Below the pieces are notes generated by a model. That model was not told where the DNA came from. It did no database searches and saw nothing but the letters and a program-made list of their open reading frames with translations. DNA of 52,242 nt, taken from positions 1 to 52,242 of the IMG/VR virus record IMGVR_UViG_3300028800_000124; one strand, given 5' to 3'. This document shows positions 1-52,242 of this stretch, one piece after another. Within the stretch, counting starts at the first letter, position 1; each line of letters opens with the position of its first letter. This stretch comes from a virus. Position numbers and translations under genes: made by a program.

Positions 1-93
1 GGTGATGTTGACCGCCCCGCCGTCAAGGAACACGCCGGTGACGGGGAAGCGGTCGCCCCCGAACATGACGTGGCCGAGGCCGGGCACGGTCAC
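1..93 (-). CDS. partial hypothetical protein, N-terminal 31 residues
   Basis: The frame starts with a GTG at 91-93, overlaps the stop of the gene before it (GTGA overlap at 90-93), and runs off the left edge of the window. The visible residues include VMFGGDRFPVTGVFLDGG, a beta-rich stretch. Too little is present to name it. Its place at the end of a portal-proximal operon suggests a structural or head-tail gene, which is inference only. Confidence 0.5.
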   Translation of the reverse strand, partial: MTVPGLGHVMFGGDRFPVTGVFLDGGAVNIT

Positions 94-272
94 GTGACCA
101 CGAGCGGCACAGGGTCAGGCGACGCCCCGGCGGCCGTCACCAGCCGGCGGACCTCCGTGTCGCTCAGCCACGCCCCGCAGCGGGGATCGGTGCACGCCCA
201 CCCCATGAACGCCTGGTCCCGTTCCATCTCACCGTGGACCGCGCACTCCACGGTGAAGTCCCTGGTGCTCAT
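90..272 (-). CDS. small Cys-containing hypothetical protein (60 aa)
   Basis: ATG start at 272, overlapping the end of the upstream gene (stop at 269) by four bases. Cys10, His13, Cys27 and Cys32 could bind a metal ion, in the arrangement CAVHG...CTDPRC. I do not recognise the family. It sits in a run of overlapping minus-strand genes after the portal gene and is probably co-translated with them. Confidence 0.6.
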   Translation of the reverse strand: MSTRDFTVECAVHGEMERDQAFMGWACTDPRCGAWLSDTEVRRLVTAAGASPDPVPLVVT

Positions 273-424
273 GCTGCCTTGACGTTCCCCGGCGCCTCAC
301 CGGGCAGCCGTGCGGCCTCCGCCGGGTCGATGCCGGCTTTCTCGCACAGCGCGGCGAGCATCTGCTTCACCCGCTGGACCTGGTCCATGACGTCCCAGAT
401 GAGGTCATCGGTGATGTTGACCAC
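269..424 (-). CDS. hypothetical protein (51 aa), helical
   Basis: I chose the GTG at 422-424 because the frame upstream reads as Arg/Pro-rich antisense-like sequence, while the protein from here is well formed (DDLIWDVMDQVQRVKQMLAALCEKAG). It looks mainly helical, with an acidic start. It overlaps the next gene by four bases. No family recognised. The reading frame stays open upstream to 610, so a longer form cannot be excluded. Confidence 0.5.
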   Translation of the reverse strand: MVNITDDLIWDVMDQVQRVKQMLAALCEKAGIDPAEAARLPGEAPGNVKAA

Positions 425-525
425 GGGGATGCCCCGCTCTCTTCGGTGATCTGCCGTTACGTGTCCATCGTGGCACCTCAGGAGCGCTAACCGCACCAGG
501 CGCACCAGCGGGAACGGCGCGGGCC

Positions 526-562
526 GCCCGCCGCACTCGCGCCGTGCGGCGGGCGGGCTTTT
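526..562. terminator. hairpin terminator after the Ig-like gene
   Basis: Perfect 11-bp stem, 526-536 with 544-554, and a 7-base loop. On the plus strand it is followed by GGGCTTTT. It lies 8 bases beyond the stop of the minus-strand gene ending at 570, so it most likely ends that transcript and separates it from the 269-424 gene. Confidence 0.6.
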
Positions 563-569
563 CCCGGCC

Positions 570-1148
570 TCAGGCTCCCGGGACGGTGAACACCTCGTCC
601 GCCGCGGCACCCGGGGTGACCGTCACCGTGACCGGGGCGGGGGCCGGGATGGGCGTGACCCCGTCCGGCCCGAGCAGCGGGCTGCCGCTCGCGTCCGTCG
701 CGGTGACACTCAGGTCGGAGGTGCCCGCGGCCACCTCGGACAGCGGGAACTGGATGTTCGCGACGCCGTTCGCGTCGGCGCCCGCCACGCCCGCCCCCAC
801 GGTCATGACCGTGGTGTCGGACGAGGTGGCGGTGGCGACAGCGCCGGACGGGGGGGCGACCGCGTCATTGTGGTCGTCGGTGAAGCTGAGGATCGCTACG
901 GCGTTTGCTGAGTCCACGGTCAGTGGCATTTGATCTCCTTCGGTAGTGACGGTGAAAAACATCCTTGCGGGCGGCCGCGTGATCCACGTGACGTACTGCG
1001 CGGCCTCGGACATGAGCTGCTCCGGCGGGGTGCCGGTGCCGATACGGGCGATAGCGGTAACGAGCAGGGAGACAGCCCTGATCGCGGCTGCCTCCGTGCG
1101 GCTTTCCCGGTCACCCCGGTCACCCCGGTCGCGGTTGTCGGCGGTCAC
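570..1148 (-). CDS. Ig-like/beta-sandwich virion-type protein
   Basis: The frame opens at a GTG (1146-1148) that overlaps the upstream stop as GTGA, giving 192 aa. A second start, ATG at 927-929, has a near-perfect ribosome site (GAAGGAGATCAA) and would give 119 aa. Translation from either, or both, is possible. The C-terminal 119 residues are Thr/Ser/Val/Asp-rich and repetitive (ATATSSDTTVMTV, TSDLSVTATDASGS), as in bacterial Ig-like domains used as decoration or tail-fibre modules. The N-terminal 70 residues are helical. The family is inferred from composition and pattern only. It is the last gene before a terminator. Confidence 0.6.
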   Translation of the reverse strand: MTADNRDRGDRGDRESRTEAAAIRAVSLLVTAIARIGTGTPPEQLMSEAAQYVTWITRPPARMFFTVTTEGDQMPLTVDSANAVAILSFTDDHNDAVAPPSGAVATATSSDTTVMTVGAGVAGADANGVANIQFPLSEVAAGTSDLSVTATDASGSPLLGPDGVTPIPAPAPVTVTVTPGAAADEVFTVPGA

Positions 1149-1426
1149 CCGGCACGCTCCGGCCAGTGCCAGGTGCCGCCGCGGTGCCCGTCCTCGTCGT
1201 GCTCGGCGTCGTTGAAGAACAGGCCGGACGGGTTGAGCACGACAAGTGAGACGAGCTCCAGGGGCAGGCCCTCCATGACTTCGGGGTCGGTATACGGGCC
1301 GCCGATATCCACGATCCCCGCGATGATCGCCGCCCGGCATTCGCTCTTGTACGCCTGCGTGCCGTCCTCGAGCACTGGCGAGCCATGGGACACGTAATGC
1401 ACAATCCGGCCGACTGTCGGCGTCAT
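1145..1426 (-). CDS. hypothetical phage protein (93 aa)
   Basis: ATG at 1426 preceded by AGAGAGG. The start resembles many small actinophage proteins that begin MTPTVGRIVHYVS. The rest has an acidic His-rich tail (FFNDAEHDEDGHRGGTWHW). It overlaps both neighbours by four bases, which implies translational coupling. The function is unknown. Confidence 0.65.
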   Translation of the reverse strand: MTPTVGRIVHYVSHGSPVLEDGTQAYKSECRAAIIAGIVDIGGPYTDPEVMEGLPLELVSLVVLNPSGLFFNDAEHDEDGHRGGTWHWPERAG

Positions 1427-1665
1427 TCGCCTGCCTCTCTGTCCTCGGTGCGGTCTTGTACGCTGCCCGGGACGGTCACGGGCAGCCCTGGACGGGCCCC
1501 GCCGGCGGCTCTCTCAACGTCGTCGGCCAGCTCGCGCAGGAAAGCAGCTACCTCAGCTGCCGTGCCGTGCGTCATCGTGCGCCAGCGCGGGCTCCCGAAC
1601 TCCACGTACAGCCCGGCCTTCCCCTTCTCGTCCAGCAGGGGCGACAGGTCACGCTTGCCGCTCAC
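1423..1665 (-). CDS. hypothetical protein (80 aa)
   Basis: GTG start at 1665 overlaps the stop of the portal frame (CAGTGAGC). The protein has a central segment AAEVAAFLRELADDVERAAGG predicted to be a helix, preceded by a beta-like part (GLYVEFGSPRWRTMTHG). Unrecognised. Its coupling to the portal gene suggests a virion-assembly context, by inference. Confidence 0.6.
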   Translation of the reverse strand: MSGKRDLSPLLDEKGKAGLYVEFGSPRWRTMTHGTAAEVAAFLRELADDVERAAGGARPGLPVTVPGSVQDRTEDREAGE

Positions 1666-2585
1666 TGCCCGGCCCCCGGAACTCCTCCGGCCATGGGCAT
1701 GTTCTGCGGAGGCTTAGGCGCCCCCGTAGGACCCGCTGTCACCCTCGGCGCCGGCATCTTCATCCCCGGCGGGGGTGCGGTACTCGGGGGGGTGCTCCCC
1801 GCCTGCTTCGCTGCCGCCTGCTGCGCTATCGCCGTCCCTGCTGTCGCCAGTCCCTGCAGCTGCCCTAGCCCTGCTGCAGCCTCGGGGGGCATTCCCGGCG
1901 GGGGGTTCCCGGCTAGCTGCTCCGCCCGCTGGGACGCGGTGGAGACCAAAGCCTCGTGGACCTGGTCGACGTCCAGCTGCAGGATGCTCGCCATCCGCTC
2001 TGTCAAAAGGTCAAAAACCGACAATGGAATGTGCAAGACAGGCGCTGCCGCCATGGTGCTGAACATCGTCAGCAGCATCTGGACTTGCTCGTCCTGGAGC
2101 GGGCCGAACTTCGCCTGCGGGAATGACGCGCCGGAGCCGAAGTTGAGCAGGATCAGCGGCCTGATCACGTCATAGCTGAGGCTCTCGGCGATCTCCTTGG
2201 CGACGCCCTGGCGGCTTTTAAGATAAAAATCACTCTGATCCTGGCTCAACGAATAAGCGCCCTTGCCGCCGGTTGAAGCGCTGGCGAGGCCGAGGAACCC
2301 GGCGAGGACGCTTGAGATCGACCAGGAACTCAGGAACGCGAGAGCCTGCTCGAAGAACTGGCCCGCGTCCCCGGCCGAGGGGATCGCTTCGAAAGCCTTC
2401 TGGCCGTCGATCGGGTGAACGAGGCCGACAACGCCCGATCCGCGCAGCTGGGAGATGTCGTCGGCGCGCTGTGTCGCCTCCGGCTGATCGTTGCCGTACA
2501 CGACGAGGCGCTGGAGGGCCATGCCCTCCAAAAACTGGTACCAGGGCGTAAAAGGAAAAGCAATTTCATCTGGGTCTGGTGGCAG
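1662..2585 (-). CDS. open frame: portal C-extein
   Basis: This frame begins right at the intein end and reads PPDPDEIAFPFTPWYQFLEG, followed by a portal-like wing/stem region (RPLILLNFGSGASFPQAKFG, FGPLQDEQVQMLLTMF) and a Pro/Met-rich tail. A TTG at 2531 with its own frame is a possible internal start, but it lies inside conserved-looking sequence and has no ribosome site. I regard this as the displaced C-terminal half of the portal. Confidence 0.6.
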   Translation of the reverse strand: MPPDPDEIAFPFTPWYQFLEGMALQRLVVYGNDQPEATQRADDISQLRGSGVVGLVHPIDGQKAFEAIPSAGDAGQFFEQALAFLSSWSISSVLAGFLGLASASTGGKGAYSLSQDQSDFYLKSRQGVAKEIAESLSYDVIRPLILLNFGSGASFPQAKFGPLQDEQVQMLLTMFSTMAAAPVLHIPLSVFDLLTERMASILQLDVDQVHEALVSTASQRAEQLAGNPPPGMPPEAAAGLGQLQGLATAGTAIAQQAAAKQAGSTPPSTAPPPGMKMPAPRVTAGPTGAPKPPQNMPMAGGVPGAGQ

Positions 2586-4162
2586 TTATGTGTTCGGATG
2601 AAGTGGTTGGTCAGGAACAATCCATCCTGAGCCGCCACCGTTATGCAAGTGCATTCCTGCTCTGTCGTCGGCTCGATGCTGACGACCGACCTAGTGAAGC
2701 TTCTCCGGGTCTCACCCCCCTTCCACATCGCTGCCTTGCGGGGCAGGAGGAACGGGTTACGGGGGGTGCGGACCTCTACCCGGTACATGTACGAGGCGCC
2801 GAAATTGCTGTTCACGGTGTTCGCGGTCAGGGACGCCTTGCCGCCGAGCGACTCGACAAGCCGCTGCACGTCCAGGGCAAGCTGGCGGGAGATCGTGCCG
2901 AACAGGGACCTGTCAGTCTGGTCCCGCTGCTGGCTGCTGCCGCCGTCCGTGTCCATGAGCCCGCGCAGCAGGTCCCAGCGCTGCTTGGGCGACGCCAGCA
3001 GGTAGATCTCCGGGATGCTCTTGTCGCCGGCGGTCTTGTTGATGCCGAGCGTGACCAGGGAGTCCCTGAAGCTGTTCTGACGGCGGTGGAGCGTGTCCAC
3101 GATGTGATAGTTGGCGCAAGTGCCGTCATTATTGCCGCCGGAGCGGCGCAGTTCGATCTCAGCGGGAAGCCGGGAGCGCATCTCCTCGATGATGAAGCTG
3201 TCCGGGTCCGCACAGGACATGAACGGCGTGCCGGTGCGGCTGCCGTCCGGGACCTTGCCGATGCAGCCGTCGCCGAGCCACGCGCCGAGGACGTACGGGT
3301 CGATCGGCAGCTCACGCTCGGGGTATGCGACCTCGTCGCACAGCGGGAGGTAGTACCTGTAGTGCGTGCCGATCTTGAGGCCGGCTGCGCGCATCGCCCG
3401 CGTGGTGATCACCATGGACTGCGGCGGGGTGCGGAACGAGTTGCCGGGCCGGCCCTCAACCTCCCACAGGTGCTCCTCGTCGCACTCGACGCTGGTCTTG
3501 TCGGAGAACGTCACCCGGTACATCTGCCGCCTGCCGCGGGGATGCACGGCGGTGACGCGCGTCAGGTCTCCGTCACCGCCGAACACGACGTCGCCAGGGC
3601 GGATGTCCTCGATCGGCACCGGGCCGTCCGGGGTCTGCACCTGGGAGCCGTGAGCGAGGGCCCAGTAAGTCACCTCAAGCTCAGAAGTTCCGGTTAGCGG
3701 CTCGCGGTGCTTCCCGTGCGTGTAAATGTACGACCGCATCTTGGGAATGTCGACGTAGCCCGGAACTTTCTGCTTGCTACTCACCATGAGATTGCCCCCG
3801 AAAAGCCAGACCTGCTGACGAAAACCGTTGCTTTCGCCGGTCCTGTCATTGTATCTGGCCTGGCATGTCGCGGGGGGCCGGTAAGCGACCTTATCGTAAA
3901 TGATTTTGCCGTCAAGCTCGCGCTGCCGGAAAGTCTTCTCGAAGAAAGCCCTACGAAAAATTTGCGCACTAGTCACTTGGCCGAGCAGCGTCGTGACCGG
4001 GGTTTTCATCCCACCTTCAGTGTCCGGTGTCATGATCACGCCGCGGGCGAAGTCGCACTCCCCGCTGTCACCCTTGCTCGGTTCTATACTGAAGTCAGCT
4101 TCACGGATCGGGAGCGTGAGAACCATTTCGAGGGCGCTCGCGGTTCCATTCCGAGAAAACAT
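2330..4162 (-). CDS. open frame: portal N-extein plus intein
   Basis: This is the longest uninterrupted frame in the broken portal gene (610 codons from an internal ATG). Residues 1-167 are portal, 168-526 the intein, and residues after about 528 (HQTQMKLLFLL onward) are an out-of-frame reading of the C-extein and not true protein. No good ribosome site precedes ATG 4162, so translation probably starts at 4357 and meets the TGA at 4214-4216. Confidence 0.5.
   Translation of the reverse strand: MFSRNGTASALEMVLTLPIREADFSIEPSKGDSGECDFARGVIMTPDTEGGMKTPVTTLLGQVTSAQIFRRAFFEKTFRQRELDGKIIYDKVAYRPPATCQARYNDRTGESNGFRQQVWLFGGNLMVSSKQKVPGYVDIPKMRSYIYTHGKHREPLTGTSELEVTYWALAHGSQVQTPDGPVPIEDIRPGDVVFGGDGDLTRVTAVHPRGRRQMYRVTFSDKTSVECDEEHLWEVEGRPGNSFRTPPQSMVITTRAMRAAGLKIGTHYRYYLPLCDEVAYPERELPIDPYVLGAWLGDGCIGKVPDGSRTGTPFMSCADPDSFIIEEMRSRLPAEIELRRSGGNNDGTCANYHIVDTLHRRQNSFRDSLVTLGINKTAGDKSIPEIYLLASPKQRWDLLRGLMDTDGGSSQQRDQTDRSLFGTISRQLALDVQRLVESLGGKASLTANTVNSNFGASYMYRVEVRTPRNPFLLPRKAAMWKGGETRRSFTRSVVSIEPTTEQECTCITVAAQDGLFLTNHFIRTHNCHQTQMKLLFLLRPGTSFWRAWPSSASSCTATISRRRHSAPTTSPSCADRALSASFTRSTARRLSKRSPRPGTRASSSSRLSRS
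2585..3661 (-). other. class 3-like intein with LAGLIDADG homing endonuclease (359 aa)
   Basis: It starts at Ala (codon 3659-3661), not Cys or Ser, in ALAHGSQVQTPDGPVPIEDI, and ends with FIRTHN (Asn codon 2585-2587). It carries the three residues that define class 3 inteins: Trp in EHLWEV (intein residue 66), Cys in CTCITV (residue 339, block F) and Thr in RTHN (residue 357). Class 3 inteins splice through that internal Cys, not through residue 1. Two homing-endonuclease motifs are present: VLGAWLGDG and LLRGLMDTDG. The first base after the intein reads TGC (Cys +1) in the intein frame, but the portal sequence resumes one base out of frame. Confidence 0.85.
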
Positions 4163-4388
4163 TTGGCGGAGATCCCGGGCCCCGTATTCCCCGTAATCAA
4201 AGACGTCCCCGGATCAGTAATATGCGAAAAGCCGCTGGCCCATATCGAATTCGGTGCCCAGCGTGGGACCCAGCAATGCGCCTTTTCCGCCGCCGCCGGG
4301 AGAGCCTTTCGGGGGCAGGTCGGGGAAATCAATTACCTTGGCGCTGCCGCGTGCCATCCTCGTGCATCACCTCCCGGCCGCTGCTCAG

Positions 4389-4405
4389 GGCGCACGGGGT
4401 GCGCC
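4389..4405. terminator. short hairpin in the portal/HTH intergenic region
   Basis: GGCGCAC (4389-4395), loop GGG, GTGCGCC (4399-4405): a perfect 7-bp stem with no T-run. It lies between two divergent transcription units, so it may be a regulatory RNA hairpin in the leader of the minus-strand portal transcript. Role uncertain. Confidence 0.3.
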
Positions 4406-4434
4406 GGCTGCACTGTGCGGATGCACGCCACGTT

Positions 4435-4444
4435 TGCACGTGCA
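4435..4444. promoter_or_regulatory. TGCACGTGCA palindrome, copy 1
   Basis: A perfect 10-base palindrome, with a partial second copy just before it (ATGCACGCCAC, 4421-4431). It lies in the divergent region between the portal gene and the plus-strand HTH gene. The same motif recurs at 11934 and 20984, also in promoter regions, which suggests a shared repressor site. Confidence 0.45.
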
Positions 4445-4535
4445 CCGCCAACTCTAGCGTCCTGGCGCCCTGCGGGGCATCACCCGGCCTCGCCAGGCCT
4501 GCCCGCTACCGACGGTTTTGCGCGTATGATTGCGG

Positions 4536-4541
4536 TATCCT
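4536..4541 (+). promoter_or_regulatory. leaderless promoter -10 (TATCCT)
   Basis: TATCCT ends exactly 7 bases before ATG 4549 and no ribosome site is present, the usual layout of an actinobacterial leaderless gene. A second possible -10, TATGAT, lies at 4525-4530. Confidence 0.5.
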
Positions 4542-4548
4542 GTGCATC

Positions 4549-4800
4549 ATGGACGCAGCAGAGGAGACCCTGGCGGTCGCCCGGGTACGGGCATGGCTCC
4601 GCACCGGCCGGGCGAGGGCGGTCAGGGAGCAGGCGAGGCTGTCGCAGTCCGACGTCGCCCGGGTGGTCGGAACCGACACGTCGCGGGTCTCCCGGTGGGA
4701 GGCAGGAAAGGCCGTCCCGCACCGGGGATCAGCACTGGTGCTCGCCCGGCTGTACGACGAGCTTGAACGGCTGGCAGCGGACGGAGAGGCAAGAGCATGA
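4549..4800 (+). CDS. XRE-type helix-turn-helix regulator (83 aa)
   Basis: A small DNA-binding protein with a helix-turn-helix at about residues 27-55 (REQARLSQSDVARVVGTDTS, then RVSRWEAGKAVP). ATG 4549 was chosen because a -10 box lies 7 bases upstream and the longer frame is Arg/Pro-rich. It heads a plus-strand operon of about ten small genes and lies divergent from the portal operon. It may control one or both of these transcripts, possibly through the TGCACGTGCA palindrome at 4435. Confidence 0.8.
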   Translation: MDAAEETLAVARVRAWLRTGRARAVREQARLSQSDVARVVGTDTSRVSRWEAGKAVPHRGSALVLARLYDELERLAADGEARA

Positions 4801-5162
4801 ACGACGACAGCACCCCGGACGGCATCAGGGTCCGCTCCCGCACCATCGGGCGGGTCTACCCCGCCGACGAGGACACCGTGATCATCGTGGACCACGTCTA
4901 CGAGCCGGAACCGGGCCTGGTGTGCGAGCACTGCGGGAAGCAGGGGCATGACCCCGGCATGGTGGGGCTGGTCATCAGCAGCCTGGACGACGAGGACGGG
5001 GAACCGGACAGCATTCCCGTCCTGATGTCAGCGGAGGACGCCCTGCTCCTGGCCAACCGGCTGCAGAGGGCCGCGAACCTCGTGCTGGAGTCCGAGGAGG
5101 GGCTCCCCGACATTGAAAGAGACATGGCCAGGTTCGCGCCCGTGGAAGGGAAGGCTGAGTGA
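4797..5162 (+). CDS. hypothetical protein with CxxC pair (121 aa)
   Basis: Overlaps the HTH gene by four bases (ATGA). It contains VCEHCGKQGHD near residue 42, a likely half zinc site, and a helical segment (LLLANRLQRAANLVLESEE). Acidic overall. Not recognised. It is the second gene of the island between portal and terminase. Confidence 0.65.
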   Translation: MNDDSTPDGIRVRSRTIGRVYPADEDTVIIVDHVYEPEPGLVCEHCGKQGHDPGMVGLVISSLDDEDGEPDSIPVLMSAEDALLLANRLQRAANLVLESEEGLPDIERDMARFAPVEGKAE

Positions 5163-5443
5163 TGACGTGGGACATGAGCAGGCGGGACGGGCCGTTCTGC
5201 GAGGGATGCGAGGCTGTCCACAAGGCAGGCCGGGCTTGCCCCGGGTGCGGGACTAAGACATGCCGCAGGTGCGGGTGGTGCTGTGAGTGCGCAGACCGGA
5301 CGGCGGTACCTGTCGAGGCTGCCGCGCCCGCGGCGGACGCGCTCCAGGCGGCTGCGGACGCCGTGGCCAGCCAGCAGGAGCGGGGGGTGATCACGGTAGC
5401 GCCCGGGGCGTTCACGGTGAGCACGGGAGACTGGGATGCCTGA
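5162..5443 (+). CDS. double zinc-ribbon-like protein (93 aa)
   Basis: Start taken at ATG 5162 (TGATG overlap with the previous stop); GTG 5159 is equally close. Eight Cys fall in CEGC, CPGC, CRRC and CCEC pairs within residues 10-45, which fits two zinc-binding knuckles. The rest is Ala/Val-rich. Unknown function. Confidence 0.6.
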   Translation: MTWDMSRRDGPFCEGCEAVHKAGRACPGCGTKTCRRCGWCCECADRTAVPVEAAAPAADALQAAADAVASQQERGVITVAPGAFTVSTGDWDA

Positions 5444-5843
5444 GCCTGCGCCCGTCGAGGGCAGTTACAGGTGCACCGAGTGCCGCCACGGGAAAGAGCT
5501 GTGGGCGTGGGCCGGGGCCAACGTCTGCGGCCCGCTCGCCGCGAACGGCCGGGAACTGGCCGAGCACCAGATCGTTGACGAGTGGGGCATCCACACGGAC
5601 TCCATCGAGTGCGGGAAGCACCCCCGGGCGGTGCTGGAGTCGTTTGTCGGCGGCCGGTGGTGCCGCTGGTGGCGCTGCCCGAGGTGCGACGGCAAGCCGG
5701 TCAGGTACGGGTGCCCGGCGGAAACCCCGTTCCCGCCGCGTCATATCGGGTACTCCGGGCAGACCAGCGTGCACCAGGGGTGGCTTCCCGCCGGAGAGCA
5801 CGAGGCGGCCACCGTGAAGGCGGCGGGCGCGGTGGCGTCATGA
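5436..5843 (+). CDS. Cys/Trp-rich zinc-binding hypothetical protein (135 aa)
   Basis: ATG 5436 overlaps the previous gene by 8 bases. CTECRHGKE near the start and WCRWWRCPRCDGKPVRYGC in the middle suggest a metal site. No family recognised. Same operon as its neighbours, which share the Cys-pair style. Confidence 0.6.
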   Translation: MPEPAPVEGSYRCTECRHGKELWAWAGANVCGPLAANGRELAEHQIVDEWGIHTDSIECGKHPRAVLESFVGGRWCRWWRCPRCDGKPVRYGCPAETPFPPRHIGYSGQTSVHQGWLPAGEHEAATVKAAGAVAS

Positions 5844-6019
5844 CCGCACGCCCGGTCCGTGAACAGATCCTCGCGGTAGCCACTCACCTGCATGACGAGT
5901 CCGGGTGCGGATGCGACCCTAAGTACCTGATGTCCTGCCCTGGAATGGCTGGTGCTGTCCTGGAGGCTGGCAGGGTGATCCGGGAACGCGTCAAGCCGCA
6001 GCAGGAGGAAGGGCCGTGA
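5840..6019 (+). CDS. hypothetical protein (59 aa)
   Basis: ATG 5840 overlaps the previous stop as ATGA. It contains ESGCGCDPKYLMSCPGMAGAV, with four Cys in about 17 residues, then a helix (VLEAGRVIRERVK). Unknown function. Confidence 0.55.
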   Translation: MTARPVREQILAVATHLHDESGCGCDPKYLMSCPGMAGAVLEAGRVIRERVKPQQEEGP

Positions 6020-6423
6020 TCTGCGAGCGCTGCGGCACCGTCTTCTGCGTCGACCTGGAGAGTGACGCCTACTGGCTGTCCGGGAGCCGCGTGCGCCACT
6101 GCTCGAAAGCGTGCAGGAACCGGATGCGGCCCAGCGACCGGAAGCACCGGAAGGAACTGAACCAGAGGCCGGCCAGGATCCGCAGTCAGGTCCGCAGGCT
6201 ACGCGAGCGTGACGGGGACGACTGCTGGCTGTGCCTGCTCCCGATCGACTTCACGATCACGGACATCAACGACCCGATGCACTGCTCCCGTGACCATGTT
6301 GTCCCCCGCGCCCTCGGGGGAAGCCGGGGAGTGGAGAACATGCGGCTAGCCCACCGTCAGTGCAACGCTGAGAGAGGCAGCGGGAGAGGGTTCCGCTGGG
6401 AGGAGGCATCGTGGGCGAGGTGA
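6016..6423 (+). CDS. HNH endonuclease (135 aa)
   Basis: HNH nucleases cut DNA with one metal ion. The C-terminal half has Cys70/Cys73, DHVVPRALGG (His94 is the first catalytic His), and LAHRQCNAERG (His113 and Asn117), a full HNH set. The N-terminal part has a second zinc-like cluster (CERCGTVFC, then CSKAC). GTG start at 6016 overlaps the previous gene. Phage HNH proteins often sit near terminase genes and can help packaging; that role is inferred. Confidence 0.85.
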   Translation: MICERCGTVFCVDLESDAYWLSGSRVRHCSKACRNRMRPSDRKHRKELNQRPARIRSQVRRLRERDGDDCWLCLLPIDFTITDINDPMHCSRDHVVPRALGGSRGVENMRLAHRQCNAERGSGRGFRWEEASWAR

Positions 6424-6713
6424 AGCTGAGCCCGGCGAGGATGCTGCTCTCCTCGGTACGGGACTACCTGAACGAGCACGCCCCTGCCTGGCAGAACTTC
6501 CCTGTCGGGGCACCGAGGGGACTGCGGCTTGAGATGCACCCGTCCGTGCGGCGTGCCCTCATGCGCGAGTTTGACCTTGACTGGCCTGCGGAACCAGAAG
6601 CGGCAGAGAGCGCGTACGGCATCCCGGTCAAGGTCAGCGAGGACCTGCCTGAGGGCACCTGGAGGCTCGTGGTTGTAACTGAGGACGTGCTGGCCGGGGG
6701 GAAGCTGAGCTGA
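6411..6713 (+). CDS. hypothetical protein (100 aa)
   Basis: GTG 6411 overlaps the HNH gene by 13 bases. The sequence MLLSSVRDYLNEHAPAWQNF is helical and the C-terminal half looks like a beta strand pair (TWRLVVVTEDVLAGG). Unrecognised. Confidence 0.6.
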   Translation: MGEVKLSPARMLLSSVRDYLNEHAPAWQNFPVGAPRGLRLEMHPSVRRALMREFDLDWPAEPEAAESAYGIPVKVSEDLPEGTWRLVVVTEDVLAGGKLS

Positions 6714-7108
6714 TGGGACTGAACACCACTCACGGATGCTGGGACGGCCCGTACGGCGGGTTCCAGCGGTGGCGGCAGGAACTGGCCAGGGCGGCGGGGT
6801 ACCCGGTTCACCAGCCGGGGTATCCCGGTGACGCGTACTACGACCTGCCCTGGGAGATGTTCGAGGACAAGAACTACCAGGGCGAGTGGGACAGCATCCC
6901 CGGTGACGACCCGCTGCTGTTCCTGCTCGTCCACTCGGACTGCGACGGGGTGATCCACCCGCAGCACGGCGTGCACCTCGCGGACCGGCTGGAGCAGTTG
7001 CTGCCGCTGCTGGACGAGTCGGTGAGGCGGATGCGGGAGGAAACGGGGCGGTTCATCGACGGCCTGCGGAAGGCTGCGGCGGCCGGCGAAGACGTGGAGT
7101 TCATGTGA
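6713..7108 (+). CDS. hypothetical protein (131 aa)
   Basis: ATG 6713 overlaps the previous stop by one base. The sequence FLLVHSDCDGVIHPQHGVHLADRLEQLLPLL is well ordered and resembles actinophage proteins that begin with a Trp/Tyr-rich segment (WDGPYGGFQRWRQELA). Function unknown. Confidence 0.65.
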   Translation: MGLNTTHGCWDGPYGGFQRWRQELARAAGYPVHQPGYPGDAYYDLPWEMFEDKNYQGEWDSIPGDDPLLFLLVHSDCDGVIHPQHGVHLADRLEQLLPLLDESVRRMREETGRFIDGLRKAAAAGEDVEFM

Positions 7109-7494
7109 GCGCCGTGAGCGGCTCCCTCAAGCTCAGGATCATGACCCGCGAGCAGGGGAAGCCGGCCGGGTTCGACTCCGCGATCACCATGGTCCCGCCG
7201 CGCTGGTACGTCACCGTGAACGGCAAGCCCGCGTTCCTCGCCCAGCTGGCCGGGCGTGACCTGCGGAAGGTATCGGAGAAGCTCGCGGCGGGCATCGGGG
7301 AGACACTCCACCACGCCTTGTGGACGATTACCGGCGACCCCGGCGAGGTGCGGACGCTCGGGCTGGTGCACGACTGCGCGTCATGCCGGGCCGGGGTCGA
7401 CCAGGCGACTGCGTTCCTGCGGGAGAACCCCGGTGGTGAGGTCGCGGTCGGGCAGCTGTGGTGGGCTCAGGCGGGACAAGGAGAGGCCGGATGA
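7105..7494 (+). CDS. hypothetical protein (129 aa)
   Basis: GTG 7105 overlaps the previous gene by four bases. It contains RWYVTVNGKPAFLAQLAGRD and a Cys pair (HDCASCRAG) near residue 100. Function unknown. Confidence 0.6.
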   Translation: MSAVSGSLKLRIMTREQGKPAGFDSAITMVPPRWYVTVNGKPAFLAQLAGRDLRKVSEKLAAGIGETLHHALWTITGDPGEVRTLGLVHDCASCRAGVDQATAFLRENPGGEVAVGQLWWAQAGQGEAG

Positions 7495-7901
7495 CTAACG
7501 TCGCCTACCAGGAGCGTGTCGCGGCCGGGGGCTGCCGCCGGCTGACCTGCGGTGAGCAGGGGCGCCATGAGTTCGCTGTCTGGTGGAAGTGCCCGGAAGG
7601 CCACCGGCTGGAACTGCGGTACTGCCCGGAACACGGGCCGGAGCACCTGGAGATGGCAAAGCAGGGGATGCTCAAGTGCCGGGAATGCGACTGCCTGATG
7701 ACGCCGATGATCGAGGGCTGGGCGGGTTGGGGGCTGGCGGAGTTGAACCGCCGGGGGCCCTTGCGTTCACGCGGGCCCTTGACTACCGGTCGCCCCCGGG
7801 TGCCTGGCGTCAGACGTCCTCAACCTCCCCGGTACGCAGGTCAAGGTAGCCCACGTACTCGCCGCCGGCCACGATGGCGAGGTTGCCGACGTCGTTCTTG
7901 A
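7491..7901 (+). CDS. Cys-rich hypothetical protein, uncertain C-terminus
   Basis: ATG 7491 follows GGAGAGG. The first 80 residues look real (WKCPEGHRLELRYCPEHGPE and KCRECDC suggest zinc binding). From about codon 85 the frame becomes Arg/Pro-rich and crosses a tRNA-like fold (7728-7797) and the end of the opposite-strand gene at 7810. The original C-terminus may have been lost here. It is the last gene of the island. Confidence 0.5.
   Translation: MTNVAYQERVAAGGCRRLTCGEQGRHEFAVWWKCPEGHRLELRYCPEHGPEHLEMAKQGMLKCRECDCLMTPMIEGWAGWGLAELNRRGPLRSRGPLTTGRPRVPGVRRPQPPRYAGQGSPRTRRRPRWRGCRRRS
7728..7797 (-). other. tRNA-like structure 1 (70 nt)
   Basis: Read on the minus strand: a GGGGGC/GCCCCC acceptor-type stem, a T-arm GGCGG-TTCAACT-CCGCC with a consensus T-loop, and a discriminator A. 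The centre holds two AAGGGCCC copies around GCGTGAACGC, not a normal D-arm and anticodon arm. It is not a canonical tRNA; it could be a decayed tRNA or a tRNA mimic. Confidence 0.35.
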
Positions 7902-7983
7902 CGAGCTCCGCGTCCGGGAACCTGCCTGCGACCTCACGGGCGCCGTCGAGCAGCTGCGCAGGGGTCAGGTTCGGGAGGGGCAT
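7810..7983 (-). CDS. hypothetical protein (57 aa)
   Basis: ATG 7983 overlaps the upstream stop (TGATG). Reads MPLPNLTPAQLLDGAREVAG then beta-like LAIVAGGEYVGYLDLRTGEV. It is short and well formed. It is the last gene of the terminase operon before the plus-strand island. Function unknown. Confidence 0.65.
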   Translation of the reverse strand: MPLPNLTPAQLLDGAREVAGRFPDAELVKNDVGNLAIVAGGEYVGYLDLRTGEVEDV

Positions 7984-8714
7984 CACGCGCACCCGCGTTC
8001 CCACCGGCCGCCTGTCCGCTGCCAGTGGCACAGCCCCGCCTCCGCCTGCTCCTGCGCCGTCCATGTCCTGCCGTTGAGCAGGGTGACATCACGGGCCGTG
8101 GCCCCGGCCGGGTTCAGGGTGACCAGCTTCTCGCAGTGCTGGCACTGGGCACCGGACAGCAGGCGGGAGGAGAGGGCGTCACAGGCCTCCCCCGCTGAGG
8201 CCTTGTCCTGCTCGGTGATCTTCGTCCCCTTGTAGACGGCGGTCGCGTACCAGGCTGCCTCCGCGACCGGGACGTTCTCGTGCAGGTAGCCGACTTCGAA
8301 TCCCCTCGCCCCGGTGCGGCCAACCAGGTCAGCGCACGCCTTCACCGCGTCCCCGCCGGGCGTTCCCGACGGGGCAGGCGCCGTGCCGGGACGTGGCCCG
8401 ATGAGGGCGGATATGGCCTCCTGCCCTTCCGGCGACCGCGCCCACTCGTCTGATTCCTCCTTGCTGGCGTCGTACCGTCCGGCGGTCACGTCATCGGCAA
8501 GGGAGCGGAGCAGCGGCCGGGAGTTACGGGGCGTCTTGGGGCTGGCGGCGAGGTCCCGCAGGTCCGCGACCAGTTGCATCTCGGGGAAGTCGAGCGGGGA
8601 CATGAAGTCGTGGTAGTGACCTGCGGCCGCCCGCTCGAGCATCGCCTCAGGGACGCCGGGGATCTCGCGCAGCGCCCGGGCCAGCTTCACGGTCGTGTGC
8701 TCGCGCTCAGTCAT
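7983..8714 (-). CDS. conserved actinophage-type protein of unknown function (243 aa)
   Basis: Lies just after the terminase gene, 9 bases from it. It begins MTEREHTTVKLARALREIPG and has a His-rich patch (AAAGHYHDFMSP). A Cys pair (QCQHCEKL) near residue 194 and a C-terminal Trp/Cys region close it. I recall similar proteins in actinobacterial prophages, but I know no function for them. Confidence 0.65.
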   Translation of the reverse strand: MTEREHTTVKLARALREIPGVPEAMLERAAAGHYHDFMSPLDFPEMQLVADLRDLAASPKTPRNSRPLLRSLADDVTAGRYDASKEESDEWARSPEGQEAISALIGPRPGTAPAPSGTPGGDAVKACADLVGRTGARGFEVGYLHENVPVAEAAWYATAVYKGTKITEQDKASAGEACDALSSRLLSGAQCQHCEKLVTLNPAGATARDVTLLNGRTWTAQEQAEAGLCHWQRTGGRWERGCA

Positions 8715-8723
8715 GGCGACACG

Positions 8724-10352
8724 CTACCGCCACGAACGGACGTTGCCTCGCGTCGGCCGCTCCTGCTCGTCGGCCGGCGCGAAGCCGTCCAGATCCCACG
8801 GCGCGTCCTCAAGTCCCGGGGCACCCTTAGCGGCTATCTCCCGCATCCGGCGACGAGCTTTCGTCTCCTCGTTCACTCCCATGTCACTGAGGTCCTGAGC
8901 GCCGGCCCACTTGCGGGCACCAGAAGCACCAGGCGGGCCGAACGTCTCCCGCAGGAACTTGGACGCCCCCCAGCACAGGCTGTCGAGCCTGTCCGGTGAC
9001 TTCTCCCCGGCCGAGCCCGTGAACGTCGCCATGCAGTCCTCCAGTTCCGGCATGTGCTCGTCCACCTTCAGGTGACCCTCGTCGTCTTTCCAGGTGCGGT
9101 GGCAGTGCAGGACGAGGGGGCGGCCGTCCTCGCTGATCCGGTCGTACATGACGGCGACCGGCTCGGCCCGTGCCCGCTTCGCGTCGGAGGCGTGCGTCAT
9201 CTCCACCCGCACGTGGGTGCCCATGTCCTTCTGCGCCTGGGCGAAGACCTCCTTCAGCCACTTGCCGCCGTGGTTCTTCTCCACGATGACGGTCGCGTTC
9301 CACTCCACGGCCTTGCGGATGACCCGTTTCGCGAACGGCGCCGGGGACTCCTGGCCGCCCCAGTTCTCCGCCACGTACAGGTGCGGGTCCGCCGGGTTGC
9401 CCTTCCCGATCACCGTGTACGCCTGCTCGTCGGAGTCCTCTGACCCGTCCGAGGGGTCGACGCCGATGTAAGTCTTCAGAAGGTACGGCGGGCCGCCCCG
9501 CTGGCCGACGCCGGGAACCCTGAGGCTGTCGAGCAGGTCACGGGTCCACAGGGCGTTCGCAACGTCGTCGAGCAGCTCGCCCTCGAGTTCCTGCTGCTCG
9601 AGGCGGGTGCCGCGGAAGCCGCCGACGACCGCGCGGACGAACGCCTCCGACAGGTTCGCGATGTTGTCGCGGGTCTTCAGCTTGCGGATGATCACCCCGC
9701 CGTGCTCGGGGTCGTTGCGGATGAAGCTGCGGATCAGCTTGCGGGCCTTGCGGCTGGCCTTCGGGGTGCCGTCCACGATGATCTGCGAGCGGCCGTCGCG
9801 GACCGCGTAGACCACCGATTCCTTCCAGGCGGTCTCCCACTTGTCCCACAGGCCGATCTCCGAGCACCATGCGCCTTTCAGGTTGCGGCCCTGAACCCGC
9901 AGGCCGCCCTCCGCCGCCGAGTCGACGTAGACGGTGATGCCGTTATGGAGTACCACCTGCCCGTAGGTGCGCCAGGCACCGCGGACCGTGCGGGAGCGGT
10001 GGTCCTTGATCTCGCCCATGCTGGTGCCCAGTGCCCGGAGCAGCCCGGTCTTTCCCTCGACGCACTTGGTCCACGCGTCTGCGTAGGTCGGGGCGACGAT
10101 CCCGTACTCGCCTTCGCCGTCCGTGTCGGACAGCAGCCAGTCGGCCATCGCGTTGGAGCAGCTGGCGTTCTTGCCCGCACCACGGCCGCCCTGCCAGTAG
10201 CAGACGCGCCAGTCGTTGCCGGGCGGCAGCAGCTGCTCAGGCCGGGCAAGCCGGCGCCATGCGGCCCGCGGGTCAACCGGCGCGGCCTCGAGCTTGCGGT
10301 CAAGCAGCCCGAGCACGGCCAGGTCGGCCTCGTCGGCGAGCAGGGCCGTCAC
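8724..10352 (-). CDS. terL: terminase large subunit (TerL)
   Basis: The packaging motor: its ATPase domain drives DNA into the empty head and its nuclease domain cuts the genome ends. The Walker A motif GGRGAGKN is at residues 55-62. CSEIGLW fits the Walker B/DE position, and VDGTPK the coupling motif. The C-terminal RNase H-like nuclease part includes TYIGVDPSDG and VEKNHGGKWL with acidic residues. At 542 aa it has the usual TerL length and looks intact. It is 5 bases from the candidate small subunit. The portal should follow it directly but is 4.4 kb away, behind the plus-strand island. Confidence 0.93.
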   Translation of the reverse strand: MTALLADEADLAVLGLLDRKLEAAPVDPRAAWRRLARPEQLLPPGNDWRVCYWQGGRGAGKNASCSNAMADWLLSDTDGEGEYGIVAPTYADAWTKCVEGKTGLLRALGTSMGEIKDHRSRTVRGAWRTYGQVVLHNGITVYVDSAAEGGLRVQGRNLKGAWCSEIGLWDKWETAWKESVVYAVRDGRSQIIVDGTPKASRKARKLIRSFIRNDPEHGGVIIRKLKTRDNIANLSEAFVRAVVGGFRGTRLEQQELEGELLDDVANALWTRDLLDSLRVPGVGQRGGPPYLLKTYIGVDPSDGSEDSDEQAYTVIGKGNPADPHLYVAENWGGQESPAPFAKRVIRKAVEWNATVIVEKNHGGKWLKEVFAQAQKDMGTHVRVEMTHASDAKRARAEPVAVMYDRISEDGRPLVLHCHRTWKDDEGHLKVDEHMPELEDCMATFTGSAGEKSPDRLDSLCWGASKFLRETFGPPGASGARKWAGAQDLSDMGVNEETKARRRMREIAAKGAPGLEDAPWDLDGFAPADEQERPTRGNVRSWR

Positions 10353-10357
10353 GGGGG

Positions 10358-10927
10358 CTAGGCCACCTTCAGGTGCTTACGGAACGTCTCCCGTGCCCGC
10401 TGCTGCCCGTCAAGGTCGCACCCGGAGGAGGCGAGGGCCGCCGCGAGGGCCTGCTCGAGCATGACCGCGGTCGCCTCCCGGACCGTCGCGAGCCTGCCCT
10501 CGATGTTGAGCTTCGCGATGTCAACCAGCAGCTTCCCGAGGCGGTCCATGGCCCGTTCCATCACCACGATCTCGGAGCGCAACTGCTCCCCGCCCTCGGT
10601 GGAGTACCGGATCGAGCGCATCTCGTTGACCTTCTCCCCGATGATGTCCTCCCATGCGGCGGCACGGCCTGCGAGGCGCTGAAGGGCGGAGAGGGGATCG
10701 GTGACGGGGGCGGCGTCACGCTGGTACAGGAGGCGCTGCGCCTCTTCCTGGAGCCTCGCCTCGGCGATGACGGGGGCGGCCTCGGTACCGAGGTGCATGC
10801 GGCAGCGGTCGGAGCCGGTGACAGCCGAGCCGTGGCAGGGACCGCGCCCGTCCTTCCGCTGGCGGGTGCACTCGTACCGCTTGTGCTCCTCGCACCAGCG
10901 GCCGGGGCGTATGGGGGTAACGGTCAT
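10358..10927 (-). CDS. terS: candidate terminase small subunit (189 aa)
   Basis: Position directly before TerL and size fit a small terminase, the subunit that recognises the packaging site. It has an N-terminal Cys/His cluster (CEEHKRYECTRQRKDGRGPC, then CRMHLG) and a long helical C-terminal region (GEKVNEMRSIRYSTEGGEQL, then a coiled-coil-like stretch). The role is inferred from place; no HTH is obvious. ATG 10927 overlaps the previous gene (ATGA). Confidence 0.6.
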   Translation of the reverse strand: MTVTPIRPGRWCEEHKRYECTRQRKDGRGPCHGSAVTGSDRCRMHLGTEAAPVIAEARLQEEAQRLLYQRDAAPVTDPLSALQRLAGRAAAWEDIIGEKVNEMRSIRYSTEGGEQLRSEIVVMERAMDRLGKLLVDIAKLNIEGRLATVREATAVMLEQALAAALASSGCDLDGQQRARETFRKHLKVA

Positions 10928-11076
10928 GACAGGGGGCGCATGGGGGCAACTGCGTCAGGTGACGGTTCTTCCGCCTGCAGCGCCTTAAGCATTTCCGCGA
11001 GGTCGCCCCCCGGCTTAATGATCCAGGTGTCACCCCACCTGAAGGCGGTTACCGGCCCGTACAGGATCTCAGCCAT
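10924..11076 (-). CDS. hypothetical protein (50 aa)
   Basis: A short gene, ATG 11076 to TGA 10924, overlapping both neighbours by 4-8 bases. It reads MAEILYGPVTAFRWGDTWII, then KPGGDLAEMLKALQAEE. The overlaps and normal amino-acid use support it as real. Function unknown. Confidence 0.6.
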   Translation of the reverse strand: MAEILYGPVTAFRWGDTWIIKPGGDLAEMLKALQAEEPSPDAVAPMRPLS

Positions 11077-11377
11077 CTAACATCCGCTCGCGGGGTTGCG
11101 TGGGGGCGCGGCGGGCGGCCGGAGCAGCTTCCCCTGCTGTCCTGCCGCCCGCCGCCTGAGGCACCGAAGAGGGCGGTTCCGGTGCCTGGTAAGGGATCAT
11201 GTCGGCGAGGGCTTGTACTCCTGCGTGGGTTGCCTCTGAGGACTGCCGGGCGGCACTGGCGTCAACCCGGACGGCTGCGAGCTGGTCGCGGAGGACGCTC
11301 GCGTGGGCGGCGAGTGCTTCCTCGAGGCGGGCGACGGAGGCCTCAATGCGGTCAAGCTGGTCGCTCCTGCGGGTCAC
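11069..11377 (-). CDS. coiled-coil hypothetical protein (102 aa)
   Basis: GTG 11377 overlaps the upstream stop. Residues 5-55 form a heptad-like coiled coil (LDRIEASVARLEEALAAHAS). The tail is Pro/Ala-rich. Often a membrane protein and a coiled-coil protein come as a pair, as here with the upstream gene. Confidence 0.6.
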   Translation of the reverse strand: MTRRSDQLDRIEASVARLEEALAAHASVLRDQLAAVRVDASAARQSSEATHAGVQALADMIPYQAPEPPSSVPQAAGGRTAGEAAPAARRAPTQPRERMLDG

Positions 11378-11901
11378 CGGGTGCCCCTTTCAGGCGACGG
11401 CGGGGCGGGCGCGGGACGTGTCGCCTGGGGCGCGACGGCCTGGCGGATGGCGGCGAGCTCGGCAAGCATGACCATCTGCTGTGTCTGCAGGTCATGCACC
11501 TTCCGGGTGAGGTCGGTGTTCGCCGCGAGGTCGGCCCGCAGCCCGTTCTCCACCTGGCCGATCTGCGTTTCCTGCTGGGAGATGGCGGCGAGGGTGCGGT
11601 TGAGGTTCCGCTCGCTGCGGTTGCTCGCGGCGGCGACCAGGAAGCCGATGAACAGTTCCGCCACGGTGGTGATGAGGTTGAGGGGGAAGTTGTAGCCGAG
11701 TGACGTGAACCAGGCTGGCAGGAACGAGCCGTTGGCCGGCACGATCTTGAAGGCGAACAGTGCGGTCCAGCCGATGACCAGGACCAGCCACACGATGATG
11801 TTCGTCGGCCGCCCCATGGCCGCCGATACCCAGTCGGCTACGCGCTCGAAGGGGGACTCGTGCTCCGGCGGCGTGACGGGAGCAGGGCGGATGACGGCCA
11901 T
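11374..11901 (-). CDS. low-affinity iron permease-like membrane protein
   Basis: ATG 11901 chosen; GTG 11922 would add 7 residues. FERVADWVSAAMGRPTNIIV followed by two hydrophobic helices (IIVWLVLVIGWTALFAFKI; NLITTVAELFIGFLVAAAS) matches the low-affinity iron permease family, which are short two-helix inner membrane proteins. The C-terminal part is a coiled coil plus a Pro-rich tail. In a phage-type operon upstream of terminase genes it could have another membrane role. A TACCGT -10 and the copy-2 palindrome lie just upstream. Confidence 0.6.
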   Translation of the reverse strand: MAVIRPAPVTPPEHESPFERVADWVSAAMGRPTNIIVWLVLVIGWTALFAFKIVPANGSFLPAWFTSLGYNFPLNLITTVAELFIGFLVAAASNRSERNLNRTLAAISQQETQIGQVENGLRADLAANTDLTRKVHDLQTQQMVMLAELAAIRQAVAPQATRPAPAPPSPERGTR

Positions 11902-11933
11902 GATCCAAAGGATGCCACGCACCGGACGGTAAA

Positions 11934-11962
11934 TGCACGTGCAGAAGTTCCGTGCAAGTGCA
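11934..11962. promoter_or_regulatory. TGCACGTGCA / TGCAAGTGCA operator-like pair, copy 2
   Basis: TGCACGTGCA at 11934-11943 and TGCAAGTGCA at 11953-11962, 19 bases start to start. On the minus strand a TACCGT -10 box follows three bases later, so the first palindrome sits in the -35/-10 spacer of the promoter for the terminase-side operon. Confidence 0.5.
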
Positions 11963-11977
11963 ATTGCGGTGAGCGGC

Positions 11978-12343
11978 CTAGCTCCCGACGTACCTCCCGC
12001 AGGCGTTGCACAGGCCCCGCAGGATACGGGCGCGGGGATGCGGGCACTCTTCCGGCTCCGGCTTGGGTGCGAGGGAGAACGAGCGGACCTGCGTTACCTC
12101 CTCGCCGGGCGAGATCACCGAGACGGTACCAGGAGGCTGGCGGGGGTCGACGGTGAGGCCGACCCTGACGCCCGAGATGCTCACCGCGGCGGGCTCGCGG
12201 CGCGCGGCGTCAAGGGCTGCCTGCCGTATCCACGGGCCGCGCTTCACGTCCCCGCGGGCCGCGTCGATCACCGCCGCCTCAGCCTCGCTGAGCATGACGT
12301 TCTCGTGGACACGGCGGCCGTCAGGCTTACGGGGGCGTGCCAT
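11978..12343 (-). CDS. ribbon-helix-helix-like protein with C-terminal zinc knuckle (121 aa)
   Basis: The N-terminal part VHENVMLSEAEAAVIDAARG, then PWIRQAALDAARRE, looks like a plasmid-type ribbon-helix-helix DNA-binding domain. The C-terminal end has CPHPRARILRGLCNACGRYV, a zinc-binding pattern. It could be a regulator. It starts at the stop of the DUF4326 gene (ATG 12343). Confidence 0.65.
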   Translation of the reverse strand: MARPRKPDGRRVHENVMLSEAEAAVIDAARGDVKRGPWIRQAALDAARREPAAVSISGVRVGLTVDPRQPPGTVSVISPGEEVTQVRSFSLAPKPEPEECPHPRARILRGLCNACGRYVGS

Positions 12344-12678
12344 CAGGCGTTGGCCATCTCAAGCAGCACGTCAGCATGGCAAGGCTCACCAGGAGGGCAC
12401 CAGCACGCGAGGTCCCGGCCGCGCAGCTCGTGGAGGCTGGCGAGGATGACCGCCCGGTCGACGCCGCGCGGAGGCTGGGAATCGCGGCTTTCAAGCCAGC
12501 GGCGGTGCCGCGTTACCGCCTGCCCGGCCGTGAGCGGCGGGAGGTCTCCGCGCGGCTCGCCAGCCCGGTAGGGGTTGCCGAATCTCGTGGGGCGGCCGAC
12601 GTAGACCGTGCCCGCCGGGAGCCGCCATCCGGCGGTGCGCCTGCGCTGGATTCGCTTTGGCGCGGCCGTCTTGGTCAT
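12343..12678 (-). CDS. DUF4326 domain protein
   Basis: It carries the DUF4326 signature: VYVGRPTRFGNPYRAGEP near residue 25 and GRDLACWCPPGEPCHADVLL at the C-terminus. The family is common in phages and actinobacteria; its role is unknown. It has its own leaderless promoter with a strong palindrome, so it is separately controlled. ATG 12678. Confidence 0.85.
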   Translation of the reverse strand: MTKTAAPKRIQRRRTAGWRLPAGTVYVGRPTRFGNPYRAGEPRGDLPPLTAGQAVTRHRRWLESRDSQPPRGVDRAVILASLHELRGRDLACWCPPGEPCHADVLLEMANA

Positions 12679-12683
12679 GTCCC

Positions 12684-12881
12684 CTATGATAACGGAATTC
12701 GGGAATTCCGGAACGCCTGCCTCGCCAGCATGTCGGCTAGCCGCTCCACGTCCGCCGCCACCCGTCCCGCCGCGTCCTTGTCCTCGTGCAGTTCCGGGGT
12801 GATCCTCTCCGCAAGAGCCGGGTGCAGCAGTTCGAGGGTCACCAGGCCAAGCCGCAGCAGGGCAGCGTCAAGCGCGGGCAT
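12684..12881 (-). CDS. hypothetical helical protein (65 aa)
   Basis: ATG 12881, with GGGAGG about 12 bases upstream. Residues 1-60 are mainly helix-formers (LDAALLRLGLVTLELLHPAL, AADVERLADMLARQAF). Unrecognised. The last codons contain the GAATTC palindrome used by the next gene. Confidence 0.55.
   Translation of the reverse strand: MPALDAALLRLGLVTLELLHPALAERITPELHEDKDAAGRVAADVERLADMLARQAFRNSRIPLS
12686..12710 (-). promoter_or_regulatory. leaderless promoter with GAATTC palindrome operator
   Basis: TATCAT (12686-12691) lies exactly 7 bases before ATG 12678. Directly behind it is the palindrome CGGAATTC-GG-GAATTCCG (12693-12710), filling the -35 to -10 spacer. The layout fits a repressor site. 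It overlaps the C-terminal codons of the upstream gene. Confidence 0.6.
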
Positions 12882-12967
12882 GCGAGGGGGAACCTCCCGG
12901 GCGGGGGCTGGGCGCGGGCGCGGTGCCTAGCCTAGTAGCGCTGGGTGACCTCGGGGGCTGCCATGGG

Positions 12968-13564
12968 TCAGCCGCCCCACACGATCACCACGACGAGCAG
13001 CGCGGCGATGATCACCGTGTTGAACGCCGCGTGGCTGATGATGCTCCTCCCGGTGCCGCCCTTGAAGTACTCGCGGGTGAACCACAAGCCCGCGAGGGTC
13101 AGGGCGAGGGATGCGCCGAGCGGGATCAGTATCAGCAGGTGCGCCAGGCCGAAGCGGAGACTCCGCAGGGAGCCGTCAAGCCAGTCCCTGGTGCCGGTCC
13201 GGTACTTCACCTCCTCGGCCTGCGAGAACCTCGGCAGGGCAATGGCGAGGGCCGGCAGGAAGACGACCGCGTACCACTTCCAGTGCAGGCCGGACAGGAT
13301 CAGGTTCGCCTGCCCGTTACCGCTGCCCACGTGGAAGACCTTCGATACCGCCCACAGGACCGGGTTCACCTCGAAAACCGGGGACGCGGTGATGAGCCCG
13401 TAGGCGGTTCCTCCCACGGCGGCCGCCAGCAGCAGGCCGGCCAGCAGGTGCCGCAGCCGGTACTGCCGGATGATGGCGAGGTTCTCACGCAGGTGCCCTT
13501 TCCCGAAGGCCGCCTGTGCCACGACCAGCCCGACGACAGCCGTGAGCGCGATCTGCCAGCCCAT
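12968..13564 (-). CDS. CPBP-type intramembrane protease
   Basis: A five- to six-helix membrane protein (199 aa counting the GTG three bases upstream) with the three motifs of the CPBP/CAAX protease family: EEVKYR (EExxxR, residues 118-123), FGLAH (FxxxH, 139-143) and HAAFN (HxxxN, 179-183). Family members cleave near the membrane and include prenyl-protein endopeptidases and bacteriocin immunity proteins. All catalytic positions are present. A membrane protease is unusual inside a phage-type operon and could act on host membrane proteins or confer immunity; that is inference. ATG 13564 overlaps the upstream stop. Confidence 0.65.
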   Translation of the reverse strand: MGWQIALTAVVGLVVAQAAFGKGHLRENLAIIRQYRLRHLLAGLLLAAAVGGTAYGLITASPVFEVNPVLWAVSKVFHVGSGNGQANLILSGLHWKWYAVVFLPALAIALPRFSQAEEVKYRTGTRDWLDGSLRSLRFGLAHLLILIPLGASLALTLAGLWFTREYFKGGTGRSIISHAAFNTVIIAALLVVVIVWGG

Positions 13565-13746
13565 CACTGACCCCCTCCTAGGTTGTCCTGCTGTTCAAGG
13601 GCGGACAGGCGGTCAATCGTCTGCTGGGAGACAGGCACCGTCCGGATAGCTTCCTCGATTGTCAGTGACGGGTCAGCCCTCATGGCGGCCTCAATGCAGT
13701 CAAGGACAGACGGGCCGGAACGGGTCACGGTCTCGCGGGCGGTCAC
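13564..13746 (-). CDS. hypothetical protein (60 aa)
   Basis: GTG 13746 overlaps the upstream stop (GTGA). Short helical protein with SLTIEEAIRTVPVSQQTIDR, which looks like a degenerate helix-turn-helix. Unknown. Confidence 0.55.
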   Translation of the reverse strand: MTARETVTRSGPSVLDCIEAAMRADPSLTIEEAIRTVPVSQQTIDRLSALEQQDNLGGGQ

Positions 13747-13946
13747 GGCCTCGCTTCCTTCGCTTGCCTCTCGCCGCAGTTAGTGCAGTACACGCGCCTG
13801 AGCCAACGCGACGGCGTCCCCCACTGGTGCCTGCTGCTGTCGGGGCAGTAGTAGAGGGAGTTGAGGATCGTCGCCAGGTGATGCTCGTGCGGCGGCGGCT
13901 CGTCGCACAGGGGGCAGCCGTACCGCCCTCCCGAAAGGCCGGTCAC
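13743..13946 (-). CDS. zinc-binding hypothetical protein (67 aa)
   Basis: Two Cys pairs, CPLC (residues 11-14) and CTNC (54-57), with a His-rich linker (PPPHEHHLA). Likely one zinc ribbon. GTG 13946 overlaps the upstream stop. Unknown role. Confidence 0.6.
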   Translation of the reverse strand: MTGLSGGRYGCPLCDEPPPHEHHLATILNSLYYCPDSSRHQWGTPSRWLRRVYCTNCGERQAKEARP

Positions 13947-14275
13947 GCCGGCCGCTCCTTCCGTATCTCGGCGATGATCCGCGACAGATCCCCGCTGCCC
14001 GGCGCGCGGCTAGCGTGATCCTCGCACACGGCCAGTCCGCCGATAACGGTATCCGCCGGGGACGCCACTCCCTCGCTGACGTAGAGGCAGACCGCGCAGG
14101 CAAGTACCTGCGGGCCGGGCGGTTCCGGCCACTCAAGATCAGGGCGGCCCATGATGGCACGGAACCCGTCGAGCAGCTCGTCCATCGTCTCCGCCTCAGT
14201 GAACAGGAGGAAGACATCGGCGGTCCGGCTGCTCTCGCCCTCGCGGTAGCCGGTCTCGTAGCTCTCGTCATCCAC
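13943..14275 (-). CDS. hypothetical protein (110 aa)
   Basis: I chose GTG 14275, overlapping the upstream stop, because the longer frame is Arg/Ala-rich antisense-like sequence. Contains SRTADVFLLFTEAETMDELL and a Cys pair (LACAVCLYV), then VCEDHASR. Unknown function. Confidence 0.55.
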   Translation of the reverse strand: MDDESYETGYREGESSRTADVFLLFTEAETMDELLDGFRAIMGRPDLEWPEPPGPQVLACAVCLYVSEGVASPADTVIGGLAVCEDHASRAPGSGDLSRIIAEIRKERPA

Positions 14276-14813
14276 CGGCTGTCTCCCATTCACTCGCGAT
14301 GATGCCGAGGAGGCGGGCCACCCTGGCGTCACGGCCGCAGTCACAGGGCTTGCCTGCCCGCTCGTCGTTGGAGCAGCCCGAGCCCGGCCCGCCCTCTCCC
14401 GGCGCCGGGTCAGGGTCAACCGCCTGCGAGCAGGAGTACCACGAGTCGCCCTCGTTGTAGTCGTGCCGCTCGGCGAGGATCGCGGCTACCAGGTCACGGG
14501 TCGCCTTGACGTCCCGGAGGCGGCGGGCGGGGTCGTTGCGGGCGATGTGGGCGGCAATCGGCGCGGCATGGTCGAACTGGCCGACCTCGCAGACCGTCCA
14601 GCCCGTCTCCGGCGTCTCCGTCCCGACCATCTGCACGCGGCGGTCCTGGCGGCGGTCCGCCGGGCCCGGCTGGTGACCGTAGGCGGTCCACTTGCCAGTT
14701 CGCGGGTCGGCCGGGTCGGGCTGTCCCTCGCGCGCCGTGGTTTCATCCTCTGCGAGGTTTGCCTCGATGGACGCGGCCAGCTCGGCTACCCGGGATGTCA
14801 GGTCAGTGCTCAC
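14268..14813 (-). CDS. DUF6221 family protein (181 aa)
   Basis: Features of this actinobacterial phage family: a helical start (LAASIEANLAEDETTARE), the His/Asp-rich HIARNDPARRLRDVKATRDL, and a Cys-containing tail (DSWYSCSQ, then GKPCDCGRDARVARLLGIIA). The function of the family is unknown. Overlaps neighbours by four bases on both sides. Confidence 0.75.
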   Translation of the reverse strand: MSTDLTSRVAELAASIEANLAEDETTAREGQPDPADPRTGKWTAYGHQPGPADRRQDRRVQMVGTETPETGWTVCEVGQFDHAAPIAAHIARNDPARRLRDVKATRDLVAAILAERHDYNEGDSWYSCSQAVDPDPAPGEGGPGSGCSNDERAGKPCDCGRDARVARLLGIIASEWETAGG

Positions 14814-15040
14814 GGCTTCTCCTCAAGGTCGAAAGACAGCAGCAGCAGCGTCTTAGCCGGGAGCACCGCGGCGCGCACGCACGCGCCCTCCCGCAGGGGC
14901 GGGAGCGGTTCGCGGGGCACCACGACCCATGCCGCGCAGCCGTCACTGTCCTGCTCAGGGTCGCGGAGAACGTCGCACTGGTACTCCCGGGCGCCGATGA
15001 CAAGCCTGACGTTCTCAGGGGCCTCGATGTGGTCAGTCAC
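14810..15040 (-). CDS. hypothetical protein (76 aa)
   Basis: GTG 15040. Beta-rich protein with NVRLVIGAREYQCDVLRDPE and ACVRAAVLPAKTLLLLSFDL. It overlaps both neighbours. Unrecognised. Confidence 0.6.
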   Translation of the reverse strand: MTDHIEAPENVRLVIGAREYQCDVLRDPEQDSDGCAAWVVVPREPLPPLREGACVRAAVLPAKTLLLLSFDLEEKP

Positions 15041-15218
15041 CAGCGGGCCTCCGCTCGCATTCCAGCCTCAGCGTGAGCGTGTCCGCGTACGGCATCTCAG
15101 CGCGCATCCGGTCCAGTTCGATCATGACCATCTCCCGCCAGCCGAGCACGAAGCTGTCCGCCATCGTGGTCAGGTCAACGCGGCGGGTCAGGGTAGCGCG
15201 GGCAGTCTCGTCATCCAT
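15033..15218 (-). CDS. hypothetical protein (61 aa)
   Basis: ATG 15218 chosen; the frame stays open to 15245. Reads RVDLTTMADSFVLGWREMVM. It overlaps the end of the TnpB-containing frame by 8 bases, which shows that the 3' part of that frame keeps the phage operon spacing. Unknown function. Confidence 0.55.
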   Translation of the reverse strand: MDDETARATLTRRVDLTTMADSFVLGWREMVMIELDRMRAEMPYADTLTLRLECERRPAGD

Positions 15219-16731
15219 TGCGTATCCACCGCACTGTCTCGTCATGGCGGGCCAGCATCTCCGTTACCCGCTCAGGGGACAGGCGCCTGGTGCTCTCCGT
15301 CACGAACCAGCGGTCATGCCCTGTTCCCCTCGTGTGCGCCCCGGCCCACTTGCCTCGCTCGGCCGGGCTGTCGAAAGGCATCACCAGGTCACCGTTGCCG
15401 CACTCCGTGGTCCCGGTCTGACCCGCTCGCGCGGCGCCGGGTTCCTGTTTCACCGGGTCCCGCCCGGCATGGCCGGGTCTTACAGTCCCTCCGCAGGCGT
15501 TTCGACTCTCGGCCCCACTGGCCGCGAGTTTCAGCAGGTTACGGGCCGCGTTAACGTCCCGGTCCTCTTGGTGCCCGCAGCTTTCGCAGCGGAAGGTACG
15601 CTCGGATAGGGTCAGCTTGGCTTTCACTGCCCCGCATTCCGAGCACGTCTTGGAGCTGGGGAACCAGCGGTCGGCGACGATGAGCGTCCCGCCGTTCCAT
15701 GTGGTCTTGTAGGCGAGCATCCGCCGCGCCTCGCCGAATCCCTGGTCGGAGATAGCGCGGGCGAGGCGGCGGTTCTTCACCATCCCGGCCACGTTCAGGT
15801 CCTCGATCACGACCGTCTCGTACCGCCGGGCGAGGTCCGTCGTCGCCTTGTGCAGCGCGTCGGCGCGGACGTTCGCGACGCGAGCGTGGATGCGGGCTAG
15901 CCTCGCCGCCGACTTGCGGCGGTTCGCCGAACCAGGTTGCTTCCGGGAGTAAACGCGGCTAGCGCGACGCAGCCTTCCCAGGCCGACCCGCAGTGCCCTT
16001 GGCCCGGCGACCCCGATCACCCGGTGAAGGTTGTCGACCCCAGTCAGCAGAGTCTTGACGCCGAGATCGACGCCGATCGCGGAGCCTTGCCGCGCGTGCG
16101 ACTCTGGGACGTCCCGCTCCACCTCGACCGTGAACGACACGAACCAGCGCTGCGCCGTCCGGGAGATGGTCACCGACAGGATACGGGCGGTGCCGTCTTC
16201 GCGGCGGCGGGCGAGTGAGAGGGTGGACTCGTGCGTGCGGACGGTGCCGATCTTCGGCAGCGTGACTGTTGCGCCAGAGCAGCGCAGGGGCCGGTCGCTA
16301 TCTAGGCGGAACGAGTCCCGGCACCTGCCGCGCTTCTTGAACCGCGGGAAGCCGAGCCGCTTGCCTTTCCGCTGTCCGCTGCGGGACTTCACGTAGTCCC
16401 GCAGCGCCCGGTCAAGGTCACGGAACGCCTCCTGGTAGGCGCACTTGCTGTTCTCGGACCACCAGGCGAGCGCCGGGTCCGTCTTCTTCTCCGCGTTCCA
16501 GAGCTTGTGCAGGTCCATCGCCGAGTACCACTTGCCCTCAGCCTCGTACCGCTCAAGACACTTCGCGAGCCCCCAGTTCCAGGCGAACCGGGACGCCCCG
16601 GCGTGCGAGTAGAGTGCTTGCTCCTGTGTAGGCGTCGGGTCGAGAGCGAAGCGGAATGCTTGGATGACTCTTATGGTCAGGCTGTCTTCGTCGGCAACAA
16701 GGTCGGCGGTGCAGGCGGTCATTTCAGTCAT
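15211..16731 (-). CDS. tnpB: TnpB nuclease fused in frame to an interrupted phage gene
   Basis: Residues about 20-445 are a TnpB (IS200/IS605-family RNA-guided nuclease): LDPTPTQEQ start, RuvC residues Asp222 (IGVDLG), Glu310 (VVIEDLN) and Asp392 (DRDVNAARN), and a zinc finger with CSEC and CESC. All catalytic residues are present. The first 19 residues (MTEMTACTADLVADEDSLT) and the last about 57 (LVMPFDSPAERGKW onward) belong to another small protein that the element interrupts. Both joints stay in frame. ATG 16731 overlaps the previous phage gene by 8 bases, showing the host gene's own start is used; TnpB may start inside. TnpB works with an omega RNA normally made from the 3' end of its own gene. 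Confidence 0.85.
   Translation of the reverse strand: MTEMTACTADLVADEDSLTIRVIQAFRFALDPTPTQEQALYSHAGASRFAWNWGLAKCLERYEAEGKWYSAMDLHKLWNAEKKTDPALAWWSENSKCAYQEAFRDLDRALRDYVKSRSGQRKGKRLGFPRFKKRGRCRDSFRLDSDRPLRCSGATVTLPKIGTVRTHESTLSLARRREDGTARILSVTISRTAQRWFVSFTVEVERDVPESHARQGSAIGVDLGVKTLLTGVDNLHRVIGVAGPRALRVGLGRLRRASRVYSRKQPGSANRRKSAARLARIHARVANVRADALHKATTDLARRYETVVIEDLNVAGMVKNRRLARAISDQGFGEARRMLAYKTTWNGGTLIVADRWFPSSKTCSECGAVKAKLTLSERTFRCESCGHQEDRDVNAARNLLKLAASGAESRNACGGTVRPGHAGRDPVKQEPGAARAGQTGTTECGNGDLVMPFDSPAERGKWAGAHTRGTGHDRWFVTESTRRLSPERVTEMLARHDETVRWIRNG
15388..16675 (-). mobile_element. TnpB-only IS200/IS605-family insertion (IS1341-type)
   Basis: About 1.29 kb. No tnpA transposase gene is present, so it would need TnpA in trans. 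The left end is placed after CTGAC (minus strand 16680-16676) and the right end before CTGGTGATG (from 15387). Boundaries are inferred from where the interrupted gene resumes and may be off by a few bases. Joining the flanks gives a 75-residue frame reading DSLT-LVMPFDSPAERG. IS605 elements make no target duplication, which agrees with the flanks. Confidence 0.65.
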
Positions 16732-16918
16732 CGGTGCCGCCTTCCCCCGGGAACCGGACCACCCCGGCGTCCATCAGGTTGTCATCCAGGCTCAGTGAGG
16801 GGTCCCACAGGATCAGGGTGCAGCCGTCACGGTTGCCGCAGAACGCTTGCGTGGGACTGGCCGTGAACAGGGGCGACTGGCCGCACAAGGGGCAGCAGGG
16901 GGTAAGGACCTCAGCCAT
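16724..16918 (-). CDS. zinc-ribbon-like hypothetical protein (64 aa)
   Basis: ATG 16918 chosen by overlap with the upstream stop. CCPLCGQSPLF and FCGNRDGCTLILWDP give two Cys pairs, the pattern of a small zinc ribbon. Many actinophages carry similar proteins of unknown role. Confidence 0.6.
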   Translation of the reverse strand: MAEVLTPCCPLCGQSPLFTASPTQAFCGNRDGCTLILWDPSLSLDDNLMDAGVVRFPGEGGTDD

Positions 16919-17219
16919 CAAGCTCACCAGGCCCGTCGAGAACCCAGGTGCAGACCGGGAACAGGCCGACCGCCGACTCTTCCCATCCTGTTTCCTCACC
17001 GTCCGCGTCCACTCGTGCCACCCGTGCCATCAGTGACCCGTCGCAGTCCGGGTCGTACCCGGTCACCCGGAACACCATCGCCACGTACGTGCCGACCGGG
17101 ACGGGCTCAACAGGATCGCACTTCGAGGTGACCATGCGGAACCCCGGGCCGTCAGCGAACGGGACCGACCGGCGGTTCTCCTGCTCGGCGGTGATCTCAG
17201 GAACACGTCGTACCGTCAT
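16911..17219 (-). CDS. hypothetical protein (102 aa)
   Basis: ATG 17219 lies inside the end of the gene before it (23-base overlap). Beta-rich with GTYVAMVFRVTGYDPDCDGS. No family recognised. Confidence 0.6.
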   Translation of the reverse strand: MTVRRVPEITAEQENRRSVPFADGPGFRMVTSKCDPVEPVPVGTYVAMVFRVTGYDPDCDGSLMARVARVDADGEETGWEESAVGLFPVCTWVLDGPGELDG

Positions 17220-17640
17220 GGCCGGCCGCCTTCCCGCTCAGGTTCTCCCGGGCGCGGCGCACGGCGGCGTTTACTATGTCCGCCCACCGGGGGGACATCT
17301 CACCCGGCCACAGCACCTCACGGGTCACCGGGTCCGCCGCGTACTCCGTAAGGGCAACTGTGCCGTGCCACGCCTGGACATGCCGTCCGCCTGACAGGTC
17401 CGCGAGCACCAGGCCGGCCAGCGGGTTAAGCGGGTAGGCGTCGGGGAACAGCGCGCCGACGTCGGAGGCGACCGCCTTCAGCGGGCCGCGCCCGGGTATG
17501 CGGGCGGAAGCCACTGTCACGGTGGCCAGTGCCCCCGGGGCGACCGTCCCGCCCACCATGGCCTCCACCTCTGCCGCCCGGTTGAGCGGGTACCAGGACA
17601 GTTCACCGTCCGGGGTTATCACCGCGTAAGCGTCAGTCAT
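17197..17640 (-). CDS. DUF3846-like protein (147 aa)
   Basis: The start AVITPDGELSWYPLNRAAEV followed by EAMVGGTVA resembles DUF3846, a small phage/conjugative-element family of unknown function. The rest (FPDAYPLNPLAGLVLADLSG) also fits loosely. The assignment is from pattern memory and is tentative. ATG 17640 overlaps the upstream gene by 8 bases. Confidence 0.5.
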   Translation of the reverse strand: MTDAYAVITPDGELSWYPLNRAAEVEAMVGGTVAPGALATVTVASARIPGRGPLKAVASDVGALFPDAYPLNPLAGLVLADLSGGRHVQAWHGTVALTEYAADPVTREVLWPGEMSPRWADIVNAAVRRARENLSGKAAGHDGTTCS

Positions 17641-17920
17641 CGTCGTCTCCTGCCTGCCCGGCCGGTGTCTCCGTGACGAACTGCTCCGGGTGGGCGATGG
17701 CGTACCGGGCCACGATCATCTCGTGCTCGTGAAGGTAGTCCGGGTCGAACACGTAGACCCGGCGCGGCGTCCCCGGCTGGTCGCACTCGGGGTGGCCGTC
17801 ACGGTGGACCGCGTCGTTGGCGAAGTGACGGTGGAACGGCCCCCACGACTCCGGCCAGTTGCCGATTTCCTCGGCCCTGTCACGGTCGGCCTGCCACGGT
17901 GTCCGGTGATCGTCGCTCAC
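17633..17920 (-). CDS. hypothetical protein (95 aa)
   Basis: GTG 17920 overlaps the upstream stop. His/Asp/Trp-rich (EEIGNWPESWGPFHRHFAND) with an acidic tail. Unrecognised. Confidence 0.6.
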   Translation of the reverse strand: MSDDHRTPWQADRDRAEEIGNWPESWGPFHRHFANDAVHRDGHPECDQPGTPRRVYVFDPDYLHEHEMIVARYAIAHPEQFVTETPAGQAGDDDD

Positions 17921-18240
17921 GCCCGTCCTCCCTTGACGTCGATCACGAACAACCCGAACCGCAGGCCGGTCACAGTGATGTCCCCGGGTTTGATCACGTG
18001 ACGGGCAAGGTCCGCCAGCGCCAGCCCCCCGGAGACGGCAAGCAGCAGTACCTCAGCGGCCAGCCACAGGGCGAGCGGCAGGCACCACAAGGCGAGGGCG
18101 AACGGGAGGAGGAACAAGCCCCAGAGACCACGGGCGAGGCAGTAGGCGAGGCTGCCGAACAGGTACGTGCCGAGGGACATCGACACCCGGCGCCTGCGGC
18201 CGTTGCGGGCAGTCCAGGACTCGCTGACCCTGATGCTCAT
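17917..18240 (-). CDS. small membrane protein (107 aa)
   Basis: ATG 18240. Two adjacent hydrophobic segments (YLFGSLAYCLARGLWGLFLL; LALWLAAEVLLLAVSGGLAL) are flanked by basic residues. The C-terminal part is soluble. It could be a spread/holin-type protein, but there is no direct evidence for either. Confidence 0.55.
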   Translation of the reverse strand: MSIRVSESWTARNGRRRRVSMSLGTYLFGSLAYCLARGLWGLFLLPFALALWCLPLALWLAAEVLLLAVSGGLALADLARHVIKPGDITVTGLRFGLFVIDVKGGRA

Positions 18241-18683
18241 CGCGCACCTTCCAGGAAGGCTCTGGCCTTGTACTCCCAGGTGCGCCAGAGGTCATCGGCG
18301 CCCCGGTCGTCGCCGGCCTGCTGCTCGCGGAGGTCGAGCGCCTCGGTGAGAAGCGCGAGCACCCTCCCGGTCAGCGAGGCCTCGCTCTCGGACCGGGTGT
18401 CGACGGTGATCACCTGCTGCGAGACGCTGATCCCCGCCTTGATGCGGACCTCAACCCGGGGCAGGGCAGGCGGTACCAGGGCGACCGGCAGCGCGCCGAG
18501 GTCGGCGTCTATCGCGCCTCCTGGGTAAAAGGGCAAGGGGATGCTCACGTCTGCCTGCAAGGGCTTGTGGACGTGGAACTCGCGGACCGTGCCGTCGGTG
18601 AACTCAACGCGCACCGAGGCGAAAGACGGCCGGGGGATCTGGTGGCTGAACGGGCTTGCCTGCCGGTCTGGCTGGGTGGTCAT
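18237..18683 (-). CDS. hypothetical protein (148 aa)
   Basis: GTG 18683 overlaps the upstream stop. N-terminal beta part (ASVRVEFTDGTVREFHVHKP), then a helical C-terminus (LTGRVLALLTEALDLREQQA). Unknown. The same coupling pattern runs through the operon. Confidence 0.6.
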   Translation of the reverse strand: MTTQPDRQASPFSHQIPRPSFASVRVEFTDGTVREFHVHKPLQADVSIPLPFYPGGAIDADLGALPVALVPPALPRVEVRIKAGISVSQQVITVDTRSESEASLTGRVLALLTEALDLREQQAGDDRGADDLWRTWEYKARAFLEGAR

Positions 18684-19264
18684 TTCTGCTCACTCTCATC
18701 AGGGGGAAGGCAGGGAATGACGGGCAGTCGGTGACCGCGCACATGTGCTCCTGGCACCACGAGACCGGGCGGGAGGCGCTGATCCTCTCCAGGTCTGCCA
18801 GGTCCCGCATGCTCCGCCAGGTCCAGTTCCCGTGACGCCTCAGCGAGCAGGCTCCGCGCATCGTCGGTCCTGCCGAGGCTGATGCACTCAGCAGCATCCC
18901 TTGCGGCCTCAGCGGCACGGTCACGGGCGCGCTTCACGAGCAGCGGGGTTCCGTCTTCCGCATTCTCGGACAGGTGGGCGATGAACACCGCGTACCCGGG
19001 TGCCCCGTCGCCGCCCTTGAACGGGCCGAGGACCGCGCCCCGCCCGCCGCGTCCGATCGTAACCTCCATCGTGGCCGGCAGTTCCCCCGCGTCGAATGAC
19101 CCGCAGACGAGAGCACCAGCCTCGCCGTCACGGCCCATCTCCCCGATGCCTACCGACCCGCCGCCTCCGGAACCGCAGACCAGGTAGTCAACGCGGACGG
19201 CGCCCTCCGGCTTCACCCACGTGCCGGAGGAGGGGAAGTACTGGATTACCGGGGTGCTGTTCAC
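18680..19264 (-). CDS. glycine-rich-domain phage protein, C-terminus uncertain (194 aa)
   Basis: The N-terminal 95 residues (FPSSGTWVKPEGAVRVDYLV, then CGSGGGGSVGIGEMG and IGRGGRGAVLGPFKGGDG) match the glycine-rich domain found in phage tail tip and fibre proteins. Residues 110-150 are helical. The last 40 residues look out of frame. Another frame from about 18810, with the ribosome site GGCGGAGC, reads MRDLADLERISASRPVSWCQ then EHMCAVTDC and looks more natural. A frameshift or an overlapping gene is possible. Confidence 0.6.
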   Translation of the reverse strand: MNSTPVIQYFPSSGTWVKPEGAVRVDYLVCGSGGGGSVGIGEMGRDGEAGALVCGSFDAGELPATMEVTIGRGGRGAVLGPFKGGDGAPGYAVFIAHLSENAEDGTPLLVKRARDRAAEAARDAAECISLGRTDDARSLLAEASRELDLAEHAGPGRPGEDQRLPPGLVVPGAHVRGHRLPVIPCLPPDESEQK

Positions 19265-19518
19265 CGCTTCTCACGTCCTTCCGCGTCTAGTTCCGTGTAG
19301 TGGTGGTCGCCCCACCCGCGAGGCCGGTCATCGACGGTGCAACCGCACCCGGGGCACTTCCAGACGGAGCAGTCGGCGTACCGGGCTACCACCGTCACCT
19401 TGGCGAGGTCGTAGACGCGGCCGCACTTGGTGCAGCGGACGGGGGACCTCATTCCGCTCACGTCCGCCTGCGGGCCGTCCTGGAAGGACATGCGGTAGTA
19501 CCGCCGGGCGTCGCTCAT
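19261..19518 (-). CDS. zinc-ribbon protein (85 aa)
   Basis: ATG 19518 overlaps the upstream stop. Two CxxC pairs, CTKC and CPGC, about 27 residues apart, form a classic zinc ribbon (PVRCTKCGRVYDLAK; VWKCPGCGCTVDD). Many actinophages carry such proteins. Unknown role. Confidence 0.65.
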   Translation of the reverse strand: MSDARRYYRMSFQDGPQADVSGMRSPVRCTKCGRVYDLAKVTVVARYADCSVWKCPGCGCTVDDRPRGWGDHHYTELDAEGREKR

Positions 19519-19778
19519 GCCCGTGCCTCCGTTGCCTGGTCTGCGGCATGCCACTCACGGACGTCGGAAAGAGTCTCCAGGGCACTGAACTGGACGGCGG
19601 CCGCGACGGCCTTGCTGACGATGTTCTGAACGTCCGAGCCGCCCAGCGCGTAACCGTCTCCTTCAAGACGGCGCTGGAGCATCCGGGCGTCCGCGATGAT
19701 GTCGTCAAGCGCCGTGATCGCACGGCGGCGGGCGGCCTTGTCCGCGCGTTCATGCTCACGGTTCGGGTAAGTGGTCAT
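19515..19778 (-). CDS. helical hypothetical protein (87 aa)
   Basis: ATG 19778 chosen over the Arg-rich longer frame. RADKAARRRAITALDDIIAD then MLQRRLEGDGYALGG is a likely helical hairpin. Unknown. Confidence 0.6.
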   Translation of the reverse strand: MTTYPNREHERADKAARRRAITALDDIIADARMLQRRLEGDGYALGGSDVQNIVSKAVAAAVQFSALETLSDVREWHAADQATEARA

Positions 19779-20032
19779 ATCTGCACCTCGACAACCGGCA
19801 CGGGGCGCTTGACGAAGTACTTCTCCCCGTTGCGCGGCCGCGTGTAGATGCCGTAGGTGACGGTCTTCACGCACCCGGCGATGCCAGTGGTGTGCAGCGT
19901 CATGTCGCTGGTGCCGTCGTCAAGCAGGTCCGGGTGGAAGAAGTACTCCCCTACCCGGGGGACGGGGCCGTCGTAGTCCTCAAGGCGCGCTACCGTCTCG
20001 CCGCCCTGCATGATGACCAGCAGTACGCTCAC
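19775..20032 (-). CDS. hypothetical protein (85 aa)
   Basis: GTG 20032 overlaps the stop of the antitoxin gene (GTGA). Beta-rich (VARLEDYDGPVPRVGEYFFH, KTVTYGIYTRPRNGEKYFV). It is not similar to any toxin I know, although it follows an antitoxin-like gene where a toxin would be expected. Confidence 0.6.
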   Translation of the reverse strand: MSVLLVIMQGGETVARLEDYDGPVPRVGEYFFHPDLLDDGTSDMTLHTTGIAGCVKTVTYGIYTRPRNGEKYFVKRPVPVVEVQI

Positions 20033-20205
20033 TGCCCGCTCCCTTCGGCGATCTTTGCCTGCGCAGCCTCGAACCATTCCACGGAAACGACCACGGCGGC
20101 GGGCTTGCCTTGCCGGGTGATCACGGTGAACTGGTCTGCGAACCGAGCCCGGTCCACGACTTCCCCGAGCTTCAGCCGTGCCCGCTCGATACTCTCTTCA
20201 TCCAT
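20029..20205 (-). CDS. Phd/YefM-type antitoxin-like protein (58 aa)
   Basis: Starts at ATG 20205. LGEVVDRARFADQFTVITRQ then GKPAAVVVSVEWFEAAQ is the N-terminal DNA-binding fold of Phd/YefM antitoxins, which neutralise RelE or Doc toxins and repress their own operon. At 58 aa it holds this fold but lacks most of a toxin-binding tail. No RelE/Doc-like gene is adjacent, so it may be an orphan regulator for the long minus-strand operon it heads. A TAGGAT -10 lies 8 bases before the start. Confidence 0.75.
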   Translation of the reverse strand: MDEESIERARLKLGEVVDRARFADQFTVITRQGKPAAVVVSVEWFEAAQAKIAEGSGQ

Positions 20206-20276
20206 AGCTCCAGATCCTACAGGACTGTCAGGAACTAGGCAACCTAGAGGCGCGACAGGCCGTCAGGGGCAAGGGC

Positions 20277-20282
20277 TACGCT
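20277..20282 (+). promoter_or_regulatory. leaderless promoter -10 (TACGCT)
   Basis: TACGCT ends 7 bases before ATG 20290. No ribosome site precedes the gene. Confidence 0.5.
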
Positions 20283-20289
20283 GAGCCTC

Positions 20290-20550
20290 ATGGGGTTCCC
20301 GTTGCCGCCGCTGCCGCCGAGGCTGATGATTGCCCTCGTGCCGCTCAGCCAGGCCGCCTGGAGTGGACGGCTACCCGACATAGGCGCGAACGAGGCGTTC
20401 TGGGCCACTTCCCGTGATGCCGTCTCCCTCGTCGCGGCCGGGTACGCCGAGTACGCCCCTGACGGGACGGTAGCCCCTCCTCCTGAGCCGGCGTGGACGG
20501 TGCACGGAAGTCCGGGATTTGCTGCCGGGACCAGCAACAGCTCGCACTAG
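20290..20550 (+). CDS. hypothetical protein (86 aa)
   Basis: ATG 20290, leaderless. Begins with a hydrophobic Pro/Leu stretch (GFPLPPLPPRLMIALVPLSQ) and continues ANEAFWATSRDAVSLVAAGY. The second half resembles short actinophage proteins with an AGYAEY motif. Function unknown. It is the first gene of the plus-strand segment carrying the endolysin. Confidence 0.55.
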   Translation: MGFPLPPLPPRLMIALVPLSQAAWSGRLPDIGANEAFWATSRDAVSLVAAGYAEYAPDGTVAPPPEPAWTVHGSPGFAAGTSNSSH

Positions 20551-20551
20551 G

Positions 20552-20674
20552 TGCCTGCCCCCGGAGCCGAACCGGGACCGCCTACTCGGCCGCCCCTCCG
20601 GCCGCACGGTCTGCAGCCCTGCCGCCGGAGGGAGAGCACGGCCTTTCAGAATGCTGCCGTTACACCAGGCAGGC
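20552..20674 (-). other. tRNA-like structure 2 (123 nt, possible decayed tRNA-Gln)
   Basis: Minus strand: acceptor stem GCCTGCC/GGCAGGC with discriminator A, a Gln-like D-arm (TGGTGTAACGGCAGCA), TTCTGA resembling a CUG anticodon loop, and a T-arm CCCGG-TTCGGCT-CCGGG. Between them an extra perfect 9-bp hairpin (CCCTCCGGC/GCCGGAGGG) is inserted and no normal anticodon stem forms. The T-loop has G where A58 is usual. Probably not a working tRNA. Confidence 0.4.
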
Positions 20675-20684
20675 GACGCTGGGC

Positions 20685-20740
20685 GCGGGCAGCCGGAGGG
20701 GAGTCGAACCCCTAATGCCGAGCCGTTCTCGGCTGCCCGC
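20685..20740 (-). other. tRNA-like structure 3 (56 nt, no anticodon arm)
   Basis: Minus strand: an 11-bp perfect closing stem (GCGGGCAGCCG with CGGCTGCCCGC), one inner hairpin (CGAG-AACGG-CTCG) and a consensus T-arm GGGG-TTCGACT-CCCC. There is no anticodon arm. It lies 10 bases from structure 2. It may be a remnant or a tRNA mimic. Confidence 0.4.
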
Positions 20741-20760
20741 CGGGCGCCCACGGCGATGTC

Positions 20761-20955
20761 TCATGCTACGCGCGGGGGCGTCAGGAGCGACAGCTTCACG
20801 TCGCCTGCCAAATACGACCCGTCCGGCAGCAGGCCGAGGATTCCCGCCGCCTCCGTCACCTGCGCCGCGGTCGGCCTCTGCGCCCGCACCAGTTCAGGGT
20901 GGGGCAGGGGCTCGTCCTCTGTGTCGTACGGGGAGAGGACCAGGTAGGCGCTCAC
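20761..20955 (-). CDS. hypothetical protein (64 aa)
   Basis: GTG 20955 has a TAAGCT -10 box exactly 7 bases upstream, which fixes the start as leaderless. Reads VSAYLVLSPYDTEDEPLPHP, then ELVRAQRPTAAQVTEAAGIL. Divergent from the 21069 gene, with the copy-3 palindromes between them. Unknown function. Confidence 0.55.
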   Translation of the reverse strand: MSAYLVLSPYDTEDEPLPHPELVRAQRPTAAQVTEAAGILGLLPDGSYLAGDVKLSLLTPPRVA

Positions 20956-20962
20956 GCGCGGG

Positions 20963-20968
20963 AGCTTA
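20963..20968 (-). promoter_or_regulatory. leaderless promoter -10 (TAAGCT)
   Basis: Minus-strand TAAGCT, 7 bases before the GTG at 20955. The palindrome at 20984-20993 covers the -35 region. Confidence 0.5.
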
Positions 20969-20983
20969 CCGCGCCGCGATTCC

Positions 20984-21017
20984 TGCACGTGCAGCCACTC
21001 GTGCATCTGCAAGTGCA
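20984..21017. promoter_or_regulatory. TGCACGTGCA operator-like cluster, copy 3
   Basis: TGCACGTGCA (20984-20993), TGCATCTGCA (21002-21011) and TGCAAGTGCA (21008-21017). They lie between divergent promoters: TAAGCT for the minus-strand gene and TACTCT (about 21024-21029) for the plus-strand endolysin operon. A protein bound here could control both. Confidence 0.55.
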
Positions 21018-21068
21018 CGCGGCTACTCTGTTGATCAGGATGACGCCTACCCCGAAGGAGCAAAGCCC

Positions 21069-21413
21069 GTGGCCGAAGTTACCGCGCAGCCCGACGGCGG
21101 GGCATCCGTCACCGTCACGCAGACCGAGATCGCAGGACTGAAGGCGCTCGCCGCCCAGCACCTTCCCTTCCTGCAGAAGATGGCCGCAGTCTACGAGAAG
21201 GACGTCGCCCCCGAGCTTCACGCGGCCGCCGACTTCCTCAAGTCCCTCGCCGCCAACCCGGCGGAAGGCACCACGCTCACCGTGACCGCCCCCCAGGCAC
21301 AGTGGCTCCGGGGCCTGGTCACCTCGCACATCCCCGACTTCAAGCAGGTCCTCGCCGTCGTGGAGTCCCCCGCCGTACGGGAACTGCTCGCCCTCGCGAC
21401 GACACTGCTCTGA
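21069..21413 (+). CDS. helical hypothetical protein upstream of endolysin (114 aa)
   Basis: GTG 21069 with AAGGAGC seven bases before it. Mostly helical (EIAGLKALAAQHLPFLQKMA; DKDVAPELHAAADFLKSLA-like) with no clear membrane segment. Its place two genes before the endolysin suggests a lysis-module role, but it does not look like a holin. Confidence 0.6.
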   Translation: MAEVTAQPDGGASVTVTQTEIAGLKALAAQHLPFLQKMAAVYEKDVAPELHAAADFLKSLAANPAEGTTLTVTAPQAQWLRGLVTSHIPDFKQVLAVVESPAVRELLALATTLL

Positions 21414-21414
21414 C

Positions 21415-21660
21415 GTGTTCCCGTTCCTGCGGCCTGACGGGCGCAAGAGGGCAGCCGACGACGCCGCACGGGAGACCCTTGACCGGGCTGTCGGCCTGCT
21501 GAGGCGGTACGAGCGGGCCGGGGCAACAGCCCTTCCCGTCGCGGACGTGCTGGAGATGCTCGGCGCCGGGACGGAACCCGCCCCCGGGTCCGCGGAGAGG
21601 CTGCTGCGCGACCCGGGGGACGACCCGATGACCGGGTGCCGGCCGGCGGGCGCGCCGTGA
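21415..21660 (+). CDS. hypothetical protein (81 aa)
   Basis: GTG 21415 overlaps the previous stop region. FLRPDGRKRAADDAARETLD then LLRRYERAGATALPVADVLE is helical. It overlaps the endolysin start by four bases, so the two are co-translated. No membrane segment; not a classic holin. Confidence 0.55.
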   Translation: MFPFLRPDGRKRAADDAARETLDRAVGLLRRYERAGATALPVADVLEMLGAGTEPAPGSAERLLRDPGDDPMTGCRPAGAP

Positions 21661-22502
21661 CCAGTGCCCAGGGGATCGACGTCTCCGCGTATCAGGACAC
21701 CCTCACCGCCAGGGCCCTGGAAGGGTTGGACTTCGCTTTTGCGAAAGCCACTGACGGCCCGGGCGGCACCGACCCGAACTTCGCCGGGAACTGGGCCGCG
21801 ATCAGGGCCGCGGGCAAGTTTCGCGGTGCCTACCACGAGCTGCAGGCGGGGAATCCCTCGGGCCAGGCCGGGCACTTCCTCGCCGTGGTGCGCGCCCAGG
21901 GCCTGCAGCCTGCCGATATGCTCGCCTGCGTTGCCTCTGACTACCCCGCGACGGACGCTGACGTGCGGGCGTTCTGCGACACGGTGAAGTCCGCGACGGG
22001 CGGCAGGAACCCCGTGCTTGTCTACAGCGATCTGAGCGTCGCGCGGACCCTCGCCTCCTGCACCGGGTACGACCTGTGGATCGCATGGCCCTCAGGCACC
22101 GCGCCGGGCAGCGTCACGCCGTGGAAGACGTGGCGGCTGTGGCAGTGGCAGATGACCGGGCTCGACCGGGACGCCTACAACGGCGCCCCGGCGCAGATGG
22201 CGGCGTGGCTCGCGACCTTCCGCGGCACGGCCCCGCCTCCCGCACCCACCTGGACGGAGATGATCATGCAGGAACTCCCGGAGCTCAGGCTGGGCGCGTC
22301 GGGCGTCCCCGTCCGGAGGGTCCAGGGGCTGCTTGTCGCCGCGGGCTACGACCTCGGCACCACCGGGCCCCGCAAGGACGGCATCGACGGCTCGTTCGGC
22401 CCGGCCACCCTGGCTGCGGTCAAGTCCGTCCAGGCGGCCGGGAAGATCGCCCAGGACGGGGCCGTCGGACCGCAGACCTGGGCTGCCTTGATGGGCGTCT
22501 AG
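21657..22502 (+). CDS. GH25-type endolysin with peptidoglycan-binding domain
   Basis: Cuts the host cell wall at lysis. Residues 5-190 are a GH25 lysozyme fold (GIDVSAYQ start, AYHELQAGNPSGQAGHFL, LWQWQMTGLDRDAYNG end). Residues about 205-281 are a PG_binding_1 domain (LGASGVPVRRVQGLL; SFGPATLAAVKSVQAAG). Asp8 is present. Where most GH25 enzymes have the catalytic D-x-E, this reads SDYPATD, so the usual Glu position appears to be Pro. It may be a variant subfamily using another acid, or a binding-only protein. GTG 21657 overlaps the previous stop. Confidence 0.8.
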   Translation: MTSAQGIDVSAYQDTLTARALEGLDFAFAKATDGPGGTDPNFAGNWAAIRAAGKFRGAYHELQAGNPSGQAGHFLAVVRAQGLQPADMLACVASDYPATDADVRAFCDTVKSATGGRNPVLVYSDLSVARTLASCTGYDLWIAWPSGTAPGSVTPWKTWRLWQWQMTGLDRDAYNGAPAQMAAWLATFRGTAPPPAPTWTEMIMQELPELRLGASGVPVRRVQGLLVAAGYDLGTTGPRKDGIDGSFGPATLAAVKSVQAAGKIAQDGAVGPQTWAALMGV

Positions 22503-22581
22503 CTGACAGCAGCTATCCCGGGGCGATGTCGCGGCCCCAGTTACTGTCGTATCCGACTTGCCAGCCCATCTCAACTCCCCT

Positions 22582-23847
22582 TTACGCGGTCACGCGCGCG
22601 CCCTGCGATGCCCCCGCCAGTGCCGCCCGGCGGCGCTTGACTGTCTTAGTGGACACCCCGCACTCGGCCGCGATCCGGTCGTCTGCCCACGACGGCCGTC
22701 GCTTCACCATGGCCGTCACCGGGTCAGCGGGGGCGGCTGTCCGTGCTGCACGGGGGGATGCGGTTGTCCGCCGGCTGTCCGGAGAGATGTCCGCCACAGT
22801 GTCCGCCGTCCTGTCCGCAAAGTTGTCCCGTGCCGTTGCCCGGCGCCTGTCTGCGGGCTTGTCCCGCGCGCTGTCCGCTCCCGTGTCCGCCGCATTGTCC
22901 TGTCCGGTGTCCAGGACAGGGACGGCGGCCTGGACAGCCGCCGCGGCGCGGAGGGCCTTCCCGACCTGACCTGGAAGGGTAACGGCCGCAGTGATCCACG
23001 CCTGGACGGCAGGCTCCCACACGGCCGCGTCGCACGTTCCCACGGCGCCGAGCACCGCGGCGGGCAGGCGGCCGGAACGTAGCTGCCTGCGCAGGAGAAC
23101 CGGGGTCCGCACCCGCCAGAAAGGGCCGAACGCGGCGCGAAGCACGTCGCAGGCGTGCGCCTGAGCGTCGGCGAGGGACTGCGCCCTGGCCCGCTCGGCG
23201 GGGGTCACGATCAGCTTCCGCACGGTGGTCTTCGCGAACCCCAGCGGGATGAAGAACGCGGCCGTCACCGCGAGGTGCCCGGCCAGGGCCGCCACCGATC
23301 CCTTGCCAGCCCACACGTTCATGAACGACGACAGGCCCATGAACAGGTAAGGGAGCTTCCACAGGACGGGAACCGGGCGGCGCATCCACTCGAAGAGGAC
23401 CGCGAGGACCAGCAGCAGCACGAACGTGATCTCAGTGGAGACTGGCACCGACCAGGCCCACCACCTGAACGACGCGGCCAGCATGCCGTTCACGGTCACG
23501 AACATGACAGAGAAGAACACGGGCGCCAGCGCCAGCTCGAGGGTGACCGCGAACGCGGCGAGCGCCTTCTGCCCGCGGGTGAGGGCTCCGCGGGGGCGTT
23601 GCGGGGGCGGGGGCGTGACGATCGCAGGCGGCGTAACGGGCGGTGCCTGCTCCCGCTGCACCATGCCCCACGCCGACTCGTACTCCTCGTCGGTGCAGCC
23701 GCGCATCGCCATGTCCAGGTCCTTCCTCGCGCCCGGGGAGCCGGGGGTGTCAGCGAAGGCGCGCATCGCGTCCGCCAGCACGGTGATCCTGTCCGGTACC
23801 TCCGCCAGCCGGAGGGAGGGAGCCGCATGCTTTGACATGACTGCCAT
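22582..23847 (-). CDS. DUF2637 membrane protein with C-terminal HTH
   Basis: ATG 23847 is preceded by GGAGGAAG; the longer frame upstream is rejected. Residues about 95-195 hold four hydrophobic helices (FAVTLELALAPVFFSVMFVT; ITFVLLLVLAVLFEWM; LPYLFMGLSSFM; AVTAAFFIPLGF), typical of DUF2637, which in AICEs lies close to the FtsK/Tra gene. A region with Asp every fourth residue follows, then a helix-turn-helix (WADDRIAAECGVSTKTVKRR). It may link membrane and DNA during replication or transfer; this is inference. It converges with the endolysin gene. Confidence 0.75.
   Translation of the reverse strand: MAVMSKHAAPSLRLAEVPDRITVLADAMRAFADTPGSPGARKDLDMAMRGCTDEEYESAWGMVQREQAPPVTPPAIVTPPPPQRPRGALTRGQKALAAFAVTLELALAPVFFSVMFVTVNGMLAASFRWWAWSVPVSTEITFVLLLVLAVLFEWMRRPVPVLWKLPYLFMGLSSFMNVWAGKGSVAALAGHLAVTAAFFIPLGFAKTTVRKLIVTPAERARAQSLADAQAHACDVLRAAFGPFWRVRTPVLLRRQLRSGRLPAAVLGAVGTCDAAVWEPAVQAWITAAVTLPGQVGKALRAAAAVQAAVPVLDTGQDNAADTGADSARDKPADRRRATARDNFADRTADTVADISPDSRRTTASPRAARTAAPADPVTAMVKRRPSWADDRIAAECGVSTKTVKRRRAALAGASQGARVTA
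22775..22920 (-). repeat. 12-bp degenerate tandem repeat encoding Dxxx tetrapeptides
   Basis: About twelve units, each with TGTCC on the plus strand, encode DTGQ-DNAA-DTGA-DSAR-DKPA and so on. Asp falls every fourth residue with one exception. The variable third-position filling suggests repeat slippage under protein-level constraint. Confidence 0.7.
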
Positions 23848-23885
23848 GGTGAGGCTTCCTCCAAGATCATTTCCGGTGATTGGGT

Positions 23886-23921
23886 GCAGGCGCCCGGGGC
23901 CGCCGGGCTTCGGGCGCCTGC
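23886..23921 (-). terminator. strong hairpin after mIHF
   Basis: GCAGGCGCCCG (23886-23896) pairs perfectly with CGGGCGCCTGC (23911-23921), 14-base loop. It lies between the end of the mIHF gene (23933) and the DUF2637 gene start, and would end or weaken the upstream transcript. Confidence 0.55.
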
Positions 23922-23932
23922 GCTCAGGGGGG

Positions 23933-24250
23933 TCAGGCGTCCGAGGTGGCGAATTCCCGCTCGAGCGCCTTGCGCTGCCGCTCGCCGAGGCCGCGGACCC
24001 GGCGCCTGGGGTCGATGCCCGTGCGCTCCAGGACCAGGTCCGCCCGGACCTTCCCGACACCCGGGAGTGCGAGCAGGAGCTGGCGGACGAAGGCACGCTG
24101 CAGCGGGGACTCCTTGTCGGCGAGGACCTCGGGCATGGTGACCTCCCCGGCCTTGAGCGCCTTGAGGGCCGCGGACCTGGCGGCCCGGGCCTCGTTGGCC
24201 TTGCGGAGTGACTCCTGCTGCTGCTCGGGGGTCTGGACTGGCAGTGCCAT
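23933..24250 (-). CDS. mihF: actinobacterial integration host factor-like protein (mIHF)
   Basis: A nucleoid protein that bends DNA and, in mycobacteria, assists phage L5 integrase. The C-terminal half has the H2TH signature LPGVGKVRADLVLERTGI followed by PRRRVRGLGERQRKAL (residues 62-95), after a helical N-terminus with AALKALKAGEVTM. At 105 aa it has the usual length. AGGAGAGC lies before ATG 24250. An element-borne copy could help site-specific recombination or compaction of the element DNA. It has its own strong hairpin downstream. Confidence 0.85.
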   Translation of the reverse strand: MALPVQTPEQQQESLRKANEARAARSAALKALKAGEVTMPEVLADKESPLQRAFVRQLLLALPGVGKVRADLVLERTGIDPRRRVRGLGERQRKALEREFATSDA

Positions 24251-24291
24251 GTTGCTCTCCTGTTCTGCGCGGGCCGCTCATGCGGCCTGTC

Positions 24292-24480
24292 TTAGGGTGC
24301 CCCGTCGGTGATGGCGAGCGGGGCTTTTCCGGCTATGGCCGCCTGCCGGGCGCCCGGTGGCAGCATCGTGCCGTACGGGACGTAGACGTAGATCACCTCA
24401 GGGGTGACCTGCGGTTCCTCCTTGCAGGCATCCCAGAACACGGGCAGGCGCCAGACCCACTGAGCGCCCCGGCGCTTCAC
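24292..24480 (-). CDS. hypothetical protein (62 aa)
   Basis: GTG 24480 overlaps the upstream stop (GTGA). The sequence EVIYVYVPYGTMLPPGARQA is beta-like. Unknown. Confidence 0.5.
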   Translation of the reverse strand: MKRRGAQWVWRLPVFWDACKEEPQVTPEVIYVYVPYGTMLPPGARQAAIAGKAPLAITDGAP

Positions 24481-24746
24481 AGTTCACCCCGCAGGCGCTC
24501 GGCGGCATCGCGGAGCCGGGCGCGGATCCACGGGGCGGCGAACTCCCACGCGGTGCGGTGCACGAGGCGGGCACCGGGCAGGGACGCCCGGCCGTGGCCC
24601 TTGCACATTCCGCACCGGGTGAAGCCCCTCCCGCGGCGGGTCACCTTCCGGCCGCGGCACCGGAGGCACCGCTGCACCGGGGCGATGACGCATATCAGCA
24701 GGTAGACAGTGCTAACGGCGAGCGCGAACTCGATGACACGGGTCAC
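24477..24746 (-). CDS. membrane-anchored zinc-knuckle protein (89 aa)
   Basis: GTG 24746 after GGAGGGAGG. One N-terminal membrane helix (FALAVSTVYLLICVIAP), then four Cys as CLRC and CGMC with the pattern CRGRKVTRRGRGFTRC, resembling the DnaJ-type zinc repeat CxxCxGxG. Similar small proteins occur beside FtsK genes in AICEs. Role unknown. Confidence 0.65.
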   Translation of the reverse strand: MTRVIEFALAVSTVYLLICVIAPVQRCLRCRGRKVTRRGRGFTRCGMCKGHGRASLPGARLVHRTAWEFAAPWIRARLRDAAERLRGEL

Positions 24747-24762
24747 GGGAACCTCCCTCCTG

Positions 24763-25293
24763 TCACGCGACGGCGGACATCCCGTCGGCCAGCCCGGTCG
24801 CGTAGCCTTCCGCCGCGCCCTCGACCCGCCCGGCGTCCCGGCCCTCCCGGTACACCCGGCAGGCGTACGCCCCGCAGCAGTCGTCCGTGCAGGTCCCGTA
24901 CTCGTGCCGGCCCCGGTCGTGCGTCCGGTCCCGCTCCGCGGCGCGGCGCCTGGCGGCCGCCTCCCGGGCGAGGCGCCTGCGCTCCTCGGCAGCCTTCCGC
25001 TTGCGTTCCCTCGCGCGGGCCCGCTTGCGCGCCGTCGCGGCGCGGCGCTTGCGCCTGCGCTCCTCGGTCTGCAGCCTGCGCTTCTCCGCCGCCTTCCGCT
25101 TGCGGAAGTCCGACGGGGCCGTGCAGGTGTGGTTCAGCAGGTTCGGGACGCTCTTGCCGCAGGACGGGCAGCGGAACGCCACCCCGATCCTGATCCGGTC
25201 GCGCCCGCCCCGGCTGCCCGTGCAGCCGTGGTGCAGGCCGCGGGGCTTCCCGCACTTCCCGCACGTCCAGAGCGTGACCGCCAGCCGGCTCAA
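24763..25293 (-). CDS. zinc-ribbon plus basic coiled-coil protein (176 aa)
   Basis: TTG 25293 is the best available start; the ribosome site is weak. Residues 10-60 have CGKC and CPSC pairs (zinc ribbon). Residues 60-130 are an extremely Arg/Lys/Ala-rich coiled coil (KRRLQTEERRRKRRAATARK). A second Cys cluster (CTDDCCGAYAC) follows. It probably binds nucleic acid. It lies directly behind the TGTCGCG repeats and FtsK gene. Confidence 0.6.
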   Translation of the reverse strand: MSRLAVTLWTCGKCGKPRGLHHGCTGSRGGRDRIRIGVAFRCPSCGKSVPNLLNHTCTAPSDFRKRKAAEKRRLQTEERRRKRRAATARKRARARERKRKAAEERRRLAREAAARRRAAERDRTHDRGRHEYGTCTDDCCGAYACRVYREGRDAGRVEGAAEGYATGLADGMSAVA

Positions 25294-25387
25294 GGGCCTG
25301 TCCCATCGTGCATGTCCCTAGGGCGGCCCGGTGACGGCCCCCGACGGGCATCACCGGGGCTCCCACGTGTTTCCGCAGGTCAAACCT

Positions 25388-25490
25388 GTCGCGCTGCCTG
25401 TCGCGCGCTGCGGCTTGCGCGACACGACGGCGCGAACCTGCAGGTGAGCGCGTCGCAGCGCACTGTCGCGCCAGTGCGACAGATGTCGCG
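25388..25490. repeat. TGTCGCG repeat cluster, clt-like transfer site candidate
   Basis: Four direct copies of TGTCGCG (25388, 25400, 25464, 25484) and inverted CGCGACA (25419) and TGCGACA (25475), all within 103 bases directly behind the FtsK stop. In Streptomyces plasmids the clt transfer locus is a cluster of short repeats, near tra, bound by the winged helix of TraB. The match is by layout, not by repeat sequence. Confidence 0.45.
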
Positions 25491-25496
25491 CTGCTG

Positions 25497-27827
25497 CTAG
25501 GCAACTTCGGCCTCCCTGATCGCGCCGAGCACCTCAGCGAGGTCCTCCGGCCGCTTCAGGACATCGCGCGCCTTGCTGCCCTCGGCAGGCCCCACGACGC
25601 CGCGCCGCTGAAGCTCGTCCATCAGGCTGCCGGCGTCAGCGAACCCGACGCGGAGCTTGCGCTGCAGCATCGACGTGGACCCGAACTGGGACGTGATGAC
25701 CAGTTCGGCGGCAGCGGCGAGCAGTTCCGTGTCGGCCGCGGCGCCGGCTGGCGCGGGCGCGTCGGCGGGGGTACCGGCGAGTGCCGCCTCGACCGTGGCA
25801 CGCTTGATGCCCTTGCGGTTCGCCCCGCCCGGCTCGCGGCCCTCGTCGCTGTCGCGCCCGGTGAGCCCGCGCACGTCCGCTGACACGGCGTCAGCGGTAA
25901 GCCCGGCGTACGTGCCGGGGAACCGGGCGGCGAGGCGGTCGGCGACCGTCTGCCAGTACAGGTGCTGCTCGCGCGGCCCGTACAGGGACAGGACATCGGC
26001 GAGCAGGCCCCGCTCACCCTGCACCTCGTCCTCGCCGAGCGCGTACCCGGACAGCGTTCCGGCGGCTTCCCGCATCGCGCGGGCCCGGGTGCAGATCTTC
26101 TGAGTTGCGGTCAGGTTCAGGTAGTACGTCTTTACCGGGCGCGGGTCGCCCGTCCCGCGCAGCCAGCCGAGTCCCGCGTCCGTCTCCTGGCGGAACGCCA
26201 CGGCGGACCACCCGGAGTCGTGGGCACCGGTGCCGAGGATCATGTTGTTGGACTGCCAGTCCGGCACCTTCAGGCAGAACCGGGTGGTGACGATGCCGCT
26301 CATCTGGGTGGGCATCGAGTCCTTGTCGGGCCGCTGGGTCGCCGCGATCACGGTGATGCCGAGCGCGCGGGCGGAGCGGATGACGTGGGTGATGTTGGCG
26401 GTGGCCTGCGGGCCGAGGGACGGGTGAAGGAACAGGTTGTGGATCTCATCGAAGATCGCGACGATCGGCGTGAGGCCGTACTTCGCAGCGATCTCACGGG
26501 TGATGTCGCCGTCGGGCCGTTCCGTCAGCGGGATCTTCTTGAGGATCTTGACGCGTCGCTCAACCTCGTCGCTGAGCATGGCCAGGGACTGGGCGGCGTA
26601 GGCGAGGGACTCCGGGTCGAGGCCTGAACAGTAGCGGTGCGCGACCAGGGTGAACGGGTCAAGGTCGCCCTTGCCGAGCAGTTCGTGGACCCACAGTTGC
26701 ACGGTGGGGTCGAGCGCGGCCCATGAGGCGAGCACGCGGACCGACCCGGTTTTGCCGTTTCCGGGTGCCCCCCCGATCAGCCAGTTCTTCCCGAACAGCT
26801 TCTCCAGCACGGGCAGGGCGCGGGGGGTGAACGCGAACGGGGCAGGCTGGAAGTAGTCGGCTGCCCCGGACTTGAGCAGCGGCCACGGCGGCGCCTTCAT
26901 CTTCGCCATGTCCTGCCGGCCGATCCACAGGTACAGGCGCCCCTCGTGCTCGCCGGGGACCGCCTCGGGCCACACGGCGGACAGGGGACGGCGCAGCGAG
27001 GAGGACAGTTCCTTGCGCTTGGCGATGATCGTCTCGGCCTTGACGCCCCCGGGAAGGTCGAGCTCGACAGCCCAGCCGGGGCCGTCGCGGTGAACGTCGG
27101 ACACCCAGTCGAGCGTCCCGTGACTCTCGATGTACTTGACGATCGCGGATATGCCGAGGTCCTTGAACGCCTTCGTGATCAGTTCCGGCGTCGGCACCTG
27201 GTAGGCCGGCGGGAGCACCGCGGCGGGGATGAACGGCCTGCCCTGCGGGCGCCCGTGGTGCACGAGGGTGACGAACGCCGCCCCGGCCGCTGCTGCCTGG
27301 ACTTCCCAGGGTGCCGCCGCGGTGAGTGCCAGGGAGGTGCCCGTGCCCGCGAGAAGGCTGGCGCCGGTCATGTGACGCCGGCGTTTCTTGACCCGTTCCC
27401 GCTCGGTGTGCGCCTGCATGACCTGCGCGTGCCCGGCGTCGCCGCGGGCGAGGCCCTGGGAGACGAGGACCCGCAGGTCGGTCACGTCGTACCAGCGCGC
27501 CCACCGGCCGGCGAGGCGGGCACCCCCGCGGGCGGCGTACCACAGGGAGCCGGGAGCGTACAGGACCGGGAGGCGCACCCCGTGGAAGCCGGCCCGGTAG
27601 GCGTTCAGGGCTGCTAGGTCACGGGCTGTCTGGGCGCGCTGGCCCTTGCGGAACGCCTCAGGAACGATCGCGGCGCGACGGGCCTCGCCCGGAGCGCCGG
27701 CGGGGACAGCGGCGGGTGCATCGGTGCCCGGCGCGCTCTCCTCGCCGGCGGCCGGCGCGGCACCAGAGATGTCCTCGTCGTCATCGGGTGCGACAGGGTG
27801 CAGGCGGCGGACAGCAGGGATGGTCAA
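25497..27827 (-). CDS. FtsK/SpoIIIE-type DNA translocase, TraSA/TraB-like
   Basis: Hexameric ATPase that pumps double-stranded DNA through a membrane pore; in AICEs it moves the element between mycelia without relaxase. TTG 27827 is taken because GGAGGAG lies six bases upstream. Order: disordered acidic N-terminus (1-50), two membrane helices near 156-189 ([19 protein letters not shown], then [11 protein letters not shown]), Walker [10 protein letters not shown] (352-360), Walker [10 protein letters not shown] (456-464), ATQRPDKDS, and a C-terminal winged helix (703-774, [19 protein letters not shown]). It looks intact. TTGA overlap couples it to the small membrane protein before it. Confidence 0.9.
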
Positions 27828-28009
27828 GCGAATCTCCTCCGGGCGGGGATAGTGCGCCACCCCGTCTGCAGGATGACGCTGAGGACGCAGTAGCCCAGGA
27901 CCGTGACGGTCCCGAGGATGACCAGGGTCGCGATGGCGAGGGCGGCGTGCGGGCCGACCGCCACGGCGAGCGCGGCGAAGATGACGGCGACAAGTGCGCG
28001 GGGGTCCAT
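27824..28009 (-). CDS. small membrane protein, spread-like (61 aa)
   Basis: ATG 28009 after AGGAGG. Two hydrophobic helices ([40 protein letters not shown]). It is coupled to the FtsK gene by TTGA. In Streptomyces elements, small Spd membrane proteins sit next to tra and aid intramycelial spread; assignment by position and shape. Confidence 0.65.
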
Positions 28010-28203
28010 CACGGCCTCCTGGCTGAGCGGAGGTACCACAGCCCCGACAGCGCGGACAGCACCGGGAAGAAGATCCCCAGGGCCATCACGGGGGCGCTGT
28101 GGTGGATGTGGCGGACCTCGACGGCCTGGAGGGCGAGCTCGGCGACCGCGACCGCGATGACGGCGCGGATGATGACGCGCCTGGCCGTGACGGGGAGGTT
28201 CAC
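28009..28203 (-). CDS. small membrane protein, spread-like (64 aa)
   Basis: GTG or ATG start at 28203, overlapping the upstream stop. Two membrane segments ([38 protein letters not shown]) with a His pair between. Paired with the next gene; the same Spd-like reasoning applies. Confidence 0.6.
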
Positions 28204-28418
28204 GTCCGCCTCCTTTCCCGCCGGGCACGGGAGTCGGCGTCAACCGAGTCCTCCCCGGCGCGCTTGACGACGCGCGGGACATCGCTGCCCCACCCCATCG
28301 GGTTGGGCTTGCCCTGCTGGTCTCTCCTGATCCAGGAGGGACCGCCGTCGTCCCGGGCCGGGCACGGGATCTCGTGGTGCTCGTCCCCGCCGCCGAGCAG
28401 GCCTTTGAGCAGTCCCAT
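28200..28418 (-). CDS. hypothetical protein (72 aa)
   Basis: ATG 28418 (TGATG overlap with the whiB stop). HHEIPCPARDDGGPSWIRRD suggests metal contact, and the tail is basic. Unknown. Confidence 0.55.
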   Translation of the reverse strand: MGLLKGLLGGGDEHHEIPCPARDDGGPSWIRRDQQGKPNPMGWGSDVPRVVKRAGEDSVDADSRARRERRRT

Positions 28419-28699
28419 CACGCCACCATCCGTTCACGGCGGCGGCGAGTCCGGCGGCGCATCTCCAGGTGCCGCTCGTCCTCACCCAGTCCGCCCCAGA
28501 TGCCCTGCTTCTCATACGCGCCGAGGGCGTACTCACGGCATTTCCAGCGGACGGGGCATCCTGCGCAGACGGCTTTTGCCTCGGCGGCCTGCTGCTCGTA
28601 CGCGGGGGTGCCAGGGTCGGCCTCAGGGAAGAACAGGTCGGCGTCGGTGTCCCGGCAGGCGGCGCGGTGGCGCCAGTCAAGCGTGATGACGGCGGTCAC
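28418..28699 (-). CDS. whiB: WhiB-family iron-sulfur regulator (93 aa)
   Basis: WhiB proteins are actinobacterial regulators holding a 4Fe-4S cluster, often acting with the main sigma factor. The four cluster Cys are at 15, 45, 48 and 54 (CAGCPVRWKC), followed by the GIWGGL turn (67-72) and a basic C-terminus. Complete and of normal length. Actinophage and plasmid WhiB copies can repress host whiB genes. GTG 28699 overlaps the upstream stop. Confidence 0.93.
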   Translation of the reverse strand: MTAVITLDWRHRAACRDTDADLFFPEADPGTPAYEQQAAEAKAVCAGCPVRWKCREYALGAYEKQGIWGGLGEDERHLEMRRRTRRRRERMVA

Positions 28700-28854
28700 G
28701 GGGTCACCGCCGGCGGGTACATCTGGTGCGAGCGGTCGTCAACCGGGCAGGAGCCGCGGGCCCCGCCGCCGGGGAACGGCACCAGGACAGCATCCGGGTG
28801 GACAGGGCAGCAGCAGGCGGGGGCGGCAGACGGGCGGGTCAGGACGGCGTTCAC
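28696..28854 (-). CDS. Cys-rich small protein (52 aa)
   Basis: GTG 28854 to TGA 28696, overlapping both neighbours by four bases. Contains PACCCPVHPDAVLVPFPGGG and a later Cys (GSCPVDD). Overlaps and codon pattern support it. Unknown function. Confidence 0.5.
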   Translation of the reverse strand: MNAVLTRPSAAPACCCPVHPDAVLVPFPGGGARGSCPVDDRSHQMYPPAVTP

Positions 28855-29015
28855 CGGGCGCACTCCCATCCGAAGTTGCTGAGCTTGACCTGCTGCCAGT
28901 GCTGGCCTGCGGGGCAGTTACCGAAGTGGCTGGGGGGCGAGGCCGGCGTCGGCGTGCAGGCGGCAGTGCCCGCAGCAAGCGCGAGGACGGCGAGCAGGTG
29001 CCGCGCCCTCTTCAC
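28851..29015 (-). CDS. small lipoprotein (54 aa)
   Basis: GTG 29015 overlaps the upstream stop. Signal sequence VKRARHLLAVLALAAGTAAC with a lipobox (GTAAC), so it should be lipid-anchored outside the cell. The mature part has FGNCPAGQHWQQVKLSNFGW and ends with a Cys. It could act at the cell surface, for example in exclusion; that is inference. Confidence 0.65.
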   Translation of the reverse strand: MKRARHLLAVLALAAGTAACTPTPASPPSHFGNCPAGQHWQQVKLSNFGWECAR

Positions 29016-29191
29016 GTCTTCCCCCGGCGTGCGTTGATGACGTCCACGGCAGCCTGCCCGGCGGCGATGACGCTATCGGGCGTCCTGTGGCTACCGAGGC
29101 TCACGCTGGACCTGGAGTCGATGACGCCGCCCCAGTCGGCGAGGTCCTGCTCGGTCATGGGCGGCAGGTCCAGGGGCGCGGCGGCGGACAT
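29012..29191 (-). CDS. hypothetical protein (59 aa)
   Basis: ATG 29191 or GTG 29194. MTEQDLADWGGVIDSRSSVS, then SVIAAGQAAVDVINARRG: helical. Unknown. Confidence 0.5.
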   Translation of the reverse strand: MSAAAPLDLPPMTEQDLADWGGVIDSRSSVSLGSHRTPDSVIAAGQAAVDVINARRGKT

Positions 29192-29505
29192 CACGCCACC
29201 CTCAGGGTGTCAGGACCGGGATACGGGCCGTACTGCTTGTCCATCCCGGCGAGGAAGTACGCGTACTGCGGGGACAGGTGATGGTTCTCCAGGCTGGCGA
29301 TCGCGCCGGCGATGGCGAGGAGTTCGGTGTACGCCTCCTGCGGCGTGACCCCGGCGATGCGGGCGGTCAGGCTGACGTAGAACGCGTCAGCAGCGTGAGC
29401 GCGGACACCTTCGGCGGTCATGCCGGTAGCGAGGAACCGCAGGGCGGCGTCACGGTAAGGCTGATGCCCTGTGCTCTCGGGGGGGCGGTGGTCTAGGGTT
29501 GTCAT
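29191..29505 (-). CDS. hypothetical protein (104 aa)
   Basis: ATG 29505 with AGGAGC upstream. AALRFLATGMTAEGVRAHAA and QEAYTELLAIAGAIASLENH are helical. No family recognised. First gene of the operon that runs through whiB to FtsK, with a terminator just before it. Confidence 0.6.
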   Translation of the reverse strand: MTTLDHRPPESTGHQPYRDAALRFLATGMTAEGVRAHAADAFYVSLTARIAGVTPQEAYTELLAIAGAIASLENHHLSPQYAYFLAGMDKQYGPYPGPDTLRVA

Positions 29506-29543
29506 CTGACGTGCTCCTGTCCGGTGAGGCCGGTGGGGGTGCG

Positions 29544-29580
29544 AGGCCCGTCGCAGGTGTGAGATACCTGCGGCGGGCCT
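29544..29580 (-). terminator. hairpin terminator
   Basis: AGGCCCGTCGCAGGT (29544-29558) pairs with ACCTGCGGCGGGCCT (29566-29580), one mismatch, 7-base loop. It separates the Xis-side genes from the whiB-ftsK operon on the minus strand. Confidence 0.6.
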
Positions 29581-29608
29581 GCTTTGCGTTCGGGGGGCCA
29601 TGCGGGGG

Positions 29609-29782
29609 TCAGAGGTCCTCGGGTGCGTCAGCGACGTACGCGAGCGTGCCGTCGCCGCGGTCGAAGACGCCGAGCTCATTGGCGTCAGACTCCGCCGCCT
29701 CACGGCTCGCGCTCCGCTCGCCCACGGTCGCCGGGCGAAGCGGGGCATTGGACGGATACTCGCGCAACTGGCCGAACAGCAT
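29609..29782 (-). CDS. small hypothetical protein (57 aa)
   Basis: ATG 29782 has GAGGAGGAAG six bases upstream, a strong site. Reads MLFGQLREYPSNAPLRPATV then SDANELGVFDRGDGTLAYVA. Real by signal and codon use; function unknown. Confidence 0.6.
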   Translation of the reverse strand: MLFGQLREYPSNAPLRPATVGERSASREAAESDANELGVFDRGDGTLAYVADAPEDL

Positions 29783-29799
29783 CTCTTCCTCCTCAGGGG

Positions 29800-29883
29800 T
29801 TAGTGGCCGTTCGGACAGGAGTCCGAGGCCCAGAAGACCGCGCCGCAGGTGGTGCGGACGCCGGTGTCGTCGAGGCGGTTCAT
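29800..29883 (-). CDS. micro-protein with Cys pair (27 aa)
   Basis: ATG 29883 overlaps the stop of the Xis-like gene (TGATG). Reads TTCGAVFWASDSCPNGH at its end. Short, but coupling and the Cys...CPNGH pattern suggest a real peptide. Low certainty. Confidence 0.35.
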   Translation of the reverse strand: MNRLDDTGVRTTCGAVFWASDSCPNGH

Positions 29884-30158
29884 CAGGCCACCGCCCCGGC
29901 GGGCGTAGCGCTCGCGCCCTGCGCCATCCAGTCGGCGGCGAACGCCTCAGCGTTCACCTGCGGCCTCGTCGTGATGGCCACGGCGAGCGCGTCGATGAAC
30001 GGGCGGGAGACAAGCCACTTCCTGCCGACCCGGCCTCCCGGCCACGTCCCGGCGCTCACGCGGCGCAGGACGGTGATGCCGGACAGCCCGATCGCGTCAG
30101 CAGCCTCGGCGATCGAGTAGCCGGCGCCCGGCGCTTCCGCAGGGGTCTTGTTGCTCAC
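29883..30158 (-). CDS. xis: excisionase/MerR-like winged-helix protein (91 aa)
   Basis: SIAEAADAIGLSGITVLRRV then GRVGRKWLVSRPFIDALAVA is the winged-helix layout of excisionase-type DNA-binding proteins. In AICEs an Xis helps integrase cut the element out. No integrase gene is within this window, so the assignment rests on fold and on the neighbouring GntR gene. GTG 30158 with GGGAG upstream. TTGACA -35 with an operator-like repeat lies 70 bases before it. Confidence 0.7.
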   Translation of the reverse strand: MSNKTPAEAPGAGYSIAEAADAIGLSGITVLRRVSAGTWPGGRVGRKWLVSRPFIDALAVAITTRPQVNAEAFAADWMAQGASATPAGAVA

Positions 30159-30212
30159 GTCGCTCCCGCTGGTCTAGTGGTCTCCGGCTTGCCTGCCGTA
30201 TGCTCAATGTGC

Positions 30213-30234
30213 CACCGTGTGCTTACGGTGTCAA
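30213..30234. promoter_or_regulatory. divergent promoter with CACCGT-ACGGTG operator
   Basis: Inverted repeat CACCGT (30213-30218) and ACGGTG (30225-30230) overlaps a perfect minus-strand -35 TTGACA (30229-30234) for the Xis-like gene. It sits between that gene and the GntR gene, as KorSA-type operators do. Confidence 0.5.
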
Positions 30235-30320
30235 GCGCCGGGACTAGGAGGCCGCAGTGCGATGCTGTAACTTGGCCGCTAAGCGCACATGGCGGCACCA
30301 TGCACTGAAGGAGCCGGGGG

Positions 30321-30803
30321 TTGACCAGCACGATCGGGCCGGACTACCGGCGGGTCACGGACCTGATCCGGTCCAGGATCACGTCCGGGGAATGGCACGT
30401 CGGCCAGCAGATCCCCTCAACGCCGAGGCTGATCGACCTGACCGGGCTGTCCATCACCTCCGTCCGCCGCGGGGTGGAGCAGCTCCAGGCGGAGGGGATC
30501 CTCGAAGGGCACCCCGGCAAGGGCGTGTTCGTGAAGGCGATGCCGCAGGACGCGGACCGCGAGCGGGCCGACGTCGGGACATTGCAGCGCGAGCTGGCGG
30601 CGCTGAGGCAGGAGGTCCGCGAGCTGAAGAAGCTCGTCGGCTCCGCCGAGGTGCGCGACAGGCTTGGCCGCCTGGAAGCGAGAGTCGGCCGGGTAGAGGC
30701 GGCCATCGCGACCTTCGCCAGGCGAAGCGGCCAGCCCAACCCCCTCGGCGGCGAGCGTGACACCGCGGAAAAGGCGCCCGGGCGTGGCCGGGCCGGCCGG
30801 TGA
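30321..30803 (+). CDS. GntR-family repressor with coiled-coil tail (KorSA-like)
   Basis: TTG 30321 with AAGGAG upstream. Residues 5-72 form a GntR winged helix (LIRSRITSGEWHVGQQIPST; GILEGHPGKGVFV). The rest is not a usual ligand domain but a coiled coil (LQRELAALRQEVRELKKLVG, then RLGRLEARVGRVEAAIATFA). In pSAM2, the GntR protein KorSA represses transfer and replication genes; this gene has the same neighbourhood. Oligomerisation through the coiled coil is inferred. Confidence 0.85.
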   Translation: MTSTIGPDYRRVTDLIRSRITSGEWHVGQQIPSTPRLIDLTGLSITSVRRGVEQLQAEGILEGHPGKGVFVKAMPQDADRERADVGTLQRELAALRQEVRELKKLVGSAEVRDRLGRLEARVGRVEAAIATFARRSGQPNPLGGERDTAEKAPGRGRAGR

Positions 30804-31566
30804 CGCCGAGGTAGTCAGCATCACGACAGCGGCGGTCAGCCGCGTCGGCTACAAGCGCTTCGCCTCAGGGCAGGTGGCCGCGGCGCGCGGGAAGCTCGGC
30901 ATGTCCCTCGCCGAGTTCGCGGGCTACCTGGCCGGGGAGGTCGGCTACCCGGTCACGCCCGAGACGGTCAGGTACTGGGAGGAGGCGGACTCGCCCCCCA
31001 GCGAGGTCTACCTTGCCGCTGTCGCCGCCCTCGGCGGTGCCTCCGTGGCCGCGGCGCCCCTTCTGGACGCGGTGCCGGCCAGCCTTCCCGCTGAGGCCAT
31101 CGCCGGGCCGTGGGTGACCGCCTACCAGTTCACGCACCAGGGGCGCCCGCACTTCCACGCGGACGTCGCGCACGTCACCGCCGCGGGCGGCCGGGAGGTC
31201 CGGGCGGTCAACCACCCGCCCGACCCGCGCACCCAGGGCCGCGCGTCGGCGTTCCGCAACGAGATCGAGGGGTGCCTGTTCGGCCGTCACCTGATCGGCA
31301 CCTGGCGGAACATGAGCGACACCCGGTACTTCGGGTCGCTCCACCTGGCCGTGCTGCCGGGTGAGACAGTCATGGACGGCCACTACACGGGGCTGGCGAG
31401 CGACATCGAGGTGTCCGCCGGGCGCTGGCGGTGGGTTCGCCTGGAGGCCGGGAACCTGTCCGCGCTGGCCCTGCGGGAGCCCTCCGCGCTTTACGAGCTT
31501 GTCATGTCCCGAACGCAAGATGACCCGCCGCTCACCGCGGCCGACATAGGAGAGGCTGATCGATGA
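30757..31566 (+). CDS. HTH regulator with C-terminal sensor-like domain (269 aa)
   Basis: GTG 30757 overlaps the GntR gene by 47 bases. Residues 38-75 look like a helix-turn-helix (LGMSLAEFAGYLAGEVGYPV, then TVRYWEEADSPP). The C-terminal half (FTHQGRPHFHADVAHVTAAG; VMDGHYTGLASDIEVSAGRW) is a domain I have seen in actinobacterial XRE proteins, with no known function. Same operon as GntR. Confidence 0.7.
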   Translation: MTPRKRRPGVAGPAGDAEVVSITTAAVSRVGYKRFASGQVAAARGKLGMSLAEFAGYLAGEVGYPVTPETVRYWEEADSPPSEVYLAAVAALGGASVAAAPLLDAVPASLPAEAIAGPWVTAYQFTHQGRPHFHADVAHVTAAGGREVRAVNHPPDPRTQGRASAFRNEIEGCLFGRHLIGTWRNMSDTRYFGSLHLAVLPGETVMDGHYTGLASDIEVSAGRWRWVRLEAGNLSALALREPSALYELVMSRTQDDPPLTAADIGEADR

Positions 31567-31961
31567 CCCTGACCAAAGAGCATGTCCGCAAGGCGATCGA
31601 CACCTACATCCGCGCCTGGGAAACACAGGACCCGGAACTGATCGTCACCATCTTCACGCCCGGGGCCACGTACCACGAGCGGGTGATGGGGGAACCGATT
31701 CCCGACCGGGAGGCGATCCGGCAGTACTGGGCGGACAAGGTCGTCAAGGCGCAGGCGAACATCCGGTGCGTGCTGCACAGCCTCTACCTTGACGGCGACA
31801 CCGCCATCGCCGAGTGGGAGGCGACGTTCGATGACGTGGCGCAGGGCGTGCGCAAGCGGATGCGCGAGATCGCGGTCCTCGAGTTCGACGGGCTGCTGAT
31901 CCGGAGCCTGCGGGAGTACTGGGCCAGCGAGACGACCGGGCAGATGGAGAGCGCCGGCTAG
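31563..31961 (+). CDS. SnoaL/NTF2-like protein (132 aa)
   Basis: ATG 31563 with GGAGAGG upstream. The NTF2-like fold is shown by AIDTYIRAWETQDPELIVTI, FTPGATYHERV, IRQYWADKVV and WEATFDD. These small cone-shaped domains bind ligands or catalyse isomerisation. Its partner is unknown; it is coupled to the regulator upstream. Confidence 0.8.
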   Translation: MTLTKEHVRKAIDTYIRAWETQDPELIVTIFTPGATYHERVMGEPIPDREAIRQYWADKVVKAQANIRCVLHSLYLDGDTAIAEWEATFDDVAQGVRKRMREIAVLEFDGLLIRSLREYWASETTGQMESAG

Positions 31962-32128
31962 ACGCAGTGCGCCCCCGGTGGCGACAGCGAATCGTCCGGG
32001 GGCGCAATCGATCCGAACCCCTACCCGGGAGAACCGACGTTGCCTAAGCATAAGGGCACAGCCTCGGCGTGCCTACCTCCAGTCCGTGATCTGCCGCTTG
32101 CGAGCAAGGCGGAGTTACGGGCGCGCAG

Positions 32129-32452
32129 ATGGTCGGGCGCGTTCTCGACCACTGGTCACACCTTCCGGACCTCCAGTTCCGGGCGCTGCTGCGCATGGCT
32201 CACACGGCGCTTGACACGCCGAGTCCGGACGGGAAACCGCCTGCCCAGTACCACGGCGGTTATGAGCGCATCGCCAGGACGTGGCGGCCGGGATGGCCGG
32301 ATGACGACGAGCCGGAGGCGGCTAAGCGACGCCGGACGATCCTGAACGAGGTCCGGAAGTCTCTTCGCGCACTGGAAACCGCTGGCGCCCTGAAGCCGAT
32401 CGGACTGCCTCCGGTGCCGGGCCGCAGCCAGGCCTACTTGCTCACCCTGTAG
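32129..32452 (+). CDS. winged-helix replication/regulation protein (107 aa)
   Basis: MVGRVLDHWSHLPDLQFRAL, then ALDTPSPDGKPPAQYHGGYE and RRRTILNEVRKSLRALETAG, a winged helix of the kind found in phage replication initiators. ATG 32129 has only a distant ribosome site; a frame opening at TTG 32040 reads SACLPPVRDLPLASKAELRA just upstream and could be joined by a frameshift. It is followed directly by a palindrome cluster. Confidence 0.65.
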   Translation: MVGRVLDHWSHLPDLQFRALLRMAHTALDTPSPDGKPPAQYHGGYERIARTWRPGWPDDDEPEAAKRRRTILNEVRKSLRALETAGALKPIGLPPVPGRSQAYLLTL

Positions 32453-32511
32453 GGTCCACGCCCCTACAGGTCTAGGGTTCTCAACCCTACAAAGGGAGGG
32501 TTGAGAACCCT
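32446..32511. repeat. palindrome cluster, possible origin or regulatory RNA
   Basis: CCTGTAGGG (32446-32454) pairs with CCCTACAGG (32462-32470). Then AGGGTTCTCAACCCT (32474-32488) is the exact reverse complement of AGGGTTGAGAACCCT (32497-32511), and each is itself a 6-bp palindrome. It starts at the stop codon of the winged-helix gene. It could be an origin bound by that protein, or a terminator. Confidence 0.45.
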
Positions 32512-32533
32512 CCCTAGGAACCAAGGAGGAACC

Positions 32534-32746
32534 ATGCAAGGAACCAGCGGGCCGCTTCGCTCCGCTGGCGGCCCGCACTCGCGCGCTACGCTTGCGCCCC
32601 TTGGAGCCAAAACCGCTCCAAGGACCGGGGAAACGGTGGCTGATGACGTTCCCCACTTCCCCCTTCCCGGCGCAGAGAGCACCAGTGCCGGTACCGGTGC
32701 GCGCGAGGCGCACAGACGCTCCGGCAGCATGACCGGCTTCCGCTGA
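32534..32746 (+). CDS. hypothetical low-complexity protein (70 aa)
   Basis: ATG 32534 follows AAGGAGGAACC, one of the best ribosome sites in the window. Gly/Ser/Thr/Arg-rich sequence without a recognised fold (QGTSGPLRSAGGPHSRATLA). The strong site favours a real gene. Confidence 0.5.
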   Translation: MQGTSGPLRSAGGPHSRATLAPLGAKTAPRTGETVADDVPHFPLPGAESTSAGTGAREAHRRSGSMTGFR

Positions 32747-32758
32747 AGGGATCGCAAT

Positions 32759-33496
32759 ATGACCGACGCAACGGACCCGCTCGACGCTTGGCGGCAAGAC
32801 GTCTGGAACGAGACTGCCGCTTACGGCATCGCCGATCGGGCTGCCGCCATCTTTGACCGCATCGCGGCACTAGAAGAACTGGGGGCGCAGATGAGGCAGG
32901 ATCTGATCGCCCACGTGAAGACCTCGCACCTCACCGCCGAGGAAGTAGCCGAGATCTACTGGCGGTTCGACAAGGTGCCGGTAGCCGCGCTCGGCTTCAC
33001 TCCAGAGGCGGTCCGGATGAAGGCGACGGCACATCCCTACTGGTCTTGGCGATGCCGGGGGTGCGGCACTGAGATTTTCGTCCAGTCGCGCAACGAGTTG
33101 CAGGAGCGCGTGAGAGCCGCAAGGGGAGGGTCTCGCAATCGGGGGCCCAGCACCCTCTGCGCCGACTGCCGCACGGTCGGCTTCGCCGAGCGGGAAGCCG
33201 CCTGGAAGGTGCAGCAAGAGCAGATGCAGCAGAGAGAGCGCAAACTGCGCACGATGCCGTACCGGGAGTACCTGCAAACGCCGGAATGGCAGGAGCGCCG
33301 GAAGGCGGCACTGAAACGGGCAGGCTACAAGTGCCAGGTATGCAACCGGAGCCGACAGCTCCACACGCATCACCGGACTTACGAGCGCCGCGGCGCAGAG
33401 CTGGCGCGGGACCTGATCGTCCTCTGTGACGAGTGCCACGCGCTCTACCACGGCAAGGGACTGCTCCCCGCGCACGAGCACCCGGAGGCGTCATGA
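32759..33496 (+). CDS. HNH endonuclease with N-terminal zinc domain (245 aa)
   Basis: The C-terminal 70 residues are an HNH nuclease: YKCQVCNRSRQLHTHHRTYE, then LIVLCDECHALYHGKG, with Cys pairs holding zinc and the HTHH and H-x3-H residues for catalysis. The central part has a second zinc pair (CRGCGTEIF; CADCRTVGF) and a charged coiled coil (VQQEQMQQRERKL). N-terminus helical. ATG 32759 after GAAGGG. It could be a homing or restriction-type nuclease. Confidence 0.85.
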   Translation: MTDATDPLDAWRQDVWNETAAYGIADRAAAIFDRIAALEELGAQMRQDLIAHVKTSHLTAEEVAEIYWRFDKVPVAALGFTPEAVRMKATAHPYWSWRCRGCGTEIFVQSRNELQERVRAARGGSRNRGPSTLCADCRTVGFAEREAAWKVQQEQMQQRERKLRTMPYREYLQTPEWQERRKAALKRAGYKCQVCNRSRQLHTHHRTYERRGAELARDLIVLCDECHALYHGKGLLPAHEHPEAS

Positions 33497-33528
33497 CACC
33501 CGGTGCGCGCGGGCGCGAGAGTACCGCT

Positions 33529-33566
33529 TGACGGTAGTAACTACCTCGGGTAGAGTAGTAACTACT
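33529..33566 (+). promoter_or_regulatory. sigma70-like promoter with GTAGTAACTAC repeats
   Basis: TTGACG, 17-base spacer, TAGAGT (33552-33557 region), with two direct copies of GTAGTAACTAC at 33534-33544 and 33556-33566 (positions within two bases), one in the spacer and one at the start site. This is the arrangement of a repressible promoter for the 33585 gene. Confidence 0.6.
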
Positions 33567-33584
33567 AGAGCGAGAGGAACGGAA

Positions 33585-33926
33585 ATGACCGGCGACTTTG
33601 GAACCCTCACCGACTACGCAACTGGCGAGGCGATCCGCGCAGCGACCGCTGCCGAGTGGCGCAGGACCGCCGACGCGATCGCGAGCGGCACGCCTCAGGG
33701 CACCTTCGACCTTGACGGCCGCGCCGTCTGGGTTGAGTTCGGCCCCGACCCCGAGGTCGGCTTCTACGACATCGCCGCACTGCGCGACGAGGCCGGGCAG
33801 GCAGGCGACATGGGGCAAGTGCGGATCTGCAATACCGCGCTCGACGAGGAGGCCGGCGGGTACGACGAGGCGCGCGCCGAGTGCGTGCGCGTGATCCTCG
33901 ACAACCGCGCCGACTCGGTGGCCTGA
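33585..33926 (+). CDS. hypothetical acidic protein (113 aa)
   Basis: ATG 33585 with GAGAGGAACGG upstream. GEAIRAATAAEWRRTADAIA then FDLDGRAVWVEFGPDPEVGF. Unknown function. First gene after the GTAGTAACTAC promoter and coupled to the RHH-like gene that follows. Confidence 0.65.
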   Translation: MTGDFGTLTDYATGEAIRAATAAEWRRTADAIASGTPQGTFDLDGRAVWVEFGPDPEVGFYDIAALRDEAGQAGDMGQVRICNTALDEEAGGYDEARAECVRVILDNRADSVA

Positions 33927-34117
33927 TGGCCGGCAAGAACAAGACGCCCCTGCTCGGCTGGCACCCGAAGTCAGCCGAGCTTCTGGCGTGGCTTGAGGCC
34001 GAGGTGGAGCGTCGCGGGGGCGGGCGCGGGGTCCGCAGCGCGATCCTCGAGGAGGCGCTGTCGCAGTACCGCGAACAGCATGAGGCAAACACGAAGAGAG
34101 AAGCTGAACAGCAATGA
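33926..34117 (+). CDS. ribbon-helix-helix/CopG-like protein (63 aa)
   Basis: ATG 33926 overlaps the previous stop (TGATG). LLAWLEAEVERRGGGRGVRS followed by AILEEALSQYREQ is helix-turn-helix in the style of CopG-type repressors. It may bind the GTAGTAACTAC repeats before this operon; inference. Confidence 0.6.
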   Translation: MAGKNKTPLLGWHPKSAELLAWLEAEVERRGGGRGVRSAILEEALSQYREQHEANTKREAEQQ

Positions 34118-34518
34118 AAACCCCCCGTACTATCACCACGGCACTAGCCGGGACTGCCCTGGCATTCCTTGCCCTCGCCGCCTGCTCGTCCGCCCCCGCA
34201 ACCATCAGCGCCCACGGCACCGTCACCGTCGACTACACGGGGAGCACCGGGGACGACATCTCTGACGGCAGCCAGGTTGTCGTGGTGAACTCCTCCGGGA
34301 CCGTCATCGGGAACGGGACCCTGACCCTGAAGCACTCCGGCCCCGGGCTGCTGAACATCGGCGAGGAAGACGACTTCACCTTCACGGTGACCGTCCCGGG
34401 CGGCCTTGCGCGTTACGGGGTGCAGGTCGGGGGAACCAGCCACGGGACCGTCTGGGAGACGGCCGCGCAGATGAAGGCAGGGCCGGCGCTGAGCATCGAC
34501 GAGAGCACCGGGATCTGA
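34114..34518 (+). CDS. lipoprotein (134 aa)
   Basis: ATG 34114 overlaps the previous stop. Signal peptide TALAGTALAFLALAACSS with a lipobox LAAC, so it is lipid-anchored at the outer face of the membrane. The mature part is beta-rich (TVTVDYTGSTGDD; FTFTVTVPGGLARYGVQVGG), like a small Ig-type domain. A role in surface exclusion is possible but untested. Confidence 0.75.
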   Translation: MKTPRTITTALAGTALAFLALAACSSAPATISAHGTVTVDYTGSTGDDISDGSQVVVVNSSGTVIGNGTLTLKHSGPGLLNIGEEDDFTFTVTVPGGLARYGVQVGGTSHGTVWETAAQMKAGPALSIDESTGI

Positions 34519-34523
34519 CGGGC

Positions 34524-34529
34524 TAGGCT
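34524..34529 (+). promoter_or_regulatory. leaderless promoter -10 (TAGGCT)
   Basis: TAGGCT ends 7 bases before ATG 34537; no ribosome site is present. Confidence 0.5.
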
Positions 34530-34536
34530 TTGCGGC

Positions 34537-34848
34537 ATGACCTTCCCTGCCCGGAGCATCATCGCCCTCGCCTACTGCGGCGGCGAGTGCGGCGGGGAGG
34601 CATGCCCGGCTGTGGTGATCGGATGCGACTGCGGTACGACGACCCACCTGACCGTGGAGGTTCCGGAGACCGGGAAGTACCAGGCGGCGTTCACCTGCGA
34701 TGGGTGCACGTCGGTGAACTGGTTCACGGTCACCAGGGAGGACCCGCGCCCCGCGAGCATGCTCGATCCGGTCACCTTCGATGACAGCCCCGGTGAGGCG
34801 AGGGCCGTGCGGATGATCCCGGTAGACGAGAGCGAGGACGACTGGTGA
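34537..34848 (+). CDS. Cys-rich hypothetical protein (103 aa)
   Basis: ATG 34537, leaderless. Eight Cys within residues 14-57: YCGGECGGEACP, CDCGTTTH, CDGCTSVNW, which could hold two metal ions. Beta-like between them. Unknown function. Confidence 0.6.
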   Translation: MTFPARSIIALAYCGGECGGEACPAVVIGCDCGTTTHLTVEVPETGKYQAAFTCDGCTSVNWFTVTREDPRPASMLDPVTFDDSPGEARAVRMIPVDESEDDW

Positions 34849-35210
34849 GCGCGGACGGGACGTTCCGCCGCACTGGCGTCTACCGTCCCAGGTGGCAGTG
34901 GTGGTTCCCGTGGGATGTCACCGACTGGTGGAGGCCGCGTGCGTTCAAGGGCGGCGACGAGTGGTGCAACGTGCCCGGCTGCCTCGTCGTGCCGCCGCTC
35001 GGCTGCTTCCTGGTGCTGCCGCCCTGGAAGCGGCTCCGCGTGATGCCGTGCCCCGAGGAATGGTCCGCCATGGACGAGGAGTCCCGTGCCGATTACGCGC
35101 CCTGCGGGTACCTCTACGGCGGCCGGATACGCCGCGACGGGCACTCGCACTGGGAGACGGGCGTCTGCGGGGAGGCCGCGGAGTGGCTGAAGACGGCGAC
35201 GCCGGCGTGA
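34845..35210 (+). CDS. Trp/Pro-rich hypothetical protein (121 aa)
   Basis: GTG 34845 overlaps the previous stop. YRPRWQWWFPWDVTDWWRPR at the start and LVVPPLGCFLVLPPWKRLRV in the middle. Unusually rich in Trp; possibly membrane-associated. Unknown. Confidence 0.55.
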   Translation: MSADGTFRRTGVYRPRWQWWFPWDVTDWWRPRAFKGGDEWCNVPGCLVVPPLGCFLVLPPWKRLRVMPCPEEWSAMDEESRADYAPCGYLYGGRIRRDGHSHWETGVCGEAAEWLKTATPA

Positions 35211-35515
35211 GCGCGGACATCCTAGCGTCGATCGACGGAGCCCTCCGTGACTACGAGCTGAGCGCGGACGCGATGCGCTGGCTCCCGGAGGAGAAACGGG
35301 AAGCACCCCCGGCGCTTGCGCCCGTCTTCGTTCCCGTCACCCTTGACCTGGAGCCGTTCACGAGGGCCCTGGAGGAGGCAGGCCGGGTGCTGCGGCGGTT
35401 CTTCGCAGACGTCGGCGCGGCTGTCGCCAAGCTTGCCCCGCTGCTGACGGAGGCGGCAGATGGCACGCAGGAGGCGGCGGCGGCACCGTACAGCCGCGTA
35501 AACTTAACGGCATGA
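35207..35515 (+). CDS. helical hypothetical protein (102 aa)
   Basis: GTG 35207 overlaps the previous stop. Long amphipathic helices (FTRALEEAGRVLRRFFADVG, AAVAKLAPLLTEAADG). It overlaps the next gene by four bases. Unknown. Confidence 0.55.
   Translation: MSADILASIDGALRDYELSADAMRWLPEEKREAPPALAPVFVPVTLDLEPFTRALEEAGRVLRRFFADVGAAVAKLAPLLTEAADGTQEAAAAPYSRVNLTA
35499..35504 (+). promoter_or_regulatory. leaderless promoter -10 (TAAACT) with TTAACGG repeat
   Basis: TAAACT ends 7 bases before ATG 35512. TTAACGG (about 35504-35510) and its inverse CCGTTAA (about 35528-35534) flank the start codon, a possible autoregulatory site. Confidence 0.45.
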
Positions 35516-35949
35516 CAACGCCGCTGACCGTTAACGTCCCTGACGACCTGATGCAGCAGTTCCGGGAACTCGCCGGGCGGCAGTTCCGTACACCGGAGCA
35601 GCAGGCCCTCTGGCTGATCAAGCTAGCCGTTGACCCGGCGTCAAGGAATGGCCCCGCGAAACCGCACGGCGGGCAGCGCCAGGCATCCGCGCAGTCCCTC
35701 CTGGCCGAGTTGCGCTCCCTGTGGCTACTGCGCGGCGGCCCGTCCAGCCGCGTAGTGTCACGGATGATTTACGAGAAGACGGCGGCAAAGGTCTGTCACA
35801 CCACGGTCAGCGTCCTGATGAACGGGACAGGCAACCCTACGTGGCCGACGCTGGAGAAGGTCGTGAAGGCCCTGGACGGGGACACGGAGCGCTTCAGGCA
35901 GCTGTGGGCGGCTGCAAATCCTTCCCGCTCGGCTGAAGACCTCCGCTGA
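35512..35949 (+). CDS. DNA-binding regulator (145 aa)
   Basis: ATG 35512, leaderless. N-terminal NVPDDLMQQFRELAGRQFRT resembles a ribbon-helix-helix arm, and the C-terminal half is XRE-like (VCHTTVSVLMNGTGNPTWPT, then LEKVVKALDGD). The combination suggests a bipartite DNA-binding protein. Confidence 0.7.
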   Translation: MTTPLTVNVPDDLMQQFRELAGRQFRTPEQQALWLIKLAVDPASRNGPAKPHGGQRQASAQSLLAELRSLWLLRGGPSSRVVSRMIYEKTAAKVCHTTVSVLMNGTGNPTWPTLEKVVKALDGDTERFRQLWAAANPSRSAEDLR

Positions 35950-35963
35950 TAAAGTGCGCTCGT

Positions 35964-37022
35964 GTGCCAGCTGAGGCTCCGGAACCGCAGGAAGAGGCGC
36001 AGGCGTTGACCCCGAAGCGCGGCCGGTGCCCGGTCTGCCTCTACAGCTACCGCCTTAAGACTGGCGGACAGGTGCAGCGTCACCACGGGTACTCCGGTCA
36101 CGACCCGCTCCCTGACTGCCGGGGGTCGGGGATGATGCCGCTGCGCGAGCCGCCGAGCCCGGGTCTAGCGAAGCTGGCCGCCCTGGAGCCGCGCAGGATC
36201 ATCGTCGCGGGAGACTGGCACGGGAGCACGGAGTGGGCTGTCAGCGTGATCAAGTCGGCGAAGAGGCTGCTGCGGGATGAGCCACTGCCGCCGCTGATCC
36301 TGCACTGCGGCGACTTCGGTATCTGGCCGGGGGCAGGCGGAAAGGCTTACGTCCGGGAGGTGCAGACGGCCTGCGCCGAGCTCGGGGTCCGGATCTGGTT
36401 CATCGACGGTAACCATGAGGACTTCACGCAGCTTGAGAAGTTCCGCGGCGGTGACCCTCGCTGGCTGCCTCGCGGCACCCGGTGGAACTGGCACGGGCGC
36501 ACCTGGCTTGCGCTCGGCGGGGGCGTGAGCCTTGACCGGGCGATCCGGACCGAGGGACGGGACTGGTGGCCGGAGGAAGAGATCACCGAGGGGCAGGCGA
36601 CGGAGGCGATCGCGGGCGGGCCGGCGCACGTGCTCGTATCCCACGACGCGCCATCCGGGGTGACCTACTCGTTCCCGCCGCCGCCCTCGTTCTGGGACCC
36701 GCGCGACCTCGCGAGGAACGACAGGCACCGTGAGCGGCTCCAGGGCGTCGCGGACCAGGTGCGGCCGGGATGGCTGGTCCACGGGCACCTGCATTTCGCT
36801 GCGCAGCGGGTCGCTCAGTTCGGCTACGGGCCGTGCGAGGTGACCGCGCTCGACCGGGACGAAGGACGCGGGGCGAACTGGGCCGTCCTTGACGTAAAGC
36901 ACATGAGGTGGGAAGAGGCAGGCGGCGGACTTCCCGGGGGCGGGTACGCGGAGCACCGGGCGGCTGACGAGCTTACGAGGCTCACCGGGGAGCTCGGCCT
37001 GTACGGCGGGGGCGGCACGTGA
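35964..37022 (+). CDS. metallophosphoesterase with N-terminal zinc-like domain (352 aa)
   Basis: Calcineurin-type phosphatase motifs are complete: GDWHG (83-87), GDFG (116-119), GNHED (149-153), SHDAP (226-230) and HGHLH (273-277). This fold splits phosphodiesters or phosphomonoesters with two metal ions. The first 60 residues carry CPVCLYSYRLK and GHDPLPDC, a zinc-type extension. The substrate cannot be told; phage homologues include nucleotide and DNA phosphatases. GTG 35964, TAAAGT -10 just upstream. Confidence 0.88.
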   Translation: MPAEAPEPQEEAQALTPKRGRCPVCLYSYRLKTGGQVQRHHGYSGHDPLPDCRGSGMMPLREPPSPGLAKLAALEPRRIIVAGDWHGSTEWAVSVIKSAKRLLRDEPLPPLILHCGDFGIWPGAGGKAYVREVQTACAELGVRIWFIDGNHEDFTQLEKFRGGDPRWLPRGTRWNWHGRTWLALGGGVSLDRAIRTEGRDWWPEEEITEGQATEAIAGGPAHVLVSHDAPSGVTYSFPPPPSFWDPRDLARNDRHRERLQGVADQVRPGWLVHGHLHFAAQRVAQFGYGPCEVTALDRDEGRGANWAVLDVKHMRWEEAGGGLPGGGYAEHRAADELTRLTGELGLYGGGGT

Positions 37023-37447
37023 TCGGCAATGCCCGTCAGGCGTCCGCCTCACGGAAGACGCTGGCGGATCTCCTGCGCGCGGCAGAGGCGCAGTCCCCCG
37101 GCGCCGCGGCGTACCTCGAGCTTGCCGCCGAGGTCCGGGCCGAGCTCGCGGAGTACGACGCGATACTGGACGGCTCGGTCAGCACGTTCGAGGTACCCGA
37201 GATCGACGACCTCGGGGAGGCCCTCGTCAAGGCCCGGCTCGCGAGAGGGTGGACCCAGCGGCGGCTAGCGGAGGCGCTCGGGGTGTCCGAGCAGATGGTG
37301 CAGAAGGACGAGGCGAGGGCGTACGAGAACGCCGGGCTTGCGCGCCTTGCCGAGGTTGCGGACGTGCTCGGGTACGGCCTGAGCGGGTCGTTCCGTCCCG
37401 TGGCGGATTCTCCGCTATCATCGGTACCGCAACGGGCAGTAGCCTGA
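37019..37447 (+). CDS. XRE-type regulator, HigA-like (142 aa)
   Basis: GTG 37019 overlaps the previous stop. Residues 65-125: LGEALVKARLARGWTQRRLA, then EALGVSEQMVQKDEA, then LARLAEVADVLGY, a complete XRE domain behind a helical N-terminus (LADLLRAAEAQSPGAAAYLE), the layout of some HigA/MqsA-type antitoxins. No toxin-like gene adjoins it. Confidence 0.75.
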   Translation: MIGNARQASASRKTLADLLRAAEAQSPGAAAYLELAAEVRAELAEYDAILDGSVSTFEVPEIDDLGEALVKARLARGWTQRRLAEALGVSEQMVQKDEARAYENAGLARLAEVADVLGYGLSGSFRPVADSPLSSVPQRAVA

Positions 37448-37507
37448 CGAAGCGCACCCGCGCCGGGGCGTTCGCGCCCGTATCGCAGGGGCACGGTGGC
37501 CGCGCGA

Positions 37508-37542
37508 GGCCGGCAGCCGACCGGACGGTCGGTGGGCCGGCC
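37508..37542 (+). terminator. nested hairpin terminator
   Basis: GGCCGGC (37508-37514) pairs with GCCGGCC (37536-37542), and inside it CCGACC pairs with GGTCGG. It lies 60 bases beyond the HigA-like gene and would end that operon. Weak T-run. Confidence 0.5.
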
Positions 37543-37608
37543 TTCGCGTTTCCCGGGGACCGCTACCCTGTCACTGGTACTGCCCGCGACGAGGACGGAG
37601 CCCTTGCA

Positions 37609-37872
37609 ATGCGCGTTACGACTAACCCGGTCCCGGTCACGGGTGACGCCGTGCCGTTCGACCCGGACAACCCGGGGCCGTTCGCCGCCGCCGCGGGCGA
37701 GTGGTTCCTCCGGACCGAGGGCCGCACGGCCGTCGTCCGGGACCAGTCCGGCAACGAGGACGTCATCTACCCGGGGTGGCTGGTCATCTGGGCGGACGGC
37801 GGCACGGTGCCGCACTTCACCAACGCGGCGAACCTGGGCGAGGGGGACACCTTCTTCTGGAACCCGGCCTGA
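37609..37872 (+). CDS. hypothetical protein (87 aa)
   Basis: ATG 37609 with GGACGGAG upstream and a TACCCT -10 near 37564. Beta-rich (AGEWFLRTEGRTAVVRDQSG; IYPGWLVIWADGGTVPHFTN), like a single SH3-type barrel. Unknown function. Confidence 0.6.
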   Translation: MRVTTNPVPVTGDAVPFDPDNPGPFAAAAGEWFLRTEGRTAVVRDQSGNEDVIYPGWLVIWADGGTVPHFTNAANLGEGDTFFWNPA

Positions 37873-37903
37873 CGCCTGCCGCCGGAATGTCCTAGGCCCC
37901 GCC

Positions 37904-37909
37904 TACCGT
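37904..37909 (+). promoter_or_regulatory. leaderless promoter -10 (TACCGT)
   Basis: TACCGT ends 7 bases before ATG 37917, which favours that start over GTG 37908. Confidence 0.5.
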
Positions 37910-37916
37910 GACCACC

Positions 37917-38165
37917 ATGAGCGACTTGCCGTTGACCCGCTCCGCGCCGTGGACGGAGATCCCCGCGGGGATCGAGCCCCTGTTCCCCGAGCTGGCCCCG
38001 CCCGGTGCCCGCCCGGTGGAGATGACGGTGGCACTCCCGGGGAACCCTTGCGCCATGTTCGTGGTGGTTCCTGAGGCGGGCGCCGTGGAGGTTCTGGGGG
38101 AAGTGCTTGAGGCCTGCGCGAAGGCGGAGGAGTTCGAGGTCACGGTGCGGCGGTACCAGGGTTAA
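37917..38165 (+). CDS. hypothetical protein (82 aa)
   Basis: ATG 37917, leaderless. Compact alpha/beta pattern (VEMTVALPGNPCAMFVVVPE; VEVLGEVLEACAKAEEFEVT). Unrecognised. Followed by two terminator hairpins. Confidence 0.6.
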   Translation: MSDLPLTRSAPWTEIPAGIEPLFPELAPPGARPVEMTVALPGNPCAMFVVVPEAGAVEVLGEVLEACAKAEEFEVTVRRYQG

Positions 38166-38183
38166 CCCGCCGGGAAAGACTCA

Positions 38184-38238
38184 GGGCGGCCCACTGGACG
38201 TCCGTCCAGCTGCCGCCCTGTTCAGGCCCAGAGGGCCT
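38184..38238 (+). terminator. double hairpin terminator
   Basis: GGGCGGC (38184-38190) pairs with GCCGCCC (38212-38218), enclosing CTGGACG/CGTCCAG. A second hairpin AGGCCC-AGA-GGGCCT follows (38224-38238). It isolates the 37917 gene from the regulator downstream. Confidence 0.6.
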
Positions 38239-38317
38239 TAGCCATGGATCGAGCACTGGTGCCCGCTACGCGGCAAGCTTAGCCCGTAGTTCCGCGCCGA
38301 GAGAAAGACCCGCCGAA

Positions 38318-38333
38318 TAGGTACGTGTACCTA
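38318..38333. promoter_or_regulatory. TAGGTAC-GT-GTACCTA palindrome
   Basis: A 16-base palindrome with 7-bp arms, about 90 bases before the XRE-TPR regulator gene. A likely binding site for that regulator or another dimeric repressor. Confidence 0.5.
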
Positions 38334-38357
38334 CTGCCGTCCTGCCGCAGGCAAGCT

Positions 38358-38418
38358 AAGACCCCGCCGACGTACAGTGGAAGTTCCTGACGCTTTCACT
38401 ACTACAGGGCGGGGTCTT
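38358..38418 (+). promoter_or_regulatory. attenuator-like hairpin just before the regulator start
   Basis: AAGACCCCGCC (38358-38368) is the exact complement of GGCGGGGTCTT (38408-38418), and TTTT follows, like a rho-independent terminator, but only 5 bases before ATG 38424. The loop is 39 bases. Formation in RNA would stop transcription or hide the start. Confidence 0.5.
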
Positions 38419-38423
38419 TTGCC

Positions 38424-39626
38424 ATGAACGATACCATCGGCGACGGCTCGATAGGCGAGCGGCTGCGCACTTTCCGACAAGAACGCGCATTGACGCAGGA
38501 GGATCTCGCGGAGCGTTCCGCCGTGAGCAAGGACGTCATCCGGAAACTCGAGCAGGGGCAGCGCAGCAGCGCGCGGATCAAGACGCTGCGGGCGCTGGCG
38601 AAGGGGCTAGGGGTGGCACCGTCCGCGCTGCTTGGTCAGCGGGAGAGGCTCGAGCAGCAGTCCCCGGACGGGGTCCTGGCCGTCCGGGACGCGCTCATGT
38701 CCGCCTCCGACCTGTACCCGGGGCTCGAGCCGGGCGACCCGGGGGAGCCGCTCACGGTCACGGACCTGCAGGCGCAGGTGCGGCGCGGGTGGGACTGCTA
38801 CTGGAGGGGCGACCTCGGGGAGCTCGCCGCGATGCTGCCCGCCCTGATCGGTGAGGCGAGGCTCGCCGAGCGGGAAACCGGGACCTCAGCATGCGGGCCG
38901 CTCGCGCAGGCCTGCCAGCTCGCCGCCGACCTGATGGTCCACATGGGCAACGACGACCTCGCCATGGTGGCCGCCGAGCGGGCACTTTCCGCTGCCGCCC
39001 GGGGGAATGACGAGCTGCAGCACGCGGTCCTCGCCGGGACCGCCTCCTGGGTGCTGCTGCACCAGGGGCGGCACGCTGACGCGGAGCTTGTCGCCCGGCG
39101 GGGCGCGCAGGCCGTGGAACCCCGGCACCTCGGGTCAGCCCCGCGGGAGCAGCTGACGGTCTACGGGTCGCTGCTGCTGAGCGCCGCCGCCCCCGCAGCG
39201 GGCGCGGCGAAGGCCTCCGGGGTCGCCCAGTACTTGGAGACTGCGGGCGAGGCGGCGGCGTTCCTGCCGGAGGACCGCCATGACTACTGGGTGAGCTTCG
39301 GCCCGACGCAGGTCGCGATGCAGCGGTGCTACACCTCGGCGGTCCTCGGGGAGCCGGGGCAGGCCCTGGAGGCGGCGAAGCGGGTACGGCGCGCCGACCT
39401 GCTGCCGATCTCCTGGGGGGCGCACCACCTGGACGTCGCGCAGGCCCTGGTGGACGCGCGCCGGTACCGGCAGGCGACCGGGGCGCTGCTGACGGCGTGC
39501 GAGGTGTCACCGCAGTGGTTCCGTCACCAGGGGATCGCCCGGGGCCTGGTCCGTGAGCTCGTGGAGCACGAGCGGCGCCTGTCGGGGCCCCTGAAGAGGC
39601 TCCAGGCTGTCACGGGCGTCATCTAG
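38424..39626 (+). CDS. XRE regulator with TPR-like C-terminal domain (400 aa)
   Basis: Residues 8-70 are an XRE helix-turn-helix (IGERLRTFRQERALTQEDLA, then SKDVIRKLEQGQRSSARIKT). Residues 110-400 are helical repeats (LAERETGTSACGPLAQACQL; AVLAGTASWVLLHQGRHADA; ALVDARRYRQATGALLTACE), as in the common Streptomyces XRE-TPR regulators, where the repeats may bind a peptide or partner. ATG 38424 fixed by its place after the hairpin. It is the largest regulator here. Confidence 0.88.
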   Translation: MNDTIGDGSIGERLRTFRQERALTQEDLAERSAVSKDVIRKLEQGQRSSARIKTLRALAKGLGVAPSALLGQRERLEQQSPDGVLAVRDALMSASDLYPGLEPGDPGEPLTVTDLQAQVRRGWDCYWRGDLGELAAMLPALIGEARLAERETGTSACGPLAQACQLAADLMVHMGNDDLAMVAAERALSAAARGNDELQHAVLAGTASWVLLHQGRHADAELVARRGAQAVEPRHLGSAPREQLTVYGSLLLSAAAPAAGAAKASGVAQYLETAGEAAAFLPEDRHDYWVSFGPTQVAMQRCYTSAVLGEPGQALEAAKRVRRADLLPISWGAHHLDVAQALVDARRYRQATGALLTACEVSPQWFRHQGIARGLVRELVEHERRLSGPLKRLQAVTGVI

Positions 39627-39704
39627 GCCGCGTGCGTGCCCTGTGGCAACTTACGCAACGTCAGGTAGGACACGGTGTCCCTTGTGCCTGGTCACAACCC
39701 CGTT

Positions 39705-39710
39705 TAGCGT
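39705..39710 (+). promoter_or_regulatory. leaderless promoter -10 (TAGCGT)
   Basis: TAGCGT ends 7 bases before ATG 39718; a TTGTGC -35-like element lies about 20 bases upstream. Confidence 0.5.
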
Positions 39711-39717
39711 GCCGCTT

Positions 39718-39933
39718 ATGCGAGGGGACTTCACCGTGGAGGCCGGCCCGTGGTGCCGGGCGTGCGGGCTGCCTGCCCGGGTCGAGGGCGAGGCCGAGCT
39801 CGGCAGGGCGGTCCACGCGGGCACCGGGGAGGAACAGGGACCGGACGGCCATGCCTGTGCCCCGATCCCTTTCCGGACCGTGGCGATGCTGGGCGCCGCC
39901 AGGGCGCACGTCGCGGCCCTGGGCTTCCCGTGA
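39718..39933 (+). CDS. small Cys-containing protein (71 aa)
   Basis: ATG 39718 chosen from the leaderless promoter; a GTG at 39643 would lengthen it by 25 residues. PWCRACGLPARVEGEAELGR has one CxxC. Typical of the small proteins that follow XRE-TPR regulators in Streptomyces. Unknown function. Confidence 0.55.
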   Translation: MRGDFTVEAGPWCRACGLPARVEGEAELGRAVHAGTGEEQGPDGHACAPIPFRTVAMLGAARAHVAALGFP

Positions 39934-40181
39934 GCGTCACCGCAGTCTTCTTGTGGCAGGCGGGCCGGTTCTCCGGGGTCACCGGGTCCAGGGACAGGGC
40001 ACTGGAGGTGGCCGCGGCTGTCCTCGGCGCCGGGGTGACCGCCCTGGTCGAGGAGGCCAGGTTCGCCATCCATGCCGGACAGGGCGGCAGCCTCGTCCCC
40101 GTTCACGAGCGGACCGGCCTGGCCTGGCGGGGGCGGCTGCAGGACGGGCGGCCCGTGTGGCGGCCGGCGGGGGCTCCCTGA
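39930..40181 (+). CDS. hypothetical protein (83 aa)
   Basis: GTG 39930 overlaps the previous stop. VTAVFLWQAGRFSGVTGSRD then ALEVAAAVLGAGVTALVEEA; ends with a beta strand (GLAWRGRLQDGRPVWRP). Unknown. Confidence 0.6.
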   Translation: MSVTAVFLWQAGRFSGVTGSRDRALEVAAAVLGAGVTALVEEARFAIHAGQGGSLVPVHERTGLAWRGRLQDGRPVWRPAGAP

Positions 40182-40402
40182 TGACGGGCAAGGCGCTGAC
40201 GCCTAGGCAGGCTCAGGTCGCCGTCCTCTGCGCGCAGGGGCTGAGCACGGCCGAAGCAGCCTCGCACCTCGGCATTGCCAGGACCACGGCGGACACCTAC
40301 CTTCAGGCCGCTTACGCCAGGACGGGGACGCGGGACCGGGCGGGGCTGCTTAACTGGCTCACGGCATCATCAAGGGGAGAGGGACAGGGGCATGGACATT
40401 AG
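40181..40402 (+). CDS. LuxR/GerE-type HTH protein (73 aa)
   Basis: ATG 40181. ALTPRQAQVAVLCAQGLSTA, then EAASHLGIARTTADTYLQAA and YARTGTRDRAGLLNWL make a complete LuxR-type DNA-binding domain with no receiver or sensor part. A free-standing effector of this kind may be constitutive or work with a partner. Confidence 0.85.
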   Translation: MTGKALTPRQAQVAVLCAQGLSTAEAASHLGIARTTADTYLQAAYARTGTRDRAGLLNWLTASSRGEGQGHGH

Positions 40403-40547
40403 GGGAAGCAACTACGCGAACGGCGCGTCATCCGGCAACGGCCAGGATGGCAGCAGCGGGAACGGCCTGCCGTCGGTGCGCGCCAAGGACTGGCAGTTCA
40501 TGACCGGCGTGATCGGCTCCCGGGTCACGATCTACGACTTCATGTAG
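40392..40547 (+). CDS. Gly/Asn/Ser-rich small protein (51 aa)
   Basis: ATG 40392 after AGAGGGACAGGGG. Residues 5-26 are low-complexity (SNYANGASSGNGQDGSSGNG), followed by DWQFMTGVIGSRVTIYDFM. It overlaps the LuxR-type gene by 11 bases. Unknown; a secreted or modified peptide cannot be excluded, but nothing supports it. Confidence 0.5.
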   Translation: MDIRGSNYANGASSGNGQDGSSGNGLPSVRAKDWQFMTGVIGSRVTIYDFM

Positions 40548-40592
40548 CCCTGGGGGGCGCGGGGGATTGCACGAGACGGAAATGCCCCGGTG

Positions 40593-40620
40593 TTGCGGGA
40601 GCGCTCCCGATGCGTAATAC
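40593..40620 (+). promoter_or_regulatory. promoter with CGGGAGCGCTCCCG operator
   Basis: TTGCGG (40593-40598), 16 bases, TAATAC (40615-40620). The 14-base perfect palindrome CGGGAGCGCTCCCG (40596-40609) overlaps it. The 12-base core GGGAGCGCTCCC is the known centre of LacI-family CebR-type operators in actinobacteria, where the outer bases are T and A. Confidence 0.5.
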
Positions 40621-40631
40621 TCTCGTTACGT

Positions 40632-41525
40632 TTAGGCGTGAAGGTTTGGTTTGACCTGCATGCATCCCTGCCTCCCGGTCCCTGCCGGGGGCTGGCGGGC
40701 GGATGTTCTCAGGGCAGGCGCCCCCCTTCCCCCGGGGGCGCGGCGGGGAGGGGGCGGGGAGCAGTGAAGGCTATCTCCGGGCATGTCCTGTGGGCCGCGG
40801 TGACGGCGGCGGCGGTGCTGCAGGCGAGGCTCCGCGTGCACTGGGCGGCGGACCTCGCGTGGGCGGCCGCCCTGGCGGGGGCCGGGTGCGCGCTGGCGCT
40901 GCGGGCCCGCCGGGCGAGGGAACGCGAACGCGACGCCGAGCACCGGATCGCCGAGCTTGAGGCGCAGGTGGGCGCCTACGGCAAGGCCCTGACCGCGATG
41001 GCCGCCTACGGGCGGTGCGCGAGTCCCGCCGCACGGACGGCCGGCGGGCAGGACTGCCCGGAGCCGGGGGCCGCCCGGCTGCGCCTGGTGCCGCCGCAGG
41101 GAAGCCGCCGGTAAGGCGCTCCTGCCGTCCCGGTCCTCGTCACTGCGCCTGCGCATCGCCTCCGCCAGGGCGACCATGCCCCGGCGAACCTCAAGGGGGA
41201 GGCGGTCGTCGTCCATGATCTGCTGGAGGGCGTCGTCCTCGGGGGCGGGGGGCGGAGGCGGAGCGGTCGCAGGCTCCCCGGCGATCATGACCGGCTCGCC
41301 GCCCGCGAGGATTTTCAACGGTGAGTCGGGCGTCCAGCCGACTGCCTTCGCCACGGCGAGCAGGGTGTCGCGGCTCACCCGCCCGCCCCGCTCGAGGGCG
41401 CCGAGGGTGCGCTCGGTGATCCCGATGGCGGCAGCGAAGGACCTGACCGTGGGGAATCCCGCGTCCTGGCGTGCCGAGGCGACGTAAACGGCAAGACGGT
41501 TCCAGTCATCGCGCAAGTGCGTCAT
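40632..41525 (-). CDS. XRE-type regulator, 3' part doubtful
   Basis: ATG 41525. Residues 1-75 are a clear XRE domain (RLAVYVASARQDAGFPTVRS; ITERTLGALERGGRVSRDTL; VAKAVGWTPDS). Helical sequence follows to about residue 135 (RRGMVALAEAMRRRSDEDR). Beyond that the frame is Arg/Pro/Gly-rich and lies antisense to the 40764-41114 gene. Usual family members end near 130-140 aa, so a stop codon may have been lost. Confidence 0.65.
   Translation of the reverse strand: MTHLRDDWNRLAVYVASARQDAGFPTVRSFAAAIGITERTLGALERGGRVSRDTLLAVAKAVGWTPDSPLKILAGGEPVMIAGEPATAPPPPPAPEDDALQQIMDDDRLPLEVRRGMVALAEAMRRRSDEDRDGRSALPAASLRRHQAQPGGPRLRAVLPAGRPCGGTRAPPVGGHRGQGLAVGAHLRLKLGDPVLGVAFAFPRPAGPQRQRAPGPRQGGRPREVRRPVHAEPRLQHRRRRHRGPQDMPGDSLHCSPPPPRRAPGGRGAPALRTSARQPPAGTGRQGCMQVKPNLHA
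40764..41114 (+). CDS. membrane plus coiled-coil hypothetical protein (116 aa)
   Basis: GTG 40764 after GGAGGGGGCGGGGAG. One or two hydrophobic helices (HVLWAAVTAAAVLQARLRV; LAWAAALAGAGCALALRA), then a charged coiled coil (RERERDAEHRIAELEAQVGA). It is read opposite to the 3' part of the minus-strand XRE frame; one of the two overlapped parts is probably not coding, and this one looks more protein-like. Confidence 0.55.
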   Translation: MKAISGHVLWAAVTAAAVLQARLRVHWAADLAWAAALAGAGCALALRARRARERERDAEHRIAELEAQVGAYGKALTAMAAYGRCASPAARTAGGQDCPEPGAARLRLVPPQGSRR

Positions 41526-41678
41526 AAAGCCCTAACCATGCGGTCGGAAAGAGTAGGAAACAAGGTAGCACGCTCCACGGCCTCGGCGCCCCGCCGCCCC
41601 GGCCGTTCCCGCGCCTTCTGCTTCCTTCCGCTCCCCGCACTACGATTTACCCACGACGGAACATCTTCCGTCAATGAC

Positions 41679-41708
41679 TTGACCTACCTTCCTATTGCTT
41701 CCTATGCT
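41679..41708 (+). promoter_or_regulatory. promoter TTGACC - 18 - TATGCT, leaderless
   Basis: -35 TTGACC (41679-41684), 18-base spacer, -10 TATGCT (41703-41708), and 7 bases later ATG 41716. A well-formed promoter for a leaderless repressor gene. Confidence 0.65.
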
Positions 41709-41715
41709 TTCCGGC

Positions 41716-41943
41716 ATGCCCCAAGTCAACGGCAGCATCATCCGCAGCAGACGCCAGCGCCTCGGCATCAAGCTAGGCGAGTTCGCCAAGCGCGCCAACG
41801 TCAACTACAAGACCCTCGCCAACATTGAGTCGGGCCACAACAGCGGCGGCGTCTCCATCGAGGTCGTCTACCGGATCGCGGACGCTCTCGGCGTGGATGC
41901 TGACGACTTCCTCATCAAGCCGCAGCAGGGCGCGGCGGCGTGA
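41716..41943 (+). CDS. Cro/CI-like XRE repressor (75 aa)
   Basis: ATG 41716, leaderless. Nearly the whole protein is one helix-turn-helix (SIIRSRRQRLGIKLGEFAKR, ANVNYKTLANIESGHNSG, VVYRIADALGVDADDF). Divergent from the XRE gene at 41525, so this pair has the look of a genetic switch. Its codon use is less GC-rich nearby, and the intergenic region is AT-richer. Confidence 0.8.
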   Translation: MPQVNGSIIRSRRQRLGIKLGEFAKRANVNYKTLANIESGHNSGGVSIEVVYRIADALGVDADDFLIKPQQGAAA

Positions 41944-42476
41944 GCATTCACCCCCTGACCCCATTCCTGCGCTGGCATGCAGAACCGCCCTATAGTGTCG
42001 AGCCCCCCGAGTTCGAGTGGTCCGCTGCGGTCATGCCCGCCCGGTCGAAGACCGGCCTGGTCACGGCAAGGCGCGGCGGCGTGGCGCACGTCGACAGGGA
42101 CCTCGCGGTGATCTTCCTCGGCGGACGTGCCCAGTTCGCAGCGCGCTTCCTCTGCGGCAGCGCCTCGGTCGACGCCGTGATCCTCAAGGACGCGGCAGAC
42201 CAGGGCGGCGTGTGCGCGAAGTGCGAGGACGTCGCCCTGGGCCCGTGCGTCTACCGCTGCTTCAACTCAGCCGGGCGGCTGATCTACATCGGCAGTTCCG
42301 AAGCCCGTCTCTCGCGCTTCCAGATCCACGAAACCCAGTCGCCATGGTGGCCCGAAGTCGCCAAGACCACAGACGAGCGCTACCCGACCATCTTCCAGGC
42401 CCGCGCCGCTGAGCGGCTGGCGATCATCGCCGAGATGCCGCTCTACAACAAGCAGTACAACAGGCGGGCGGCGTGA
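41940..42476 (+). CDS. GIY-YIG-like nuclease (178 aa)
   Basis: GTG 41940 overlaps the repressor gene. The C-terminal 75 residues fit a GIY-YIG nuclease: CVYRCFNSAGRLIYIGSSEA (Tyr105, YIG 116-118, Arg123), HETQSPWWPEV, and QARAAERLAIIAEMPLYNKQ (Glu158, Asn170). The N-terminal 95 residues include CAKC and are unknown. Such proteins cut DNA with a single metal; role in the element unknown. Confidence 0.7.
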   Translation: MSIHPLTPFLRWHAEPPYSVEPPEFEWSAAVMPARSKTGLVTARRGGVAHVDRDLAVIFLGGRAQFAARFLCGSASVDAVILKDAADQGGVCAKCEDVALGPCVYRCFNSAGRLIYIGSSEARLSRFQIHETQSPWWPEVAKTTDERYPTIFQARAAERLAIIAEMPLYNKQYNRRAA

Positions 42477-42688
42477 CCCCGGCCCGCGACTCGGTCGTCC
42501 CCGGCTCCGCCCGCCTCGTGATCGTCCACGAGGAGTACACGCTCGTCACGGTCCGGTGCGGCCGGTGCGCCCACGAGCAGGAGGCCCGGGTCACCGCGAG
42601 GACCGCCCGGTGCACCGCCTGCGGCCGGACCTGCCGGCTTCCCCGTGAGAGCGCCCCGAACGTCATCCCCCTGCGGAGGTCAGCGTGA
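42473..42688 (+). CDS. zinc-ribbon protein (71 aa)
   Basis: GTG 42473 overlaps the previous stop. CGRC and CTAC pairs 18 residues apart (VRCGRCAHEQEARVT; ARCTACGRTCRLPR). A minimal zinc ribbon; unknown target. Confidence 0.65.
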   Translation: MTPARDSVVPGSARLVIVHEEYTLVTVRCGRCAHEQEARVTARTARCTACGRTCRLPRESAPNVIPLRRSA

Positions 42689-43149
42689 AGAACCCCCCTG
42701 AGTGGCTGAAGGCAGTACGGGCCGGGCACGGCGCGCTGGCCGCGTCCGGTGCGGAGACCCGCGCCGAGGCCGACGCCGCGGTGGCCGCGGAGATCATGCG
42801 GCACCCCGAGTTCGTCGCCGAGTGCATCGCGGTGCTGGGCGGCCGGGAGGTCGGGGCGTGGCTGAAGTCCAACGCATCCTCCGGCGACCTGTTCCAAGCC
42901 ATGTTGTTCGACGGCGTTCCAATTTTCATGAACGTCAGCGTCGGGCGGGCGATGCGGACACTCGACATGACCGGCGAGGACCTCGACAAGGCAAAGAACA
43001 TGACCGAGACCCGGACCCGGAACGTCCGCGAGGCCGCTGACCGGGACTGGAACGACTTCCTGGCCTTCTACGACCTGGTCCACCCGCTGCTCACCGGCGG
43101 CCGGACCGTCGCCGACGCACTCGCCGAACTGGCAGCGAAAGCCGCCTAG
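42685..43149 (+). CDS. helical hypothetical protein (154 aa)
   Basis: GTG 42685 overlaps the previous stop. Helical throughout (AETRAEADAAVAAEIMRHPE; DRDWNDFLAFYDLVHPLLTG). Unrecognised. Followed by a terminator. Confidence 0.65.
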   Translation: MKNPPEWLKAVRAGHGALAASGAETRAEADAAVAAEIMRHPEFVAECIAVLGGREVGAWLKSNASSGDLFQAMLFDGVPIFMNVSVGRAMRTLDMTGEDLDKAKNMTETRTRNVREAADRDWNDFLAFYDLVHPLLTGGRTVADALAELAAKAA

Positions 43150-43157
43150 ACGTAATA

Positions 43158-43184
43158 CCGGCCCGGGGGTACGACCCGGGCCGG
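43158..43184 (+). terminator. hairpin terminator
   Basis: CCGGCCCGGG (43158-43167), 7-base loop, CCCGGGCCGG (43175-43184). Nine bases after the stop of the previous gene. Confidence 0.65.
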
Positions 43185-43232
43185 CGGGGAGCGATCCCAG
43201 CCCAACCGTAACCGATGAAGGAGCGATCCGGA

Positions 43233-43532
43233 ATGACAACCGCCCCGTCCGCCGTAACCCGCGAGTCATTCGCCGAGGGCCTGATGCAGGCGTTCGACGT
43301 GCTGGGGGAGCTTGCAGGCATCGCCTGGGACGTCAGTGAGGCCGCCCGGGTCCGCGCGGGCATCGTCGTGACCGTGCACTCGGAGGCGGAGGTTGACGCG
43401 GCCGCCGCGGTCCTCGGGGCCGTCCCCGAGCGGCTCGCGCCGGGGCACTACCGGGCGGTGAAGCGCACGGGCGCGGTGACGGTCTCGGTCGCGGCCTGCG
43501 GTGCCTGCGAGCAGGCCGGGAGCACGTCGTGA
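43233..43532 (+). CDS. hypothetical protein (99 aa)
   Basis: ATG 43233 after GAAGGAGCGA. Helix (EGLMQAFDVLGELAGIAWDV), then beta (GIVVTVHSEAEVDAAAAVLG; GAVTVSVAACGACEQAG) with a CxxC. First gene of the long recombination operon. Unknown. Confidence 0.65.
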   Translation: MTTAPSAVTRESFAEGLMQAFDVLGELAGIAWDVSEAARVRAGIVVTVHSEAEVDAAAAVLGAVPERLAPGHYRAVKRTGAVTVSVAACGACEQAGSTS

Positions 43533-44323
43533 ACGGGGCACGGCACACGGGCGGGCAGGAGCGCTCGATCGTTGACGACATCCGCGACCTGGACCCGGCA
43601 ACCTGGCCGTACGCGGGGCAGGTCCCCCCGGCGCAGGCAGCGCTCCAGGAGGCGCGCAGGCGGCAGGCGCAGCCCGGCCCGGCCCGGGTTCCCACGTTCA
43701 CCCCCACGGGACCGCAGGTGAGGCTCGCGGTGACCGCAGCGCAGCAGCAGGCACCCCAGGCGCCGCCCCTGCAGGTTCACGAGCACCCGGCGGGGACGTT
43801 CACCGGCCTGTCCCCGTGGCAGCAGTGGGCGAGGCGGGCGCAGGTCCGGCCGTTCCCGGCCCCCGGGCGGGACACCCCGTTCTACAACGCGGTGCTCCGC
43901 GACCGGGCCGGCATGATGGCGGCTGCCCCCGCGGCGGCGGAGCCGTTCACCCTCGCCCCGCCCGCCCGCGAGTCATGGAGGGCATGCCAGGCCCTCATGA
44001 TGCTGCCGCTGCCCGGCTGCGACTACGACGCCTACCTGCAGGCGGTCGGCAGGCTCACCGGGACCAGGGGCGCAGGACGGCAGGCGGTCGCGGCACTGCC
44101 CCCCAGCGGGGCGGACTACTCCGGCCGGGAACGTCGGCAGGTCCTCGCCGACGCGATCGGGACCGCCGCGGGGCGAGCCAGGCCGGGCCGGGCGAAAGCG
44201 TACGCGCGCCTGCGTGAGGCTGTCCTCGCCGCCTGGGACTACGAGACGGCGGAGCACCTTGTCCGCAACGCGGACAGGGCCGGGCTGGTCAGCCGCGCCG
44301 AGATCGAGGGGACCGCACGATGA
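43529..44323 (+). CDS. hypothetical protein (264 aa)
   Basis: GTG 43529 overlaps the previous stop. A disordered Pro/Gln-rich first half (QAQPGPARVPTFTPTGPQV) and a helical second half (AGRARPGRAKAYARLREAVL, AAWDYETAEHLVRNADRAG). No family recognised; sits two genes before the Sak4-like ATPase. Confidence 0.65.
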   Translation: MNGARHTGGQERSIVDDIRDLDPATWPYAGQVPPAQAALQEARRRQAQPGPARVPTFTPTGPQVRLAVTAAQQQAPQAPPLQVHEHPAGTFTGLSPWQQWARRAQVRPFPAPGRDTPFYNAVLRDRAGMMAAAPAAAEPFTLAPPARESWRACQALMMLPLPGCDYDAYLQAVGRLTGTRGAGRQAVAALPPSGADYSGRERRQVLADAIGTAAGRARPGRAKAYARLREAVLAAWDYETAEHLVRNADRAGLVSRAEIEGTAR

Positions 44324-44652
44324 GCGCCGCGGCGGTGCGGGAAGCGCACGCGGTCCTGCACCTGGCGATGGAAGCGCCGGACAGGACGAAGGTGGCGGAC
44401 GAGGTCATCGCCCTCGCCGACGTGCTGGACGCCTACGCGGAGATCAGCGAGGGCGAGATATCGGCCGTGTGGGCCTTCCCGGACCTGAGGGGCGAGGAAG
44501 ACCCGGGCCGCGAGGCGCTGCGCAGGGTCGCGGAAAGAGTTGAGGCGGGCGCGGAGGCGCTAGTTAGCGCCATGGCCGCACGCTGCGGCATCACCGCCGG
44601 CGGGGACGCCGGGACTGAAGACGAAATGGCAATCCCAGGGGTGGGGAAATGA
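44320..44652 (+). CDS. hypothetical protein (110 aa)
   Basis: ATG 44320 overlaps the previous stop. Helical (AHAVLHLAMEAPDRTKVADE; LRRVAERVEAGAEALVSAMA). It may be a partner of the ATPase whose start it overlaps by four bases; inference from coupling only. Confidence 0.65.
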   Translation: MSAAAVREAHAVLHLAMEAPDRTKVADEVIALADVLDAYAEISEGEISAVWAFPDLRGEEDPGREALRRVAERVEAGAEALVSAMAARCGITAGGDAGTEDEMAIPGVGK

Positions 44653-45839
44653 ACGAGTTCGAGTTCGTACCAGCAACCAAGGAGCAGGCCAAGGCCCGCG
44701 TCGCACTTGCCGGCCCTTCCGGGTCAGGGAAGACCTGGACGTCACTGATCCTGGCGACGGTCCTCGCGCAGGGCGGCCGGGTCGCGGTCATCGACACCGA
44801 GCGCGGGTCGGCGTCAAAGTACGCCGGGCCGTTCGCGTTCGACAGGCTGAACCTCTACAACTATGACCCGCGCGACCTCGTCAAGGCCCTCTCGGCGGCA
44901 GCCTCGTCCGGTCACGCTGTCGTCGTGATCGACTCGCTGTCCCGCTTCTGGGGCGGCACGGGCGGCATGCTGGAGATAGTGGACAACGCCGCGAAGCGGT
45001 CTTACGGCGGTAACTCGTTCGGCGGCTGGAAGGAAGCCCGGCCGATCGAGAACGACATGATCGAGGCCATACTCGGCTACCCGGGCCACGTCATCGTGAC
45101 GATGCGGACGAAAACCGCCTACGAGATCACCAAGACCGACAGCGGCAAGACGATGCCCGTCAAGATCGGCCTCCAGCCGGAGCAGCGGAACGGCATCGAG
45201 TACGAGTTCGACGTCGTGGCCGACATGGACCTGGAGAACAACTTCACGGTCTCCAAGTCCCGGTGCCCGGAACTGTCCGGCAGGGTAGTCAACCGGCCCG
45301 GCCCGGAGGTCGGGGAGATACTGCTGGCCTGGCTGAGCGACGGGGAGGCCGGCCACGCCCCGAACGACTACAGGGACACCGCCGTCAGTCCCGCCACCGG
45401 CTATGACGCGATGCGCGCCCTGTACGAGGCGGTGAAGGCCGACGGGAAGCTCGGCGCGGTCGTCATGGACGATGCCGGGCGCATGGTCACCCTCCACGAC
45501 CTGATCACCCGCAGGGGCGGTGAGATCGCGGAGGCGCGCAAGGCAACAAGCCAGGAGATCGCCGGCGGGGCACCGGGCACCGGGCCCGCGCCCCTCACGC
45601 CAGCCGAGCCTGCTTACGGCGACCCTGCCGCGATGGCCGCCGCCGCAGAAGAGGATTACGTCCTGGACTTCCTCGGCCGCCTGGCTGACGTCACGAGCGA
45701 GGAACTGCTCGGCGAGATGCAGGTTGAGGTATCGCGGGCGATGACCTCAACGAAGGTCATCCGCCCGGCGACCGCGAGTGAGCTGCTCGCCGCCGTGAAA
45801 AACCGCAGGGGCGAGATCCGGAAGCCGGCGGCGGCATGA
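44649..45839 (+). CDS. Sak4-like RecA-fold ATPase (396 aa)
   Basis: Phage single-strand annealing/recombination helper of the Sak4/AAA_24 group, related to RecA/Rad51. Walker A GPSGSGKT (22-29), Walker B VVVIDS (91-96), preceded by VIDTERGSASKYAG and followed by RPIENDMIEAILGYPGHVIV, then VIVTMRTKTAYE, the typical order. The C-terminal 120 residues are helical and may bind partners. Sak4 proteins work with a single-strand binding protein; no clear SSB is seen. ATG 44649. Confidence 0.88.
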   Translation: MNEFEFVPATKEQAKARVALAGPSGSGKTWTSLILATVLAQGGRVAVIDTERGSASKYAGPFAFDRLNLYNYDPRDLVKALSAAASSGHAVVVIDSLSRFWGGTGGMLEIVDNAAKRSYGGNSFGGWKEARPIENDMIEAILGYPGHVIVTMRTKTAYEITKTDSGKTMPVKIGLQPEQRNGIEYEFDVVADMDLENNFTVSKSRCPELSGRVVNRPGPEVGEILLAWLSDGEAGHAPNDYRDTAVSPATGYDAMRALYEAVKADGKLGAVVMDDAGRMVTLHDLITRRGGEIAEARKATSQEIAGGAPGTGPAPLTPAEPAYGDPAAMAAAAEEDYVLDFLGRLADVTSEELLGEMQVEVSRAMTSTKVIRPATASELLAAVKNRRGEIRKPAAA

Positions 45840-46561
45840 CGCCCGGCGAGGCGGCAGCCCTGCGGGTCGCGGTCCTTGACGCGCTGGTCGCCGGGGCCGA
45901 GGCCGAACTGGAGCGCGCACGGGCCGACGGCGCAGTGGCGTTCAAGGCCGCAGTGGCCGGGCTCCGGTCTTCTGCGGGCGCCCTCCAGGTCGACATCCCG
46001 CTCCCGGACGGCCGGGTGATCGGGCACGTCTCCGTCAAGGCCGGGGCGAAGACGACCGAGACCGACGTGACCGGGCTGCACGAGTGGGTAGCCGAGCGGA
46101 ACCCGGAGGCACTGGAGGAGTACGCGGAGCCGGCGGCAGCAGCCGATGAGCGGGTCCTTGACCTGGTGCTCGGGAAGTTCCCGGACCTGATCGGCGTCCA
46201 CCTCAAGCCCGGCGCGCTCGAAGACCCGCGCGTGCTGGACCTGCTCCGCGCGGAACTGCCGGAGTTCCTGTCGTCACAGGTCCGCCCGGGTGCACTCAAG
46301 GCGTACGTGAAGGAAGCCGCCAAAACCGGGGAGAGCGCGCCGAAGGGATGGCTGTTCGACCCGGAGACCGGGGAAAGGCTGCACCTCGTCAAGGAGACGC
46401 AAGAGCCCCCCACGGGGGCGTTCTCATTCATCGGCGCGGAGACGCCGGAGCGGCGCAGGCAGGTCATGGCCGCACTTGCGGCAGGCGACCCGGTGGTCCG
46501 GTCCATCGCGTTCGGTGCCCTCGCCCTGCCAGGTGCCGTGCCGGAAGAGGCGCCATCATGA
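45836..46561 (+). CDS. hypothetical protein of recombination operon (241 aa)
   Basis: ATG 45836 overlaps the ATPase stop. N-terminal helix (VLDALVAGAEAELERARADG), beta region with PLPDGRVIGHVSVKAGAKTT, then a helical C-terminus (AFSFIGAETPERRRQVMAAL). It is placed where a Sak4 partner is often found in actinophages. Function unknown. Confidence 0.65.
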   Translation: MTPGEAAALRVAVLDALVAGAEAELERARADGAVAFKAAVAGLRSSAGALQVDIPLPDGRVIGHVSVKAGAKTTETDVTGLHEWVAERNPEALEEYAEPAAAADERVLDLVLGKFPDLIGVHLKPGALEDPRVLDLLRAELPEFLSSQVRPGALKAYVKEAAKTGESAPKGWLFDPETGERLHLVKETQEPPTGAFSFIGAETPERRRQVMAALAAGDPVVRSIAFGALALPGAVPEEAPS

Positions 46562-47037
46562 GCGCGCAGTTCACCGCCGACCGGGCGAAAGCGGCCGGCC
46601 TCGCCACCCGCGCCTACCACGCGGCGGTCCGGGAGGACTGGCCGGCGGCGAGCGCGGCGATGGCCGAGGCCGGACGGCAGGGCCCCAACGTGATCGCCCT
46701 GGTGCTAGCCGCGTTCTGTGACACGACGCTCAGCCTGCAGCGGGAGATGAGGGGAATGCCGCCGCCGGGGGACGGGGTGGCCGAGGACGGCCTGGTGCGC
46801 CCCGTCTGGGTCAACGCGGACACGGGGAAGGTCACCGCGGACGCTGACGGCCTGCCGCCCGCGGTGAGGTGGGCAGGGCAGCTTGTCGCCGCCCGTGCCG
46901 CCCTCGACTTCGACGGCTTCCAGGCGCTCCTGCTGGCGATGCCCGCTGACGGGCTCAAGCGGGGCGAGTACGCGACCGCGCTCCTGATGAGCTGCGCCAC
47001 CCTGGCGAAGGCCGGGACGGGAGGTGGTTCCCGGTGA
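46558..47037 (+). CDS. helical hypothetical protein (159 aa)
   Basis: ATG 46558 overlaps the previous stop. Mostly helix (AYHAAVREDWPAASAAMAEA; AARAALDFDGFQALLLAMPA), perhaps TPR-like. Unknown. Confidence 0.65.
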   Translation: MSAQFTADRAKAAGLATRAYHAAVREDWPAASAAMAEAGRQGPNVIALVLAAFCDTTLSLQREMRGMPPPGDGVAEDGLVRPVWVNADTGKVTADADGLPPAVRWAGQLVAARAALDFDGFQALLLAMPADGLKRGEYATALLMSCATLAKAGTGGGSR

Positions 47038-47561
47038 ACCACCTGAAGGGCTACAGGTCCGTCGATGAGGCGATGAGGTCTAAGGCGATGCAGGCACCGG
47101 GAGCGGTCATCGAGGAGGGGTGCCGGGTTTGCCGCCTGGTGCACGTCCGCCAGGCCCCCGCGCCTCCGGACCCTGACCGTAACAGCGGCCCCTCCGCGAC
47201 GGTCCGTGCCCTCGTACTGGCCCGTGACGGCCGGTCCTGCGTCTGCTGCGGGCTCAGCGTCATCGGCCGGCCGCACAGCCTCGGCCACCGGCTACGGGCA
47301 AGCCAGCAGGGAAAGCCGACTCCCTCGAACTTGATCACGCTTCTTGGCCTCGGGGTCAACCCGTTCGACGCGGACGACCACCATGCCCGGGTCGACTCCC
47401 GCCGTGACCCGTCCGACGAGGCGAGGGGGTACACGGTCCGCAGCTGGCGCGATCCCCTCCTTGTCCCGGTGACGGTTTTCGGCCCGGACGGAACCGGCCT
47501 GTCCCTGTGGCTTGACGACTCCGGTAAGTACCTTCCGTCACCCCCGGCGGCAGCGGCATGA
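47034..47561 (+). CDS. HNH-like endonuclease (175 aa)
   Basis: GTG 47034 overlaps the previous stop. VLARDGRSCVCCGLSVIGRP, then HSLGHRLRASQQGKPTPSNL and HARVDSRRDPSDEARGYTVR follow the HNH layout common in actinophages (Cys pair, His, Asn, later His). It precedes a DNA methyltransferase, so the two could form a nuclease/protection pair. Confidence 0.75.
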   Translation: MNHLKGYRSVDEAMRSKAMQAPGAVIEEGCRVCRLVHVRQAPAPPDPDRNSGPSATVRALVLARDGRSCVCCGLSVIGRPHSLGHRLRASQQGKPTPSNLITLLGLGVNPFDADDHHARVDSRRDPSDEARGYTVRSWRDPLLVPVTVFGPDGTGLSLWLDDSGKYLPSPPAAAA

Positions 47562-48256
47562 GCGCCCCCGAGCCCTACTTCAGGGACGGGCAGGTCGTCC
47601 TGTACCTGGGAGACTGCCGGGAGGTCACCGCGTGGCTTGAGGCGGACGTGCTGGTCACTGACCCGCCGTACGGGCGAGGGTGGAAGCAGGGCGCGGGCGG
47701 CCACCTGAGCAGTAAGGCGGCCGGCCGTTACTCGCATGACGGCATCGCCGGGGACCGCGACACGTCCGTCCGTGATGCCGCACTGGCATTGTGGGGCGAC
47801 CGCCTCGGCGTCGTCTTCGGTGACCCGCTAGTCGGCCGCCCGGCAGGCGCTCGGCAGGCGCTCGGCTACCGCAAGCCGTCCGGGTCCGGCAGCAAGGGCA
47901 CCTTCGGCGGCTTCCTGCGGGACCTTGAGCTGATCTACCTGACCGGCCCGTGGTCAGCCGGGCTAAACGGCCGGACCAGCATCCTCGCGAGCGGGGCGCG
48001 GAACATCGGTGGCTCGGCGGGCCTGACCGCCCGCTACGGCCACCCTCACGCGAAACCCGTGGACGTCATGGAAACGCTCATCTCCGCTTGCCCTGACGGC
48101 GTGATCGCGGACCCGTTCGCAGGCTCGTGCTCAACCCTCATCGCGGCGAGGAACCTCGGGCGCAAGTGCATCGCGGTTGAGGTCGATGAGCGGCACTGCG
48201 AGAGGGCTGCCCGCCGCCTCTCCCAGGCGACGCTTGACTTTGGGGGTGCCGCATGA
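47558..48256 (+). CDS. DNA methyltransferase, beta class N6A/N4C type (232 aa)
   Basis: Transfers methyl groups to adenine or cytosine amino groups. The catalytic DPPYG (35-39) comes before the cofactor motif DPFAGSCST (185-193), the order of the beta class. The C-terminal CIAVEVDERHCERAARRL completes the fold. No obvious target-recognition domain beyond residues 60-160. Short but complete. ATG 47558 overlaps the HNH gene. Confidence 0.9.
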   Translation: MSAPEPYFRDGQVVLYLGDCREVTAWLEADVLVTDPPYGRGWKQGAGGHLSSKAAGRYSHDGIAGDRDTSVRDAALALWGDRLGVVFGDPLVGRPAGARQALGYRKPSGSGSKGTFGGFLRDLELIYLTGPWSAGLNGRTSILASGARNIGGSAGLTARYGHPHAKPVDVMETLISACPDGVIADPFAGSCSTLIAARNLGRKCIAVEVDERHCERAARRLSQATLDFGGAA

Positions 48257-48498
48257 GCGCCTCCCGCGCCCCCCTCCTCGGCTTCCATGAGGGACGCCGG
48301 GCGGCGGAGCGGACACGCCTGCCGAGGCGGGCGGCAGGCCTCACCCTGGACGACCTCGCGGCGAAGCTGGGCTGCTCGCGCTCGTGGCTGGGCCCGCGGG
48401 AGCGGGGCGAGGTCCGCCTGTCTGTCGCGGAGGCGGAGAGGATCGCGCAGGCACTCGGCACGGACCTTGCCAGGCTGACGGAGGGGGACGCGGCGTGA
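48253..48498 (+). CDS. XRE-type regulator, first of a tandem pair (81 aa)
   Basis: ATG 48253. HTH in GLTLDDLAAKLGCSRSWLGP, RERGEVRLSVAEAERIAQAL, GTDLARLTE. Similar along its full length to the next gene, so the pair arose by duplication. Confidence 0.8.
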   Translation: MSASRAPLLGFHEGRRAAERTRLPRRAAGLTLDDLAAKLGCSRSWLGPRERGEVRLSVAEAERIAQALGTDLARLTEGDAA

Positions 48499-48761
48499 AC
48501 ACCCCGGAGACGGCGAGGGCGAGGCGCCCCGAGGAGTCCCTCCTGCCGTTCAGTGAGGGACGGCGGGCCGCGGTGCGGATGCGGGAACTCCGCAGGCAGG
48601 CCGGCCTCACCCAGGAGCAGGTTGCCGCCATGGCCGGCCAGTCGCCGTCCTGGGTCGCCAAGCGCGAGCAGGGCGGGACCCGCCTGTCGGTGGCGGAAGC
48701 GGAACTGATCGCGAAGGTGCTCGGCACGAACCTTGCGGGACTAACGGAGGAAACGGCGTGA
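48495..48761 (+). CDS. XRE-type regulator, second of a tandem pair (88 aa)
   Basis: GTG 48495 overlaps the first copy's stop. EGRRAAVRMRELRRQAGLTQ, EQVAAMAGQSPSWVAKREQG, RLSVAEAELIAKVLGTNLAG. It has the fuller HTH (LTQEQVAAMAGQSPSWVAK); the first copy has lost some of it. They may form heterodimers. Confidence 0.8.
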   Translation: MNTPETARARRPEESLLPFSEGRRAAVRMRELRRQAGLTQEQVAAMAGQSPSWVAKREQGGTRLSVAEAELIAKVLGTNLAGLTEETA

Positions 48762-48913
48762 CGGAGAAGAGGAAGCGGCGGGCGCGGCGGGCGGTCCTCT
48801 GGGCCGCGGCCGGGATTGCTGTCGCCTGGGCGGCTGCCCTCGCCTGGCGGGTGACCGTGCGGCTGCGGGAGGCCGGCGAGCTGACGGACGACTGGGAAAG
48901 GGAACCGGAATGA
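48758..48913 (+). CDS. single-pass membrane protein (51 aa)
   Basis: GTG 48758 to TGA 48913, overlapping both neighbours by four bases. Basic start (KRKRRARRAVLW), one membrane helix (WAAAGIAVAWAAALAW), acidic tail (LTDDWEREPE). Unknown; a small holin-like role is conceivable. Confidence 0.6.
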   Translation: MTEKRKRRARRAVLWAAAGIAVAWAAALAWRVTVRLREAGELTDDWEREPE

Positions 48914-49128
48914 ACGCGACGGCGGGCGGAATCCCGAGGGTGGTCATGGCCGGGGTTCCCGCGATGACCAAGCAGGAGGTCTACCTCGGGATGGTCGACA
49001 GGGGCAAGAACCGGCACTGGTCGCGGGGGCGCTGCTGGTGCGGGGCCGCGCACCAGGACGAGGCGGGCGGGCTTGTCCTTATCCCGCCTCCCTGGGACGA
49101 GACACGACGCGGGGAGGCGGCGCGATGA
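48910..49128 (+). CDS. hypothetical protein (72 aa)
   Basis: ATG 48910 overlaps the previous stop. MTKQEVYLGMVDRGKNRHWS then RGRCWCGAAHQDEAGG. Unknown. Confidence 0.6.
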   Translation: MNATAGGIPRVVMAGVPAMTKQEVYLGMVDRGKNRHWSRGRCWCGAAHQDEAGGLVLIPPPWDETRRGEAAR

Positions 49129-49505
49129 GCGACGGCAAGTTTGAGCCCGGCGAGATGTGGCGCGAGCGGGCAGGGCGCATCGTCCTTGACCCGGAGGACC
49201 CGAGAGGCATGCCCCTGGAGACGCCCGCCGACCGGCGGTGGCTGTGGCGGATCGAGGGCGCGCTCGCCGTATCAGCGGCGAACGACACGCTGAAGCAACT
49301 CTCTGCGGACCTGTACGCCTACCTCGCCGAGACGTGCGGGCACCACTGGCTGCACTCTGACGATTCCGGCGAGCCCGGCGGGGGTGACTTCGGCCCGCAC
49401 AGGCAGTGCCTGTGGTGCAACGAGGTTGTCTTCGAGGGCGACGCGGCGAACAAGGTTGCGCGCGTGATCCTCGGGATGCCGCAGGAAGGGGAGCGTGCGG
49501 GATGA
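49125..49505 (+). CDS. zinc-site hypothetical protein (126 aa)
   Basis: ATG 49125. CGHHWLHSDDSGEPGGGDFG then HRQCLWCNEVVFEGD gives a Cys/His metal site in the last third. Helix in the middle (LAVSAANDTLKQLSADLYAY). Unknown. Confidence 0.65.
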   Translation: MSDGKFEPGEMWRERAGRIVLDPEDPRGMPLETPADRRWLWRIEGALAVSAANDTLKQLSADLYAYLAETCGHHWLHSDDSGEPGGGDFGPHRQCLWCNEVVFEGDAANKVARVILGMPQEGERAG

Positions 49506-49906
49506 CGGAGATCACGGTAATGAGCAGGGTCGCCGGCCAGGTTGCCGCAGGCGCGGCGTTCATGGACGAGCATGACCCCGGGTGGTGGCGCCCCGACGTG
49601 GATCGGGCTGTTGACCTTCGCAGCCTGAACATGGGGTACGGGGACGCGTGCGTCCTCGGGCAGCGGTGCCCGCTTGAGGCACTGATCAGCTACCTGGGCC
49701 GCGCGCCGGAGGACATCGACGACCAGGACTTCCGGTACCACGCGTACGCGAACAGGCTTAACGGCGGCTTCGGGAACCGTGAGGCGCGGGAAACCTGGGC
49801 GGTCGCCCACGGGTTCAACCGCCCGTTCGGTTACGGCGGGGACGCGTACGACGAGCTGACCGATGAGTGGGCGCGCGTGATCGCGGAGCGGAGGGCGGCG
49901 GCATGA
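49502..49906 (+). CDS. conserved actinophage-type protein (134 aa)
   Basis: ATG 49502 overlaps the previous stop. GAAFMDEHDPGWWRPDVDRA then VDLRSLNMGYGDACVLGQRC is a sequence style I have met in many actinophage genomes, without a known function. Confidence 0.7.
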   Translation: MTEITVMSRVAGQVAAGAAFMDEHDPGWWRPDVDRAVDLRSLNMGYGDACVLGQRCPLEALISYLGRAPEDIDDQDFRYHAYANRLNGGFGNREARETWAVAHGFNRPFGYGGDAYDELTDEWARVIAERRAAA

Positions 49907-50100
49907 CCATGACCGTACTGCGCGCCCTCCGCCAGATGCGGCACATCGACCTCCTCGCCGCGGCGATCGAGGCGGGAGTGACTGTGAACCTGAACCTGGA
50001 TACCGGGTCGCGCAGCAGGGACCAGCTCGTTGACGCCCTGACACGGACAGGGCCCCTGAAGCGGCTTACCGAGCGGTCGGAAACGAGGCTTACGCCGTGA
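49903..50100 (+). CDS. hypothetical protein (65 aa)
   Basis: ATG 49903. RQMRHIDLLAAAIEAGVTVN then LNLDTGSRSRDQLVDALTRT. Helical; unknown. Confidence 0.55.
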   Translation: MTMTVLRALRQMRHIDLLAAAIEAGVTVNLNLDTGSRSRDQLVDALTRTGPLKRLTERSETRLTP

Positions 50101-50408
50101 CCGAGAAGCCCGTGGTCACCAGCTACCCGCATGACCGGCTCTCCCGCCTCGCCGACGCGATGGCCAGGGCCCTTGACGAGGTGCCCGGGACCGGGGACGT
50201 CCGTACGGTGATCCTGCTCAACGACGCTGAGAACGGGTGCGAGCACGCGCACAACTACCCGGACCCCCCTGACGCGCGCAACGCCCTGCTGTTCATCGAC
50301 ACCGCCGTGCACCTGGCGGAGATGGGCAGGGCACTCGGGGTGAAGGTGGACGTCTTCGTCAACGGGAAGAAAGCCCCGCTGCCGGGACGGGGGGTGCCCC
50401 GTGGATGA
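50097..50408 (+). CDS. hypothetical protein, DsrE-like pattern (103 aa)
   Basis: GTG 50097. TVILLNDAENGCEHAHNYPD and LLFIDTAVHLAEMGRALGVK, then VDVFVNGKKAPLPG alternate beta and helix as in DsrE-type folds, though no family Cys is present. Unknown. Confidence 0.55.
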   Translation: MTEKPVVTSYPHDRLSRLADAMARALDEVPGTGDVRTVILLNDAENGCEHAHNYPDPPDARNALLFIDTAVHLAEMGRALGVKVDVFVNGKKAPLPGRGVPRG

Positions 50409-50622
50409 TCCCGATGTCGAGGTGAGGAGCACCGCTACCCCCGGCGAGTGGAAGGCCCTGCTCGCCCCGATGCTGGTCAGCGCGCAGGCCGCCGAGGACC
50501 TGCACGTGTACGTGGTCATCGCCCAGAACACGCGGGGCGAAATCGAGCTCCGCACCAACATGCCGGACTGCGAGCTCCGCAGCCTCCTGCACTTCGTGAG
50601 CCCGGGGTGCAGTCATGGCTGA
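50401..50622 (+). CDS. hypothetical protein (73 aa)
   Basis: GTG 50401 overlaps the previous gene by 8 bases. EDLHVYVVIAQNTRGEIELR then TNMPDCELRSLLHFV: short alpha/beta protein. Unknown. Confidence 0.55.
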   Translation: MDDPDVEVRSTATPGEWKALLAPMLVSAQAAEDLHVYVVIAQNTRGEIELRTNMPDCELRSLLHFVSPGCSHG

Positions 50623-50845
50623 GGCAGGAGTCCGTGCCGTCTTCGCCGCCTCGGTCAGGCGGGAACGGCGGGCAAGGCACTGGACGCAGCGGGAGCTAGC
50701 CCGGAAGGCGGGGATCTCCCCGGCCACGGTCCTGAACATCGAACTGGGTCACAGCAGCCCGACCCTTGACGTCATGGCGCTGATCGCGGGGGCATTCGGG
50801 ATGAGCGTGGGCGCGCTAGCGGACGGGGAGGCGGCCCGTGGCTGA
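50615..50845 (+). CDS. XRE-type regulator (76 aa)
   Basis: ATG 50615 overlaps the previous stop. A full XRE domain (ASVRRERRARHWTQRELARK; AGISPATVLNIELGHSSPTL; LIAGAFGMSVGALADG). Fourth small XRE protein in the plus-strand half. May control part of this long operon. Confidence 0.82.
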   Translation: MAEAGVRAVFAASVRRERRARHWTQRELARKAGISPATVLNIELGHSSPTLDVMALIAGAFGMSVGALADGEAARG

Positions 50846-51284
50846 CGACATCCTCGACCACGTGCTGCGCGCCGCGCTCCCCTGGCGTGACGTCCCGCCG
50901 CTTACCGAGTGCGGCAAGCACCCTGACGGCGGGATGCCTGTCCTGTCAGTTCCCGAGTTCGTCGCGAAGGTGAAGCGGGAGGGCAAGCAGCGGTCGGCGA
51001 TGACAACGTGCATGACCTGCTGGAACACCGCCGTCCGTCACTCGGTCACCTCCTGGGGCGCTGACCCTGTCGGCGTCATGATGCGGGAGGTGAGCTGGGC
51101 GCGGACATTCACGCCCGGCACGGTCCGCGATGACCCGGTAGCCCGCCTGTTCCGTGACGAGCTCATTGCGATCGCCGAGCTTGTCTCCCGGCACCGGGAG
51201 GAGTTCGACGGGCTAGTCGAGAGCATCGCGGTCACGCCCCGGCTCGGGGACCGCAGGCGGCAGAGGAGGGCTTCCCGTGGGTGA
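50838..51284 (+). CDS. hypothetical protein (148 aa)
   Basis: GTG 50838 overlaps the previous gene. TTCMTCWNTAVRHSVTSWGA has a CxxC; the rest is helical (LFRDELIAIAELVSRHREEF). Unknown. Confidence 0.6.
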   Translation: MADDILDHVLRAALPWRDVPPLTECGKHPDGGMPVLSVPEFVAKVKREGKQRSAMTTCMTCWNTAVRHSVTSWGADPVGVMMREVSWARTFTPGTVRDDPVARLFRDELIAIAELVSRHREEFDGLVESIAVTPRLGDRRRQRRASRG

Positions 51285-51927
51285 GGCGAGGCGCCGGAAG
51301 GCGGCAGGCGAGGCACCGAGGCCGCAGGGCTTCCCGGTCCCCGGCCGTGACAGCCTGACGTGCCCGCTGCCCGAGTGGCTGGTCAAGGCGACACTAAGCC
51401 ACGCGAAGGCGCACCCATGGCCCGGCAACGTGCCCCTCGACTGCCCGCACCACAAGCTCGACACGACCGCCGTCACCGAGCAGGGACGGCCCGTGCGGCT
51501 GCTGCTGTCGCTCGACGTCGGCTACCACAACAGCGGGTGGTTCGCGAACAGCGATTACGAGTCTTGCTACCACTTGTCTGTTTCCTACCCGCGCCCGCAC
51601 GTCGCGAGGCTGTACCGCGCCCGGCCGGACCTCGGCGTGCCGCGTGACCGCGTCGGCATGGACCTGGAGACGCCCTCCGATGACGAGGTGCGCGCCTGGG
51701 GGCTGGTCTTCTACGGCCCCGAGCACGCGCCGAAAGCATGGTTCGAGCCTGCCGCCTCGGTATTCGACCCCTACCGGATGCCGAACGTGGTCCACCTGCG
51801 GCTGTTCCTCGACAGGCAGGGGCGCCCGTTCCTGCCGGAGGGCGAGCCGTACACGATCAGGCCGTGGGCTGACGGCAGTTCCCCGCGCAAGGTCGCCGAG
51901 GGACGGCTCGGGGCTGACGTGCGATGA
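51277..51927 (+). CDS. hypothetical protein (216 aa)
   Basis: GTG 51277 overlaps the previous gene by 8 bases. CPLPEWLVKATLSHAKAHPW, LLLSLDVGYHNSGWFANSDY and HLRLFLDRQGRPFLPEGEP show a regular folded protein. No family recognised. Confidence 0.65.
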   Translation: MGEARRRKAAGEAPRPQGFPVPGRDSLTCPLPEWLVKATLSHAKAHPWPGNVPLDCPHHKLDTTAVTEQGRPVRLLLSLDVGYHNSGWFANSDYESCYHLSVSYPRPHVARLYRARPDLGVPRDRVGMDLETPSDDEVRAWGLVFYGPEHAPKAWFEPAASVFDPYRMPNVVHLRLFLDRQGRPFLPEGEPYTIRPWADGSSPRKVAEGRLGADVR

Positions 51928-52242
51928 AGCTCCCCCTTCCCCCCGAAGACTCCCCGGCTGGTGCCGCCGTCACGCCGCCTGGCCGGGGACCCGCGGCAGC
52001 CGTCCCTCCCGCCCCCGCCCCTGGGACGGCTGCCGCGACCATGCCCACGGACGGGATCGGCCACCCCCGGCCCCGTCCGTGGTTAGTCCCGTACCGGCCT
52101 GCCCCCAGGCCCCCGGTGCGGATGGCGGGCAGGAGGGCAGTCTCATGCCCCGGCCCGCGCCGTCGCCGCCGTCTCCAGATCCGGCGGCAACGGCAACCTC
52201 CCCCCGCGGAGTGGAAGACGCGGGGGGGGGGAACCGGCCCGG
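51924..52242 (+). CDS. partial Pro/Ala/Arg-rich frame at the right edge
   Basis: ATG 51924 overlaps the previous stop as ATGA and the frame stays open to the window end. PEDSPAGAAVTPPGRGPAAA is low-complexity, and Arg-rich stretches follow, so the real gene may end or change frame. Another open frame starts at ATG 52145 (MPRPAPSPPSPDPAAT). Confidence 0.35.
   Translation, partial: MKLPLPPEDSPAGAAVTPPGRGPAAAVPPAPAPGTAAATMPTDGIGHPRPRPWLVPYRPAPRPPVRMAGRRAVSCPGPRRRRRLQIRRQRQPPPAEWKTRGGGTGP

Follow-up and report, generated by a model that had tools for sequence, protein, structure and literature searches.

The window, by which is meant the whole stretch of DNA that was analysed, is an IMG/VR virus record of 52,242 bp and 70% GC, and on its minus strand is found the portal gene of a soil phage that carries a class 3 intein and, shortly beyond that intein, a short insert which breaks the portal frame. 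It is likely that the frame of this host gene is restored at translation by hungry-codon bypassing, and likely as well that this is a property of an entire lineage of related phages. As judged by comparison of sequences, these inserts would greatly extend, and make a strong case for, a mechanism that earlier was suggested for one actinophage gene. Very few natural genes are known to be decoded by bypassing and, if ribosomes indeed skip these inserts, then a very rare type of decoding becomes common within a single lineage of phages. At this locus the insert, together with its family, is more remarkable than the intein.

The open frame at 2330-4162 (minus strand) consists of portal sequence, the intein (ALAHGSQVQTPDG ... 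NHFIRTHN), and then CHQTQMKLLFLLRPG. That the intein's host protein is a portal, as proposed in an earlier, sequence-only reading of this DNA, is confirmed by a match of the C-terminal part (286 aa) to PF06074, Portal_Mu (E=4.4e-12), along with a match of an intact relative to the portal family phrog_113 (E=6.5e-29). As intein-free portals of related contigs read VAYW|CHQTQMKLLFLWYxFLEGMALQRL, the intein must occupy exactly 2585-3661, with cysteine as the +1 residue. The parts of the gene, in order of translation, are as follows:

3662..4357, minus strand: portal N-extein, codons 1-232, with its ATG at 4357, as aligned to intact portals
4214..4216, minus strand: portal codon 48, an in-frame TGA immediately following Tyr47 (TAC TGA TCC GGG), as read from the sequence
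2585..3661, minus strand: intein of class 3, 359 aa (Ala1-Asn359), bearing a LAGLIDADG homing endonuclease, delimited by frameshift-aware alignment to intein-free portals and with relatives in contigs L002, L250, and L251
2552..2584, minus strand: start of the C-extein, CHQTQMKLLFL, 11 codons in frame with the intein, where intein-free portals read YW|CHQTQMKLLFLW
2552-2554, minus strand: proposed take-off codon CTT (Leu243), the last of those 11 codons
2544..2551, minus strand: 8-nt frame-breaking insert TTACGCCC, with in-phase TTA first and, last, the proposed landing codon CCC, reading resuming at TGG
1662..2543, minus strand: remaining C-extein, which runs in the new frame from WYQFLEGMALQRL through to the stop, the segment that matches PF06074 (E=4.4e-12; dN/dS 0.119 versus L002)

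Neither the 8-nt insert nor the TGA had figured in the earlier reading, which had the C-extein beginning with PPDPDE and expected portals to continue across TYW and PPDPDE alike. That expectation fails, since intein-free portals read TYW|CHQTQMKLLFLW: the true C-extein is CHQTQMKLL with its Cys+1, and PPDPDE comes from reading this DNA in a different frame. This failure does not touch upon the intein because it is the 8-nt insert, 33 nt further on, which breaks the portal frame.

Once eleven C-extein codons have followed the intein, the last of them CTT, the window's portal reads CTT TTACGCCC TGG TAC CAG. Its 8 extra nt are a non-coding stretch that separates two frames, both conserved, of a single protein. 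At the homologous position the closest intein-bearing relative (L002) reads CTT TTAGGCTT TGG TAC CAG, the insert at codon 243 of L250 and L251 is TTAGACAGAAACTC, and intein-free portals have no extra bases. The TGA at codon 48 may be a 6-nt in-frame stop-hop, TAC[TGATCC]GGG, which would fit the rule that the inserts follow, or possibly it is a nonsense change from GGA, or a site of readthrough. That the window's portal would require this additional event, beyond the one at codon 243, counts against bypassing. In five relatives, L023, L039, L080, L081, and L250, an insert starting with TGA or TAG is found at this same site.

A frameshift-aware alignment of 82 portal genes was used to find such extra segments. 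Among related IMG/VR phages, portal, terminase, and a third gene together have 49 distinct short inserts, which occupy 13 codon sites. These are 3-15 and 19 nt in length, with both non-zero frames represented. Within portals they are concentrated in the 5' part of the gene, other portal sites in relatives being after T35, F37, Y47, F53, D54, Y55, G56, codon 62, and F139, and they lie as few as 6 codons apart (portals of L023, L024, and L056). Examples are ACT[TTAGACC]TCG, TAT[TTAT]GGC, TAC[TAGTCAAC]GGC, TTC[TTAATGTC]GAC, GAT[TTAAGAA]TAT, GGC[TTACCTACCTCGGC]GAA, and TTC[TTACCCGGTC]GAG. In the terminase of three related contigs GGA[TTAAGGA]CTG falls within the Walker A motif GPHGLGKS and further terminases possess instead GGA[TTAAAAAAGGA] or GGA[TTAGCGA], with removal of the insert restoring GPHGLGKS. 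The third gene has no Pfam or PHROG matches. The locations of the terminase and third-gene cases are these:

L116, about 6299, minus strand: large terminase interrupted at Walker A
L091, about 11000, plus strand: large terminase interrupted at Walker A
L099, about 9062, minus strand: large terminase interrupted at Walker A
L135, L137, and L232: further large terminases interrupted at Walker A
L104, about 15540-15565, minus strand: third gene, with CAG[TTAATTCTG]GTC and TAC[TTAC]CAG, removal of which restores VDQVYAHYQHE

The remaining frame-breaking indels in the aligned cores either show the same pattern or are ends or poor alignments. A homology scan of other genes was noisy, with only portal, terminase, and the one further gene holding up, and a scan of whole contigs by codon-usage score was too strict, missing known cases. 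Two candidates were rejected: a TTCTTA...GTCGA match at G002 75970, which has no in-frame insert and lies in a Hint-like gene, and an in-frame TTA at window 41114 and at G002 16810, which in G002 is the stop codon of a convergent gene read from the other strand. A Hint-like domain (HHLAVTPNHPVLTSQGWVAAGLLREGADVV) was seen also in a relative's gene, at about 18800-18990 (plus strand) of L091.

The inserts obey a common grammar. The first in-phase codon of the insert is TTA in 44 cases, TGA in three, and TAG in two, which is 49 of 49 as placed, where inserts repeating the take-off codon have several equivalent placements of which one starting with TTA or a stop was chosen. The last codon of the insert, in turn, matches the codon preceding the insert at two positions (33 cases) or at three (16), i.e., at least two of three in every case, with third-position wobble allowed. 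With one insert per site, the mean match is 2.34 versus 1.19 given shuffled take-offs, a value reached by none of 20,000 shuffles (P<5e-5), and the mean match drops to 0.98 or 0.82, respectively, once the landing codon is displaced by 1 or 2 nt. The window's own proposed landing is only a two-of-three match (CTT to CCC), the corresponding codon being CTT in L002 and CTC in L250 and L251. A limiting case is that of L054, where TTT TTA GGC can be read as TTT+2, that is, from TTT to an overlapping TTT, with TTA again the next codon. As to TTA itself, this is found at none of 39,025 matched portal codons and 18 times among 64,011 codons of conserved segments from nine contigs, roughly ten of these being the inserts themselves and some of the others resembling gene ends or wrong frames.

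Bypassing would proceed as follows. The ribosome would read the portal codons, the intein, and then the 11 C-extein codons through to the CTT of Leu243. The next codon is UUA, which is hardly used in these GC-rich phages, and there the ribosome would stall with peptidyl-tRNA(Leu) in its P site. That tRNA would then release CTT and re-pair where the insert ends, at its last codon (CCC in the window, CTT in L002, CTC in L250 and L251), following which decoding would restart at TGG. The insert probably ties the synthesis of portal and terminase to the slowness of UUA decoding, and in this way would act as a gate on host state. In Streptomyces the tRNA for UUA is developmentally limited, and such a gate would fit a host of that sort. 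GTDB searches for hosts or prophages found no relatives. A tRNA search of the window and of four large contigs found no tRNA genes.

Purifying selection acts on the frames found on both sides of the insert. Between the window and L002, portal dN/dS is 0.226 for codons 1-47, 0.095 for codons 57-139, 0.126 for codons 140-232, and 0.119 for codons 244-492, that is, after the insert, while the intein has a value of 0.207; across all segments yielding a value the range is 0.05-0.23. In a maximum-likelihood tree, 24 portal genes form a clade with support of 100/98, and each of them has at least one insert, with no site common to all; outside of that clade an insert is found in five of 42. It seems that within this clade the presence of an insert is conserved as its position shifts. 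L250 and L251 share every nucleotide from codon 62 or so onward, intein included, until shortly before the portal ends. Over codons 31-60, in contrast, 22% of their bases differ although the protein does not, and there the two carry different 7-nt inserts (TAT[TGATTAA] versus TTC[TTAATCC]), an apparent recombination of 5' modules.

Other explanations were weighed as well. With one frame break and one in-frame stop, the window's portal could be viewed as a decaying pseudogene whose intein, its own frame open, is a selfish leftover, but that is quite unlikely given that dN/dS against L002 is low in every portal segment, including after the insert, that 24 of 24 related portal genes are broken by breaks which obey one grammar, and that cultured, plaque-forming phages show the same breaks in their terminases. 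Assembly or sequencing errors come to mind whenever sequences are from metagenomic contigs, yet are hardly credible as the source of the same sites and the same grammar across dozens of contigs, particularly as the terminase and most portal controls are without frame errors and isolate genomes share the pattern. Two elements capable of leaving DNA scars are encoded by the window, i.e., TnpB (15211-16731) and the intein endonuclease, and some inserts are exact copies of the preceding codon, as target duplications following end-joining, homing, or IS605/TnpB activity might be. Scars that simply are tolerated would be expected in any codon phase, however, and without need to start with TTA or a stop, and two-thirds of the matches are near-matches rather than duplications; as a replacement for bypassing this is highly improbable, though a scar origin of the inserts could exist alongside bypassing.

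Alternatively, the frame could be restored by ordinary +1, -1, or +2 frameshifting, with insert-coded residues retained, or the insert could be removed from the mRNA. Bypassing is regarded as much rarer than frameshifting in a review (PMC5009743), which speaks for this alternative. No one shift would account, however, for inserts that measure 3-15 and 19 nt and fall in both non-zero frames, and frameshifting would add two or three residues to the terminase P-loop, so that by length and location ordinary frameshifting is excluded as the sole mechanism. Canonical -1 slippage was considered as well for CTTTTCCTTTTA, and was rejected as there is no in-phase X_XXY_YYZ heptamer and extra residues would remain. 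Removal from RNA requires neither a codon phase nor a match to the preceding codon, a match which a slide of 1-2 nt destroys. Frame restoration by either of these routes is accordingly improbable. Synthesis of the portal as separate polypeptides, with re-initiation after each break, is suggested by the GGAGGGC ATG just after the window insert, that is, by an ATG in frame (start of MALQRL) preceded by something like GGAGG, but is very unlikely given that inserts lie within the Walker A loop of the terminase and down to 6 codons apart, and that the stretch from the insert to the next ATG is conserved.

The intein for its part is largely as the sequence-only reading had described: it lies at 2585-3661 (359 aa, minus strand), and has Ala at position 1, T-H-N as its last residues, EHLW, TCITV, and RTHN, plus two LAGLIDADG motifs. 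Its class-defining features, all on the minus strand, are:

3464..3466: class 3 Trp, W66, of block B (HLW), an invariant alignment column
3260..3295: first LAGLIDADG motif, YVLGAWLGDGCI, from sequence and alignment
2939..2971: second LAGLIDADG motif, LLRGLMDTDGG, from sequence and alignment
2645..2647: class 3 internal nucleophile Cys, C339, of block F (TCITV), an invariant alignment column
2585..2593: T357-H358-N359 of block G, at the C-terminal splice junction, THN being invariant in the alignment

The tentative class 3 label of that reading stands up to alignment with inteins of phage terminases (Beem, LittleE, and Zipp) and of a helicase (Papperlapapp), in that H64-x-W66, C339, and T357-H358-N359 are invariant columns; identity to the phage homologues aligned is 31-39%. 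The H-x-W spacing equals that of His65/Trp67 in block B of MchDnaB1 (PMC7664689). Residues A1-W66 align also with PDB 6BS8, a class 3 DnaB intein, over the N-terminal part of the latter, the N-terminal block aligns also to gp41-1, and PF14528 matches over the second half (E=1.7e-6). Every portal copy has Ala1, that is, lacks a Cys, Ser, or Thr nucleophile at position 1, and the THN|C junction, i.e., C-terminal HN plus Cys+1, agrees with the YW|C of intein-free portals. To judge from these motifs, the portal element is of the known class 3 kind. Splicing would then involve attack by C339 on the upstream splice junction, transfer of the N-extein to Cys+1, and cyclisation of Asn359, to yield an uninterrupted portal protein.

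As with class 3 inteins generally (MsmDnaB1, 6BS8, and those of mycobacteriophage terminases and RDF), the window intein combines absence of a residue-1 nucleophile with WCT, THN, and a LAGLIDADG endonuclease, but differs in residing in a Portal_Mu-type portal, at YW|C. Portal inteins are not as such new, contrary to the supposition that none had been well described, as six are listed in cluster C1 mycobacteriophages (PMC5050341). Those share with the window intein a portal host, but one of a different portal family (POG1190). Among 60 listed of 742 phage records with intein relatives, sampled down the ranking, none was annotated as portal; these were instead helicases, terminases, other enzymes, or hypothetical proteins.

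Intein and codon-243 insert occur together. Besides the window, an intein occupies this portal site in three further contigs, L002 (86% amino acid identity) and L250 and L251 (52%), so that four contigs of three lineages have it at W232|C233, and all four possess an insert at codon 243, versus none of 64 distinct intein-free portals (Fisher P about 2e-5). To account for this pairing, co-conversion during homing would be enough. A further and more speculative possibility, one which we consider somewhat doubtful, is that of a maintained regulatory code. No portal of the clade could then do without a hop that starts with UUA or a stop, whatever its position, such that the phage would make head and packaging proteins only while UUA goes undecoded, and the portal intein would always be coupled to the codon-243 hop, perhaps by co-conversion or instead by the C-terminal segment of the intein being in the exit tunnel during the hop.

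Similar inserts are found in cultured phages. In the large terminase of phiHau3 (NC_018836, 2329-3995) there is GGC[TTACTCCGGT]AAG GAC at the KGWG site, which a 2016 review describes, citing its reference 161, as likely UUA-linked bypassing (PMC5009743). As with the inserts here, a take-off codon (GGC) is followed by TTA and there is a landing codon (GGT), over 10 nt. Beyond the site given in that review, phiHau3 (L239) has a second terminase break, at 2924, reading TCT[TTAACGGTCC]ACG TTC. The terminases of phiHau3, GreenWeasel, BroPlease, and Triumph have GGC[TTACTCCGGT] or GGC[TTACCCCGGT]; GreenWeasel (L242) has both breaks, BroPlease and Triumph the first only, and examination of the Endor1 terminase found neither. 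These Streptomyces phage inserts follow the same grammar but in a different terminase family, and, as the phages are cultured, such inserts are compatible with plaque formation. Annotation pipelines will split insert-bearing genes into pseudogene-like fragments, as already has occurred with GreenWeasel, BroPlease, and Triumph.

Versus phiHau3, with its one gene in few phages, what is seen here are three genes and 13 sites, stop-initiated variants, turnover of positions, and linkage to an intein. Phage T4 gene 60 is alike in having a stop or slow codon after take-off, matched take-off and landing, and a new frame, and indeed the same GGA/GGA pair as in the terminases here (PMC5009743), but its gap is 50 nt with nascent-peptide and stem-loop stimulators, whereas the present inserts, as known from their sequences, mostly are 4-15 nt. 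The byp elements of Magnusiomyces capitatus mitochondria are likewise short and numerous and occur in conserved genes within a single genome lineage, with two-out-of-three landing matches and an unused A-site codon (PMC5009743); they differ in involving mitochondrial ribosomes rather than bacterial phages, in which inserts are shorter and start with a rare Leu codon or stops. The present phage lineage supplies some fifty natural variants of putative bypass inserts at 13 sites in essential genes, near-isogenic pairs (L250 and L251), and uninterrupted relatives as controls, and therefore the rules of hungry-codon hopping should be directly testable.

Some further observations concern neighboring genes. 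Long insertions (453-1152 nt) follow the P-loop Lys79 of the terminase in L144, L151-L153, L156, L158, and L159, which is where terminase inteins commonly lie. In the window, the TnpB/OrfB_IS605 protein at 15211-16731 (minus strand) has a Cas12f1-like TNB domain, while at 25497-27860 (minus strand) is a 787-aa protein ending in an FtsK gamma domain. The window's terminase, at 8724-10352 (minus strand), is of the Terminase_6C type, and as this differs in family from the terminase of the portal's relatives, the window genome is mosaic.
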